Positions 1-64,000 of a DNA stretch of 64,000 nt are shown piece after piece. A model generated the notes under the pieces. That model was given only the letters and a program-made list of their open reading frames with translations. It did not search any database and had not been told where the DNA came from. Each line of letters opens with the position of its first letter. The first letter of the stretch is position 1. This DNA is from Geosiphon pyriformis. Taxonomy: Eukaryota; Glomeromycota; Glomeromycetes; Archaeosporales; Geosiphonaceae. The stretch covers positions 357,102 through 421,101 of the forward strand of contig JAAOMT010000379.1 of assembly GCA_016748015.1 (NCBI GenBank), in the 5' to 3' direction. Made by a program: the position numbers and the translations under genes.

Positions 1-60
1 AACAAGTTAAAGTTCAATAGATTATACATATAGTGAAGGAAGTTAGAAATTTGAAAAGCT

Positions 61-1091
61 TTAAAATATACAATCACTTGGAAAATAAAATATTTGCTTG
101 CCTTTTGTTGGTGACTTCTTATCATTCGAAAAAGTTTTTATATAGGTTCTAAAATTTTGTTGACTCTGAGCTGAAACTACTCTTTTAAAATGTCGGTCTA
201 TCTCTATTCCTGTGAAAGCCATAGTTTTTTTATCTGGCCACTGGATATATTTCTTTGAATTATGAGAGCTAAATCTAACAAGTTGTTATTCGTATGTGTA
301 AAAAAAAAACAAACAATTATGCATATATTTTGTTATATCAAATAATTTTTGGTCCTATAATTATTTTTGACCTTAAAACTTACCTATCTTTACTTAAGCC
401 TGAATTTTTTTTTTCTTCCCACAATTTTTTTGACAAAGAAAATGGTGACTCAGATTTAAGTGTTATCGAGCTTTTGCTTTTTGATTAAAAAAAAATGGCA
501 TTAATATATTACCTAAATCCAAAGAGATTTTATTGGGACTGACTGAATCTCACCTTAAATTATCAGATGTCAAGATCCCCTCTTCATATGATATGTATTT
601 CACTAATTTTTCAGAAGTTTGATTATTTTCCTTTCTAACCTTTAGGAAATTGATATCGTGATTGTCTTCAAAACTCAAGAGGTAGACCAAATATTGAAAT
701 TTTTTTTAAAATTGAACAAGTTTTTGAAATTTTTGAATCATCAATGTAACCTTTGCAAACTTACCACACATTCGATAATGTACCCAAAGATCCTGTATTA
801 TTGTTAATTTGCATCATTATGTGAGCGTCGGAACATTTAATCTCAGCTTTAATACCAGAATTTTCGACCTCCATTTCATTCCCAAAGTTTGGCGGTGATG
901 GTAAGCTATCATCAGCAACTTTATCAATGTCCATATAAGTAACGTGATTATATTTATTGAAAGAATTTCTATTTTTAAGGGTATCAAATTTATGATCATT
1001 GTTCATCATTATTTTTCCCTTCAGAGAATTATCTGAAACCTGATAGTATAAATTTTCTGGACAATATTTTGGAGGTGATAGAGAAGCTTTG
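61..1091 (-). CDS. Unrecognised protein, 3' part of a spliced gene (three exons seen)
   Basis: Three exons join in phase on the minus strand: 1091-765, 673-554 and 268-61, ending in TAA at 63-61. Donors are GTAAGT (764) and GTGAGA (553); acceptors end GAG and TTTAG. Joined, they give 217 residues with no internal stop. The first exon carries YMDIDKVADDSLPSPPNFGN, the second FEDNHDINFLKVRKENNQTS and the last SKKYIQWPDKKTMAFTGIEI. The composition is hydrophilic, rich in Asn, Ser and Lys, with no membrane segment or signal peptide; the tail is basic (SNDKKSPTKGKQ). I do not recognise a family. The 5' end is missing: the acceptor at 1093-1092 (TTAG) is modest and no start codon is convincing, although an in-frame ATG-ATG lies near 1009. 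The consistent phases over two introns make a real gene likely, but its function is unknown. Confidence 0.6.
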
Positions 1092-1344
1092 CTAATAAAT
1101 TTTTAAGGGGTTTATAAATGAAACTGTGTACTTGATATTCTTATAAAATTGTTAATCAGTGATATTTTACAATTGGTGCTGGGGTTTGACACAGATGATG
1201 ATCAATATTTTGCGGACACCAATTTCACGCGCGTTATTTGGAAACAAAAAGTAGATCATTTTAATTTATAATTTAAAATATCACATTGGTGATTGGAATT
1301 TTTCCAGCTCAGTAAATATAATTAAAGAAAAAATTCTTCTTTTA

Positions 1345-2005
1345 AAGAAGCCATTAAGTGTTATCCTCCGGTAGTCATTGTTAATGTTGTTAAGAAATAT
1401 GCTAATACACTAAGTTTTGGTAATTATGCTCAAGATTTAAGACAGCAAGAAGTCACGAACATCAAATATAAACTTCATAGACCTATGGAGGCTTATCTTA
1501 TTGGTAGTACCAATCTAGAACAAGACATTTTGGAGACCATGTCATCAAAAATATTACACCAAATAGTATTGTATCTCTTGCCAGTTTTCTGAAGGTGTTT
1601 CCTGGTGGTCTACTCAAGGGCATTGCTTTTGTAAAAGATGCACCAGAACTTACTTCTCTCGATTGTTATTGTTTATTTTGAAATTGATATTTGTTGTCAT
1701 ACAAACATATCTTTTATAAATATGTATATGGTAACACAAAGTTGTTAACAGCTAATGCTTGGAGAATGTTTAAAAAATTATTTGAAGTTTATTAAGGATG
1801 TAAATTGATGAAAATAGATGTTTTAAAATAAACAAAAGAAGAAAAAAAAGTAGAAAATTGCCATCTTGTTGTAAATGAGTTAACAGAAAGACTGCATAAT
1901 GTGTATTTTAAAGCTAAAAAGAATGGTGTTGGACAAGCAGCAATGTTTATTAAGAAGTTAGAGGCTTCTTTGTATTCACTTATCAATAATTTTGATACAA
2001 CTTAA
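1345..2005 (+). pseudogene. MULE-like transposase relic with a SWIM-type zinc-finger remnant
   Basis: Read on the plus strand with several stops and frame changes, the stretch gives EVTNIKYKLHRPMEAYLIGS, then LDCYC...KHIFYKYVYGNT, then a charged tail with VVNELTERLHNVYFKAKKNG and FIKKLEASLYSLINNFD. The C-x-C followed about 12 residues later by x-x-K-H resembles the SWIM zinc finger at the end of Mutator-like (MULE/FAR1-type) transposases; the second cysteine pair is damaged (YKH where CKH is expected). In-frame stops occur near 1669, 1793 and 1831. Family assignment comes from recalled motif patterns, not from a search. It is a dead fragment: the DDE catalytic core is not visible here. Confidence 0.45.
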
Positions 2006-3398
2006 TAAAATTTTTTGATCTTATTCAAATGTCTAAAATTATGTTTTACATTAAAATTATATTTAATTTCGACCAATAGTAATGTTATATTTTATATAAT
2101 TAAAATAAATCAGGTAATGAAATCACGTAAAATGTACTCCGCTTTAGCCAACCTCCCAATTAGGATAGATCCGGAATTTTCGTCATTCCTTTTCCATAAA
2201 TAGCATTAATTGATCTAATGATAACTTTTAATAGGATGCAAGTTGGATAACATCATGGATATTTTTGGCAATAAATGCTTGAGCCATTTTACATTTCTGT
2301 CTGCCATTTACATCCTAGCATTCTTTTAATTTCGAAGAGATGGGTGCAAAGAATTTCACTATTCATTATACCAGTAAAGTAAAATAAATTTATCTTTCCT
2401 TTTTTATAAAAACCACTTCAAGCAAAAACTTTTCAGTATAGCCCAAGTTGGTTGCAAACCTTTATACCAAAATTTTAATGTGTTCCAAAATAAACAAAAT
2501 GCTGTTTATTTCCAATTTTTATTCAGATTTTTGTAAGTTTATTCTCTTTATACTTATTTGTAAGCATTAGTGTTACTAAAAAAAAGATTTTTTTGATATT
2601 TAAAAACTTTCAAATGTCTTTTTTTTATAAGATATATTTATATCATTTTTGACAACTTTATTGTTAAAATTCTTGTTAAAATTATGAAATTCTAATAGAT
2701 ATATTGTTTTAATACATGTAAAGCATTTTTTTATAATTTTTTAAAACCAACTATTATCTATTGTATGCTTCACTATTTCCATTTTTTTGAGCTTTTAAAG
2801 AATATCATAAATAGTAAAACATGATATTTTTGTTGTCTGTTGTATTTTATCTGCATTTTATGTTTTCTTTTTTCAGAAATATAATAAAGTTTGCTACTGC
2901 ATTTTTATTTGAATGGAAACATTTTGTAAAGAAATTTTTGAAAAAAAACAACTAATAAAGCACACAAAAAATTCATTGACATTTATTTACTTACCTTCAC
3001 ATTCGTTTTCTCAAGTCTTATCACAAATCTAACTAAAAATTAGTTAAAATAGATTAGTTTTTGTAAAACAAATTTTTGTTTTACTTTTTTATATATGTTA
3101 AAATTGAACAAATTTGTTGCATTGTAATAATTATTGCACCAAAAGTAACTAATAATTTCACAATTTGATTTTGTGGGATTATAATCATTAAACAGACTAA
3201 AAAAAGAAGTTCTACAAATTTTGTTAATAGTGTTGCTATCCTTATTTTCATTAAGATTTGCATAATTTATCCAACTTTAGAGCTACAGCAACACAATTTT
3301 CACTTATTTCACTCCATATCTTTCTTTGCAATTTTTTAGAATTGGGTAAATCTGTTGTTATTTAAAAAAAGTACATTTAAAAAGCCAAGTGAATTGTA
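2006..3398. other. AT-rich intergenic stretch, nothing supported
   Basis: Long A and T runs with only short, stop-limited frames on both strands. I see no exon-like reading frame with splice sites, no RNA gene and no repeat that I can match to the rest of the window. Confidence 0.6.
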
Positions 3399-4010
3399 CA
3401 GTATCCCCAAAAATAACGCCAATTTGCATGTGTAACCATTTTTTAAAAATTAATACATCCTTTTTTGACAAACTTGATGTTTATTTACTTTTTACAACTT
3501 GCCAATATTATAATATCATGATCTGAAAAGGGTTCTAGGGTACATGAAAACTATAGATGTGGAAATGTTTGGACCTAACCCACACCTTATTGTCAAGTAC
3601 AAACTTACCATATCCCGAAGATCAACAATTCTTAGCAACCACGAAAAACAAAAAATGACATGCACTACTTCGCAAAATTGTAGTCTGTCAACTGCGGCAG
3701 TAAATTTATTGTACCACTCCAGAAACACATGTTAACATACGCCTTAGGTGATGCGGGGAAAAACCGCAAGTTTTATCTTCCCTGATGAGACGAGTGTGGG
3801 AATTGGGAAGCAATCACGATAATCAAGCACACTGGTGAGAATTTTAATTTTAGTTGGACAGAAGCTCGTAATGGTTTAGGTTTTTCACGGTAATATTAAT
3901 CTAAAAAACTCAGTTAAAGGTGTTAATTTGAAGCTATGCAAGATAACGCGCCCGATCAATGTTACGGGGAAAATAATTTAATTAATGAGAATTTAGTTTT
4001 TGGAGAAGGC
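3399..4010 (+). pseudogene. Tc1/mariner-type transposon relic
   Basis: A TA dinucleotide at 3397-3398 is followed by CAGTATCCCCAAAAATAACG, a typical Tc1/mariner end that resembles the terminal sequences at 17494. Inside, broken plus-strand frames show a transposase-like block around 3770-3815 (a Phe/Leu-Pro-Asp-Glu-Thr-Ser-Val string after one frame change, matching the conserved FSDE region) and MQDNAPDQCYGE at about 3937-3972, matching the QDNAPxH block with the second catalytic Asp. No right-hand terminal repeat was found before 4260, so the right boundary is a guess. The coding sequence is too damaged to make a transposase. Confidence 0.45.
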
Positions 4011-4262
4011 TCGTATTCCAGAAGTTTTTTAATACCTCTTAAACTGAAATGCTTTACTTTGATTTCTCCTCCAAATAACGCGATCTTATTCTTGCTACTA
4101 TAAAAATTATAATTCATAAAATATGGCTTTTTCCATTAAATTCGTATCCGCACAATTTTGATGGCCATCTATGAATATATAAAATCCATGTTTTCTTCTT
4201 TAATTGTAGCTTTCGGGATTTGCTCGATTATAGCATAAGTACTTGATCTTTTCACACCATTT

Positions 4263-5720
4263 TTAACTTCTAATCATCATATACCCAAAATACGGTCCAA
4301 AATGAGGGTCAGATTTTCTTTTTCTATGAGGTGTTAGACTATCCAAAATATTTCGTGGATGAAATTTCGCATTACAATTCTAAAATAAATTAAACCCTTT
4401 GAGTTCAAAATTTTATCAAGTTTGAAAAGACTTAAAATTATTAATTTACCGGATTCTCAAAAACTCTTTCATCTTGATTACAATTGAAAATTTGTGGGAA
4501 TAATGCGATTTCATCGAAATCTAATGTGGTACAACTACATTGCTTTTGCTCCGGTATCCAAAACTCGTTAATCAAATGTCTATAGCTGAGATATGGAGGT
4601 GGATATGAAGGTACCTGATCATCAGCATGGGTCACCCGATACATGCTCAGTTGTTGATTTACTAAAGTGGCAAATCCTTCATCTCCCATTCTTGGTTGGC
4701 CAAAAGTCACAACTACTGGCTTTTCATAAAATAAATTTTGAAAAGAGAGAGCTGCTAGTACAGCATAAACTACAAATATTTATTCATGATTGAAAAAACC
4801 ATCCCGAATAATGTATTTTTTCAATAAAAGATTTTACAAAAGAAATTCTCACCGCCACCCGTCCCGAAACCAATAAATCTCCCTGAAGGTTTTTCGTCTG
4901 ATGAGAAAGTATCTTTCAAGAAATGAACCATTTTTTTCCCAAGTTTAGAAACTGCGCTTCCTGACCATTGTTCGAAAAAGAAGTTGTCAATTAGATAATT
5001 TCCAGGACCTGGGTACCGATACCACAAATTCTTTCGTGTTTCCCAATATTTATATTTATATTCGACAGCCTTTACTACGATTATCATTTCTTTGCGTGAA
5101 GTTTGATGCTCTTGGTTTTGATTTATCAGGAAATGAACTATGAAGAAAATGGATTAAAAAAGTTTGGTATTTGTGAAAATATTGCCTTTGTTTAAACAAT
5201 ATCTCGTTGCTTTCAACTCACCTTTAATATTTGAAAATAAGTCTATAACAGGATTTGGAAAACTAAAACGGCTGGCATAATAAGCACTTTGAGCTAGCAT
5301 TGATAGAACATGTTTACGTATCTCTAGCTCTTGAGGAAATGCGCGATCGTTTTTTTCCCTCTCTGAGGCTACAAAATTTAACTTTGTTACACTGTTGTGA
5401 AATTTCTATAAAAGGTTAATATTTTGAGTAGCTTGGAGCTTCAATTACAATTTTTGAGCACCATATTTAAACCTTGGGAGCTCCTTTAGATCATTTCTGC
5501 TAATAGACTTGGAGAATGACTGAAATCCAACAAGGGGATAAGGAGAAACCTTGGTCAACGATGCTCTTACATTGAATGAGTTTGAATTAGCGCATGAAAT
5601 AGTAAAAATTATTAGTTCTAAAAGCAGTGAATATAGTAGTTTCAGATCTTTCATGATTTGTGAAAGATTTCTACAACCGATTAATGAAAAAGTAAGATTT
5701 AATACACATGTAATAGCCAA
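4263..5720 (-). CDS. Class-3 (alpha/beta-hydrolase) lipase homolog lacking the nucleophile serine
   Basis: Five exons join to one 375-residue frame on the minus strand: 5720-5462, 5368-5222, 5137-4853, 4769-4450 and 4379-4263. The introns are 93, 84, 83 and 70 bp, and the summed length is divisible by three. Fungal class-3 lipase landmarks are clear: GGVYAVLAALSF after the nucleophile elbow (residues about 229-240), VTFGQPRMGDEGF, then THADDQVPSYPPP with the catalytic Asp, and DPHFGPYFGY with the catalytic His near residue 363. The elbow itself reads GFGTGG where GHSLGG is expected, so the Ser is Gly, and the usual oxyanion-hole RG of this family is not visible upstream. The first exon is the least certain part, because its donor is GTGCTC. 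I read this as an expressed-type gene for a probably inactive lipase; an active esterase with other chemistry is not excluded. Confidence 0.75.
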
Positions 5721-5760
5721 AATGTTATTGCAGATTATCCAGAGATCGGGTTTGTATTAA

Positions 5761-6699
5761 ATCTATTTTAAAATGAAAGCGAATAGTTAAATTTTTACCC
5801 TTGACATAAATTTAGAACCAATTTTCTTGATGATCTTAGGTATTTGCTCAATTATAATTCAACTTTTAATAAAAATCTTACAAAGTATGAAGTATAAAAT
5901 TTGCAAAAAAAAATATTTCTACTTATTTAGAAGTTTCTTTGAAAAGTTTTTTTTAATACATCAAAAAAAAGGATTTAAATTTTATTAATAGATTTGGATA
6001 TTTTAACTTTAAAACAGATATTCATTGTTTTGGCTGCAATTATAATTATATCAGTCTTTTTTTTTGTTAATATTTGGCATGTATATTTTAATAGTATGTT
6101 AAAAATTACTGATTAGACCTCATTTCATGCAAAAAGTTCACACCAACTATTTTTAGCTTAGAAAATATTTTAAATTAATCTCTTTTGTTCCTAGAGAAAC
6201 ATGTATTAAAAATTTTAATTTTAATATTTTAATTATTTTGTTAAATTTATATAAAAATTTCACCAAACTGTTGAAACTGATACTAGTGAAGATTCATCTG
6301 GCAAAAAATATGATCCTTCAGATTTAGAAAATTTGGTTATCTTGAGGCATTGTCTACCCCTTAAAATGCAAGATCCAAGTTTCTGACCTCCGAAAACTAT
6401 GTATATGTATTACCTTTATTTGTCAATAATCCGGAAAATCATTCTTTGATACTTCTTATAGGTTCCCATTTTGATTTCCGTATAGTGAAAATCAAAAATG
6501 GTACAATCTAAAGCTCACCTATCGCGATTGTTTGCAGCGATAGATTACATCATAAGTGTAGATAACTTTGATTTTCAATCTTTTTAATTAAAGTTTGTGC
6601 CCCAAAAAATAGCATTTAATATTGAAGAGCCCATTTATCATTTTATGGACAAACTCAACTGTAATTTGCTAAGCAGCTTCTAATAACTACCAAATTACA
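5761..6699. other. Intergenic region with one coding-like patch
   Basis: This is AT-rich spacer between the lipase and the dioxygenase, which are transcribed away from each other, so it should hold both promoters. A short plus-strand patch at about 6270-6350 translates as TVETDTSEDSSGKKYDPSDL, which looks like protein sequence, but it runs into stops and has no clear splice partners. It may be a relic or a missed exon. No other feature is supported. Confidence 0.45.
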
Positions 6700-7565
6700 A
6701 TGCATCTCAATTTGTCAAACCAAAATTCTGTCACGGAATATTCTAAAGCCTCTCTATTAGAAGAGGCAGAAACAGAAGAAATTAAAGAGTTTCATTTTCA
6801 TGTGTATTTCTTTCAGGTAGTATTGTAATATTTCAAACATCGTCCTTTATTTTTGCAATGATTTTGGCAAAACCCATTCAAAAATATACTTGCACTCTTC
6901 CAGGATAATGAAGAGAATAAAAAATCCGCAATCGCTTTGCGTCAAAAGATCCTTGACCTTGTAGATTTGGGCTTTTTTCACCCGGTACCGTTTAAGGAAG
7001 TAAATGTGAGACCAATAGGACCCCACGCTATCGTATGTATTATCTGATCATTCTCGTTTTGTGATAGGTTTCTCTGGGAGTTATAACGAAAAAAATATTT
7101 ATTGTTCAATTTCATTCTTATATTAACTGGAATAAATTTTTCAGGGATCTTACGAAGTCTGGTGTCCAAAAGAGCACTTTTCTCGTGTGTATTCTTGGTT
7201 TCTGATCAATCGTGGCCCATTCTCAGTGTTGGTTCATCCATTGACTGTTGATGTGGTAAACCTAAATTTTTTTCTTTTTTCCTGGAAGTCTGGTTGCTTT
7301 ATGATTCAAATCAGGCAATTTGGAAACCACTCGAATTTCTTTCGAGCCTTTCAGAATTGAGGATTTCCAAAAAAAAAAATATTAATCATTTCTCAAATTT
7401 CTTTTGACTCAATTTCTATAGCTAAAAGATCACACAAGCAGAGCTACATGGATGGGCACCTCAGTGCCTTTAGATTTGAGTTTGCTTCCGACGACACTGG
7501 ACCATATACCTTTACAGTATCCAGAACTTGGAATGGGATATTCGACTAGAGATGAGGAAAAATGA
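6700..7565 (+). CDS. DOPA 4,5-dioxygenase-family protein
   Basis: A complete four-exon gene: 6700-6816, 6904-7032, 7145-7255 and 7422-7565. All introns are phase 0 with GT-AG ends, and the product is 166 residues. The start ATG at 6700 opens the first exon, which ends with the metal-site block EFHFHVYFFQ. Exon 2 carries LRQKILDLVDLGFFHPVPF and ends in RPIGPHAI. Exon 3 gives GSYEVWCPKEHFSRVYSWFL, NRGPFSVLVHPLTVDV. Exon 4 gives LKDHTSRATWMGTSVPLDL. The HFHVY, GPH and VHPLT histidines and the order of blocks are those of the DOPA 4,5-dioxygenase (extradiol ring-opening) family, and the length is normal. In plants and basidiomycetes characterised members open the ring of DOPA in betalain-type pigment synthesis; the substrate here is unknown. 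No signal peptide is seen, so it is probably cytosolic. The neighbouring lipases give no pathway hint. Confidence 0.9.
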
Positions 7566-8329
7566 GGCTAACCTAGAGTTTTTAAAAATTGACCTTGATA
7601 GCATTTATTAACCACGGATTTTAAAATTTATTATTTTATATTTGCCCTTTAAACATATTTTCAAAAGTACTTATTTCAGCTATAATGTTTTTGAAGTGGT
7701 CAATTTACTTTATTTGAATTATTTCTTTACATTTAATTTTCTTAAAACTCATCAAAGTCAAACCTGCCAGCCTCATAGGGAGGTCATGCATATAAAGAAA
7801 AGCCAATAATATTACGATACGTTTTTTATACAGTAGCCATTTATGTAATTAATGCTGATATGTGATCTGAAGTTTTTTTTTTACTTTATGCAATTTTGAC
7901 AATGTATATTATGCTTTAAACTTGACAGAATTATTGAAGTCTTGTACAAAATATTTTGCAACTAAATTTATGGCCAATTGTGCTTTTTGGTAAGTAATTT
8001 TTTTTTATTTTATACTTTTATCTTTTTCTTTCATTTTATTATTCTTTTCAACTTTCCAAAAGTACAATTAAAATTTATCATTTTTTAGTTAGTAATTAAA
8101 TTTTTTGCAAATTTTTTCATATATTTATTGATATTTATTGATATTTATTTGCAATTTTCTTTTTATTACTAATAATTTTGTTTTAATAATTTTAATAAAA
8201 TTATTAAAAACTAATGTTAAAAAAAATTTTTATGTTGAATATAATTATGAATTATTTTAATAATGTTTTACACCAAGTTTAAAAAATAATTTGCCTAGCA
8301 ATAAAAATATATAGTTATGAGTTGGATTA

Positions 8330-8450
8330 ATATTAAAATTGCTAATTTTCTCAAAAATTGAGAAACAATTTGTTATTATTAATAAAAAATAACACAACAG
8401 TTATAATTTTATGCTTTAATTAGCACTCTTATAATTGAATAACAATTATT
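8330..8450 (+). repeat. Fragment of the AT-rich repeat family (plus orientation)
   Basis: The stretch with AATAAAAAATAACACAACAG, then TATAATTTTATGCTTTAATT and CACTCTTATAATT follows the same order of words as 33025-33080 and 42300-42360. Similarity is by eye and decays quickly on both sides. Confidence 0.45.
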
Positions 8451-9199
8451 ATTTATTTTTAACAATTGTTTATTTAATAAATTACAAAAAAAGTTTTTTA
8501 TTTTTTAAGCTAATTTAATTATTATCTACCGCTTTAAAAAATCTAGTGAAGTTTTTCAAAAATATTAACTGGTATGCTGCACACCTATTCTTATAATTTC
8601 GAATGCTCTTTTGACACATTTTACATTTATTCCAATTATGAACTTCTGGACGAGTTATTTTAATTTTCTTTGTTTTCATGGTGTGGATAAATGCGGATAA
8701 AATGTGAATATTCTATTATTCGAATGTTAATAAAATGGAGATTTTCTTTAAACAACTTTATTGGAGTTCATATTTATATTGTTTCTCTACGTTCACATAG
8801 TTTAACAAATCCTTAATCTTAAAAAATGTCTATTTATCAAGCTATTATTTGCGACAAATCATACTAAATAGGTCTGATATAGTACATTAAAATGCCAAAT
8901 AAGTTTCCCATTGTGTCAGTCTTATTGCCTAAATGAGTAATTCAATTCCTTTAAGAACAACAACAATAGTAAAGCGATTTAAGCATAAAGATAGCGTACT
9001 GCTGAAAATCATTTAAAAGTTTTTTCGTGGGAAATTTCATGAACGGAGAAATATTTATTAAATCAGCTATCGCTTACATATTAACGACTTAGTAGGTATC
9101 AAAAATTCATTATTATTAAAATATTGGCTTTGAAAAATTATAAATATTTGGAATAAACATTATTTATTATTATTAAAAAAATCAATAATTATAAAGCAC

Positions 9200-9310
9200 T
9201 AATTGAAATATATTTTGTTAACAATACAAACTATTCTTCTATCTTTAGATTTTTTTTAAAAAGAATAGTAGCCAAGATATTTATAAGACTGATTTCACAT
9301 ATTTAATCTT
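9200..9310 (-). repeat. Fragment of the AT-rich repeat family (inverted)
   Basis: Read on the minus strand, this gives TTATAAATATCTTGGCTACT, then ATTCTTTTTAAAAAAAATCT and a GTATTGTTAACA end. The same word order occurs at 32950-33030, 42225-42305 and 23125-23205. By-eye alignment only. Confidence 0.45.
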
Positions 9311-11181
9311 TATAAATTTAATTTGCTTCCTAGTTGAATTTCATTTTTAATTGTTTTCTTGCCATATAATATTGCTATTTATAAACATCTTACTTCAAAC
9401 TTATAACAATATTAATAAATTTAATACACTAGTTTTTATTAAACACTAGTCTATATAAATAATTTAATTACTGTTTTTAAGCATAACCTTTTAATTTTAA
9501 AAAATATTATTTGTGCTGAAATAGTTATCTTAACTTGATAAAGTAAAGTAAGATAAAATTAAATTAAGATAGAAATTACAATTGTTATTTTAAACATTTG
9601 TATATATATACAGCTGCTATTTGTGTATAATAACTATTGAAATTATAAAATACTACACAAATGTACAACTTAAAAAAATTTACTTTTTATGTCTTGTTTT
9701 AATTAATAAATAAATAAAACAATATTGGTTTAAATTAATTAATGGTTTTTAACTTTGCTAGAACTTGTTATTAAAGAAGAAAATAATGTTATATTATAAA
9801 ATAATAAAAACAAAAAAGAGAAGAATTAGCAAAAAAATAACATGATTTCCAAAATAATTATTAAATTATTAAAATTAAGAATGATTACATGGAAGATGTT
9901 AGAACAATTTAAAATATTAATAATTAAAGGCTAAAATACCTTTGTAATACCAATATAACTCAGAGAAAAACATATTACTATTATAATATTTCACCAGTTT
10001 AACAAAATGTTTATAATGTCTGTGTAACCTCAAAATTATATAACGTAATAACATTAATAATAACATTATTTTTATCACATTATTAATTAGTTATAAATTA
10101 ATAATTATTATTTAATAAATAATTGGTTATGTAATAAATATAAATACAAACTGGTTGTAGTCTAAAAAAAACAGCGTCACAAGAAAATAGATCTTTAGTA
10201 CTTAGTTTTTTTATTCCATTTTATTTCCTTTTTTCTTTTTACTTTATAATTTTTTATTTTTTCTTGTTAATAACTGTGTACTGCGTCACTATGATCCAAA
10301 ATCTCAATTTTTGTGAATTTTATTATCAAATTAAATAATTATTTTTATTTATTTAACAAGTACAGTTATTAGCTTATCCAAATATTTTCAATTTAGTCTA
10401 ACATTTTTTCCTTGCTTTATTAAGTATAGCCCTTTCACAATCTACTAATAAGTACATTTATATATCAAAAGCAAACAGGAATCGCATACGTGACTGTATT
10501 TTTCAATTTGTAGTATTTTGAGTCTATTTAACATTTATGTTTAAAATCACAAAATCTATAAAATATAAAACTTGTTTTTCAAATTAAATAAATAAATAAT
10601 TTTTTTATTGATTCAAATTTAGTAATTGATTTTGATTTTTAGATAACAAATTAAAACAAATAATATTAATAATGAAAATTAAAACTGATATATATATATA
10701 TGTATTTTTAAAAATGAGTATTCATATTGCCTAGTTTAATTATTTCTTGAAGGAAAATTACTTCATTTTTTTAAGTCAGAATTTTTTAAATAATCAAATA
10801 TTGAAAAATTCTCTATTTCATCGTATGTGATAAGGATACAGTAAAATTCTCGTGTTTGTGTTTGCCCAGTAAAATATTTACGTTCATCATTTCCCTAATA
10901 TCGATCTCTTCAAAACGGAAAAATTATCATTGGGGATAGTTGAAACACTTTTTATTTGTTGTGATGAAATCAAATATATGATATATGAGCTCGAAACTCC
11001 ATATTAGGGAGGCATTTAGTATCTCCAAAACCATTCTTGTTTCAGGCAATATTATGAGTTCATCGAAAATTTTTCACTTTGAATAAATAGAACATAAAAT
11101 TTGAGTTATACTCTGAAAAATGTTTTAAACATCATATTTTATGAAAGCTTTCTTCAAAATAATTTTCTATTTTTGAAAAGA

Positions 11182-12538
11182 ATGTTATCTAAAAATAATG
11201 AAAATCTTATAAAGAAAGTTTTTAAATCATTAATATTTATAACAATAATCGGATTCTACTTTCTTTTTGTTTATTTCCCTAGTACTTTTTATTCCCAATC
11301 TTCAAATTACTGCAACAATTCATCAATCACAAACCTAACATTGGATGATGCCTATTATCCACCTATAAAAATACGCATTCCATCTTTAAATTCTACCTCA
11401 AGTTTGAGTAAAGCACATCTATTAAAACGAACAGGGTTTGGCAAACTCCAAAATTCGTCTCCTTCGAAAATACTGGTCACTGATTTAGCCTTAATTGATT
11501 TCTTAACAGAAATGGCTCGAGTAGCAAATATTCCTTATTGTTTTCCACAAAACAATATGTGGGGTGAGTAATAGGTTCTAAATGAAATTTCAATTTTCGA
11601 AAGGAGTTGTCCAAATTGCTGGAATTTTTCAATATTTTCCTACCAAAATCAGGTGAAGTATTCTTGGATGAAAAAAAGGAACATATTATTGGGCATTTTA
11701 NNNNNNNNNNNNNNNNNNNNNNNNNNNNNNNNNNNNNNNNNNNNNNNNNNNNNNNNNNNNNNNNNNNNNNNNNNNNNNNNNNNNNNNNNNNNNNNNNNNN
11801 NNNNNNNNNNNNNNNNNNNNNNNNNNNNNNNNNNNNNNNNNNNNNNNNNNNNNNNNNNNNNNNNNNNNNNNNNNNNNNNNNNNNNNNNNNNNNNNNNNNN
11901 NNNNNNNNNNNNNNNNNNNNNNNNNNNNNNNNNNNNNNNNNNNNNNNNNNNNNNNNNNNNNNNNNNNNNNNNNNNNNNNNNNNNNNNNNNNNNNNNNNNN
12001 NNNNNNNNNNNNNNNNNNNNNNNNNNNNNNNNNNNNNNNNNNNNNNNNNNNNNNNNNNNNNNNNNNNNNNNNNNNNNNNNNNNNNNNNNNNNNNNNNNNN
12101 NNNNNNNNNNNNNNNNNNNNNNNNNNNNNNNNNNNNNNNNNNNNNNNNNNNNNNNNNNNNNNNNNNNNNNNNNNNNNNNNNNNNNNNNNNNNNNNNNNNN
12201 NNNNNNNNNNNNNNNNNNNNNNNNNNNNNNNNNNNNNNNNNNNNNNNNNNNNNNNNNNNNNNNNNNNNNNNNNNNNNNNNNNNNNNNNNNNNNNNNATTT
12301 TCCCAATGGTCAGAAACAGTTTGGTGAGAATTTGGTAAGGATTTGAAATAAAAGCTTTTCAGCATCAATATAATTTTCATCATGCAAAATGGGTAAGATT
12401 TCTCGCGAAAACCTAAAATCTAAATATATATTTTAGAATTGTAACGCAGGAACAGATGGATCGAGCAATTTTGCACATTTTGGTCAATGGTTTGGCACAA
12501 CTTTTGGAAATTGTGAGCATTTCCTCCCAGTAAAATAA
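11182..12538 (+). CDS. Second class-3 lipase homolog, interrupted by an assembly gap
   Basis: Exon 1 (11182-11563) starts at ATG 11182 and encodes a basic N-terminus, one hydrophobic anchor or signal segment (SLIFITIIGFYFLFVYF, residues about 17-33), Asn-glycosylation sequons and ALIDFLTEMARVANIPYCF, the helix-plus-YC pattern near the start of class-3 lipase domains. An 89-bp intron leads in phase to 11653 (EVFLDEKKEHIIGHF, the strand before the oxyanion loop), which runs into the gap. After the gap come part of an exon ending at 12334 (FPNGQKQFGENL) and the last exon 12437-12538 (NCNAGTDGSSNFAHFGQWFG and a short tail), with the presumed catalytic His in AHFGQWFG. The final exon matches the last exon of the lipase at 4263 in position and in its first bases (AATTGTAA). 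The nucleophile elbow lies in the gap, so catalytic competence cannot be judged. A secreted or membrane-anchored lipase is likely. Confidence 0.75.
11701..12296. other. Assembly gap of 596 N
   Basis: An unbroken run of N inside the second lipase gene. It hides the middle of the hydrolase domain, including the serine elbow and catalytic Asp. Reading frames across it are meaningless. Confidence 0.99.
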
Positions 12539-15500
12539 CGAAAATGATGAAATTTTTTATATTCTTAGCATTTAAAAGACTTTTCTAGCCAAACTTCAAC
12601 AAATTGGATGCTTTAAGTTTCTTTTATTTTCCGAAATTAAACATTAATACTGAGTTAAATCCAATCCTTAAGATTTAGGTTGGCATGTTTCGATTTAATT
12701 TTTCAATTAATTCAATCAAAATAGATTTTTGTAATATGTAAAATGAAATTTCATTCAAAATAATGGAAAAGATAAAATATTCACCTTACGATATGTAAAT
12801 AATTCTCTTTGCCTTGATTTTTTCCAATTTTTATTTACCATTATTTAGATACATATTGAATATCATGAAATTTGGTCCTCCATAATTATATACCTGTAAA
12901 AGGCCAATTACCGATTTGTTTGTAACGAATCGTGATTTATGTGATTAGCATTTTTTTTACAAAATCAATATACTGTAAATGAAAACTAAAACAAAATTTT
13001 AAAGCCAAGAATTACTAAAATTTTCCAATTCTATATCAGAATATTTATTATCATCATGTTCAATACAAAAATCCAAACTTTTTCAATTTTTCATTGTTAT
13101 ATCACAAAGTCATAGTTGAAGATCACTTTACCTTCAAGACCTTTGAAATATCACAATATATAAATGCACGTCAAATTATTGTTGGATTGATATTATTTCA
13201 GGCTTGTTTGACTCATCATACAACATAAAATATAGTTGTTATATCTATATTACAAATATTTTCAAATTATTATGGTCTTCTGATAACAAATTCCAATAGT
13301 TGTTAACTATTGTTAGCCTAAATAATATTTCTTCCAAAATTTTTTGGCTTGTTTTGTTTTAAGAATTTGTTTTAGGCTCTAAATCAGCCAAATACTATAT
13401 ACATGTAAACATTTATTTCCAAATAATTTCGTAAAAACCTTGTGTTTTCTAAATGCACTTGAATGTTAAGTATTTGATTATTTTATAATAATTAAAGCAA
13501 TTTTATTAATAACTGTTTTCATGTTTGGAATTTCATGTACTAATCTCAACAAAGTTGACAAATAGTCAATTTTTCAGTTATTAGATTTTTTAAAGAGATA
13601 TTAAATTCAAAGATGATATTAAGTTTTTGTTAGTTATTATTTTAAATAAAGAAAAAATCTTTTAGTAAATGGTATTTATTTTAAGTATTAAAACTTTTAA
13701 GCTAATAATTAATATGTTTCTTGGAAAAATAAACTTTTTTATACATTGTTAAGTTTTATCATTTTTAATTTTAGTAATTTTGTTTTTGTAATAATTTTAG
13801 CAAAATTTTCATTCTTATAAAGTTTGAATATTGTATAATTTAAACATTGCAATTCATTATAATTGTGAGTTGTTACAAATATTTTTAATTTTATTAATAA
13901 CTGTAATTTATTATTTATTATAAAATAGTTTTTTAATTAATAATCATAAAAAGTATAAGGTATTTTGATCCAAAAAATAATTTTATGTTAATTAAAACAT
14001 TTTTGTTTAAGATATATATCTTTTTTAATAAATTTTTGTATAGTATTATAAAAATTGATAGCCAATTAAATTGAATAGAATGTTTTTTTAATTTATGTTT
14101 TATAAATAAGTTAATTTTAAAAAATTGCTCTATATTTTTAAAAGCAATTGTTTCGATTTCTATTAATAAGTCAAAAATAATGTCAAGCTTTTACTATAAA
14201 ATAGTTTGTATTTTTTGATTTTTGTAAAAACCATTGTTTTAACGTCGGTCTTAATGGTAATTTAAGAATTTTTTTTGAAATATTAAAGAAGCTATTTTAA
14301 CACAATTGATTAATCTATTCACATATATTTTTTAATAATATAAATAAATCTTTTTACAACATGTCTTTGAACTATTATTATTAACTTACTTCTACTCTTT
14401 ACACATTTACTTTTTTCTTTATATGTTAGAGATCTTTTTATATTTCAATTTCATTAGCTAGATTAAACAAAAATTATATGAAGATATATATAAAAAATCT
14501 AAAGACACAAGTAATTTTAAGTCATATAAAAAGCTAAAGTTTTGTCTCATGTCAAATTTATATATTTAATAAAGCTTAAAAAGTAAAAAATAATAATTGA
14601 GAATTTTGTTTATTAGTATTTACAACAGACTTGTATAAAAATATGATTTAAGATAATATATTTCATATGATTGCTCTATTTCCAAAGACAAAGAAAAATC
14701 TATGTTTTATTGTTGTCATAAAGCATTGATTATTTATATAAAATATGACTTTTTAACAATTTTAAATAAAATTATAAAGTCAACTTTAAAATATTAGATT
14801 ATATCAAAACTTTTTCAAATAATCATTTAGCAGTTTTAAGATAAAATAAATATATTATATATTAAGATTAATATATTTTTGAATGTTTCTTTGATTTTTT
14901 AATATTTGTAATCAATTTTCTATAATTACTTGTAGCCTTTGACTGCTTTTTTCAAAAACAAATATCTAAATATTTTATTTACGTGAATTTTTCTATTATT
15001 TATAGTCCAATTTTTATTTTTTCTAATTATATTATTATTTTTTCCAGTCATATTATTATTACTTTTTTTAGTTAATTATCACTTCATGTTTATCTATATC
15101 ATAGATTGCGATGTCTAACATTATTAATAAAAATATCTTTATTTTATTAAATATAAATATGAGCTAATATATAAATTGTGTTTATTTGTGAAATTGCTAA
15201 TAATACTTAACAAATTTGCTGAAATATCTTTGTTAAATGCGATATTGTTTTTAAATTTTGTTTTTTAAATAAAAGCAGAATTATTTCTGCAATAATTGTA
15301 TATTACAAAATTTTTTAACCAATTATAATTTTTTAATGACTGAATACTATTAGTTACAACTATTATCAATATATAAAATCTTTTTTTCAGAATTTTATAA
15401 TTCATTATTTTGTAATAATTTTAAGCATCTTTTTCTGTTAATCTGTTTTTAGGTTTTAAACAGGCAATTATTATGTGCAGATATCTGTCTTAAAGTTTGA

Positions 15501-16528
15501 AAAATTGCATAACCTAATTATTTCATTTGTGAATTAATACAAATTAGGATAATAATTTGAACAAATTAAAGAATTAATGTGAAATTGAATGATGTTTTTT
15601 AATTTATAATGCTGCCAAATTAAACACAATAAAATATGGCAAGCTAAAAGGTTTTTTTATTCAATCAATAATTGGGGAACACATTGAAACAAAAAGTCAA
15701 CTGATATTAATTTAAATGCAATTTTGGTACCTGAAGATTATATTGACATCATTGCATGCTTATTTTTCTGTAGTTTTATCGATGATAATAAAAACTGTTT
15801 TTCACAAAACTTGTCTTAAAGCTCTACATAATGCTGTTTGAATACACATTTAAAAGCTGTTTTTATTCTCAATAATAGCAACTGAAGATTGAAGAAATTG
15901 CTAATGATCCTTTGAACTTGTCACGTCATATGAGTGACATTATTATTGGTGAATTTTTAAGTTAAAGTAAGCTGTAATAGTTGTTTTTTTTTGCCATTGA
16001 ATATTTAGATTACAAAGCGATACATCAATTGCAAATTTTTGTGCTCAAAATTCCATTGTCGAAAATTTTTAACAAATCTTTTTTACTCTTTAGTATTATA
16101 TTTTTGACCAATCAAAAGTTAGAACATACGACTATATATGAGAATTTGGAAATGCAGAGATTTGGGCCTTGAAATAAAGTGCATTTATAGAATATAGAAA
16201 ATGCACCCATGATGGGACTGAGTAGTGGGAATACATTTAAATTTAGGCATTTGACGAGGTCTGACCATATTTATTTCGCGAACTTAACATTCGGGAATAT
16301 TAAGAGCTCAAAAGCTACATTTTGAATTATGTGGCATTACATCAATTTAAATAATTAATTTTTGTCGAAAAATGAAAATGTAAAAATTCATAAATTTGTT
16401 TTGATCATTTGAAGATAAAAATTAAAAAACCGAGTCAATTTTACTATATTAACTAATCAATAAATTTTTAGTATAAGAGTTATCAGAATAAAAATTCTAA
16501 AATAAATTTAAAGTCAAGTTTTGATTTA
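12539..16528. other. AT-rich intergenic region without supported genes
   Basis: About 4 kb dominated by A/T runs and stop codons on all frames. A short plus-strand patch at about 15885-15960 translates as EEIANDPLNLSRHMSDIIIG, which resembles protein and may belong to a decayed transposase, but it has no flanking support. Nothing else stands out. Confidence 0.5.
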
Positions 16529-17260
16529 CAGTCCCGGCCGAAAAAAATGGCACCAACGTGTTCGCAAAGTTTGTCGCGTTATTTTGCTCACTGCTGGTGT
16601 CGTACAATCTGCATTTCTAATAATTCTATCTACCCATTTTTTCACTTGCCTAATCCGTAAAATCAAATCGCGACGTACTTTTGGGGAAACAGTCACCACA
16701 ATGCAACTGAAATCGCACTATTTGGGACGAGCTTTCAAAGCTTGGCTACACTGTCATTCTGTCTAAATGTGTCCCTCTTCTCACCGAAAGCGCCAAAGAG
16801 AGCCGCTTGCAATGGGGACGTTTTCATTGGCGTTACAGCTGGTGTAGGGTTGTATTCTCTGAGGAAACAACTTTTTAGATGTTCCTAAAGACTTTCTTAA
16901 CATAGTCTCATGATAGTCAACCTATTATACCAATGTTAAACCATCCCTTCAAGTTGCGTGTTTGGGTGGCGATCAGCAAACGTGGCAAGCTTGGTTTCCA
17001 CATATTCACAGAGAATTTACATCGTCATATTTATCGTGAAATATTGAATAACCACCTTTACGACAATGCACCGAGAAAACATGGACATCAATGGAGATTC
17101 TTGATTGGCCCCCACAATCTCCAGACCTCAATCCCATTAAACACTTGTGGGATGAGGTTGATCGACGTCTTCGTCATCTACCTGAGCGAGTTCATATCAA
17201 GAAAGACTTGTGAGAAACATTTGGGATAATTGAAATCGAATTTTCACGAAACTTATTTAA
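16529..17260 (+). pseudogene. Tc1/mariner transposase relic
   Basis: TA at 16527-16528 is followed by CAGTCCCGGCCGAAAAAAAT, a Tc1-type end. The broken plus-strand translation then shows the family in order. First comes CVPLLTESAKESRLQWGRFH and RVVFSEETTF (the FSDE block, with Glu where the first catalytic Asp should be). Next is LRVWVAISKRGKLGFHIFTE with NLHRHIYREILNNHLYD. Last, in another frame, is DWPPQSPDLNPIKHLWDEVD followed by RRLRHLPERVHI (the SPDLNPIE block with the third catalytic residue changed from Glu to Lys). At least three frame changes and several stops separate the pieces. No matching right-hand repeat was found before 17300, so the element is truncated or its end is decayed. 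Confidence 0.8.
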
Positions 17261-17493
17261 TCCAAGCCCAATAAAATAGCAGATTTTATAAAGGTTAGAG
17301 GTGAGTACACAAGGTGGTAACGTAATAGAAGCATAAGACAATCGTTTATCGTAACCATATCAGCACGAATATTTGTGAATGAGTAGAATAAATGCCATAT
17401 TCATTACTATGTAACTTATTTAACGGTTCTAACGCTTACAAAAAAAGAAATTAATCACAGACCTGAAAGCCTGGTTTAAATTGATTGATATAT

Positions 17494-17552
17494 GTACAGT
17501 AGGCACCAAAAGTAACATGTAAATCGGGCGTTACTTTTGGCGCTTACTGTGC
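17494..17552. repeat. Near-palindrome made of two Tc1/mariner-like ends
   Basis: Two 23-nt arms (17494-17516 and 17530-17552) are inverted repeats matching at 20 of 23 positions, separated by 13 nt. Each arm reads TACAGT or CACAGT followed by a GC.CCAAAAGTAAC core, the style of a Tc1/mariner terminal repeat. It could be a tiny internally deleted element or two abutting ends. Confidence 0.7.
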
Positions 17553-17600
17553 AAAAATAGATTTTGAAGAAAGATTTATCTAAATTTCTCGGGTGATACA

Positions 17601-17622
17601 ATCACTTTTGTGAGCCACTGTA
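17601..17622 (-). repeat. Stray Tc1/mariner-like terminal repeat
   Basis: On the minus strand this reads TACAGTGGCTCACAAAAGTG, which has the TA-CAGT start and CAAAAGT core of Tc1/mariner ends but differs from the ends at 16529 and 17494. No partner was found nearby, so it is probably the remaining edge of a separate element. Confidence 0.4.
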
Positions 17623-17880
17623 CATGTGCAACATTTGAAAAGGTACACTTGCTGATTATTGGAAATACAAAGACAAGAATCCGGTTTTATGGTCTGTGCC
17701 CTTTCTATGGTATATTTAATCAACAACAGTCTGACATTATGATTTGATAAAGGGAATGTGTGGAAAGTCAGGATTTTCCCAAGAGAATATGATATTTATT
17801 AACAGTAATAGAAATCTAAAGAATTTTCATTGCTTAAAAAATCAAACAATTATTGAAATGATGGGAAAAAAGGATCTAAA

Positions 17881-18171
17881 TCAAATTTGCTTACCCTCCC
17901 CCCCCCCCCCATAAGGGAATTTCCAAAACAGAAAATTTTCTTGACGAAAAAAACTAGCATTGAGTCCTTGATGAAGATTTTCTGTAAAGAATTCAGGATA
18001 AATAAATTCATTATTTATGTAAACAAACAAACCGGCTCTCTCTAACTGGCACCATAAGGAAAATGTATCCTTATCGATTCTTTTAATGTGTTTCGTGTGG
18101 ACTAGTAAGATTGTGAATTCACTCTGAGCAAAATATTTAACAGCAAAAACTATTGAAGTTATGTTATCCAT
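17881..18171 (-). CDS. Possible first exon of an unidentified gene
   Basis: An open frame starts at ATG 18171 and reads MDNITSIVFAVKYFAQSEFT, then LVHTKHIKRIDKDTFSLWCQ and LERAGLFVYINNEFIYPEFF. The codon use and amino-acid mix look like real protein. It ends in a run of 13 G bases followed by a GTAAGC donor, so the exon probably ends near 17893. A possible continuation at about 17823-17740 carries FSWENPDFPHIPFIKS, but the phase only fits if the G run is two bases shorter, so either that link or the run length is wrong. I do not recognise the family. It would be divergent from the membrane-protein gene to its right. Confidence 0.4.
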   Translation of the reverse strand: MDNITSIVFAVKYFAQSEFTILLVHTKHIKRIDKDTFSLWCQLERAGLFVYINNEFIYPEFFTENLHQGLNASFFRQENFLFWKFPYGGGGEGKQI

Positions 18172-18705
18172 TTTGTTTATTTGAATCTTATTTCGGTGAA
18201 AACTTTCAGTAATCGGTGAATTTCAATTTTCCGGAATTCGTACATGTATCGACAAATAGCTCATTCTGGTTTTCTTACCTACGTGCGTTCGATATCTTTT
18301 ACCAACTTTAATATGTTTACTCTTATTAAGGAATTCATTGAAATCCAAATTAATTTACTAATAATAACTAACTCATATACAAAGTTTATTCAACAAAAAT
18401 ACTTACTCAAAAACAAGATACAAATTCAATTTCTTGAAAAAGTTCAAGATTTGAAGAATTATTTTTTTAAAAATTGAATTTGTATCTTTAAAATGAAAAA
18501 TTTACTTGGAACGATTTATATGGGTGGGTGGGAGGTTCAATTTCTTTTGAAATGATGCTTGCCCATATTTGAAAAATTTTTATCTCACGCATAATTAAAT
18601 TTTATCTGGCTGTGGAAATACTTACCAGGAACAACCGTGTATATTCCTTACTTACTTTTATGGTAAGGAAAAAAGCCTCACATTTTTTTATTCTTTTTTA
18701 ATCAG

Positions 18706-20244
18706 CTCAAAAAACTTTTACAATTATCACCACTTGTCGCCTACTTCAGGGCGATAGCACACATATGGCACACAAGTCGTCTAGACTCATTCTCATTATC
18801 CAGAATACGCCAACTTCGAACGCTGTTTACCTATTTATTTATTTTTTCGCTAGCAGTTCAATTTACACACCGAGTACTTCAAACGAGTACAATATATTAC
18901 CAGTCTTTATCATGTAATGCCTCGGAAACATTTTGTCTTCCTGCCAAACAAAATGAAGCTGAGATGGAAACGTCATTGTTTTTAGATTCTCAATCTTTGA
19001 CTACTGCTGCTGATTATCTGGAAGTTTGTGGGATGAGCTTTATGATGTGAATTTTTTTTTGATATTTCTCGAACTCAAAGGGAAACTTTTTCCAAATGGT
19101 TTAATTCATCTTTTATTTTCTTATTTCTTTCTTAATTGTAGAATGAGTTTGTTTTTGGTACAAGCACATTGGAATGAAGTTGTTGAGCGAATTACCAAAG
19201 AAAGATTTATGGAAATTTGGGAATACAATGCTTATATTGCTGGATTCATTTTTGCTTTTCCCACGTAAGTTATAGGCTACATGAGGCATCATAGGCTGTG
19301 AGAATTGTAGAAAAAAATTCTGAATGCATCACGTTCATTATCAATTATTATACAGGTTCCCAGCGTTAAGACTAATCCTATACTTTGATGACCTCCTCAA
19401 AAAAGTAATCCCACAACTTGTCTTTAGTGGATTATTATTCGTATTATTTTTACTAGGGATTCGACATCACTATCGAATTCGGAAAATATTCTCAGAGTCA
19501 ACCTCATTAGGATTGACAAACGTCAAATGGAAACTTTCCTATTTTCACGACATGAACTATATACTTTCAATTTCTGTGCTAATTTACTCCCTGAGTTGTT
19601 GTTCACTTGCCCTCGATGCTCTGTTCGATGGCAAACTTTTCAAAAGCCATGAAATAATCACACAAATAGTTGTCACCCATTTGAATTATAGTTCTTTGGT
19701 TGGATATGTGATTAGTCTGCTTATCTTTCATCCGTCACTTTCGTTACTCTCGGCAACAAAAGCATTTATTGCAACTCCTGCCTCACCAAGTCCAGTACAT
19801 ACAATCGATATCCCAACCTTTAAGATGGTCGCTGCTAAACCGAAAAAAGACGCTTCTCTACCAAGCAATAGTAGCATTTCACTATTGCCACCGGCGTATA
19901 CCAACAAATACGAAGGCTCAATAGGAAAAAGTGATACTGGGGATGAAAAAGTTGAAAATTTTAAATTTAAAGAATCAACTGCTAACCTGAGGCCAAAAGG
20001 ATCAAAAGAGTCTCTTGTACCAACCAATATCAAAGGAATTAATTCTTATGAATCATTAAAGCCACAGTATTCATGGGCTGACACATGGCGATTGAAGTCG
20101 CCGAATTCACATAAGGAGAACGTTATCATAACTTTCAATGATTCGTTACCAGATCAAATATCTTTTAATGACAATGAAAGTACAATCTCTTCGGAGGTTG
20201 GTATTGCTATAACTACCGATGATGATGATGATCGGAATATGTGA
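18706..20244 (+). CDS. Polytopic membrane protein, family not recognised
   Basis: Three exons join in phase: 18706-19046, 19142-19264 and 19356-20244, with 95- and 91-bp introns. Hydrophobic segments in order are LFTYLFIFSLAVQFT, CGMSFMIMSLFLVQAHW (spanning the first intron), AYIAGFIFAFPTFPALRLIL (spanning the second), LVFSGLLFVLFLLGI, ILSISVLIYSLSCCSLAL and SLVGYVISLLIF. That makes about six, possibly seven, membrane spans. A loop between the first two contains paired Cys (CNASETFCLP) and an Asn-glycosylation site. The last about 170 residues are a hydrophilic Ser/Lys/Asp-rich tail ending in a run of six Asp, likely cytoplasmic. The start is unresolved: an ATG at 18660-18662 sits right before a GTAAGG donor, but that intron would be only 43 bp, so an upstream exon may exist. 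A receptor-like or transporter role is possible; nothing proves either. Confidence 0.75.
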
Positions 20245-20807
20245 TTATGACTTTATTAGAAAATTTTCCTTGGGGTTTAAGATTTAATTGTATTTATATC
20301 GTTCAATGCTCAATTAATTTTAGCTTTTAATTTTCATTCTCATAGACAAGAATTGCTAGCAAGTTCTACAAAGAAAAGTGAATCATTTTATATAATATGT
20401 CATGGCTATTTTTGAGACATTTGTCATTTTTTAACACATTATATTTTCGCCTTTGGATTTCAAAATCGAATGTGTCCTTAGAAAAATTTGTGAGATATCA
20501 AGTTCCAATAACCGATAAGTACATTGGTTTTTTCTGAAAAGATTAAACAAGATTCTGGAAAGGGGACATTTTATATTAATAGTTTTGTTGATTTTCTGTT
20601 TCTATTTCAATGGGTAATATGTAGGGTTAGCTTTCGGATTGGAATAGTAACCATAGTGTTGAAAATATTTGTTCTGAAGAGCCAAAAATAGTCTTTATCT
20701 TTATATGTATTTGAATTTTGTAACCGATTTTTAGCATCTCAAACCCTTGCTCTTATAACACCAACAAGCTTTCTAAAATTAATCTCATTCAAATACCAAT
20801 TTGCAAT

Positions 20808-21820
20808 TTAATAATTCACATTTAAATACCTGTACGAAGCATTCAACCGATCAATCGAATCGATCAATTGTAGCAGAGTACCTTTTTGAAACTTCACATA
20901 GCGAAACTCGACTACTGTCCCTGCATCACCCCCACTGATTATCCCTTCTTTCCCATAAATCTCGTCTCTACCTCTAATTTGTGCCGTAGTATAGGCAACA
21001 AATATTCCTAAAGCAACTTTGATTTCTTGTAATTGTGGTTCGTAGCATTCTACCAGATGATGGTCAGACTTGGGGAGGATTTCATTTGATTGTTTTTGAT
21101 CTCTTGATATTTTTTGCCAGTGGAGGTGAGTATTGTGAAGTATTGTATCATCAAAAGCCATAGATTCAAATTCAATATCAACTGATGATTTTCTCGGAGG
21201 CCCAGGAAAAAAAATAGGAATACACGTATTAATGCTCCAACCGATTGGAAGATATTCCTCGTCAATTTTTGTGATTTCAATTTTTATTTCGCAGCTGTTT
21301 GTTGCTGTCGTATTAATGAAATGGGTTGAGGAGGAATCTTGTTGAATTCTTTCTGTTGTGCTTCCTGTGTTGTTTGACCATGGTTTTGTATGTGGAGATG
21401 AGATTAAATGGGAGCTTGAGATTTGAAAAACGTAAGAGTCTGGAAGAAATGGCGCAAATATTGTTGATAGCGTGGTTTCGAGCATAATTGGGTTTGTTTG
21501 ATATAATAAAGGCGAAGGTGAAAGTGAGGAATCAGAGATTGATAACTGTGGAAATAATCAAAAAGAGGAACATGAGTGATTGAATAAAATTAGAAATTGA
21601 ACAAAGAATTAAGCATAAAAGGCCGAGATTTCCAGGCTTGAAATAAATGATCTTTAATATAAGTTTATAAGAAAAAAGTTTGCCCATGTAACAAGCTCAA
21701 AATTATGTATGAAATTACCGCAAATTCCAAATCGTTGCTAAACCTCCAACATAAATCAGCTTGAAGAATTTTAGGGATCAAAGAGTTCCAAAGAGTACAA
21801 GTTTTTTGTAAATTTGTCAT
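20808..21820 (-). CDS. Unrecognised 279-residue protein, two exons
   Basis: Exons 21820-21719 and 21545-20808 join in phase 0 across a 173-bp intron (donor GTAATT, acceptor TTCCACAG). The first exon gives MTNLQKTCTLWNSLIPKILQ and ADLCWRFSNDLEFA. The second starts LSISDSSLSPSPLLYQTNPI and continues through a Ser/Thr-rich middle, EIKIEITKIDEEYLPIGWSI and NTCIPIFFPGPPRKSSVDIE, to a C-terminal block QEIKVALGIFVAYTTAQIRG and FQKGTLLQLIDSIDRLNASY. The N-terminal Leu/Trp-Cys-Trp pattern is faintly like an F-box helix (LWNSLIPKIL...LCWRF), but that is only a hint. There is no signal peptide or clear membrane span. It is convergent with the membrane-protein gene; about 560 bp separate the two stop codons. 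Confidence 0.65.
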
Positions 21821-22989
21821 GTATTTGTAGCTGTTTGACCCGTTTTTATTGGAGAAAGGAATTTTGAAAGGATAAGTCAGTGAAATTTTACGATCGAAAT
21901 ATTGAGAGATTCATTGTAAGTTCTAGTCGCAAAAGTTTTAATACATGATTATGGCTTATTTTCTTTTAATGGCTCTAAAATACGACTCCCAAAAAAGGAT
22001 GGACGTACTTGGTCCCATGAACAACATTTTTTATTATCTGTATCACTATTTCATCTGGTATATCAATCATTTTCGTCTTTGGAGTAGAAAACAAAATAAT
22101 TAGGCAAGAATGGTTGCTTGCATCACTGAATATCGATCAGTTATTTATACCCAAAATTGAAGATGTTCACAGAAGTGTGTGACCAGACAGGTGAACTTGA
22201 TCTTGAACTTTGGGATTTGGATAAGAAATGATCTAAAGTTCCCACTTTCTTTTTTAGGGTAGAAGGTTGGAAACAGACTGATTAAAATTTTTAGGAAAAA
22301 CTTTGAGTATAAATTCTTTTCTGTTGTCATTTGAAGATTAGAAAATCAAGATTTGGCTGAATCAAATCATATGCGAATAACCAATCTTCACTACAACTCT
22401 AATTTAAATATTAATATATTTTTGTTAATTAAACTTAGTTTTCAATGTTAAATCCAAAAATGTTTGTGATCTTGCATAAAGCTGATTCAGAAAATGATAT
22501 TTTTGTTCTTTCGTTTATACCCCGAGCGTGATCCCAATGTTGAATTAGTTTTTCAGAACATGTACAACATTTCATGTTTTTAATAATAGGGCGATCAGAT
22601 AAGAAAAAAATGTGATAGGTTTAATATTATATTTGTTGCTTATACCAAAAATAATTATCAATATGTCTCTAAGTGTTTGAAATAAAGGATGGAACACTCA
22701 GTAGTCTATTAACCCGTTCTTTTGGAAAAAAATTATTTTAGGTGTATAAACGAATTATATTGGCCTTTTTAATCCTACCACCCAATTAAGTTTGATGGTG
22801 CAACATTCAGTAATTTTGAAAAACCAAGTATACGATATATGCTTTCAAACCGACGGAAAAATCTATATTTTTTTTAATCGAGAAATATTTCATAGGCAAA
22901 TTCAAATAAATTCAGCTCTCACAAAATAAATTTAATTTGAATCAAAACTTGACATATTATTTTTTTTTTCTTAATTTAAATAATTTTTT
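21821..22989. other. Intergenic region, nothing supported
   Basis: Moderately AT-rich spacer upstream of the two-exon gene. Frames are short and none has splice-site support. The first few hundred bases probably include the promoter of the minus-strand gene. Confidence 0.5.
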
Positions 22990-23345
22990 AATATTAATTA
23001 AACATAACATGTTAATAAAATGCAAGAAAAAACAGTATTATATAACAATGAAAATAATTAAAAGAATAATTCAACTTAATAAATAAATTAAATAAGTAAA
23101 GATTTAATATATAAGATTAATCTTACAAATATCTCAATTACTATTCTTTTTAAAAAGTAAAAAGAGAATTTGAAAATAGAAAGACAGTCTGTACTATTAA
23201 CAAAAAACTACATACTGGTATAATTTTATGCTTTATATTAATGTTTTAAAAATTTAATATACTTTATAAAAACTAACAATATATATATTAAGAAAAAAGG
23301 GGAAAAAAATAAAGAGTTAATATTATTGTATTGATTTTATATGAA
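22990..23345 (+). repeat. Copy of the AT-rich repeat family
   Basis: Word order ACAGTATTATATAAC, TAATTCAACTTAATAAATAA, TTACTATTCTTTTTAAAAAG, TATAATTTTATGCTTTATAT and TTAATATTATTGTATTGATT follows the copies at 32820 and 42100 over about 350 bp. Similarity was judged by eye and includes small indels. It lies directly downstream (in minus-strand LINE terms) of the truncated LINE at 23545. Confidence 0.65.
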
Positions 23346-23544
23346 ATTCTAGTTTGTTTTAAATTGATCATAAAGCTTTAAAATATTTTATTTATATACT
23401 TTCAAAAAAAAAAAAAAATAGAATTAGTATTCTGTTAATAGTTATAATTAATGGTTTAAGGTGAGATTTCAAAATCATTATGTAATTTGCATCTGGTTTT
23501 GAATTGAAAGCAAAAAATAAGTTTTCTAATAATAATACAAAAGA

Positions 23545-24880
23545 TTTTTTTTTTCATGTTTTAACGAAGTGTAGCCCAATCGCTAACTGTAAGATAAAAT
23601 AGAAGAATTTTAAGAAGCCGCGATTCACGTGTTTGACTACATGTGACTAGTCACCCGACCCAGCCAAGGCTACTAACCCATCATAAGAAAAACAGTGATC
23701 TGCGAAATAGAAAAAAACTTTTTGTAGGTAACCTAACATGTAAAGACCCAAACCAGGGAGGCGAAAACCATGGGACTTGATGATAGCAACCTCATCCCTA
23801 CTACCAATCAAGACACCTATAGGCAGGGTACCATTTTTTTCACACTCAACATGTAAACTAGCTGGGCAACAAAACCAACTCATGGTGCTGAACAGCTAGC
23901 GAACGGACAAAATTTATGATCCTTGAGCTGCCGGCTGACACAGAACCAAAGGCTTAATTCAATTACCAGACCCTTCATTAAAGCAGTATACAAACCGCCA
24001 GCTCCAGAATAGTCAAAAAGTCCATTGTGGGATGCCAAATCACTCAGATCCTGCAAAATTATGGAATTTCTGATTGAAAAATAAGATCATTTACACCACA
24101 AGTCAGCGAAAGAAATCACCTCCTTCCATAATAATACATCACTAGCACATACGAATGTATGATCTGAAGACTCACAGTCCCCATATTTAATGCAGGCAAC
24201 ACTAGCATAATTTGCATTATATCGGCACTTGTGCTTGGCAACCACCAAATGACCATGAAGCCCTTTTATGAAGTACGTTCTAAGGCCAGTGGTTTTGGCA
24301 CTGGTATGACCAGAACCAAAATGCCAGTCAGGATGCCAAACAGCTACAGTTCTATCCCAATCAATGTCATTAACTAGATCCTCATTAAAAAAATTTTTAA
24401 CAAACCTCAACTTCCATTTGGCACAACTAGAAGCATCACATAACCCGTGGATGAAGTGTTTGACATTGCTGAAGATTGCCACACTGACATATCTATGAAA
24501 GAAGCTATCAGGAATACCAGAAGACAAAACATGGATCGAAGAGCAGGCTTCACCAGCCAAAAGATCTGCCATCACATTACTTATTACACCAGAATGTTCT
24601 TTGACCTTGTCCAACCAACATTCAGCTCATTGCTGGCAATAGTGATGTCAATTCTTTTCTTCTCGATCCAGCATTTATTTTTAAAATGAGGCAGAACCAA
24701 ACTGCCAGACTGGCACATGGAGATTACAGCAGAGCTATCAGTGTGAACAATACACGAATGCCATAGCAGGACACATTCAAGGGCCAAAGCAATTGCCATG
24801 AGCTCCAACACCCATATCTTAATCAATATCTTTAAAATAGGCAGCTGCATCACCAGCCACAGACGCGAAACCATGAGTTA
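23545..24880 (-). mobile_element. 5'-truncated LINE (RNase H to 3' end)
   Basis: Minus-strand frames give AAAYFKDID, then LMAIALALECVLLWHSCIVH and TDSSAVISMCQSG, then VKEHSGVISNVMADLLAGEA, then a zinc-finger-like block with CIKYGDCESSDHTFVC. These are the RNase H and C-terminal zinc-finger parts of the ORF2 found intact in order in copies A-C. Relative to copy C, about ten residues between the first two blocks are missing and the frame changes at least twice. The 3' tail on the minus strand shows TAGTCACATGTAG and CTACACTTCGTTAAAAC, then an A run (T run at 23546-23553), matching the tails of copies A-C. This fragment is much less AT-rich than its surroundings, so it is a relatively young, truncated insertion. 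Confidence 0.85.
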
Positions 24881-25298
24881 TTATTAAGATATATTTTTTT
24901 GAACTTGAGGATAAAAGTAAAAGTAGATATAAACTGTTATTCTAAAATCAAATATTAAAATAAAGATAAAATTTTTTTTTAAGCTAAAACTACTATATAT
25001 ATATATACATTTTCAATTTCTTAAAATAGCTTCTAAAAACTTATTATTTTGCTATTACTAATTATAATCTATTATTTCATGCTATTTTGTGTTATTATAT
25101 ATTATTTATATTATTACTAGCCATTTGGTATTATCTCGTATTATCATATATTATTTTGCGTTATTCTCTATTTATTATATGTTTATCATGTTTTTTTGTA
25201 ATTGGTTGGTTTTTTTATTCAGATAATAGTAAATATAGTCTTCTTGGTATCTGAAGGTTTTTTATTAGTAAATCCCAGTTTATAATAATAATCTTGTA
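24881..25298. other. AT-rich spacer
   Basis: Simple AT-rich sequence with a TA microsatellite near 24998 and repeated TATTAT-type words at 25065-25160. No gene or recognisable element. Confidence 0.5.
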
Positions 25299-25903
25299 CA
25301 GAGGGTGTCCAAAAGTTTCCGAACAAACTTTGGAGTAACATTCCACATGCTTGAATAATTAGAAAAGCACGGGTTTATTACTAAATTAAGTTAGTTAATT
25401 ATTTAATTACGCGTTTTTTATTTTTTAAACACGCGTGTATAATGTTTTTTCGCGACGCGCATAATCGATTTTATTCATACTCGTTTTTTTATAAAAATGA
25501 AATGTAACGCGCATATAAGATTTTTTCGTCGTTTTATTAAAACGAAATGGGAGCAAAAAAAGAATTAACGATTGATCAACGTAATACTATATGCTTATTA
25601 CAACAGCATGGCAAGAAATATCGTGATATTGCCAACATAGTCAATTGCAGCTTGACAACAGTTTCGGATACAATAAAACGATTTAAAGAAACTGGTTCAA
25701 TTGATTCAAGACCTCGTTCAGGACGTCCACCTTTATTTACTCACCAAAAATATCGCCGACTTAAACGTTTAGTAACACTTAATAGAAAAATTTAGAAAAT
25801 TACTATAAAATTATAAATATGTTGTTTATTTTGTTTTATTTTATAAAAAAATAAATATTATTGTTAAATAAAATCTTGTTCGGAAACTTTTGGACACCCT
25901 CTG
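25299..25903 (+). mobile_element. 605-bp Tc1/mariner-type element with perfect 28-bp inverted repeats
   Basis: Left end CAGAGGGTGTCCAAAAGTTT (25299-25326 for the full 28 bp) is matched perfectly, inverted, by 25876-25903. TA flanks both ends (25297-25298 and 25904-25905), as expected for the TA target duplication of this superfamily. The interior has room only for one short reading frame (25547-25795); the DDE catalytic part of the transposase is absent. The perfect repeats and intact TA flanks indicate recent movement in trans, using a full-length relative elsewhere. It sits between decayed LINE material on both sides. Confidence 0.92.
25547..25795 (+). CDS. Tc1-type transposase DNA-binding domain, 82 residues, no catalytic domain
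   Basis: The frame starts MGAKKELTIDQRNTICLLQQ and continues HGKKYRDIANIVNCSLTTVS, DTIKRFKETGSIDSRPRSGR, then PPLFTHQKYRRLKRLV. This is the first helix-turn-helix (residues about 8-45), the GRPR-like linker (RSGRPP, about 58-63) and the start of the second helix-turn-helix of Tc1/mariner transposases, which bind the terminal repeats. A full transposase would be about 340 residues with a DDE/D core; here the frame stops at 25793 only about 80 bp before the right repeat. The reading frame itself is undamaged. As predicted, it could bind the element's ends but could not cut them. Whether it is transcribed is unknown. Confidence 0.8.
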   Translation: MGAKKELTIDQRNTICLLQQHGKKYRDIANIVNCSLTTVSDTIKRFKETGSIDSRPRSGRPPLFTHQKYRRLKRLVTLNRKI

Positions 25904-25905
25904 TA

Positions 25906-26899
25906 AATCTAAAAATCTAAAGATTGGTTTTATGAGTTTTATTAACTTTTAACACAAATGATATAATTTTTTATAAGTAACATGAATTCTGTTTATAGTT
26001 ACATCTGTTGTTTTTGTTGAAATTTTTGATAATAGCTTTTTGTTATGTATGACTAATAAAAAAATTTTCTAATATTTATTAAACTTCTGATTGCGTTTTT
26101 TTTTGTGACTTTCAGATATTCTTTTTAATATTGCACTAAAATCTTAAATATCTGAATAATTATCTTTACTTGTAGTGTAAGCAATAAGTTTTTTAAATAT
26201 AACATTCTTATTCAAAGCAGTATAAATAATATTATTAACACACATATAAAAAAAACAGTCGCAAAACACAAGAATAACACATCTAAACCCAAAAGAGAAC
26301 TCTATAAAATTATATACAACTTGATCAACTTTTTACAAACAAAAAAATCCAATTACATGTGAAAAAATTCTATCTCTTTACAATAAAAGCACAAAATACT
26401 GGAATATATCTTGTTATATAAGCATTTATAAATAGTAACAGACAAGTAATAATATAAAGTCTTTATAAAATATGAATATAGACTAGTGAATTTTTTATTA
26501 ATAAAACCAAAGACCATATAAAAATCAGAGTACTAAACCAAAATAACTCAATTTCAGTTAATATTTTTAATAATATTAATATTTACAATACCAAAACCAA
26601 GCCCAATTTTTTATTGAGTATAACAAACAGCTTTAAACACATTATAAACAAAAATACTAAGTATTTTCAAATACTATTATACTACTAGCTTTGATATACT
26701 TCTTATATACATAAATAAAAAGCACTAAATCCAAAAAAAGAAGCATAAGCAGTCAGTTTGTTAGCACATTTATTATTTAAGACACCTAAATAGCTTTTAA
26801 TCTTAGATCAAATAACATTAAAATCTTTATTCATAATAAAATTCATAATACTATATCTTTTAAGTCAACAACAGTTGTGAAAATTCAGCAAAGCCAGAT
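25906..26899. other. AT-rich stretch, probably the decayed 3' part of a minus-strand LINE
   Basis: It lies just 3' (on the minus strand) of recognisable RNase H sequence at about 26950-27000, so it should hold the end of that LINE copy. I could not identify the zinc-finger or the tail motif, so the boundary of the relic is open. Confidence 0.35.
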
Positions 26900-28745
26900 T
26901 CAATTTAGTTAAACAAGCATCTTAAATTATTACATATACTATTACAATACTAAAAACAGAAAGAAATTCAAGAGCCAAAGCAATTACAGACAATTCTACC
27001 AATGTAAATAAAATTATATTACCAATTTTAACATTTACATCTAAATTTAAATCAACAAAAAACGCTATTACACTATATTTTACTTAAGGCATATTCAGAT
27101 TTTTTAAAAATCTATCCATATAAACATTAATAACATTTAAATTAGTATTAGAAAAATGCTTTTTAACTACAAAAAAGTTATTAGAATCATACTGGTTTAT
27201 TCAACAAAAAACATTACTATTCAAAAATTTAAATGCCAACTTGAATTAATCAGAAACTAAATCTTTAGGATCGAGCTTTTTCTAATAATAAAAACTTTTT
27301 CAATCAAAAATTTACCTTTTTTTAATATAAAGCTGTTTAATAAAAGCAATATTAAGCTTTTTAAGAAAATAAAAAACACTATAAAAGACTAAATCTCCCA
27401 AAATAAGTGTTATTAGAGTGTTATTAGAACAACAAAAAGCAGAAAATAACAAATTTGCAAGAAAAATATCATAATTTAAAAAAATATTTATTATGTTAAC
27501 CAAACTAACTCTTAATTTTATAGAATACAGCAAAAAATGTTTGGAAAACTAACTTAACATCTGTAAATCTAACAATCTGTAATTAAATAAATAACCAAAA
27601 ACATTTTTAACATTTAAAATTCATTATAACAACCATTTTATTTACTATTTAAACTTGCTTAAAAGTTTTCAAATTATATAAACATAGATAGTAAACAGTT
27701 TTACTAGAAAATATTTTTGATAAATTAGCTTTTACTTTAAATTTTTTTAATTAACATATTTTATTTGTTGAATATATTTTTAAAAAAAAACTAAACTGAA
27801 TCTTATAATTAACAATAGACTATAATATAGTTGAAACCAAATAAAAAAATTATTTGTTTTCTTTAAAATCATATTAACAAAAAACTTAATATTTAAATAA
27901 GCTTTAACCAGACTAGATTTAGACAGAACTTTTAAAAAAAAAAATTTAAATACTTATGAGACTTTTTTTTCTGTATAATAAAAATTGATAAACTACTTAT
28001 TAATAAAGAAGTTTCTTTAATTTTCTGATTAATAGGAATAGTTACTGTTTTTTTATTGTTAATTGAAATATTATTGAGTTTAAAAAACCCACTTACTATA
28101 TCTATATATTGTATAGCAGCTTAATTATATTTTATTTAAATAGTGTAGTTAATAAAAATATTAGCCACTAAATAAGAAGTTAATTCAGCTTGGTTCTTAA
28201 TTTTATCAATTTGGACTACAAATTTAGTATTAATATAATAATCATACAAGCTTTTATTTTTTTTTACTTGTATAATAGAGAATCATAAAAAATTCTTTAA
28301 AACAATAAGAAAAAAACCTTGCTCTGATCCAGATTATTATGTATTTAATATCTATCAATCAATCTAAAATCTGTTATAACTTAATTGATTCTGTTATTGT
28401 AAATACCATTAAAGAATTTTATAAACTGTTTGCACATTTTACATAAACTAAACTATTTTTTAAATAATATTAGCCAACAAAATCATATATTTTTCACATA
28501 TCTTATAAAACTAGCCAAAGTTCACGATTTTTTTCTAAAACATTTTTTATTATCGAGTTTATTGCAAAGATTAAAGACTGTATAATAGTATCTTTTAGAA
28601 CAAAAAAATTGTTGTCATAAAAAATATCAAATTTACTACAGATTGAGAAAATTTTGTCTAAAAGATCTTGAAAATTTTTTTTTAAATAGTTTCAATTAAG
28701 CCAATAGATCTGGTATTAGTTAAGACTCTTTTCTATTCATATAAT
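26900..28745 (-). mobile_element. Heavily decayed, AT-saturated LINE relic
   Basis: Minus-strand translation with many stops still tracks the ORF2 order. Around 28740-28560 it resembles LTNTRSIGLIET and the DNNFFVLKDT region of the RT. At 28170-28130 VANIFINYTI stands where copies A-C have AAGAFVDDTIW (RT motif C). At 28080-27950 come NNISINNKKTVTIPINQKIK and HKYLNF (RT thumb). At 27000-26955 LVELSVIALALEF stands for the RNase H core. Almost every synonymous site is A or T and catalytic residues are altered. This is an older copy of the same LINE family in the opposite orientation. Confidence 0.75.
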
Positions 28746-30839
28746 TTGGAAATTATAGAAATCTAATAATATTGTACTTATTATAAAATAACCAATTTTA
28801 TGTCAATATTTGTATAATTACTTTGTGGTAAAAGTTAATTTTTTTAAAGAAATTTTCAACTATAAGTTTTTTAATGATATGTAATTACTTTGCAAAAAAG
28901 TTAATTCAAAAATTTTGACTATAAGCTCTTTAATAATATAAAAAATAAGAGTTTTTATTAGATAAAAACATTTTTTTACAAATTTATAAGAAAATTAATT
29001 TCAGTTATAAAACAGTAGCTAAAATAAAATATATTTTTAACTGTAATGTTATTTTAAGTTCTAAAATTTTTTTTCTGTTAATATTTTTATAAATTTTTTA
29101 TATATATTAACAATTACAAGTTATTTTAGTAAACTATTGAATATTTTGCTAAATTTTTATATATTTTATTAAATATTATATAGCTTAAGATATTATATTG
29201 TTTAATTATTGTATTCAATTATATTTGTGTATTATACAAATTATTTATTAATTAAATACAATATTTGATAATTTAACTAAATAATAGTAGTAAAAATGAA
29301 ATTAATATTATTTAATAATTAATAATAAAAATTATAAAAATAATTTTATGTTAATTAATAACTTTTTTTTTGTTTAATAATAGCATGTTTTGTCTTTGGT
29401 GCTTTATTTTTATTATTAAATATTAAAATAGCTGTATTAAATTTAAAACTAAAACTAAACAAAAAGTTTTTTTTTTGACTTGTATTTTTACTTTCAAAAG
29501 ATATTTTTACTAATTTAAAATTTAATATTAATAATATACTAAAAGCTCTTAATTTTAGTATTTTTGATTATATTATAACTGTTATTATTAATTAAAACAA
29601 AGTTGATATTATAATCTTTAAGATTTTTGGTTTCTTTAAACTATTTAAACTAATAGTTTTAAAAATTATGTTAAATTTGTTATTTAATTGTTTATTAAAG
29701 TTTTAAGCATAAGCAATAAATAAAATAGCAGTTATTTAAAAAACAGAAGCAAATACTAAGAAAACTATTAAAAAAACATATTTAAAATATATTTATTAAT
29801 TATTTTAAATTTGCTAAACAATTTTAACTATTATATTTAAGATAAAATTACTTTTTAGAACAAAAAAAATCATAAAATATAAAACAGATTGCTTTTAATA
29901 TTTTTGTAAAGAAATGTATTTTTTGTTTTTTATTTAATTTTTTTTAAATCTACATATTTAATTAATTTTTTTGGATCTTATATGTGTTGTTAAGTTTTAT
30001 TACCTATTTAATATTAAAATTAAATTGTAAAATATATATTAATTTGATTTTTATTTTTAAAAAGCCATTAAACAATTTGTTAGATCGTTTTATTGGCCAT
30101 TTTTTAAGTAAACCATGTAAAAAAACTATTAAAAGTTTTTTTTAATAATTTAAAACTTATTATTATTGATTGTTATTGCTTTTTTAATTTTTTTTAACTA
30201 TTTAATTAAGTTTTAAGTGTTTTTTAAAATAAAAATAAAAAATTGTATTTTGTTTACCAAAAACTGTTTGAATTTTTTGGAAAGTAAATAAAATATTATT
30301 CTATTAAAAAACTTTTGGCTAAGTTATTATATTAAGTATTAAAGTTTGTAATAAAAATTTTGAATTATTGAAAAAAAATTCAAAAATAGAAGCAATTTAA
30401 TGGTTTTTTTTTAGTTTTTAATAAAATTTTAATTAATTAACAAAAAACTATTTAATTGTAGACTTAATAACTTAAAACTTCGAAATTGTAAAGTAGTCAT
30501 CAAAAAAATTAAAAATATTATATAATTTTTTTTGATTGTTTTTTTCAAAAAATTTTTTAAAATATGCTTGTTTAAAAAGTAAATAATATAAATAAACTAG
30601 ATTTTAGCTAAATAATCAATGTAAAATAAATTTTAAAAATCTTATAACTGTTAACTAAATTAAATTTTAACTAAAAAACAAATAAAAAAGAATGAAAAAA
30701 TTGATTTTAATATAATTTAAATTGTTTTAATTGTAAACAATAAAATAATCATAGATTTTTCGTGATAAAAAAAATAATTGCTTATATAATAGTAGGTAAA
30801 TTAAAGATTAACAACTTTACAAAGAGCACTTTTTTATGT

Positions 30840-31190
30840 TATAAGTTAAAAAAATATGTAAATAAATAGCAAAGAGAACAATTATTGTATAATCAAAAAA
30901 TAATCAAAAAATTAGAATAAGACTTATAAATATTTCATTTGTTATTTTTTTCAAAAGTAACAAGAAAATTAGAAAGTTGAAAAATAATTTATACTGTTAG
31001 CAAATTAATACAGCTGCTATAATTATATGTTTTATATTAATTTTTTTATAATTTAATAAAATGTATTATTTGTATTTTTCAGTAAATATTTATTTAATAT
31101 GTTTTACAAAAAAGCTAATAATATACATATCAAAAAAAAAAAAAAAATAGAAATTAAAAATATAAGTAAATTAAAAGTATTTTTTATAAT
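30840..31190 (+). repeat. Copy of the AT-rich repeat family (decayed)
   Basis: AAATAGCAAAGAGAACAATT, TATAAATATTTCATTTG, TATACTGTTAGC, TATAATTATATGTTTTATAT and AGTAAATATTTATTTAATAT occur in the same order as in 32820-33215 and 42110-42460. By-eye match with gaps. Confidence 0.55.
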
Positions 31191-32819
31191 AAGTAATTTT
31201 TGAAATATTTTTTTTAATTAAATATATAAAATACTTACATTATTTTTGGCTTTTTTAAGACTTAATATACTCAAATTTTTAATTAAAAACATTATTTTAA
31301 AGTATTTATGTGATTTTTTGTTTTTGGTTATAGTTATAACTTACTTATAAATTAATAAATTAATTTTTTTCATATTTTAATTAATAATTACAATTATTAT
31401 TTTATCAGTATTAATATTAATATTATTCATTTAAAAAATTTACTTGGTATATTCAAAATTTTTAACTCATATTGTATTATCTATAGTAAAAAATTAGTTT
31501 ATTAGCTTTTTTTAATGTGTTTTATTAGTTTTGCATTAATTTTGTATCTTTAAAAGTTCTCATTTTTTTGATTTACACAAAAAATAAATATAAAAAATTT
31601 ATTATAATAAAAATGAAAAATTTTATTTTAATCCATATAATCTTTAATTAAACTAAAAATAGCTATATTATTTTTTGTTATTATGCAACCTTTTAAAAAC
31701 TTTTGTTTATTTTTATTTATTCAAAATATTTTTTTAGATACAATAATCTTACCAAGTTATAGGTTTTCTTTATATTTTGTTAAATTATTTATAGTTTTCA
31801 ATTTTTTTTAAAGCATTTTTAACTAAAAATCTTAGATGTTTTTGTTAAAGTTTTTTAAATACTATTGTTTTTGCTTTTAGAAATCTTAAAATAAAATTCA
31901 TCAATATTTTTAAAAGTATTTTTTTTGCTGTATTAATTGATTAAAGATATTAGTTTAGTATTGATAAAAAATTTTATTATTTATACAGTTTGAAAAATAT
32001 CAAAACTCAAACAAATATTATTTACTCGTTATATTTTTTTTAATTAAAATTGTATTAAATAACTTTAGCAATATATTTATAATTAATTTATTAACATGTT
32101 TTTATATCTTATTTAATATTTTAAATTTTGTTATTGGATAATAATAATACAATATTTTTCAATTTTTTTAAACATTTTTTTTTATTATATTATCAAAAAT
32201 GCGATTTTTAATATGTTTTATTAGTGTATATTAATTAATTTATTTTGTTTACATATAATTATATAATTTATAATTTTTTACTTTTTTTAATAATGAATAA
32301 TTAATAAAACTTTTTTGTTTCTATACTAAAAAAAATATTTGTTTCTAAATTATAAATAAATAAAGTTATTATTGTTAAAATAAAATATTTATTTTATTTT
32401 AGATATATTAAAAAAAATATTCAGTTCTATCTTATTTGTTTAATTTTTTATAACAAATATCTTTGTAGTTTTTTTAATTTGTGTATTTGTATGTCATTTG
32501 TTTTGTTTTTATATTTAATTTTATATAAACATATATATTTATATATTTTATTTTATTTACATATTAATTTAAACCAGTTTCTGTATAAATGTTGTTTTTA
32601 ATATTATCAGAATTTATTAATTAATTTAAAACTTTATTTTAAAAATAAATTAAAAAAATCACAAAAAAATTTGTATTAAAATAAAAAAGTTAATTAACTT
32701 TTTTATTTATATTATTTATTTGGTTATTAATAATAATAGAAATTTGAAAAGACAATAACTTGTTTACTAATTTAATATTAAAAACTTTAAAACTTTTTGT
32801 AATAATTATTATTATTGTT

Positions 32820-34260
32820 ATGATCTAATATAATATGCTAACAGATAGCAAAAAAGAACAGTATTGTATGGCAATAAAATAATAAAAAAGCAATTCAACT
32901 TTAATAAATAAATTGAATTAGTAAAAATTCAATATGGTAGATTAATTTCATAAATATTTCAGTCGCTATTCTTTTTAAAAAGTAACAAAAAATCTGGAGA
33001 TAAAAAAATAGTCAGTATTATCAACAAAAAATAACACATTGGTATAATTTTATGTTTTATGTTAACACTCTTAGAATTCAATATCAGGTATTAATTGTAC
33101 TTTTTAGTAAATATTTATTCAATATACTTAACAAAAACTAATAATTATACAAATCCAAAAAAATAATGAAAAAAAATAAAGAAGTAATATTATTGTATTG
33201 ATTTTTGCTTTGAATTTTTGATTCGAATGTAAATAAATTTCTATAGTTTTTAAAAGTTTTACTTATATACTTTAAAAACAATTAATGATCAAGTTAGTAA
33301 TTACATTAATAATTCAATTAATAATCAAGTCAATAATCAAATTAATAATTAAATTAATAATTAATTCTAAAAATAGAGTGACTATTAATAATATTAATAA
33401 CTAATACATATAATTAACTATAGCTAAATAAATAAATAAAAGTAAAAAATAAAAGTTTAATCATAATATTATTTTCTTTAAAAATATTAAGCTTCAATAA
33501 AATAAATTTATCTAAAGAAAATTTTAGGTTTTTTATTTTGAAATTAACTAGTTTGTTAAAATTTTTTGCTAATAAAGTATAAAAAAAGCTATAATAATAG
33601 TAGTTTTAAATCCAAAAAACCAAACTTTTATATAAGTATTTTGATTTTTTTTACAATAATCAAAACTTTTGAAATATCTAAATATAATACTTAAGATTTT
33701 TGCTTAAATTTTTGAAGTTGTTTTCTTTAAAAACTTTATATTATCTATAATTTCACCAATTTTTTTATAATTTTTAAGCTATCTTTTATATGAAAATATT
33801 TTGTCTATAAACAAAACTTTTTTGTTATTTTTTTAAATATATTAGAAAGAAAAATATTTTATCAATTATGTATTTAAGTACATATTTTTTTATTTTGCTG
33901 CCAATTTTCTGTTTTTTATAACAGTTTTTTAAAAGTTGATAACAGAGTATATTCTAATTTTATTTTTTTTAGTAATTTGTTTTTCAATAATAATTAAAGC
34001 ATCTGGATAATTTTTATTTAATATTTATAAATAGTGAAAAAAGCAATTTAAATATTTTAATTATAAAAATATTTTTTTATACTGGTTAAAAATATAATTG
34101 TTTTGAAATTAAAATGACTTTTTTATATTTATTTTGATATATTACTAATAAATATTGTAAATATTATAATAATTAGTAATTTATTAGATTTCTTATAATA
34201 TTTTTTGATTTATATACTATAAACAAATCGATTATTAAATATTGTTTTATAGTAGTCCTA
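32820..34260. repeat. Long copy (about 1.4 kb) of the AT-rich repeat family
   Basis: This copy matches 42100-43470 collinearly over its whole length. It has the 350-bp left part (with CTATTCTTTTTAAAAAGTAA and TATAATTTTATGTTTTATGT), a stretch of ATTAATAATYAA-like tandem words at 33290-33370, then words such as TTTATATAAGTATTTTGATT (33633-33652) and further similarity to about 34260. No coding frame survives here. The family is not one I can name; the edges are uncertain. Confidence 0.65.
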
Positions 34261-35107
34261 TAAAATATAAGATTTATTGTTTATTATTTTGTTAATTATT
34301 AATGGTTTTTTCTATTAACTTGAAAATTTGTTACTAAAAACATTGTTTTAATCTAATTTGTATTCAAAAACTAAGCCATTAATACTTAAAAAAGTGTTTT
34401 ATATGTTTTTTTTTAAATTTTTTTTGGAATGTTTTTATCTTTTTATAAGTAATTATTTATATTTTTATTAAAAATTTTAATATTGTTCTAAGTTTTTGTT
34501 ATAAGTTTAATTATTTTTTAAAAAGCATTGTTTTAATATTAGTTTTAATTAATAATATTATTATGTATTTATAGAATAAATAAAAAAATTTATAACTAAT
34601 TATGTTATGGTTTATTCTTTAATAAATAAAGAGTGCTAAAAACAAAACTTTGTTTTTATAAATTTGTTTTTTTACTGGTTTTTGCTAAAGTTTTATAAAT
34701 ATTTAATTGAAATATTTTACTAATTTATTAGTCTATAAGTAATAAAAAAGAAGAGTTTATAATATATTCCAAGTTTTTTTTACTATTAAACTAAGAAAAA
34801 ATTTTCTTTATTTAAAAGTAATTCTTAAAAACATCTATGTTTACATATAATTTTTTTATTAATAAAATTAACAATTAAATAACAGTTTAATTTAAAATGG
34901 TTTTTGTTTTTTTTATTTTGTTAAGTAATTTTTTATTATTATAATATATTATTTTTTTTTTTTTTTTTTTTACAAATTGGAAAAAACTTTTTTCTCTTCT
35001 ATCTCCAAAACCCTCAAAAACCACACTTTCTGTAAAAAGAAGGTTTTTTGTTTTTTTTAGTCTATATCAATATTTTTTTACCTAATAATAACCCATTTTT
35101 CGTGGAT

Positions 35108-36970
35108 ATGGAGGCTACTGCTAGTAGCACCATACCTAAAAAGAAGGCTCCTAAAGATGCTTTTTTCAGTCCTACTGGTGGCTCTTTTTCTCAGAAAAAA
35201 ACAGTTGTTCTTGGCAACATAAAACACTCTGGTGATGAAAAGGATATATCTTTGAGCAAAGCTGGATCTAGTGGCAGTGTTTATTCTGATGTGGAGAGTA
35301 TATTTGGTGAGAATGAGAATGTTAGCATGTTTAGAATGAATGGTGGATCTCTTTTGGACTCAGCTGCTACTACACCCAAAGCAAAGTGAGTCAATTCTGG
35401 TATTGGCTTTGGTTCTTTACTTGGCTCTCCCAACTTTCATATAGATAATGATAAAGTAGTGCTCCCTTCTTGCTTGCCTATCTCTCTAGAAAAAAAGTGG
35501 ATTTACCCTAAAATTATCAAGACTCCTGTGGAGGTGCCAATTAAAAAGTCATTTGCTTTGAATATTAATCTCTCAACTGTAGAAAGTAAATTGGCAACAG
35601 CAAAGACTCAGTTAATTAGAAAAATTTTTTCAACAGTCAATGGTTTTGGAGAGGCCACTATTCCCTCAAAATTTGAAGGGATCATCCAATTAATGTTTAC
35701 TTTTGAAGAAAGCATGGAAATGGCCATATTATTGGCCAGAGAAAAAGAGATTGATGTAAACAACAATCTTAAAAAACAAGAAATGAGGTCAGATCAGACT
35801 GTGATAATCAAGAAAATTCTCATAAATATACCTAAAGATATAATCATTATTGTAATATTTAAATTTGGGGAAATTAAGTCAATCAAAATTCAATTAATTG
35901 GAATGTGGCAAAAAACTGTGGTAGAGTTTGCTGAAATAGACCAAGCTGTTTTGTTGGTCTCAAAGTGATCATTCCTAATTGGTAAAAATTCTGTACAAGT
36001 AGTTAAAGCAGTGGAGAATTGTGAAACTTGGATCAGTTCAGAACACTTCTGTTTACTTTACCTGTGAGAACAATTGCTCATGATTTGGGCAATCTTTTGG
36101 TAAGAGCTGGTGGGAAAACATGCATCATAAACAGGTCTATAGAAAATAGTAATAAGATTCACTGTGCAATAGTCAGTTTTGCCTCTGATAATGATCTAGA
36201 ATTTGCCTTTCACACGGAGCCTGTCTTCAATAGAGTGAAACTCTCTTGGGCAAGATTGGATTTGGTTCAGTGTGAGAAATGTGAGAAGCTTGAACATTCT
36301 GCTTTAGAATGTAATGTGCCTGCTGTGTCCATTTCTAAGTTTTTCAAAGTCATTTAAAAGAGTTGCATCTGATAAACATCATTTTCAGTTGGCAAAATTG
36401 TATGAGAAAAAAAGTGTTTTAATATCTTGCCCTACTGTCTTTGGTGGCAAATCTTGGGCCCAGGTGGTCTCACTTGTTGGTTCTTTTGATGGTTTTCACT
36501 TCACTTTTGGCTCTGGTTCTTCTTCTTCTGGCATCTCAGATTTAAATAGTGGTTGTCCTCCTATCTTGGTTGATGACTTATCTTTGGATGCTCGCTTGGC
36601 TTCTTTGAAATAATTGTTGGAACTGTTAACTGACCAAGTTTCTAGTATTATGCACAAGCTCAGCAATCTGGAATTGGTGCCACAAGCTCTATCTCCTTCT
36701 TCTAAAGTCTCAGCTACCTTTGTTACTGCCAAGAAGGATTTGGCTTTGGATATGATTGTGAATGGTTCTGAGTTGGTACTTCCACCTTCCTCATTTGCCT
36801 TCTCTAGCATGTCAACCTTAGGTCTAAGCAGCTCAAAAGTTTTGATAACCAAAGTTGGCAGTCTGGAATCTAAATTGGTGGCTTTTGAAACTTCTGTTGA
36901 TTCAGTTTTGGTGAAGTTAAATTACTTGTGTGCTGGTTCAGGTCCTTTGTCCTCCTTTTCATTCCAATGA
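35108..36970 (+). pseudogene. LINE A ORF1 (RNA-binding/gag-like), broken
   Basis: From ATG 35108 it reads MEATASSTIPKKKAPKDAFF, a Ser/Asp-rich N-terminal region, then a TGA at 35387. The frame continues with SDQTVIIKKILINIPKD and EIKSIKIQLIGMWQKTVVEF, an RRM/DUF4283-like beta-alpha-beta pattern, then CEKCEKLEHSALEC (36271-36312), a C-x2-C-x4-H-x4-C zinc knuckle. A coiled, Leu-rich C-terminal part follows to TGA 36968-36970. A further TGA at 35966 replaces Trp seen in the other copies, and two frame changes lie near 36025 and 36350. Such proteins bind the element's RNA and form the retrotransposition particle. Confidence 0.85.
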
Positions 36971-39900
36971 GTAGTTTGATATAGAGAATAGCTACATGCA
37001 ATGTTCAGAGCATCAACATGCCTGCTAAACAAGAAAATGTTGTGCGCTGGCACAAGGAATCTGGGAATACAATTTTAGTATTAACAGAAACAAAGTTGAG
37101 GTCTAATATTAGGCCTTGGATCATAAACAAGTTCGATGGAATACAGATTTTTACTTTTGGTTTGGATAAAAGTTTTTTTGGTGTTGGTGTGGCTATTATT
37201 ATAAACAATTTTTTGACATGTCATGTTTTAAAGGTGGAGGAGATTTCTGGCTGTGTTGTCTTAGTTCGTTTTCTCTTCAAGAACAAGACTTTAGTCTTAA
37301 TTATCAGTCTATATGCTGGTGCCTCTTCTGGTGTTAGGTTTAGCCTGGCCTCGGTGGTCAATTTTTTTATTGCCCAAGTGGTTAATTCTAGTACTTTTAT
37401 CATCTTGGGTGGTAATTTTAATGAGAATAGAGCTAGAAAAAGTGCAAGTCTTGGGTTTTGTTTGAATTTGAGCTTGATTAATTCTTTTGGTGGTCATTCT
37501 CTGGCAAGTGCACCTACATAGAGCAATTCAAGAAGTGTTAATAGAGTTATTGACTACATTTTTGTTAGCAAGAATCTCATTTCAGCAGTGGCTGGCCATG
37601 ATATTGGTTCTGTTTCTGAGTTTTTTGACACTGATCATAGTGCTGTTTTCATCTCTGTGGGCTTAGGGGGTCTTCTGAATGTTTATTTGAACAACACATG
37701 CAAACAGGCTAATAAAGATTATTGGAAGTTCAATTTGAAGGAGGTAGATGATAGTCAGTGGGAATGTTTTAGGTTGTGTTTTTCAGAGAGATTTTCAGTG
37801 AGAGCTGAGGAGTTTCTTAATGCAGAACATAGTGGCAACTTGGATGCAATATGGGAGATTCTCGGAGAAGTGGTAGTTAATTCTGCTGATGTTGTCTTTT
37901 TTCGGCTCTGGTATAATGAGTTCAATTGTGCTAGAAATAAGTTTTTTTCAAAATTTTTCAGATTAGAATTGCTGTTATTCAAGATTGTCAAAAGTTTGAG
38001 TTCAGGGCTGGGTTTGACAGTTGACCATCTGGTTAACACTTGGTTAATCATTAATGAAGTGGAAGCTTCCAAAGTTTATCTTATGATTAGTAATGAAGTT
38101 CGGATTGATGTTATTCTGCATCACATTTTAGGAGTCAAAAAAAGTTACCGCAAATCTAAATATTATGAATTCAAAGTGGTCAGGAATAACTCCATCAAAA
38201 AGGCTGTTGAAAAACACATAGAAAATTTTTGTTCAGATAAGGGAAGAATGATTAAGAGCATTTTGAATTGGCTATTTAGGAAAGTGGTTTTTGATTATTT
38301 AATTGTTAATAACAACCTTATTCTTGAACCACAGATGGTTAAGTTTTCGATTGACACAATAATGAAGGATTAGACAAGAAAGCGCTTGGCTTCTGATGCT
38401 CTCCCTAATCATTGATGTGGACGATACACCTCTTTGGATTATGTTAATAAAGTTACATTCTTAAAGGTTATGGGTGATATTGATATGAATGAGCTTATGT
38501 GTGTTATAAAGGATCTGCCTGATAGGAAAGCTGCTGAACTCTCTGGCATACCTAATGAGCTATAGAAACATGGTAATATGTTGGTTCTTAGTAGTTTTTT
38601 GTCTATTTTTAATTGTTGTTTGAAATATGAGAAGGTTTTTGTACAGTAGAAAAAGTCTTAGGTGTTCATAATTCTTAAATCTTATGATTAGGAGGGCACT
38701 CTCACCAACACCTATCCAATTGTATTGATAGAAACTGCTTGGAAAATTTTGTCAAAGGTTTTTTCAAACAGAATCTCTCTGGCTTGTAGCAGATTCAATG
38801 TTTTGTGTGATGACAATTTCTCAGTTCTTAAAGACACCTCAACACAAAGTCTGATCTTTGCCATTGGTTCAGTTATTGAGGATGCTCTGGAAAAAAACTG
38901 AAAGATGTGGCTTGTTTTTTAAGATATGCACAAAGCCTATGATTCTGTCGGGTGAATTCATTTGCTCAATAGCTTAGTCAAGATCAAGATGTGTTCTCAC
39001 TTTATTAACTTTTTTGGCAATATACACAAGAAAAGAACCAATCGGGTGATGACAGATTTTGGCTTAACTGATGGCTATATTGTTCACAATGGCCTTGATC
39101 AAGAGGAGATGTTTTTGCCATTATTATGGAGGATATTTTATGACTCACTTTTTTGTGAGGTAAAGAAGCATGAACATTTTTATGGGTACAGAATGTGTTC
39201 TAAGTTCTTCACAAGGACTGGCAAGTCCAATCTAAGGAGTGACCTGACTTTTTTCTTTGCTGCTGGCACTTTTGTAAATGACACAATCTGGGTTGGCAAC
39301 TGTTTGACAACTATGCAAAATATTTTAAACATAGCCAGTGAGTTTTTTGCTATCAATAATATTTTGATAAACACAGAAAAAACAGTTGCCATACCTATTA
39401 ATCAAGGTGTCCGGGATGCTGTTCTGTCTATTAGTGGTTCTAGGATTTTAGTGGCGAGAAAAGATGAGTCACACAGATACCTGGGTATTTTTTTATCAAC
39501 TAATGGCTTGTCTAAGCCCAGCTTAGCCAAGGCACATGTTGATGTCAAGTTCTTTTCAAATGTGGTTTTGAGGAAAGCCATCACTGAAAAACAATTTTTG
39601 TACTTAGTTTTAGCCGTCTTACAGTCTATTGTTGGCTACAGACTGCAATTTAGCTTTGCCTTCAAAAGTGCATGTGAGAAATAGGACAGATTATTAAGGA
39701 AGGGACTAAAGTTTAAAGCTAATCTGCCTAAGAACTTTCCTAGTGAGGTGTTACATCATTCTGAGTTTTATGAAATGAAGACTTTTAAGCAAGTGCTAAC
39801 AGAAAATTTGTTGACTAACTTAGTTAATTTTGCCAATGCCAGTAGAATTCTTGGTAGATTTTTTGATTATAAAGTGATAGATCTGTAGGCGGCAAGTTAG

Positions 39901-41648
39901 ACACTCTGGCATCCTCTACATTTTCTGATTACATTGCCTGTTTGTCCTTTGAATTGTTTTCTGGAGCTATCCATGCTTTTGCTTCATGCAATCTTTTCTT
40001 GAGTGGTGCAATTCCTAATGTGTTTTGAGCTGGGTCCAGCATACCCATTTTGGATGTGCTGGGCCTGGATATATATATAAGTGTAGTTAAGTCTCTCAAA
40101 TGGTATGGCTTTGTCTTTGCTAATCAAATTTTGAATCAGCGTAAAGTGTGTTTTACTTGAAATACTTTTCGCAAATGGAAAAGACTGGACTTCAGAGGTC
40201 TTATTTCTACTTGGTTCATGTTCTTGTCTGATTTTGTTAGGAATAGTGGTTTGGGTGGTGGCATGGCTTTAGCATCTTATTATGCTTGTGCTAACATGTC
40301 TTGCAAGGTCAGTTTTATCTCTGAACATGTCTTTGTTTCTGGTAGTAATTTCATTGAAGTTTACACAGATAGTTCTGTCAAAGGTATGGGGACCATTGGT
40401 GCCTGTAGTGGTACTGCTGTGTACTTTCCAGTGGTTGACATGAGCATTAGAGTAAAAGTTCATGGCTTGTTGTCTTCAACATTGGTGGAGTTACAAGCTA
40501 TCACTTTAGCTTTGGAGTGTGTGCCTGCTTATAGTATTATTACTTTGTACACGGACAGTCAAGTGTCACTGGATATATGTGAACTAGGTGTGAGTGCATC
40601 TGGTCCTGACTTTCACAAAAAATGTTGGTTGGAAAAAAAACACATTTGTTATTCTATTTCAAAAAAAAATCTTTTGGTCACATGAAAAAAGGTCAAGGGA
40701 CATTCGGGTGTTGTTGGAAATGAGCAAACTGATTTTTTTGCTAATACGGCAGTTACTTCTAAGTCTGTGTTTTCTTTCAATGTGCTGTGCCACTTTTTTG
40801 GTGTGAAAAACCAGCCTATTTTAGATAATGTGTGTCATTTTGTCAGGAGTTTGTTCAATGTTATTAGTTTTGCCAATTGGGAATTCAAGTGTACTTCTGG
40901 AGTTGTGGACAAGGATGTTATCTGTACAGTTGATATGAACAGGTCTTTTAGTGTTTGGCATCCAGATAATAAAATCTGGTCAGGTTATACCAGTTCATCT
41001 TCAGCTTCATTGTATTCATATCTTATGAAGTCACTTCACTGTTACTTGCCAGTTACCATGAAAAAGAGGTTGTATAATTCCAAATATCCCAGTGTATTGT
41101 GCATCAGATGTGGTTTGGTTGAAAATTTGGATCACTTTTTTTTGTGTGTGCAGGATGATGGTACCAGGGAGGCTTTGTTGTTGGCCACTCGAGTAAAATG
41201 GTGCGAGATGGTTGGTTGTTTGGTCATAGAGAATATAGTTATTAAGTCTTTTTGTGAGGCTGGATCTGCTGGTGGCTTATATATGATGTTGGCCAAAGAG
41301 TTTGTTTTAAAAAGCTGTGTGGCAGATGCTGCCCGCCATTTTGGCTTTCAGTCTGATAGTGATATGGTCATTGGGTTGGTTTACAACATGGTTAAATATC
41401 ACAGATCCAGCATCTGGCTGTCTGTTGCTAAATTGAGATCCTTTTATGAAAAACATGGTTTGCTGTCATGTGATGGCTTTGCTGTCCCTGTGGTAGTCAG
41501 TTTGTCATCTGTTAAACCTGCTGAGGTTATCTGCAGTTTTGGTATTAGATTGGGCATTTATGTGTGCTTTGGTTTGCATCCTCATTTGTCCAATTTTGAC
41601 TTCAGTTTCTTAAGTCATGTTCCTGTAGTAGATCTTGTAGATGTGTAA
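36967..41648 (+). pseudogene. LINE A ORF2: endonuclease, reverse transcriptase, RNase H, zinc finger; broken
   Basis: Domains in order: EEP endonuclease (LVLTETKLRSNIRPW, FIILGGNFNENRARK, RVIDYIFVSKN, DTDHSAVFIS); reverse transcriptase (MHKAYDSVG, GLDQEEMFLPLLWRIFYD, and FVNDTIWVG in motif C, where Asn replaces the first Asp); RNase H with all four acidic positions (VYTDS, LVELQAI, LYTDSQ, GNEQTD); and a C-terminal CIRCGLVENLDHFFLC zinc finger. The endonuclease motif reads GGNFNE where GGDFNE is expected. Stops include TAG 36982, TAG 38563 (Trp in copy B) and TGA 40683 (Trp in copy B). The ATG at 36967 overlaps the ORF1 stop as ATGA. Confidence 0.9.
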
Positions 41649-41959
41649 TGCTGTCTTGACTGGGCCGAGTGTCTGGTCACATATAGAAAAAACATGAGCC
41701 ATACTTAATTTAGAATCCTGTTTGATTTTATGTATTTAGGTAGTAGTTGAGCTGCATTCGTAAAACTTAATAAAAAAAATAATATATTTGTTTTTATTAA
41801 AGACTATAATTAAAAATTTAACAATATTAATTTCAATTTTATTAAAAAATTAACTAACAAAAATTGGATTTATTTCTTCATTAACAAATATTATATGTTC
41901 TAATATATTCTGTTATATTTTTTTTAAAGTTGGCCAATAATATCTTGTTTTTTTGTGAT

Positions 41960-42085
41960 GTTTGATATTATAGTTATATTTATTTAAGTATATAATCCAA
42001 TAAAAAAATCTTTTATAATTCAGTTTTATTTTGTTTTTTAATTAAACTAAAACTTAATAATTAATATAAATATTAAATTATTTTC
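41960..42085 (+). repeat. Direct repeat, left copy (partner 43605-43735)
   Basis: The words TTATTTAAGTATATAATCCA, AATTCAGTTTTATTTTGTTT and AAACTTAATAATTAATATAA recur in order at 43605-43735 (there ATTCAGC, AGTTCAGTTTTTTTTTTGTT, AAACTTAATAGTTAATATAT). The two copies bracket the long repeat at 42100-43470. By-eye match. Confidence 0.5.
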
Positions 42086-42099
42086 TCATAAAATATTGT

Positions 42100-43470
42100 T
42101 ATAATCGGATTAACAAGTTAATAAATAGCAAAAAACCAGTATTATATAGCATTAAATAATCAAAAATATAATTCAACTTTAATAAGTAAATTAAATTAGT
42201 AAGAATTTAATACACAAGATTAGTTTTATAAATATTTTAGTCACTATTCTTTTTCAAAAGATAACAAAAAAATCTGAAAATAAAGGAATAGTCTATAATG
42301 TTAACAAAAAATAATACATTAATATAATTTATGCTTTATATTAGTGCTCTTAGAATTTAATATCAAATATTAATTGTATTTTTAAGTAAATATTTATTTA
42401 ATATACTTTACAAAAACCAAGAAAAAAAAATAAAGAAATTAATATTATTGTATTAATCTGAGTATGATTTAAGTATAAATGCTTTTTTATGACTTTGAAA
42501 TGTTTTGCTTATATATTTTCAAAAAAAATCAATAATTAAATTAGTAATTACATTAATAATTTGGTTAAGTCAATAATGAGATCAATAATTATATCAATAA
42601 TTACATCAATATTTATATTAACAACTAGTTTTAAAAATAAGATGGTTAATTAGTGATATTAAAAATTAATACATATAACTAATTATAACCAAGTATATAA
42701 ATAAAAGTTAAAAAGTAAAAGATTCAATAATAATATTATTTTTTTTAAAAATTAAGCTCTAACAAAATAAAATTATGCAAAAAAGTTTTAAAATTTCTAT
42801 CTGAAATTTAATTAATTTGTTAAAATTTTTAACTAACAAAATATAAAAAAGCTGTATAATATTAATTTTGAATTTAAAAGACCAAATTTTTATATAAGTA
42901 TTTTAGCTTTTTTTGCTATAATCAAAATTTTTAAAACATTTAAACATATAATATTTATCTGAATTTTTAAAGTTGTTTTTTTTAAAAGCTTCATATTTTC
43001 AATAATTTTACCAAGTTTTTTATATAATAATTTTTGGTTTATAGACAAAATTTTTTTTAATATTCTTTTAATTGTATTAAAAAATTTAAGTATTTTGGCA
43101 ATTATGTATTCAAATATATTTTTTTTTATCTTACTGCTGATTTTCTGTCTTTTTGTAACAGTTTTTTGAAAATTAATAACAGAATGCACTTTAATTTTGT
43201 CTTTAATTATTATTTGTTTTTCAGTAGTAAACAAAGTATTTGAATAATTTTTTATCTAATAATCATAAAAAATAAGAAAAAAATTTAAATATTTTGGTCA
43301 AAAAAATATTTTTTATACTAATTAAAAATATATTTATTTTAAGATTAGAATAATTTTTCTTATATCTGTTTTGGTGTTTTATTGATAAATACTATCGATA
43401 TTACAATAACTAGTAATCAATCAAATCTTTTGTGATACTTTTTAATTTGTGTTGTTATTAGTAAAAAAAA
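42100..43470. repeat. Long copy (about 1.4 kb) of the AT-rich repeat family
   Basis: Collinear with 32820-34260: AGCAAAAAACCAGTATTATA, CACTATTCTTTTTCAAAAGA, TATAATTTATGCTTTATATT, the ATTAATAATT-type tandem words (42530-42610) and TTTTATATAAGTATTTTAGC (42888-42907). On the minus strand a 114-codon frame (43234-42890) survives, reading FTTEKQIIIKDKIKVHSVIN and later AKILKFFNTIKRILKKIL. It is Lys/Ile-rich, as expected of any frame in such AT-rich DNA, and I do not claim it as a gene. The family is unnamed to me. Confidence 0.65.
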
Positions 43471-43604
43471 CAGAAATCATAATAAATAAAAAATAACTAA
43501 TAGCAAAATAAAAAATTATTGAAAGCATATAATATCAGAAATTTCAATCTGTTTTACTTTATTAAATAACCAATTAAAATAGAGCATCTATGTTTTAATA
43601 GCTT

Positions 43605-43735
43605 ATTTTTTTATAATACTTAATATAATAATTGTATTTATCTAAATAAATAATTCAGCAAAAAAGTTTTTTGTAGTTCAGTTTTTTTTTGTTTTTTAAT
43701 CAGATTAAAACTTAATAGTTAATATATATATTAAA
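43605..43735 (+). repeat. Direct repeat, right copy (partner 41960-42085)
   Basis: See the left copy. The spacing of about 1.65 kb and the same orientation resemble terminal direct repeats, but neither the usual TG...CA ends nor a target duplication can be shown in this AT-rich context. Confidence 0.45.
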
Positions 43736-46130
43736 CTTTTTGTTTAGTAGATATTTATTTTAGTAATTGATAGATTATATTACTATTAAGCATTTTTATT
43801 TAGTTATTGTATAGTTTTTTCTGCTTGTTATAAGATTTTACTATCATATATTATGATTTATTTATTTTTCTTCGTTTTTTTGTGATAAAACAGCATTATG
43901 AGAAACATCAAAAGCATTAATATAAAAAATAAACAGCTTGTTAAAGTTAAGTTGCTTTAAATTTAATTTAATAGTCAGTTTTTTTAAGAGTTTTAAATAC
44001 TTTTTGTTGAAAAAAACTTCAATAATAATTAATATTTTTTCTTAAGAACTAAATAAAAAAATGTGCAATTTTAGGAAAATTTTTAATAAACTTTCAATAA
44101 TATAAGGCTAGTGCAAAAAATTGTAATTCAGAAATATTTATTAATTATTTAAGCTTTTATACTTTTTTGATATTTTTTTGAATTTGAAAAAATTCTATTT
44201 TTTATTAAAAAATGTCCTAAAAACTGGATAAATTGGTATCTAAAAAATAATTTAATAAAATTAATTTTAAGTTCAGTATTTTTTAAAAGATTAAAACTTT
44301 TTAAAGATGTTTTAAATATTTATCTTAAGGTTTTGAATATATAATTATATTATTTAAATATATAAAAACAAATTCTTGGTGTTTTTATTTAAACATATTG
44401 TTGATTAATTTTTAAAATATGGACAAAATATTAGTTAATTCAAAAAACATTACAATAAATCTGTATTTTCTATACTTTGTAAAAATATAATTTTCTTTTT
44501 ATTAACAGAATTCATTTGTATTTATTAAAATTTAATAGTTAAATTAATTATTGTAAAATATGCTAAGCTTCTAAATTTATCAAGAATATTATTAACTTTA
44601 GAAAAAAATACATATTTTGTTTAATAATTGTATTTAGTTAATAATAATCAACAAAAAATTGTAGTGTTTCTTTTTTTTGAATACTACTACAACAAAAAAT
44701 GTTTACTTATTTTTGGTTACTTGTTTAAATGCAAATTTTTTTATTCAATTTATTTTTTTTAATAAATTTATTATTTTATTGATTCAATTAATAAAATTTT
44801 AAATAGATAAGTTGGATATTTTTGGTTTTAATTACATATTAAATTAAATTTGTTTGGCCAAAATTTTTTTTTAATATTATTAACTTATTTAGAATTAACA
44901 GATTTTTAATATTTATTTTTCGATTATTTTTACTAAGTTTTTTTGGTTTAATTGCTAAAAATTAAATTTCAGGTATTTTTTTCAAATATTTTTTATATTG
45001 TTTTGATTTTTTTATTTAAAATTAAATTAATTAGTTCTTAATTCTTGAAAAAAAAAAACATAATTTATATTTATTACTAAAAAAGTAAAAAAAATAGTTG
45101 TACTAACACTATATATAAGAACTATATTATCAATAATTTTATTTTGCTTTTTTTTTAGATTGTTATTTAAATATTTTTTTAAGCATATTATAATATAATC
45201 AATAAATAAGTTTCTATTAACAACTAATTCTTTACTGTTGGTTTATATATTATTAAAAAAATTTTTATTATTACTAAAAAAATAAAAGCCAATTCGTTTT
45301 TTTTTTTTTAAATTAGTAAAATTATTAAAGTTATTATTATTGTTGTTTTATGACTGTTGTTATTATATTACTGTAAAAAAACAGTTTAATATTAACATTT
45401 AATTACAGTTAATATGATTTTACTATAAACTATAAGTTTACAAAATGTATAATTCAAAAAAAATTTGTTTTTTTAACTATTAATTTTCAATAATTATAAT
45501 ATTATAAAATAAGTTTCTTGGTATATTAAATGTTAATATTCTAGTCTTTTATAAGTTTTTTAATTTTATTTGTATGATAATATTAATATTATACTAAAAA
45601 CCTTTTTTTAATGTTATAATGTAAGTTATTTTTTAATTTTTAATTATTGTATGTGTTTTATATACTTCTTTTTAGAAGCTAAATTAAAATTTATTCATTG
45701 TTTTGGGGTTTTTTTTAAGGCTATTTTAATTATTTAATGTGTTTTTTTAATCTAAAAACATAAAATATTAAATGTTTTTAGTGTTTTTTTAATTCTTACA
45801 ATAAAGCTTTTTATTAAATTTTAAAACTATAACAATAGTATAATTTTTTATTTTTGAAACTTTTATATTAGTTTTAATATATATATAATTAATTTTAATA
45901 AGAATAGTTTTAATAATTTCTAAGCTTTTTTTTTGTTTTTATAAATATTAATTATAAGTTTGATTAATAATTTATTGACTTTTTTTCTAATTGTATTTAA
46001 AAAATATTAGATTATAATATTAATTAATAAGTTATTATCTAATATTAGATTTAAAAAATATTTAGCTTATTTAATATATGTGACTTTAGTATTGTTTATT
46101 CTAATTTAAAAAATATTTTTTTGTCTAAAA
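43736..46130. other. AT-saturated stretch, no supported feature
   Basis: Expected to contain the RT part of the decayed LINE that ends at 47630, since RNase H starts about 1.2 kb after RT motif C in intact copies, but I could not recognise any RT motif. It is either decayed beyond reading or 5' truncated. Confidence 0.5.
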
Positions 46131-47630
46131 TCTCAATTTAAATTAATAATTTTATTAAAAATTTTGGCTTTTCTAATATAATTAATAGTTCTATTAAAAA
46201 CTTTGGCTTTTCTAATATAATTAATAGTTCTATTAAAAACTTTGGCTCTTTTAATATAATTAATAATACAATTGCTTATTTTTTTGATTTGAATTTAAGT
46301 ATAGAAATAGAGATCTATGGTTTGTTTTCTTTAACTTTGGTTGAGATGTAAATTATTGTATTGGCTCTTGAATGTGTTTTGGTTTCTTTTAATATTATAA
46401 TTTTTTCTAATAGTTAAGCTTTTATAAATGTGTGTTAAAATAAATTGAAATTAAAAATACTTAATTTTTATAATAGGTGTTAGATTAAACATCATTACAT
46501 TAGTAATTTGGTTAAAAATAAGAGCATTTTTATAAATTAAACCAAAATAAAAAGCTATTTTACAATAGTAGACAATAAATATACTAATAGATTGACAAAT
46601 TAAACTACTTTTTTAGAGCTTGTTTTTTCAGTAAATATTAAGAAAAAGTTTTTGTTGGCTAATAACAAGATAATATTTAACAATGTTTAACATTTTATTA
46701 TGATAGTATATAATATTATAAAACGTTTTTAATAAGAAGTTAGATCTGGTTTTAATATAATAAATTTTTTATGTATTAATAATATTAATTAGAAGCTTAT
46801 TGTTTTAGTTTAGCATTCTGATTCTTACAAGATTGTTAGATATACAAGCAAATAAACTGATAGTCTATATATATACTTGATAAAAACACTATATAAAAGA
46901 TTGCCTATAATTGTTAAGAAGTATTTATATAACTATGATTATTTAAGCATATTGTATATATACTGTAATAAAATAAAGTCCTCAAATCATAGTTTTGTTT
47001 GCACTCTGAATTTGTTTACTTATCAGAAATTATTAAATAAGTATTTTTTTATGTAAAAGTTCTTAACTAATACAATTTTGGTTTTGTTTGCAGTTCTTCA
47101 ATTATTGGTTTTATGTGTTTTTGATATAAGTTTGTATATAGTTTTATATAAGAAATATGTGTTTGAGAATTAATTAAAAGAAACCAAAACTTTTTTCAGA
47201 AATGCTAATTTAGTCATAATTAAATTGATTAAATTTGTTTAAAATTTGGTGGTTGGTTATAAAAAATAAATTTAAGTATTTAATTTAAAACTTCGGATAG
47301 ACATAGATTATAAAATTTTGTTAAGTAAAAATAACTTCTTGTTTAATATTTTTTATAGCTTTTTTGCTAAGATTTTAGGTAATATTATTTGGTTGTTGAA
47401 GATTAAAAAGAGTTATATTATTAGTTTTGATTTAAGAATAGGTTATTTGTTTTTTAGTAATGTAAATAAAGAAGTTCTTGTTAACATAATTATATAGTAT
47501 AGTCTTAATTGGCTGAATAACTGGTCACATATAGCAAGTATATGAATTATATTTAATTTAGAACTTTAGATAATTGTATTATATTAAATAGTAATTAAGC
47601 TTTACTTGTAAATACAAATAAAAAAAATTT
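46131..47630 (+). mobile_element. AT-saturated LINE relic, 3' part (copy D)
   Basis: Plus-strand translation with many stops follows the 3' half of ORF2: TIAYFFDLNLSIEIEIYGLF, then LVEM and IIVLALECVLVSFNIIIFSN (RNase H core), then SILYIYCNKIKSSNHSFVC (the zinc-finger C-x2-C...H...C, partly lost). The tail CTGGTCACATATAGCAAGTA at 47521, with TTAATTTAGAAC and an A run at 47621, matches the tails of copies A-C. Nearly all third positions are A or T, so this copy is much older or much more heavily mutated than A-C. Confidence 0.8.
46152..46268 (+). repeat. Three tandem copies of a 39-bp unit
   Basis: Units 46152-46190, 46191-46229 and 46230-46268 start with CTATTAAAAACTTTGGCTTT-like sequence and differ by only a few bases. 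The unit is 13 codons long and encodes SIKNFGFSNIINS in the RNase H frame of LINE copy D, so the expansion keeps frame. Confidence 0.9.
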
Positions 47631-50074
47631 TTTTTTATAATTATATCTACTTAAAACTTAACAATAATTGAGTTTAAACTTAAAGTATTATTAATAATTA
47701 AATAATTTAACCAATTTTTCCAAAAAAGTGTTTTAGAATATTTAAAAAATATAATTTTTATTAACAATAAAATTATTTATATATATAAAAACAGCAAACT
47801 TAATATAATAATTCAAAGCAAACTAGAATTTACAAAGTTTGACAACATAATAAGTTTTTTAATTTTAAATAAAATAAATTTAATAATATTTACATTAAAA
47901 TTTATATTTAATATATTTATAACAAATATAATTTTAATATTATTAAAGCATAATTATATTTTTAATAATAATAAAATCTTAATATTAGGTTTCAAATATA
48001 TTGTTTTAATAATTTTAGAAATCAGAAGTTTAAGATTATAATATTATTAACAAATCTTAAAATAATAACTTTTTAAAAACAATCTTAGTTAATAAACATA
48101 TTAATAATCAAATAATACTTTATATTTAATCTAAGTTTTTAGTTTTTTTGTGTTTAAAAAAATTTTCAAATAAATTACTGTCTTAAATAAAGTAACATTC
48201 TTAAATTAATTCTATTTAATATTATTTAAATTTTTAAAATTGTATTTTTAACACTTTTTATTAATCTATTTTTACAGAAAAGTTAATTAAAACATTTAAA
48301 AACTTATTTAATTCTATACAAATAAATACAGTTTTGTAATTAATATCAAAAAAATTACTTATATTATAAACTTTTTTTTANNNNNNNNNNNNNNNNNNNN
48401 NNNNNNNNNNNNNNNNNNNNNNNNNNNNNNNNNNNNNNNNNNNNNNNNNNNNNNNNNNNNNNNNNNNNNNNNNNNNNNNNNNNNNNNNNNNNNNNNNNNN
48501 NNNNNNNNNNNNNNNNNNNNNNNNNNNNNNNNNNNNNNNNNNNNNNNNNNNNNNNNNNNNNNNNNNNNNNNNNNNNNNNNNNNNNNNNNNNNNNNNNNNN
48601 NNNNNNNNNNNNNNNNNNNNNNNNNNNNNNNNNNNNNNNNNNNNNNNNNNNNNNNNNNNNNNNNNNNNNNNNNNNNNNNNNNNNNNNNNNNNNNNNNNNN
48701 NNNNNNNNNNNNNNNNNNNNNNNNNNNNNNNNNNNNNNNNNNNNNNNNNNNNNNNNNNNNNNNNNNNNNNNNNNNNNNNNNNNNNNNNNNNNNNNNNNNN
48801 NNNNNNNNNNNNNNNNNNNNNNNNNNNNNNNNNNNNNNNNNNNNNNNNNNNNNNNNNNNNNNNNNNNNNNNNNNNNNNNNNNNNNNNNNNNNNNNNNNNN
48901 NNNNNNNNNNNNNNNNNNNNNNNNNNNNNNNNNNNNNNNNNNNNNNNNNNNNNNNNNNNNNNNNNNNNNNNNNNNNNNNNNNNNNNNNNNNNNNNNNNNN
49001 NNNNNNNNNNNNNNNNNNNNNNNNNNNNNNNNNNNNNNNNNNNNNNNNNNNNNNNNNNNNNNNNNNNNNNNNNNNNNNNNNNNNNNNNNNNNNNNNNNNN
49101 NNNNNNNNNNNNNNNNNNNNNNNNNNNNNNNNNNNNNNNNNNNNNNNNNNNNNNNNNNNNNNNNNNNNNNNNNNNNNNNNNNNNNNNNNNNNNNNNNNNN
49201 NNNNNNNNNNNNNNNNNNNNNNNNNNNNNAAATACTATTAATTATTTTATAAAGTATTAATATTAATAAATTAGCATATTAAAATACAAAATTGTAAATA
49301 AAAAATATATATATATATTAATATTGAATTATATAATAAAATAAAATAAATTGTTTTTTATATGTATATTGCAAATTTACTTTTTTTATTTAAAATATAT
49401 TACAAAATTAATATCAGATATTTTATTAAATACTTATAACAAATTATTAAAAATAAAAATTAATAATTAATAATTAATAAATAAAATAAAATTTTTGTTT
49501 TTTTTGTTATATTTTTGGTTATTTAAAAATTTTTTTAACAAATATAAAAACAAATAATATTATAAAATATAAAATGTTTAAATTTTAAAAAAATATTTTT
49601 TTTTCTCTTATATTTTTTATTATTTTATAAGAAATAAATTCTTTTATTTTGAAATTAACAGTTATTATTAGTAATAATATGATTAAAAAAAGTTGGCAAG
49701 AAGTTTTTTTATAATTTTATAAGTAATATACTTAGACAAAGGCAAAAAACTTTAATTATCAATATTAAATATTTAAGTAATAAATTTAATATAAATTTAA
49801 CTAGGATTTTAAATAGTTTCTAACATAAAAGTTAATATAAACAAAAAAATAAGCAATTTTTTATTAATTAGAGTAGTTATAATATTAATAGTAAAAAAAA
49901 TATTTATAAAACAAAATAAATTAATATTAATAAAGTAAATAGTTTTTTTTTAAATCTCTGAATTTAACATAAAAAAAATAACATTTTTTTTCTATTGTAC
50001 TATTAATTTGAACAAAATTTGAATTAATTCCAAAATTATGAAAATATTTGTTAAAAAATATTAAAGTAAAAAAA
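47631..50074. other. AT-rich flanks around an 849-N assembly gap
   Basis: Sequence on both sides (47631-48380 and 49230-50074) is A/T only in long stretches with no reading frame or recognised repeat. The gap at 48381-49229 sits in the middle, and the assembly probably failed on this low-complexity DNA. Confidence 0.6.
48381..49229. other. Assembly gap of 849 N
   Basis: Unbroken N run between the decayed LINE copy D and LINE B. Confidence 0.99.
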
Positions 50075-50214
50075 ACTCTTTCTCTCTTACATCCAAAAAA
50101 CTCCAATGAGTACTTTTCTGAAAAAGAAGTTTTTTTTATTTTTCTTGTTAATACTTTATCAACATTTCTTTGTCTAATAACTCTTTTGTTGTGGATTTGG
50201 AGGCTGCTTTGGGT

Positions 50215-52059
50215 GGCAACATGTCTAAAAAGAAGACACCTAAGGGTGTCTTTCATGATCTTGCTGGTGGTTCTTTTTCTCAAAAGAAAAAGGAACTTCT
50301 TGGCAATGTTAAACACTCTGACAATGAGAAAAACATATTTCTGAAGTCTGGTTCTAATACTGGTTCATTTTCTGATGTGAATAGCCTATCTGGTGATGAT
50401 GAAGATGTTAGTATATCTGGTGATTTTGATGGCTCTCTCTTAGATTCGGCTGTTAATACCCCCAAGACTAAAAGGGTTAATACTGATGCAAATTTTGGTT
50501 CTCCTATTGGTTCTCCCAACTTTGAAATAGATAAAGAGGTAAAGCTTTTTCTGGCCCCACTCAAGAAGAAAATTTCTTTGGATAGGATTTGAGTCAATCC
50601 TAAGATAGTTAAAACTCCTGTGGAAGTGACTGTCAAGAAGTTTTTTGCTCTGGATATTAATTTCTCAGCTGTGAAAAGAAATTTGGCTACATCAAAGACC
50701 CAGTTGATCAGAAAACTTTTTTCAAAAATCAATGGTTTTGGGGGGACTACTATACCCTCAAAATTTGAAGAGATTATTTGATTGACGTTTACTTCTGAAG
50801 AAAGCATAAAAAAAGTCATATCGTTGGCTGCTGAGAATAGGATCAGCGTAAACAGTGATCTTAAAAAACAAGGAGTGTGTTCAGATCAGGCTGTGGTTAT
50901 TAAAAAAATTCACATGAATACACCAAAAGATATGATTGTCGCCACGGTCACCGAGTTTGGTGAAATTAGGTCGATTAAAATTCAACTGATTGGCATGTGG
51001 CAAAAGACAGTAATAGAATTTGCTGAATTGGATTAGGCTAATTGTTTGGCTCTCAAATGATCATTCTTAATCAAGAAAAATTCTGTGCGCATGGCTAAAG
51101 CTGTGGGAGATCGTGATATCTGGGCATCAAGGGATTAATTTAGGGCGCTTTTGTTTACTTTGCCAGTAGAGACAACAGTGCATGATCTTGTCTCACTTTT
51201 AGAAGCCGCTGGTGGAAAAACTTGCATCATCAACTGGTCATTAGAAACAGGTAATAGATTTCGCTGTGCAGTGGTTGGTTTTGGCTCTGATGCCGAATTG
51301 GAATCTGCCTTTTGTACTGAGCCTATTCTTAGTGATGTTTGACTTTTATGGGCTAGATTGGTTCAGTGTGGAAAGTGTGGGTATTTTGGTCATTCAGCTC
51401 TAAAGTGTGATGTGTTGGATGTGTTATCTCCTGGACTCTTGCCTTCATATAAAAAATCTTTCTTTGGTGTGAATTGTCTGCAGTTGGCTCAACTATATGC
51501 CAGAAAAAATGTTCCTGTTTCTTGGCTGGCAGCCTTTGATGGCAAATCTTGGACTTAAGTAGTCTCTTTTGCTTCCTCAGCTGGCCGTCAATACTTTGTT
51601 TCTAGTTCCAGTTCTGGTTTTCTCTCCTCAGATAACTCCAATTTGGGTGCTGGCAAACCTATCTTTCCTGTTGACAATTTTTCTTTGGGTTCTCATTTGG
51701 TGGTTTTGGAGTGCTCTATGGAGCTTTTGGCAGATCAGGTTTCTGACTTGGTGTGTAAACTTAGCAACTTGGACTTGATGCTTTTAGGTCTATCTCTATC
51801 ATCTGGTGTTGTAGCTCTTTCTTCAGTTTTAGGTTTGGATTTTGGTGCTGATATGGTTTTGGATGATTTTGTAGAGGTCTTCCCATCTCCTTCTGGTAGT
51901 CTGGGTTTGGGTCCTAGCAGTTCAAAGATTTTGACTTCCAAGGTGGGTCTCCTGGAATCCAAGTTGGTGGCTTTGGAGGTCTCTATTGGTTTGGTTTTGG
52001 TGAAGTTAGATCTGTTGTGTGCTGGTTTGGGCTCTCATATTCAGTCTTCTTCCCAATAA
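50215..52059 (+). pseudogene. LINE B ORF1 (RNA-binding/gag-like), broken
   Basis: The N-terminal region reads NNSFVVDLEAALGG and MSKKKTPKGVFHDLAGGSFS (ATG 50221), collinear with copy A. The RRM/DUF4283-like block follows: SDQAVVIKKIHMNTPKDMIV and GEIRSIKIQLIGMWQKTVIE. The zinc knuckle CGKCGYFGHSALKC lies at 51367-51408. In-frame stops include TGA 50590, and more occur near 50779, 51034, 51136 and 51340. The frame otherwise stays readable to TAA 52057-52059, where copy A has TGA. The true start is uncertain; an upstream in-frame start is possible. Confidence 0.85.
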
Positions 52060-55000
52060 GCAATTTGATCTGAAAATTTGCTACATGCAACATTTGTGGC
52101 ATTAATGTGCTGGCTAAGCAAAAAGATGTGGTGCATTGGCATGTGGAATCTGGGAATATGGTTTCAATAATCATGGATCAAGAACAGATTTGATGGGATG
52201 CATGTTTTTACTTCTGGTCTTAACAAAGGTTTTTTGGGGGCTGGGATAGCAATTATTATGAACAATTCTCTCGCTTGGCATGTCTCTAAGGTGGAAGAAA
52301 TTCTTGGTTGTGTTATTTTTGTTCATCTCCTTTTTAAAGACAAAGTTTCTGTTTCGATTATTGGTTTGTATACTGGCGTCTTTTCTGGTGTTAGATTTGG
52401 TCTTGCTTCTGAAATCAATTCCTTCTTGGCTCATGTGGTCAACACCAGTAGTTTTGTTGTTCTGGGTGGTGATTTCAATGAGGATGGGTCTAAAAAAAGT
52501 GCAAGCTTTGGTTTCTGTTTAAGTTTGAGTCTGGTCAATTCTTTTGGTGGTCACTCCTTGGTTGGGGTGCTCATTTGGAGTAACTCAAGAGATGTAACCA
52601 AAGTTATTGATTACATTTTTGTTAGTAAGTGTCTGTTGTCGGCCATGGCTAGGCGTAAGGTTGACTCTGTGTCTGAATTTTTTGATACTGATCACTTGGC
52701 TGTTTTGGTTTCTGTTGGTTTGGGCAGTTTTTTGAATGCTCACATAAGTGGTGTATGTAAACAGGCTAATAGAGATCAGTGGAAGTTCAAATTGAAAAGT
52801 GTGGATGATACTGGATGGAATCATTTTAAGGAATGTTCCTCAAGAAAGTTAATGGCCAGGATGGTGGAGTTTGCTGATATAGAACGTAGTGGCAATTTGA
52901 ATGCAATGTAGGAGATTCTCAAAAAGGCAATGGTGGATTCTGCTGATGCTATTTTTTCCAGGCTTTGGTTCAGTGAGTTTGATTGTACGAGAAATAAACT
53001 TTTGTCAAGGTTTTACAGGTTAGAATTGCTAGTGTCCAAGATTGCCAAAAATTTGAGCTTGGGTTTGTACTTAATGGCTGACCACTTGGTTGATATTTAG
53101 ATGTCTGTTGATGAGGAGGAAGCTTCTAAGATCCGGCTTATGATTAATGATAAGATTGAGACTATGGTCATTCTGCATTACATCTCAGTTGTCAAAAAAA
53201 AATATTGATAATCCAAGTATTATGAGTTCAAATTTGCTAAGGATAACTCTATCAAGGATGCTGTGAAGAAACGCATGGAAAATTTTTGTTTGGACAAAGG
53301 AAGAATGATTAAGAATATTTTGGATTGGCCTTTTAAGAAGGTTGTGCTAGATTACTTAATTGTTAATGATGAGCTCATCTTGGAACCTTTGGAGGTTAAG
53401 ACTTTTATTGACACAATTATGGAAGGTTGGACAAGGAAGTGCCTGGACTTTAGTGTTAGTACTGGTTGCTGGTCTGATTAATATGCTCCTTTGAGTTACG
53501 TCAATGATGGAGCTTTCTTGGGTGTTATGGATGTTATTAATATGAGTGAGTTTTTGAAAGTTGTTGGAGATTTACCTGATAAGAAGACTGCTGAACTTTC
53601 TGGCATCCCTAATGAACTCTGGAAGCATGGTGCCCCAATTGTTATTGATGGTTTCTTGCGGATTTTTAATATGTGTTTGGTGTTTACAATGGTTTCCGAC
53701 CTTTGGTGAAAATCCTGGGTCTCCATGATTCCTATGCTTTGTGATTGGAAGGGTGCTTTAACCAACACTAGACCTATAACTTTAATTAAGACTGCCTGGA
53801 AGATCTTGTCTAAGATCATTTCTGACAGAATTGTCTCAGCTTGCAGCAACTTTGACATTTTGCGTGGTGACAATTTTTTGGTATTGTGAGACACTTTCAC
53901 ACAAACTCCCATATTCACTATTGGTTTGGTTGTTGAGGATGCTCTAGAGAAGAACAGGGAGTTGTGGCTGGTTCTTCAAGATATGCACAAAGCATATGAC
54001 TTTGTTGGTTGGTCTCATTTGCTCAGTAGTCTAGTCAGGATCAAAATGTGTCCCTGCTTTATAAAATTTTTTGGAGGCATACAAACAATAGGGTCAATTG
54101 GATCATGATGGATTTTGACTTGACTGATGGCTATGTTGTGCATGATGGCTTAGATCAAGGGGAGGTGTTTTCACTACTGTTGTGGAGGATCTTTTATGAT
54201 CTACTGCTCTGTAAGGTCAAAAAACATAAACAATTGTATGGTTACAGGATGTGCTCTAAGTTTCATACTAGATCTGGGAAATCTGACTCTAGAAATGTTT
54301 TAACATCCTATTTTGCTGCAGGTGCCTTTGTTGATGACATGATCTAGGTTGGAAACTGCTTGACAGCTACTCAACAGATCCTTTACATTGCCAGCAAGTT
54401 TTTTTCTTTTAATAATATCTCCATAAACACTGAGAAAACAGTTGCTATTCCTATTAATCAGGGCGTTTGTGAGGCTGTTTTGCATATTAGTGGTTCGAGA
54501 ATTTCAGTGGCCAAAAAAGGTGAATTTTATAGATACTTGGGCATTTTTTTGTCGATTGATAGTTTAGCCAAACCTAGTTTATCTAAGGCCCATGATAATG
54601 TGAGGTTTTTTTTGAATGTGATTCTGAGAAAAACTATTACCGAAAAGCAATTCTTATATCTGGTTTCTGTTGTTTTACAACCTATTATTGGATACTGACT
54701 TCAGTTCAGCTTTGCTTCAAAGAGTGTATGTGGTAAATAGGACAGTATGTTGCAAAGAGTTCTTAAGCTAAAGACTAATTTGCCTAAGAACTTTCCTAAT
54801 GAAGTACTTCACCATCCTGAGTTTTATGGCCTGAGAACCTTTGAGCAAGTGCTTACTGAGAACCTGATGGCCAACCTGGTAAAATTTTCTAATTTTGGTG
54901 GGGTTCTTAGCAGATTTTTTGATCACAGGACTATGAATTTGCAATTGGCTAGTTAGATGCCCCAGCATCCTCTCTTTTTTCCAGTCCGGATACCTATTTT

Positions 55001-56690
55001 GCCTATGAACTGTTTTCTGGCTGGTGCTATGTGTGCTCTCATGTTAAGCAATCTGTCTTTGAGTGGTACTTTTCCCAATGTTTTTTGTGCTGGAACCAGC
55101 ATGCCTATCTTAAATGTGCTGGGCCTGAATAAGTACCTAAATGTAGTGAAATCACTCAAATCTTATGGTTTCATTTTTACTGCCCAAATGTTGGATCATT
55201 ATGACGTGTGTTTCAGTTAGTGTGCTTTTCACAAATAGAAGAGGCTTGACCTGAAAGATCCAGTCTTTGCATGGTTCGTGTCGCTTGCCAATTTTGTTGA
55301 GGATGGAGCTCTGACATTACACTTGACTCAAGTAAACTCTTTTTATGATGTTGGTTTTGTTGCTGAACATTTGATTGCTTCTGGAAGCAACCCTTTTAAG
55401 GTCTACACTGACAGTTTCATCAAGAGTTTTGGCTCTGTTGATACATATGGTGGCACTGCTGCCTATTTTCTAGATGCCAATGTTAGTATTAGCGTGTGTG
55501 TTCATGGCTTGTTGTCGTCAACGTTGGTTGAACTGCATGCTATTGCTTTGGCTTTGGAGTGTGTGCCTGCCTCTAGTTCTGTAATCTTATCAACTGACAG
55601 TTAAGCTTTGCTAGTTATGTGTGATTTTGGTTCGAGTGCATCTGACTCTGATTTTCATCACAGATGCTGAATCGAGAGAGAACATATTTGTCATTCCATT
55701 TTAAGTAAGAACTTATCAGTCACATGGAGAAAGGTTAAAAGACATTCAAGGGTTGTCAAGAATGAGCGAACTGATTTTTATGCTAATGCTGTGGTTTGTT
55801 CTAAATTTTTGTTGCCTCTCAACGTGCTGTATTATTTCCTTTGTGTTGAGAATAAACCTGTCTCTGAGAATGTACATCACTTCGTCAAGACTTTATTTGA
55901 TTCGATAAATTATGTCGGATGGGAGTCTAAGTGTATGGGTGGTGTTGTTGGAATAGGTGCTTTTGCCGATATTAATATGAGCAAGTCTTTTAGGGTTTAG
56001 CATCCTGATGGTAAGATTTGATCAGGCTTCACTAGTTTGTCTTTGGCTTTTCTGCATTCCTACTTGTTAAAGGCTCTGCACCATCGCCTGCTGGTTGCCG
56101 TGAAAAAGAGACTTTATGATCCAATGTATCTTAGTGTGCTGTGCATTAGATGTGGTATAATCAAGGATTCTGACCATGTGTTTCTATGCGCTCATGACAA
56201 CAATGCCAAAAAAAATTTATTGTCGGCCACTCGTGCTGATTGGAGTGTGTTGGTGGGTGCTTCTGCTGTTAATAGTGTGGTTGCTTATTTGTTGGGTGAT
56301 GCTGTGTTATCTGGGAATTTATATATGCTGCTGGCCAAAAGGTTTGTGTTAAAAGACTGAGTGGCTGATACTGTTCGGCGTTTTGGGTCTGAAGCTGGTG
56401 GCAATTTGATCATTAGGTTAGTTTGTAGTATTGCTGAGGGTCACCGGTCCAGTATTTGGTTGCCTGCAGCTAAACTGAAGTCATTTTATGAGAAAAACAA
56501 TATTCTACCCCAAGATGGATTAGTTGTTTCTTCGGTTGCTGGTTTGTTTTTTTTTCGGTCTGTCAAGATCATCCATAGCTTTGGTGTTAGGTTGGACATT
56601 CACGTGTGTTTTGATTTATACCCTCATTTAACTAGCTTGAGTTTTGGCTTTCTGAGTCATTTTTCTGTAGCCATCCCTATAAGTGCATAG
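52056..56690 (+). pseudogene. LINE B ORF2: endonuclease, reverse transcriptase, RNase H, zinc finger; broken
   Basis: The EEP endonuclease keeps FVVLGGDFNEDGSKK, KVIDYIFVSKC and DTDHLAVLVS, but a deletion near 52165 removes the segment that in copy A holds TETKLRSNI, including the catalytic Glu. RT: MHKAYDFVGW (motif A), GLDQGEVFSLLLWRIFYD (motif B), and AFVDDMI followed by TAG 54345 (motif C intact, then stopped at a Trp codon). RNase H: VYTDS, LVELHAIALALECV and STDS, then TAA 55602 (CAA in copy A). The zinc finger is CIRCGIIKDSDHVFLC. Other stops include TAG 52909 (Trp in copy A). The conserved block DKKTAELSGIPNELWKHG lies at the start of the RT. Confidence 0.9.
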
Positions 56691-56830
56691 TGCTGTTTTA
56701 ATTGGCCCAAGTGACTGGTCACGTGTAGAAAGAGCATAAGCCATGTTTAATTTATGATCTTGTTTGATTATATGTATTTAGATAGTGGTTGGGCTGCATT
56801 CGTAAAACTCTAATAAATAAAAAAAAATAT

Positions 56831-57244
56831 TATGTATTAAATATTTATTTTTTAACAAATAAAAAAAAGAACATTATAATAAAAATACAGTTATTAAAAA
56901 ACTTATTATTTTATTAAAATTTGTAAAAATTGTTAGATTTATATTTATTACTAAGAAAAACATAAATCAAGCTATAATATTAACTAATAAAAAAACAATC
57001 TATTTAAATAATATTATTAAAAAACAAAAAATTTATTTAAATTAAACTGTAATAATCAAAATTTTTTTTATAAATATAACAAAAAAAGCAATTAATTTAG
57101 CTTGTTTATATTTAAACCAATAATATCAATTTAATTAAAACTTATTAAATTATAGTAAAATTTGCCAAATTAGATTAGATTAATTTGTTAATTTTTAAAT
57201 AGTTTATTTTAATTAATAAAAATTCTGTAAATAGTAAATAAAAA
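56831..57244. other. AT-rich spacer between LINE B and LINE C
   Basis: About 410 bp of A/T-rich DNA separates the poly-A end of B from the first 5' motif of C (ATTCTTTCTTTCTTTCGTCC at 57251). No gene or repeat identified. Confidence 0.6.
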
Positions 57245-57389
57245 AAAAAAATTCTTTCTTTCTTTCGTCCCTAATTTCTAAAAAAAGAGTTTTAAAATTT
57301 TTTAAAAGAAGTTTTTTACAATACAGTATGATAAATCCAAATCCTTTATTCTTGACTACGAGATCACTGTTGGCTGTAGTATTGCTGTT

Positions 57390-59180
57390 ATGGAAAAAGC
57401 TGCTAAAGCTTCTGTTTCTGGTGGTGGCTTTAGATCTATTCTTCTGGGTAAAAAGAAAAGAGGCAGGGTTTTGGAAGGTAGTTCTGGTGATGAGATTATC
57501 AGTCCTAAAGTTCGGAAAAGTAGCTCATGAGGTTCTGAGACTGGTCACACCACTGAATCTGAAAGTGTTGACATGGAAGAGGAATGTCTTGTAAAGGAAA
57601 CCAGTTTTGACTATGGTAAAGGCAGTGCTCTTACTAAAGGGGATCAAGATCAGACACCTATGGGTATAAGAGTCAAAACAAAAAAGGCACTGGGCAAACC
57701 ATTGGGAAGGATTGATTTTTCGCTCGACAAAGATGATGATGATGTTCTTCTTGATACTCTGCTGGTACTTTCCACACCTGTCAAAAAGTTGGTTGCCGTT
57801 TCTGTCCGTAAATTTTTCACTTTAGATATTGGCTTAAACAAGATTAATAGAAAATCTTCTCAGGAGAAATTGGTGGTGATCAGAAAATTGTTTTCAAGAA
57901 TCAATGGTTTTGGGGGGACCACTACCCCCTCAAAATTTGCTGGGATCATTTGGGCAACATTTACTTCCAAATCGAGTTTGGTGAAGGCTACCAAAATGGC
58001 TACTGATGCGAATATCATGGTAAACACCAATCTTAGAAAATCTGCTGGTCGCTTAGATCGGGCTGTGGTGTTGAAAGAAATTTCAGTTGAAACATCAACT
58101 GAAGCTGTGCGTGCTGTACTCTCCAAGTTTGGGATAATTAAGTCAATCAAAATGCAATTGGTGGGGCTGTAGCAGAAAGCTGTGGTAGAGTTTGAGCAAT
58201 CAGATCATGCCGATTTGGTTGCAGCAAAGTGGTCAATCTTAATCAGGAAGGATGCTGTGCAGGTAGCTAGATCAGATTTGGACAAAGAATCATGGGACGC
58301 AAAAGACCAGCATAGAGTGCTGCTTTATACTCTGCCAATGAGAATGACTGCTCATAATATTTGGGATTTTATTGGTTCAGTGGGTGAGAAGATGTGTGTT
58401 ATCAATCGTCATCCGGTTACATATGCTAGGGCTAAGTGTGCTGTCATCTGTTTTGATTCTGCTGAATCATTGGATGCCATTGTGGAAACCACGCCTGTGT
58501 TGAGGGGTGTCAATCTATGCTGGTCTCATCTTGTTCTAACTAAGTGTGCCAAGTGTGGGAAATCAGGCCATACATCATTGGGCTGTACGGTTGGTGGAAA
58601 AGCTTCCTCAGATTTGTTTTTGTGTAGATTCTTGTCAGACACAGATAAAAGCAAATTGGCAGCCATCTATGCCAAACGATCAGCTCCAGTTGCTCGTTCA
58701 GTCTCTTTTGGTGGTCTTTCTTGGGCAAAGGTTGCTAATGAGTTTTCTTTTTCTCCTCTCTTTGGACGAAATGTTTCAATGAAATCTGGTTCCTCTTCGG
58801 AAATAGAGCCATCCCTGCCAGTTTTGACGGAAGTCCATGATAGGTTTGCCACTCTTGAGTGCAGTCTCGCCAGCCTTGTGGAGCAGGTGAGTAAGCTGGC
58901 TAAGAGGTTAGATGCACTTGGGCCTATGGTTTCCCAGCCAAGCCCTAGATGTCAGCCATTGGTAACCCCTTCATCACAGAATCAAGGGGCAAATATAATG
59001 ATGAGTGAGGGTTCAGGTGCAGCCACTAGTGGTAAGGTTGTTGCGGAAGTGGTGTCTTTTGATGTATCTTTGGTATCCAAGTTGGATGACAGCGTGAAAT
59101 GTCTAATGGAAACAGTTCTGGGTCTTTCGGCCAAAGTGGACAGTTTTGGTGCAGGTTCAAATTTTTTTTCTTCTCAATAA
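57390..59180 (+). pseudogene. LINE C ORF1 (RNA-binding/gag-like), two nonsense codons
   Basis: ATG 57390 to TAA 59178-59180 is one frame of 597 codons with only two internal stops: TGA 57528 and TAG 58170 (Trp in copies A and B). N-terminal MEKAAKASVSGGGFRSILLG is followed by a basic patch (KKKRGRV). The RRM/DUF4283-like domain shows LDRAVVLKEISVETSTEAVR and IIKSIKMQLVGL. The knuckle CAKCGKSGHTSLGC lies at 58544-58585. A Leu-rich segment (FATLECSLASLVEQVSKLAK) near residue 490 could form a coiled coil for multimerisation. Confidence 0.9.
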
Positions 59181-62100
59181 ACAATCTGGTTTAGAATATT
59201 GCTACTTGCAATGTCAGAGAAATGAACAATCCTGCGAAACAGGATGATGTCATTTGTTGGCATATGGAAAAGAACAATTTAGTTTCTATTTTTACAGAAT
59301 CAAAATTAAAAGGGAAGATTTGCCCCTAGATTGTCAACAAATTTGATGGTGTACAGGTGTTTATCTCTGGTTTGGAATCTGGTTATCTGGGTGCTGGTGT
59401 CATGGTCGTCATGAATTTTTCTTTGGCAAAACATGTGTACAAGGTTTCAAAAGTGTCTGGTTAGCTCTTGTCCATTAAGTTACTTTTCAAAAATAAACTT
59501 TCAGTGTCTATTCTGGGACTGTATGCTAGTGCTTCCTCAGCAGTTTGGTTCTCTTAAGCTGGTGAAGTCAACTCTCTCATTGCAAAAGCTGTTAATGAAT
59601 CTTTCTTCATTGTTCTCAGTAGTAATTTCAATAAAGACAGTTCTCATAAGTGTGCAAGTTTTAAAAAGTGTTTGGATTTGGGTCTGGTGAATTCTTTGGC
59701 TGGAAGCCCAGCTTCAAAATTGTCCACCTGGGCAAATTCTAGGGGTGTCATAAAAACAATTGACTATGTGTTTGTTTCTCCAAATCTGGTCGATGCAATA
59801 ATAAATCGTAAGGTTTTGGATGTTAGTGAGCATTTTGACATGAATCACCAAGCTGTTTCAATGGCTGTAGGTTTGGGTGGGCTTTTGGATATGTGGTTAA
59901 ACTCTTTTCGCAGGCAAGCAAATAGGGACTGATGGAAATTCGATTTCAAGAGTGTTGATGAGGTTAAATAGAACAGTTTTAAAGGTGCTATGTCGACCAA
60001 TACTACAATGTTCTCAGATAAGTTTGCCGCCTCTGCGAGGCTTTCAGATTTGGATGTGATGTGGAGCATTGTTTGCAAGATAATGGTTTTTTCAGCCAAT
60101 GAGGTATTCAAGAAGAAATGGTTCAAGGAATTTAATGATGTTTTTACTAAAGTTTCTTTGAGATTTCACAAATTGGAGCTTCTGGTTTCAAAGATTATTA
60201 AGGCATCTCGTGTGAGGTGTGCTGTAGATTTTGCTTCTCTCATGAAACTTTGGACTTCTTTGGATGGTGTTAAAGCTTCAATTGTTCAGAATCTAGTGAA
60301 CTTTGGAGTAGAATCTGGTTGTGTTTGTTCTGCTCTTTCAGGTGTTAGAAAATCTTATCGGGCGTCCAAGCTTGTTGAGTCTCAGAGCGCTAAGGAGGCA
60401 AACATCAAGTCTGCCATAAGCAGAAGGATGGAAAGCTTTGAAATGAATAAGGATCATATGATAAGAAGTGTATTAGAACGTCCATTTCATAAGATTGTAC
60501 TGAACTATTTGGTGGTTGATGATGAATTGATTTTGGAATCTGGTTAAGTCTAAGGTAGATGTGATCATGAAAAGTTGGACTAGAAAGCGTCGGGTGGTCG
60601 ATAATATCTCGGTTGATTGGCGTCACCAATATCAACTGTTGGAGTATGTTTTTGATGAAGCTTTTTCTGGAGTTATGTGTTCAATTAGATATGATGAGTT
60701 CTTTGGAGTGGTTTCTGATCTTCCAGATGATAAAACAGCTGGTTTGTTGGGTATTTCTAATGAGCTTTGGAAGCACTGTGATAGGTTGGTTCTGGATATG
60801 TTGCTGGTGCTTTTGAATTCTTGTTTGTCCAGAGAATTAGTGCCTGGCTCTTGAAAGGAAGCATGGGTCTTGATGATTCCCAAACCTTATGAGTGGAAGG
60901 GTGTTCTAACAAATACACATCCTATTGCCTTAATTGAGACAGCTTGCAAGATTCTTTCTAAGATCCTCTCTGACAGGATTTCTTTGGCATGCAGCACTTT
61001 TGATGTTCTTCGGGAGGACAATTTTTCAGTTCTGAAGAGTATGATAACCTAGTCTCCTATTTTTGCAATTGGATTGGTGGTCGAAGATGCTTTGGAAAAA
61101 AACAGGGAGCTCTGGCTGGTTCTTCAAGACATGCATAAAGCATATGACTCAGTTGGCTGGGAGCATCTTGAAAAGAGTCTGGTCAGGGTTAAGATGTGTA
61201 GCAAATTTATTCAGTTTTTTGGTGGTATTCACAGGGATTGTACCAACTGAGTTATGACAGATTTTGGGTTGACAAGTGGATATCATGTGCACGATAGTTT
61301 AGACCAGAGAGAAGTCTTCTTCTCTCTTCTTTGGTGCATATTTTATGATCCTCTTTTGTGCAAAGTCAAAAGGCAGGAGAGTATATGTGGGTATAGGTTG
61401 AATTCTTACTTTGTTTCTAAGAATGGTCGTTCTGAATCCCAGGCTGGGTTTTCTTTTTTTTTTGCTGCTGGTGCTTTTGTTGATAATACGATTTGGGTTG
61501 GCAGCAGTCAGATGGCTACTCAACATATTCTCAATGTTGCTAGTGAATTTTTTCATGTCAATAATATCTCTATTAATAATGACAAAACAGTAGTCATTCC
61601 TATCAATAGCAGGGTTAGCTATCCCTCTTTCTCTATCAACGGTTCACCCATTTTTATTGCCAAAAAGGGGGAATCTCCCCGATATCTGAGCATTTTTCTT
61701 TTGACTGAGAGTCTTTTGAAGCTTAGCTTGGTTAAGGCACATTCGGACATTAGCTTTTTCACCAATCTGGTGTTGAGAAAGGTGGTCTCAGATAAGCAGT
61801 TTTTGTATTTGGTGTCAGCAGTTCTACATCCAATAATCAGCTATAGAACTCAGTTCAGTTTTATTCTTGTTGGCATGTGCGACAAGTGGGATGCTCTGAT
61901 TCATAAAGGTTTAAAGCTTAAATCTGGTTTGCCGCTCAATTTTCCTAATGATGTGGTTCATCACCCTTTGTTTTATGATTTAAAGTCATTTTTACAAATT
62001 CAATCTGAAAGCAAGATTGCTTCTCTTGTCAGTTTTGCGAACTCTAGTGGTATCTTGGGTTGTTTGTTTTTCCACAGGTCTTATGACTTGCAAGTTCTGT

Positions 62101-63860
62101 GTTGGCATTCTGTTCATCTGTTAAGCTCTCCTGTCTGTATTTGGATTAGTGCATCTAATAACTTTCTGGCAGACATGGTTCGTATTCTTCTTGATTGCAA
62201 TGTGTCTCTGAGTGGCTCTTTGGTCAGTTCTTTTCGGTTTCATGGTAGAGTACCAATGTCTACAGTTCTGGGTGAATCAGGGTTTTTCAGGTTTCTTTCT
62301 TCCCTTTGGCGGTATAGTATTGCCTTTGTGGATCAACTTCATGACTGTCATGGTGCTGTCTATGATTGGTACACCTTCAAGCGATGGAAGAGATTGGACT
62401 TCCGTGGCCCTGTTCCTGAGTGGTTCAAATGTTCTGTTTTGTTTCTCAATGATGTGAGATCTTCTTATACTCAGTCTGTAGTTTTGGGTAATGGTGGTTT
62501 TTTGAACATTCTTGAATTTGGTGAATATGTGTCTGTTTGTGACCGTCTCTTGGTAACTGGTGCTGGCAGTTTGTCAGTATATACGGATGGATTCCTTAGT
62601 AATCTTGGCACGGTTGGCTGTAGAGCTGGTGCTGCTGTTTTTTTTAAGGATATTGGCTTGGGTTTGGGCATTAATGTGTCAAGTTTGATGTCGTTTACTT
62701 TGGTGGAATTGCAGGCTATTGTCTTGGCTCTGGAGTGTGTTCCCTTGTCAAGCTCTGTTCATTTGTTTTCGGATAGTCAATCAGCTTTGGATGCTTGCAG
62801 GTCAGAGTTGGGTTTGGTGTGTCCCGATTTTCATAATCAGTGTTGGGTTGAACATTGTCATATTGTCAACTTGATTCATAGTAAGAAGTTGGAGGTGAGT
62901 TTTCACAAGATAAAAGGTCATTCTGGTATTCTGGGAAACAAGCGTGCTGATGCAATTGCTGGTGCCACTTCTTTCTCCAATTGGTATCTTTCCCTCTGCT
63001 TGAGTAAACATTTCCTGACAGCTGATGGTAGTGTTATTTCTGGGAATTCAAGACATTTTGTCCATGATATTTATCATTCTGTTTGTCGCGCACACTGGGA
63101 GGTTGGTTCTGGTTCTGGGGTTTTGGTAGAGAGTTTGTTTTCTGAGATTGATTGGCTCTGTTTGTCATTGGTGTGACATCCTAATTTGCATATGGCTGCG
63201 GGGTTTACCAGCAGGCCTTCGGCCGGTATGTATACTTACTTTATGAAGGCTTTGCACTATCGGCTGCCAGTTGCTGTATGAAAGCACCTTTATAATAGAC
63301 ATTATCCTAATGTATTGTGCTTATATTGTGGTGAAATAGAAGTGTCAGATCATGTGTTCTCCTACAAGATTGACAAATCTGCTTGACGTTGGTTGCTGGA
63401 TTCTTATGTAGGGATCTAGAAGGTGCTTTTTGGTTCTTTTCTCTCTTCCTTGGGTATATTACAATTGTTGTCATCCTGTATTTCTGATCTCTCTGTGTTC
63501 ATGGCTCTTTTTAAGGGCTTTGTTTTTAATAGTTAGTTTCATAAGACTGTTTGCATTTTTCATGACCCCAAGATTGCAGTTTTAGAGATTGTCAAGTTTG
63601 TGCACTCTCTTGGTATTGCTTTTAGGGAAGATGTCTGGTCAGTTCATGCTAAGCATCGTGCTTATATAGAAAAGAATAGATTGATCTCACTGGATAGTTC
63701 AGCTGTCATCTTAGTTCATGGTTTGGCTTCAAGGTTTTCTGCAAGAGTGGTTAGGTTACTTGGCATCACTGATACTTTAGGTGTTTATTTTGGTTTTCAC
63801 AAGTCTTGTTTGTTTTTTTTGGAGAAAGATAATTCGGTGTCAGTTCATATAGCTGAATAG
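59177..63860 (+). pseudogene. LINE C ORF2: endonuclease, reverse transcriptase, RNase H, zinc finger; broken
   Basis: Endonuclease remnants: IFTESKLKGKI, VLSSNFNKDSS (where copy B has GGDFNE), KTIDYVFVSPN and DMNHQAVSMA. The changed Asp and His contexts suggest a dead nuclease. RT: MHKAYDSVGWEHL (motif A), SLDQREVFFSLLWCIFYD (motif B), and AFVDNTIWVGS (motif C, second Asp to Asn). RNase H is complete with VYTDG, LVELQAIVLALECV, LFSDSQSALDAC and KGHSGILGNKRADAIAG. The C-terminal finger reads CLYCGEIEVSDHVFS with the last Cys as Tyr. Stops include TAG 59192, TGA 59930, TAG 61050 and TGA at about 61249; frame changes occur near 60545 and 63176. Confidence 0.9.
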
Positions 63861-64000
63861 TGTTGTTCTGATTGGCTCGAGTGGCTGGTCACATGTAGAA
63901 AGTACATGATTCATGTTTAGTTTAGATCAATTCTTTGATGTATAGCATTAGGTAGTGTTTGGACCTTACTCGTTAAGCAAAAAAAAAAAAAAAAAAAAAA

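Follow-up and report, generated by a model that had tools for sequence, protein, structure and literature searches.

The 605-bp element at positions 25299–25903 of the window (the whole 64,000-nucleotide stretch of DNA analyzed in this study) very probably derives from a Tc1-family (DD34E) transposon by internal deletion and is non-autonomous, with its remaining open reading frame travelling as a passenger. The initial annotation had considered both a competitive repressor and a deletion derivative that is mobile in trans. The latter reading is now well supported by one deletion junction in many copies, by full-length parents and by two intact transposase frames, while mobilization in trans by the full-length transposase is itself inferred from the identical ends and the recent copies. 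The element provides a clean example of a deletion derivative overtaking its full-length parent. The finding is real but ordinary and the element itself is of low note; the mutation pattern found in its copies may perhaps matter more.

Re-reading of the sequence confirmed that the coordinates of the element are exact, together with the perfect 28-bp inverted repeats and the flanking TAs that had been reported for it (Table 1). The left repeat and the reverse complement of the right repeat are identical at 28 of 28 positions, and the outer 44 nt of the two arms are 86% complementary. Within the 5′ non-coding region, two 18-bp stretches that resemble each other lie 52 bp apart. A genome-wide pattern census at three or fewer mismatches gave 82 occurrences of the 28-bp end and none of the reversed control pattern, an abundance that is far beyond chance. 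Point changes aside, the extracted family copies start with TA-CAGAG and finish with CTCTG-TA. When the flanks are joined without the element, they match several older paralogous repeats that are uninterrupted at the insertion point, and the element is therefore a clean insertion into a pre-existing interspersed repeat. These flanks (window 25100–26105) belong to an AT-rich interspersed repeat that is older than the element and whose many copies are about 70–80% identical. Near-identical copies of the element itself are found at many sites, in agreement with the recent movement initially proposed.

TABLE 1. Features of the 605-bp element (window positions) and loci showing C-to-T decay.
Feature	Location	Strand	Basis
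Target-site duplication, left (TA)	25297..25298	.	Flanking sequence and paralogous unoccupied sites
Left terminal inverted repeat, 28 bp, perfect	25299..25326	+	Arm comparison and pattern census
5′ non-coding region, about 220 bp, inherited from the parent	25327..25546	+	Alignment to the 1.4-kb parent L034
82-codon frame, then stop	25547..25795	+	ORF reading, profile matches, parent alignment
Deletion junction CACTTAATAGAAAAATTTAG, A-rich microhomology, about 809 bp lost	25776..25795	+	Parent comparison
3′ non-coding region from the parent, with AATAAA-like signals	25796..25875	+	Alignment to the parent
Right terminal inverted repeat, 28 bp, perfect	25876..25903	-	Arm comparison
Target-site duplication, right (TA)	25904..25905	.	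Flanking sequence
C-to-T-decayed loci, family of the 605-bp element	L029, L040, L048, L051-L055, L058, L060		
C-to-T-decayed loci, second Tc1 family	L061, L065-L084		
C-to-T-decayed loci, LINE	L089-L106 and window 61254-62450		

The copy census was based on DNA, pattern and protein searches of the assembly that contains the window (124.7 Mb in 406 contigs), in which the best candidates were scored, and all family copy numbers are thus lower bounds. The short form is present in at least about 43 copies, many of them near-identical and of the same length, so it is not a single-copy element. Several matches of the DNA search broke off at one point near the end of the frame, and the adjoining DNA exposed 1.4-kb relatives whose ends are as in the short form. 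At least about 10 of these full-length relatives were found, including two (on contigs C116 and C366) with an open 345-aa transposase frame, which answers the initial call for a full-length parent. The C116 copy (C116:16666–18084) is the sole one among those found that combines this open frame with two perfect ends; the C366 copy has an altered right tip. The 1.4-kb parent L034 has 28-bp ends identical to those of the window element and is probably autonomous, judging from its open frame. In a tree of the shared region, short and full-length copies are intermixed.

The 345-aa transposase matches DDE_3 (2.4e-14), HTH_Tnp_Tc3_2 (1.7e-11) and the catalytic domain of Sleeping Beauty (1e-37). Its catalytic residues are D157, D247 and E282, and the 34 residues separating the last two identify the parent as a predicted DD34E enzyme of the Tc1 family (Tc1/mariner). 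Among the hallmarks of this family, the TA duplication and the shared short inverted ends are found in the window element and the DDE domain in the parent. The assembly also contains a second Tc1-like family (about 40% protein identity, about 40 long copies), of which the copy at C286:388799–390147 (L061) has an open transposase frame.

The window element corresponds to the parent minus about 809 bp, with CACTTAATGGAAAAAATC on the left joined to GCTTAATAGAAAATTTAG on the right. We compared the parent sequence around positions 481 and 1292, at the edges of the deletion, where it has six A (left) and four A (right); the junction has five. Because the same five-A junction is found in all short copies compared, both clean and heavily mutated, the simplest reading would be that the deletion arose once, although recurrence in the same A-rich repeat is strictly possible. 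The short copies lack this one internal segment of a full-length element with which they coexist, as is characteristic of a non-autonomous derivative. We propose that one event, probably interrupted gap repair or microhomology joining, removed about 809 bp of the 1.4-kb parent between two near-repeats rich in A. The second helix-turn-helix (HTH) and the entire catalytic domain would have been lost in this way, and both ends, the 5′ leader and codons 1–79 would have stayed in place. Transposase supplied by full-length copies would then have moved the short form by cut and paste until it reached its present number, several times that of the parent, and the leftover 82-codon frame would be a passenger that is open in young copies and decays as expected under neutrality. 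The 1.4-kb parent also gave rise to two further internal-deletion derivatives, L033 (on C197) and L051 (C121:3164–4280), each apparently single-copy and with deletions at parent positions 779/1192 and 785/1081, respectively.

The 82-codon frame is open, as initially described, and encodes residues 1–79 of the parent transposase followed by three residues made by the junction (RKI) and then a stop codon. The first HTH, a GRPR-type linker (GRPP/GRPR) and the first residues of the second HTH are all included. In profile searches, the 82-aa protein matches HTH_29, and its match to the Sleeping Beauty HTH lies below the cut-off of that profile. The second HTH (PF01498, parent residues 74–144) is almost wholly deleted because the sequence shared with the parent stops at residue 79. 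The frame had been described as a paired HTH without a catalytic core. This description holds for the first HTH and for the missing core (the deletion removed the DDE domain), but not for the second HTH.

The undamaged frame had also been singled out as a conspicuous property of the element. It is undamaged because the copy is recent: a typical copy has about five substitutions in 610 bp. The frame was evaluated in 30 little-mutated short copies, with a neutral expectation derived from the copies' own mutation spectrum. Replacement changes within the frame number 54, silent changes 11 and stop changes 7, versus 53.6, 12.6 and 5.3 expected. Per site, 0.29 substitutions were counted inside the frame and 0.24 outside it. 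An intact frame is found in 20 of the 30 copies versus 17.4 ± 2.4 in the neutral simulation (P(≥20) = 0.18). The frame is thus broken in a third of these copies, where it was also struck by indels and by a 28-bp deletion that removes the start codon, and the suggestion that it is kept open more than chance is not borne out. The heavily mutated copies give a similar picture (212 replacement, 36 silent and 18 stop changes versus 202.8, 41.1 and 22.1 expected). We found no upkeep of the frame beyond chance in either set of copies: it evolves neutrally, and the counts lend no support to selection for the truncated protein. That a leftover frame is still open in a young copy is no evidence of function.

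These counts bear directly on the competitive repressor of the initial annotation, a KP-like protein of 82 aa that binds the ends of its relatives, blocks the transposase and has its frame selected for that role. The frame uses the parent's own ATG and leader and may therefore be expressed, and a 57-residue fragment of Sleeping Beauty comprising the first HTH alone binds transposon ends and mediates protein–protein contact (PMC7077980). In addition, the KP elements of P set a precedent for repression by such N-terminal fragments (PMC7776569, PMC12393704). A KP-type repressor is characterized by the complete DNA-binding domain of the transposase, of which the first HTH alone is retained here. 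Given the neutral change counts, a substitution density no lower inside the frame and a number of intact frames near expectation, a selected repressor protein was rejected as highly improbable. It is somewhat more plausible, but still unlikely, that the frame is unselected and that the approximately 20 intact copies nevertheless make a putative short protein that dampens transposition, in which case the numerous end copies may also titrate the transposase. The predominance of short over full-length copies (at least about 43 versus at least about 10), the mostly intact first-HTH frames of the clean copies and the same Sleeping Beauty and KP precedents are consistent with such passive repression; the DNA-binding part would be incomplete, however, and no observation is explained that is otherwise unexplained. 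We retain the passenger frame as the preferred reading.

The near-identical copies expose the mutation process of the host, as C-to-T changes make up almost all of the difference between clean and heavily mutated ones. In copies of about 85% identity, the C-to-T/G-to-A share of all differences is, for example, 68/69, 82/86, 80/82 and 76/79. The heavily mutated copies (n = 9) have on average 62.7 C-to-T/G-to-A and 3.7 other changes, versus 2.4 and 3.2 in the clean copies (n = 36). The other changes do not differ between the two sets (P = 0.20), so the heavily mutated copies are of the same age by every clock except C-to-T. Four loci (L056, L057, L059 and L060) were omitted from this age comparison since their counts are unreliable owing to poor alignment or truncation. 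One could read the copies of about 85% identity as an ancient short lineage that persisted through several bursts, as they have exactly the same junction as the young ones. Their differences are nearly all C-to-T or G-to-A, however, and with an equal load of other changes they need not be older. No shared diagnostic changes other than C-to-T that would split old from young copies were seen in the copies aligned. Such an old, repeatedly bursting lineage is not needed given the C-to-T-only pattern, and we consider it improbable.

The C-to-T process affects all contexts (0.60 per site for CG, 0.39 for CC, 0.32 for CA and 0.22 for CT) and both strands about equally, and the GC content of the flanks does not differ between heavily mutated and clean copies. 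Similar decay is found in two further families, for which a base was taken as ancestral C or G if present in at least 30% of the copies, a rule that somewhat favors C-to-T. In the second Tc1 family, 21 copies have 6 to 127 C-to-T changes, uncorrelated with the other changes (rho = −0.29), and the context order CG > CC > CA > CT is the same as in the first. The 19 copies of a LINE family from the window have 50 to 105 C-to-T changes versus 1 to 11 transversions. LINE-type reverse-transcriptase and endonuclease frames occupy window 38989–64000, much of which has a higher GC content than the remaining window. Runs of N, either gaps or withheld sequence, are located at window 11701–12296 and 48381–49229, and the ORFs listed across the first of these are not real.

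This decay pattern looks RIP-like, with repeats mutated almost only by C-to-T on both strands, and would reflect either hypermutation of that kind or methylated cytosines that deaminate very rapidly. RIP in Neurospora has a CpA preference. This preference is absent here, the order being CG > CC > CA > CT instead. The main alternative to active hypermutation is slow deamination of methylated cytosines, which also fits the graded C-to-T counts but would have to reach beyond CG sites and speed up C-to-T about 25-fold with no rise in the other changes. The search for cytosine-5 methyltransferases yielded three pieces (C318:788280–789372, C307:684535–685894 and C96:423510–423692; L062–L064), among which we recognized by eye one ordinary ENV motif (C318, the best), one DNMT2-like piece and one DNMT1-like piece. 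No clear gene for a RID-type methyltransferase was seen in the six-frame search, which may miss genes. A profile search of the assembly gave no match to the fungal fatty-acid synthase (PF08354); together with the LINE proteins of the window, the low GC content and the assembly size, this suggests that the host is probably an arbuscular mycorrhizal fungus such as Rhizophagus. Hypermutation that is restricted to C-to-T, acts on both strands, is independent of age as gauged by the other changes and affects some copies but spares others can tentatively be regarded as a possible RIP-like genome defence in a lineage from which RIP has been reported absent, although we judge this the less probable case. 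RIP has been reported absent from arbuscular mycorrhizal fungi (PMC7082362), and our literature searches gave no report of it in these fungi, which is not proof of absence. If the host is arbuscular mycorrhizal and the process is active hypermutation, the pattern bears on transposon control in supposedly RIP-free, asexual fungi.

Among known systems, the best solved relative of the parent transposase is that of Sleeping Beauty (5cr4). The parent shares with the Tc1 family (DD34E) the TA duplication, the short inverted ends, two HTHs plus a GRPR linker, and the 34-residue spacing in its DDE domain, but resides in a fungal host, and the window copy lacks the catalytic domain. In the R. irregularis library, MITEs are defined as a class by inverted ends, a length of 50 bp to 1 kb and no transposase domain (PMC11075540). 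Like MITEs, the element is short and non-autonomous, with inverted ends that match those of a full-length relative and with many near-identical copies; unlike them, it retains 79 transposase codons, so that the name internal-deletion derivative suits it better than MITE, a class free of coding sequence. The KP element of the Drosophila P element is a partial parallel: there too, copies with internal deletions can reach high numbers and code for a DNA-binding fragment from the N-terminus, but KP derives from an unrelated transposase family and is a shown repressor, whereas the product described here is a predicted one whose frame evolves neutrally.
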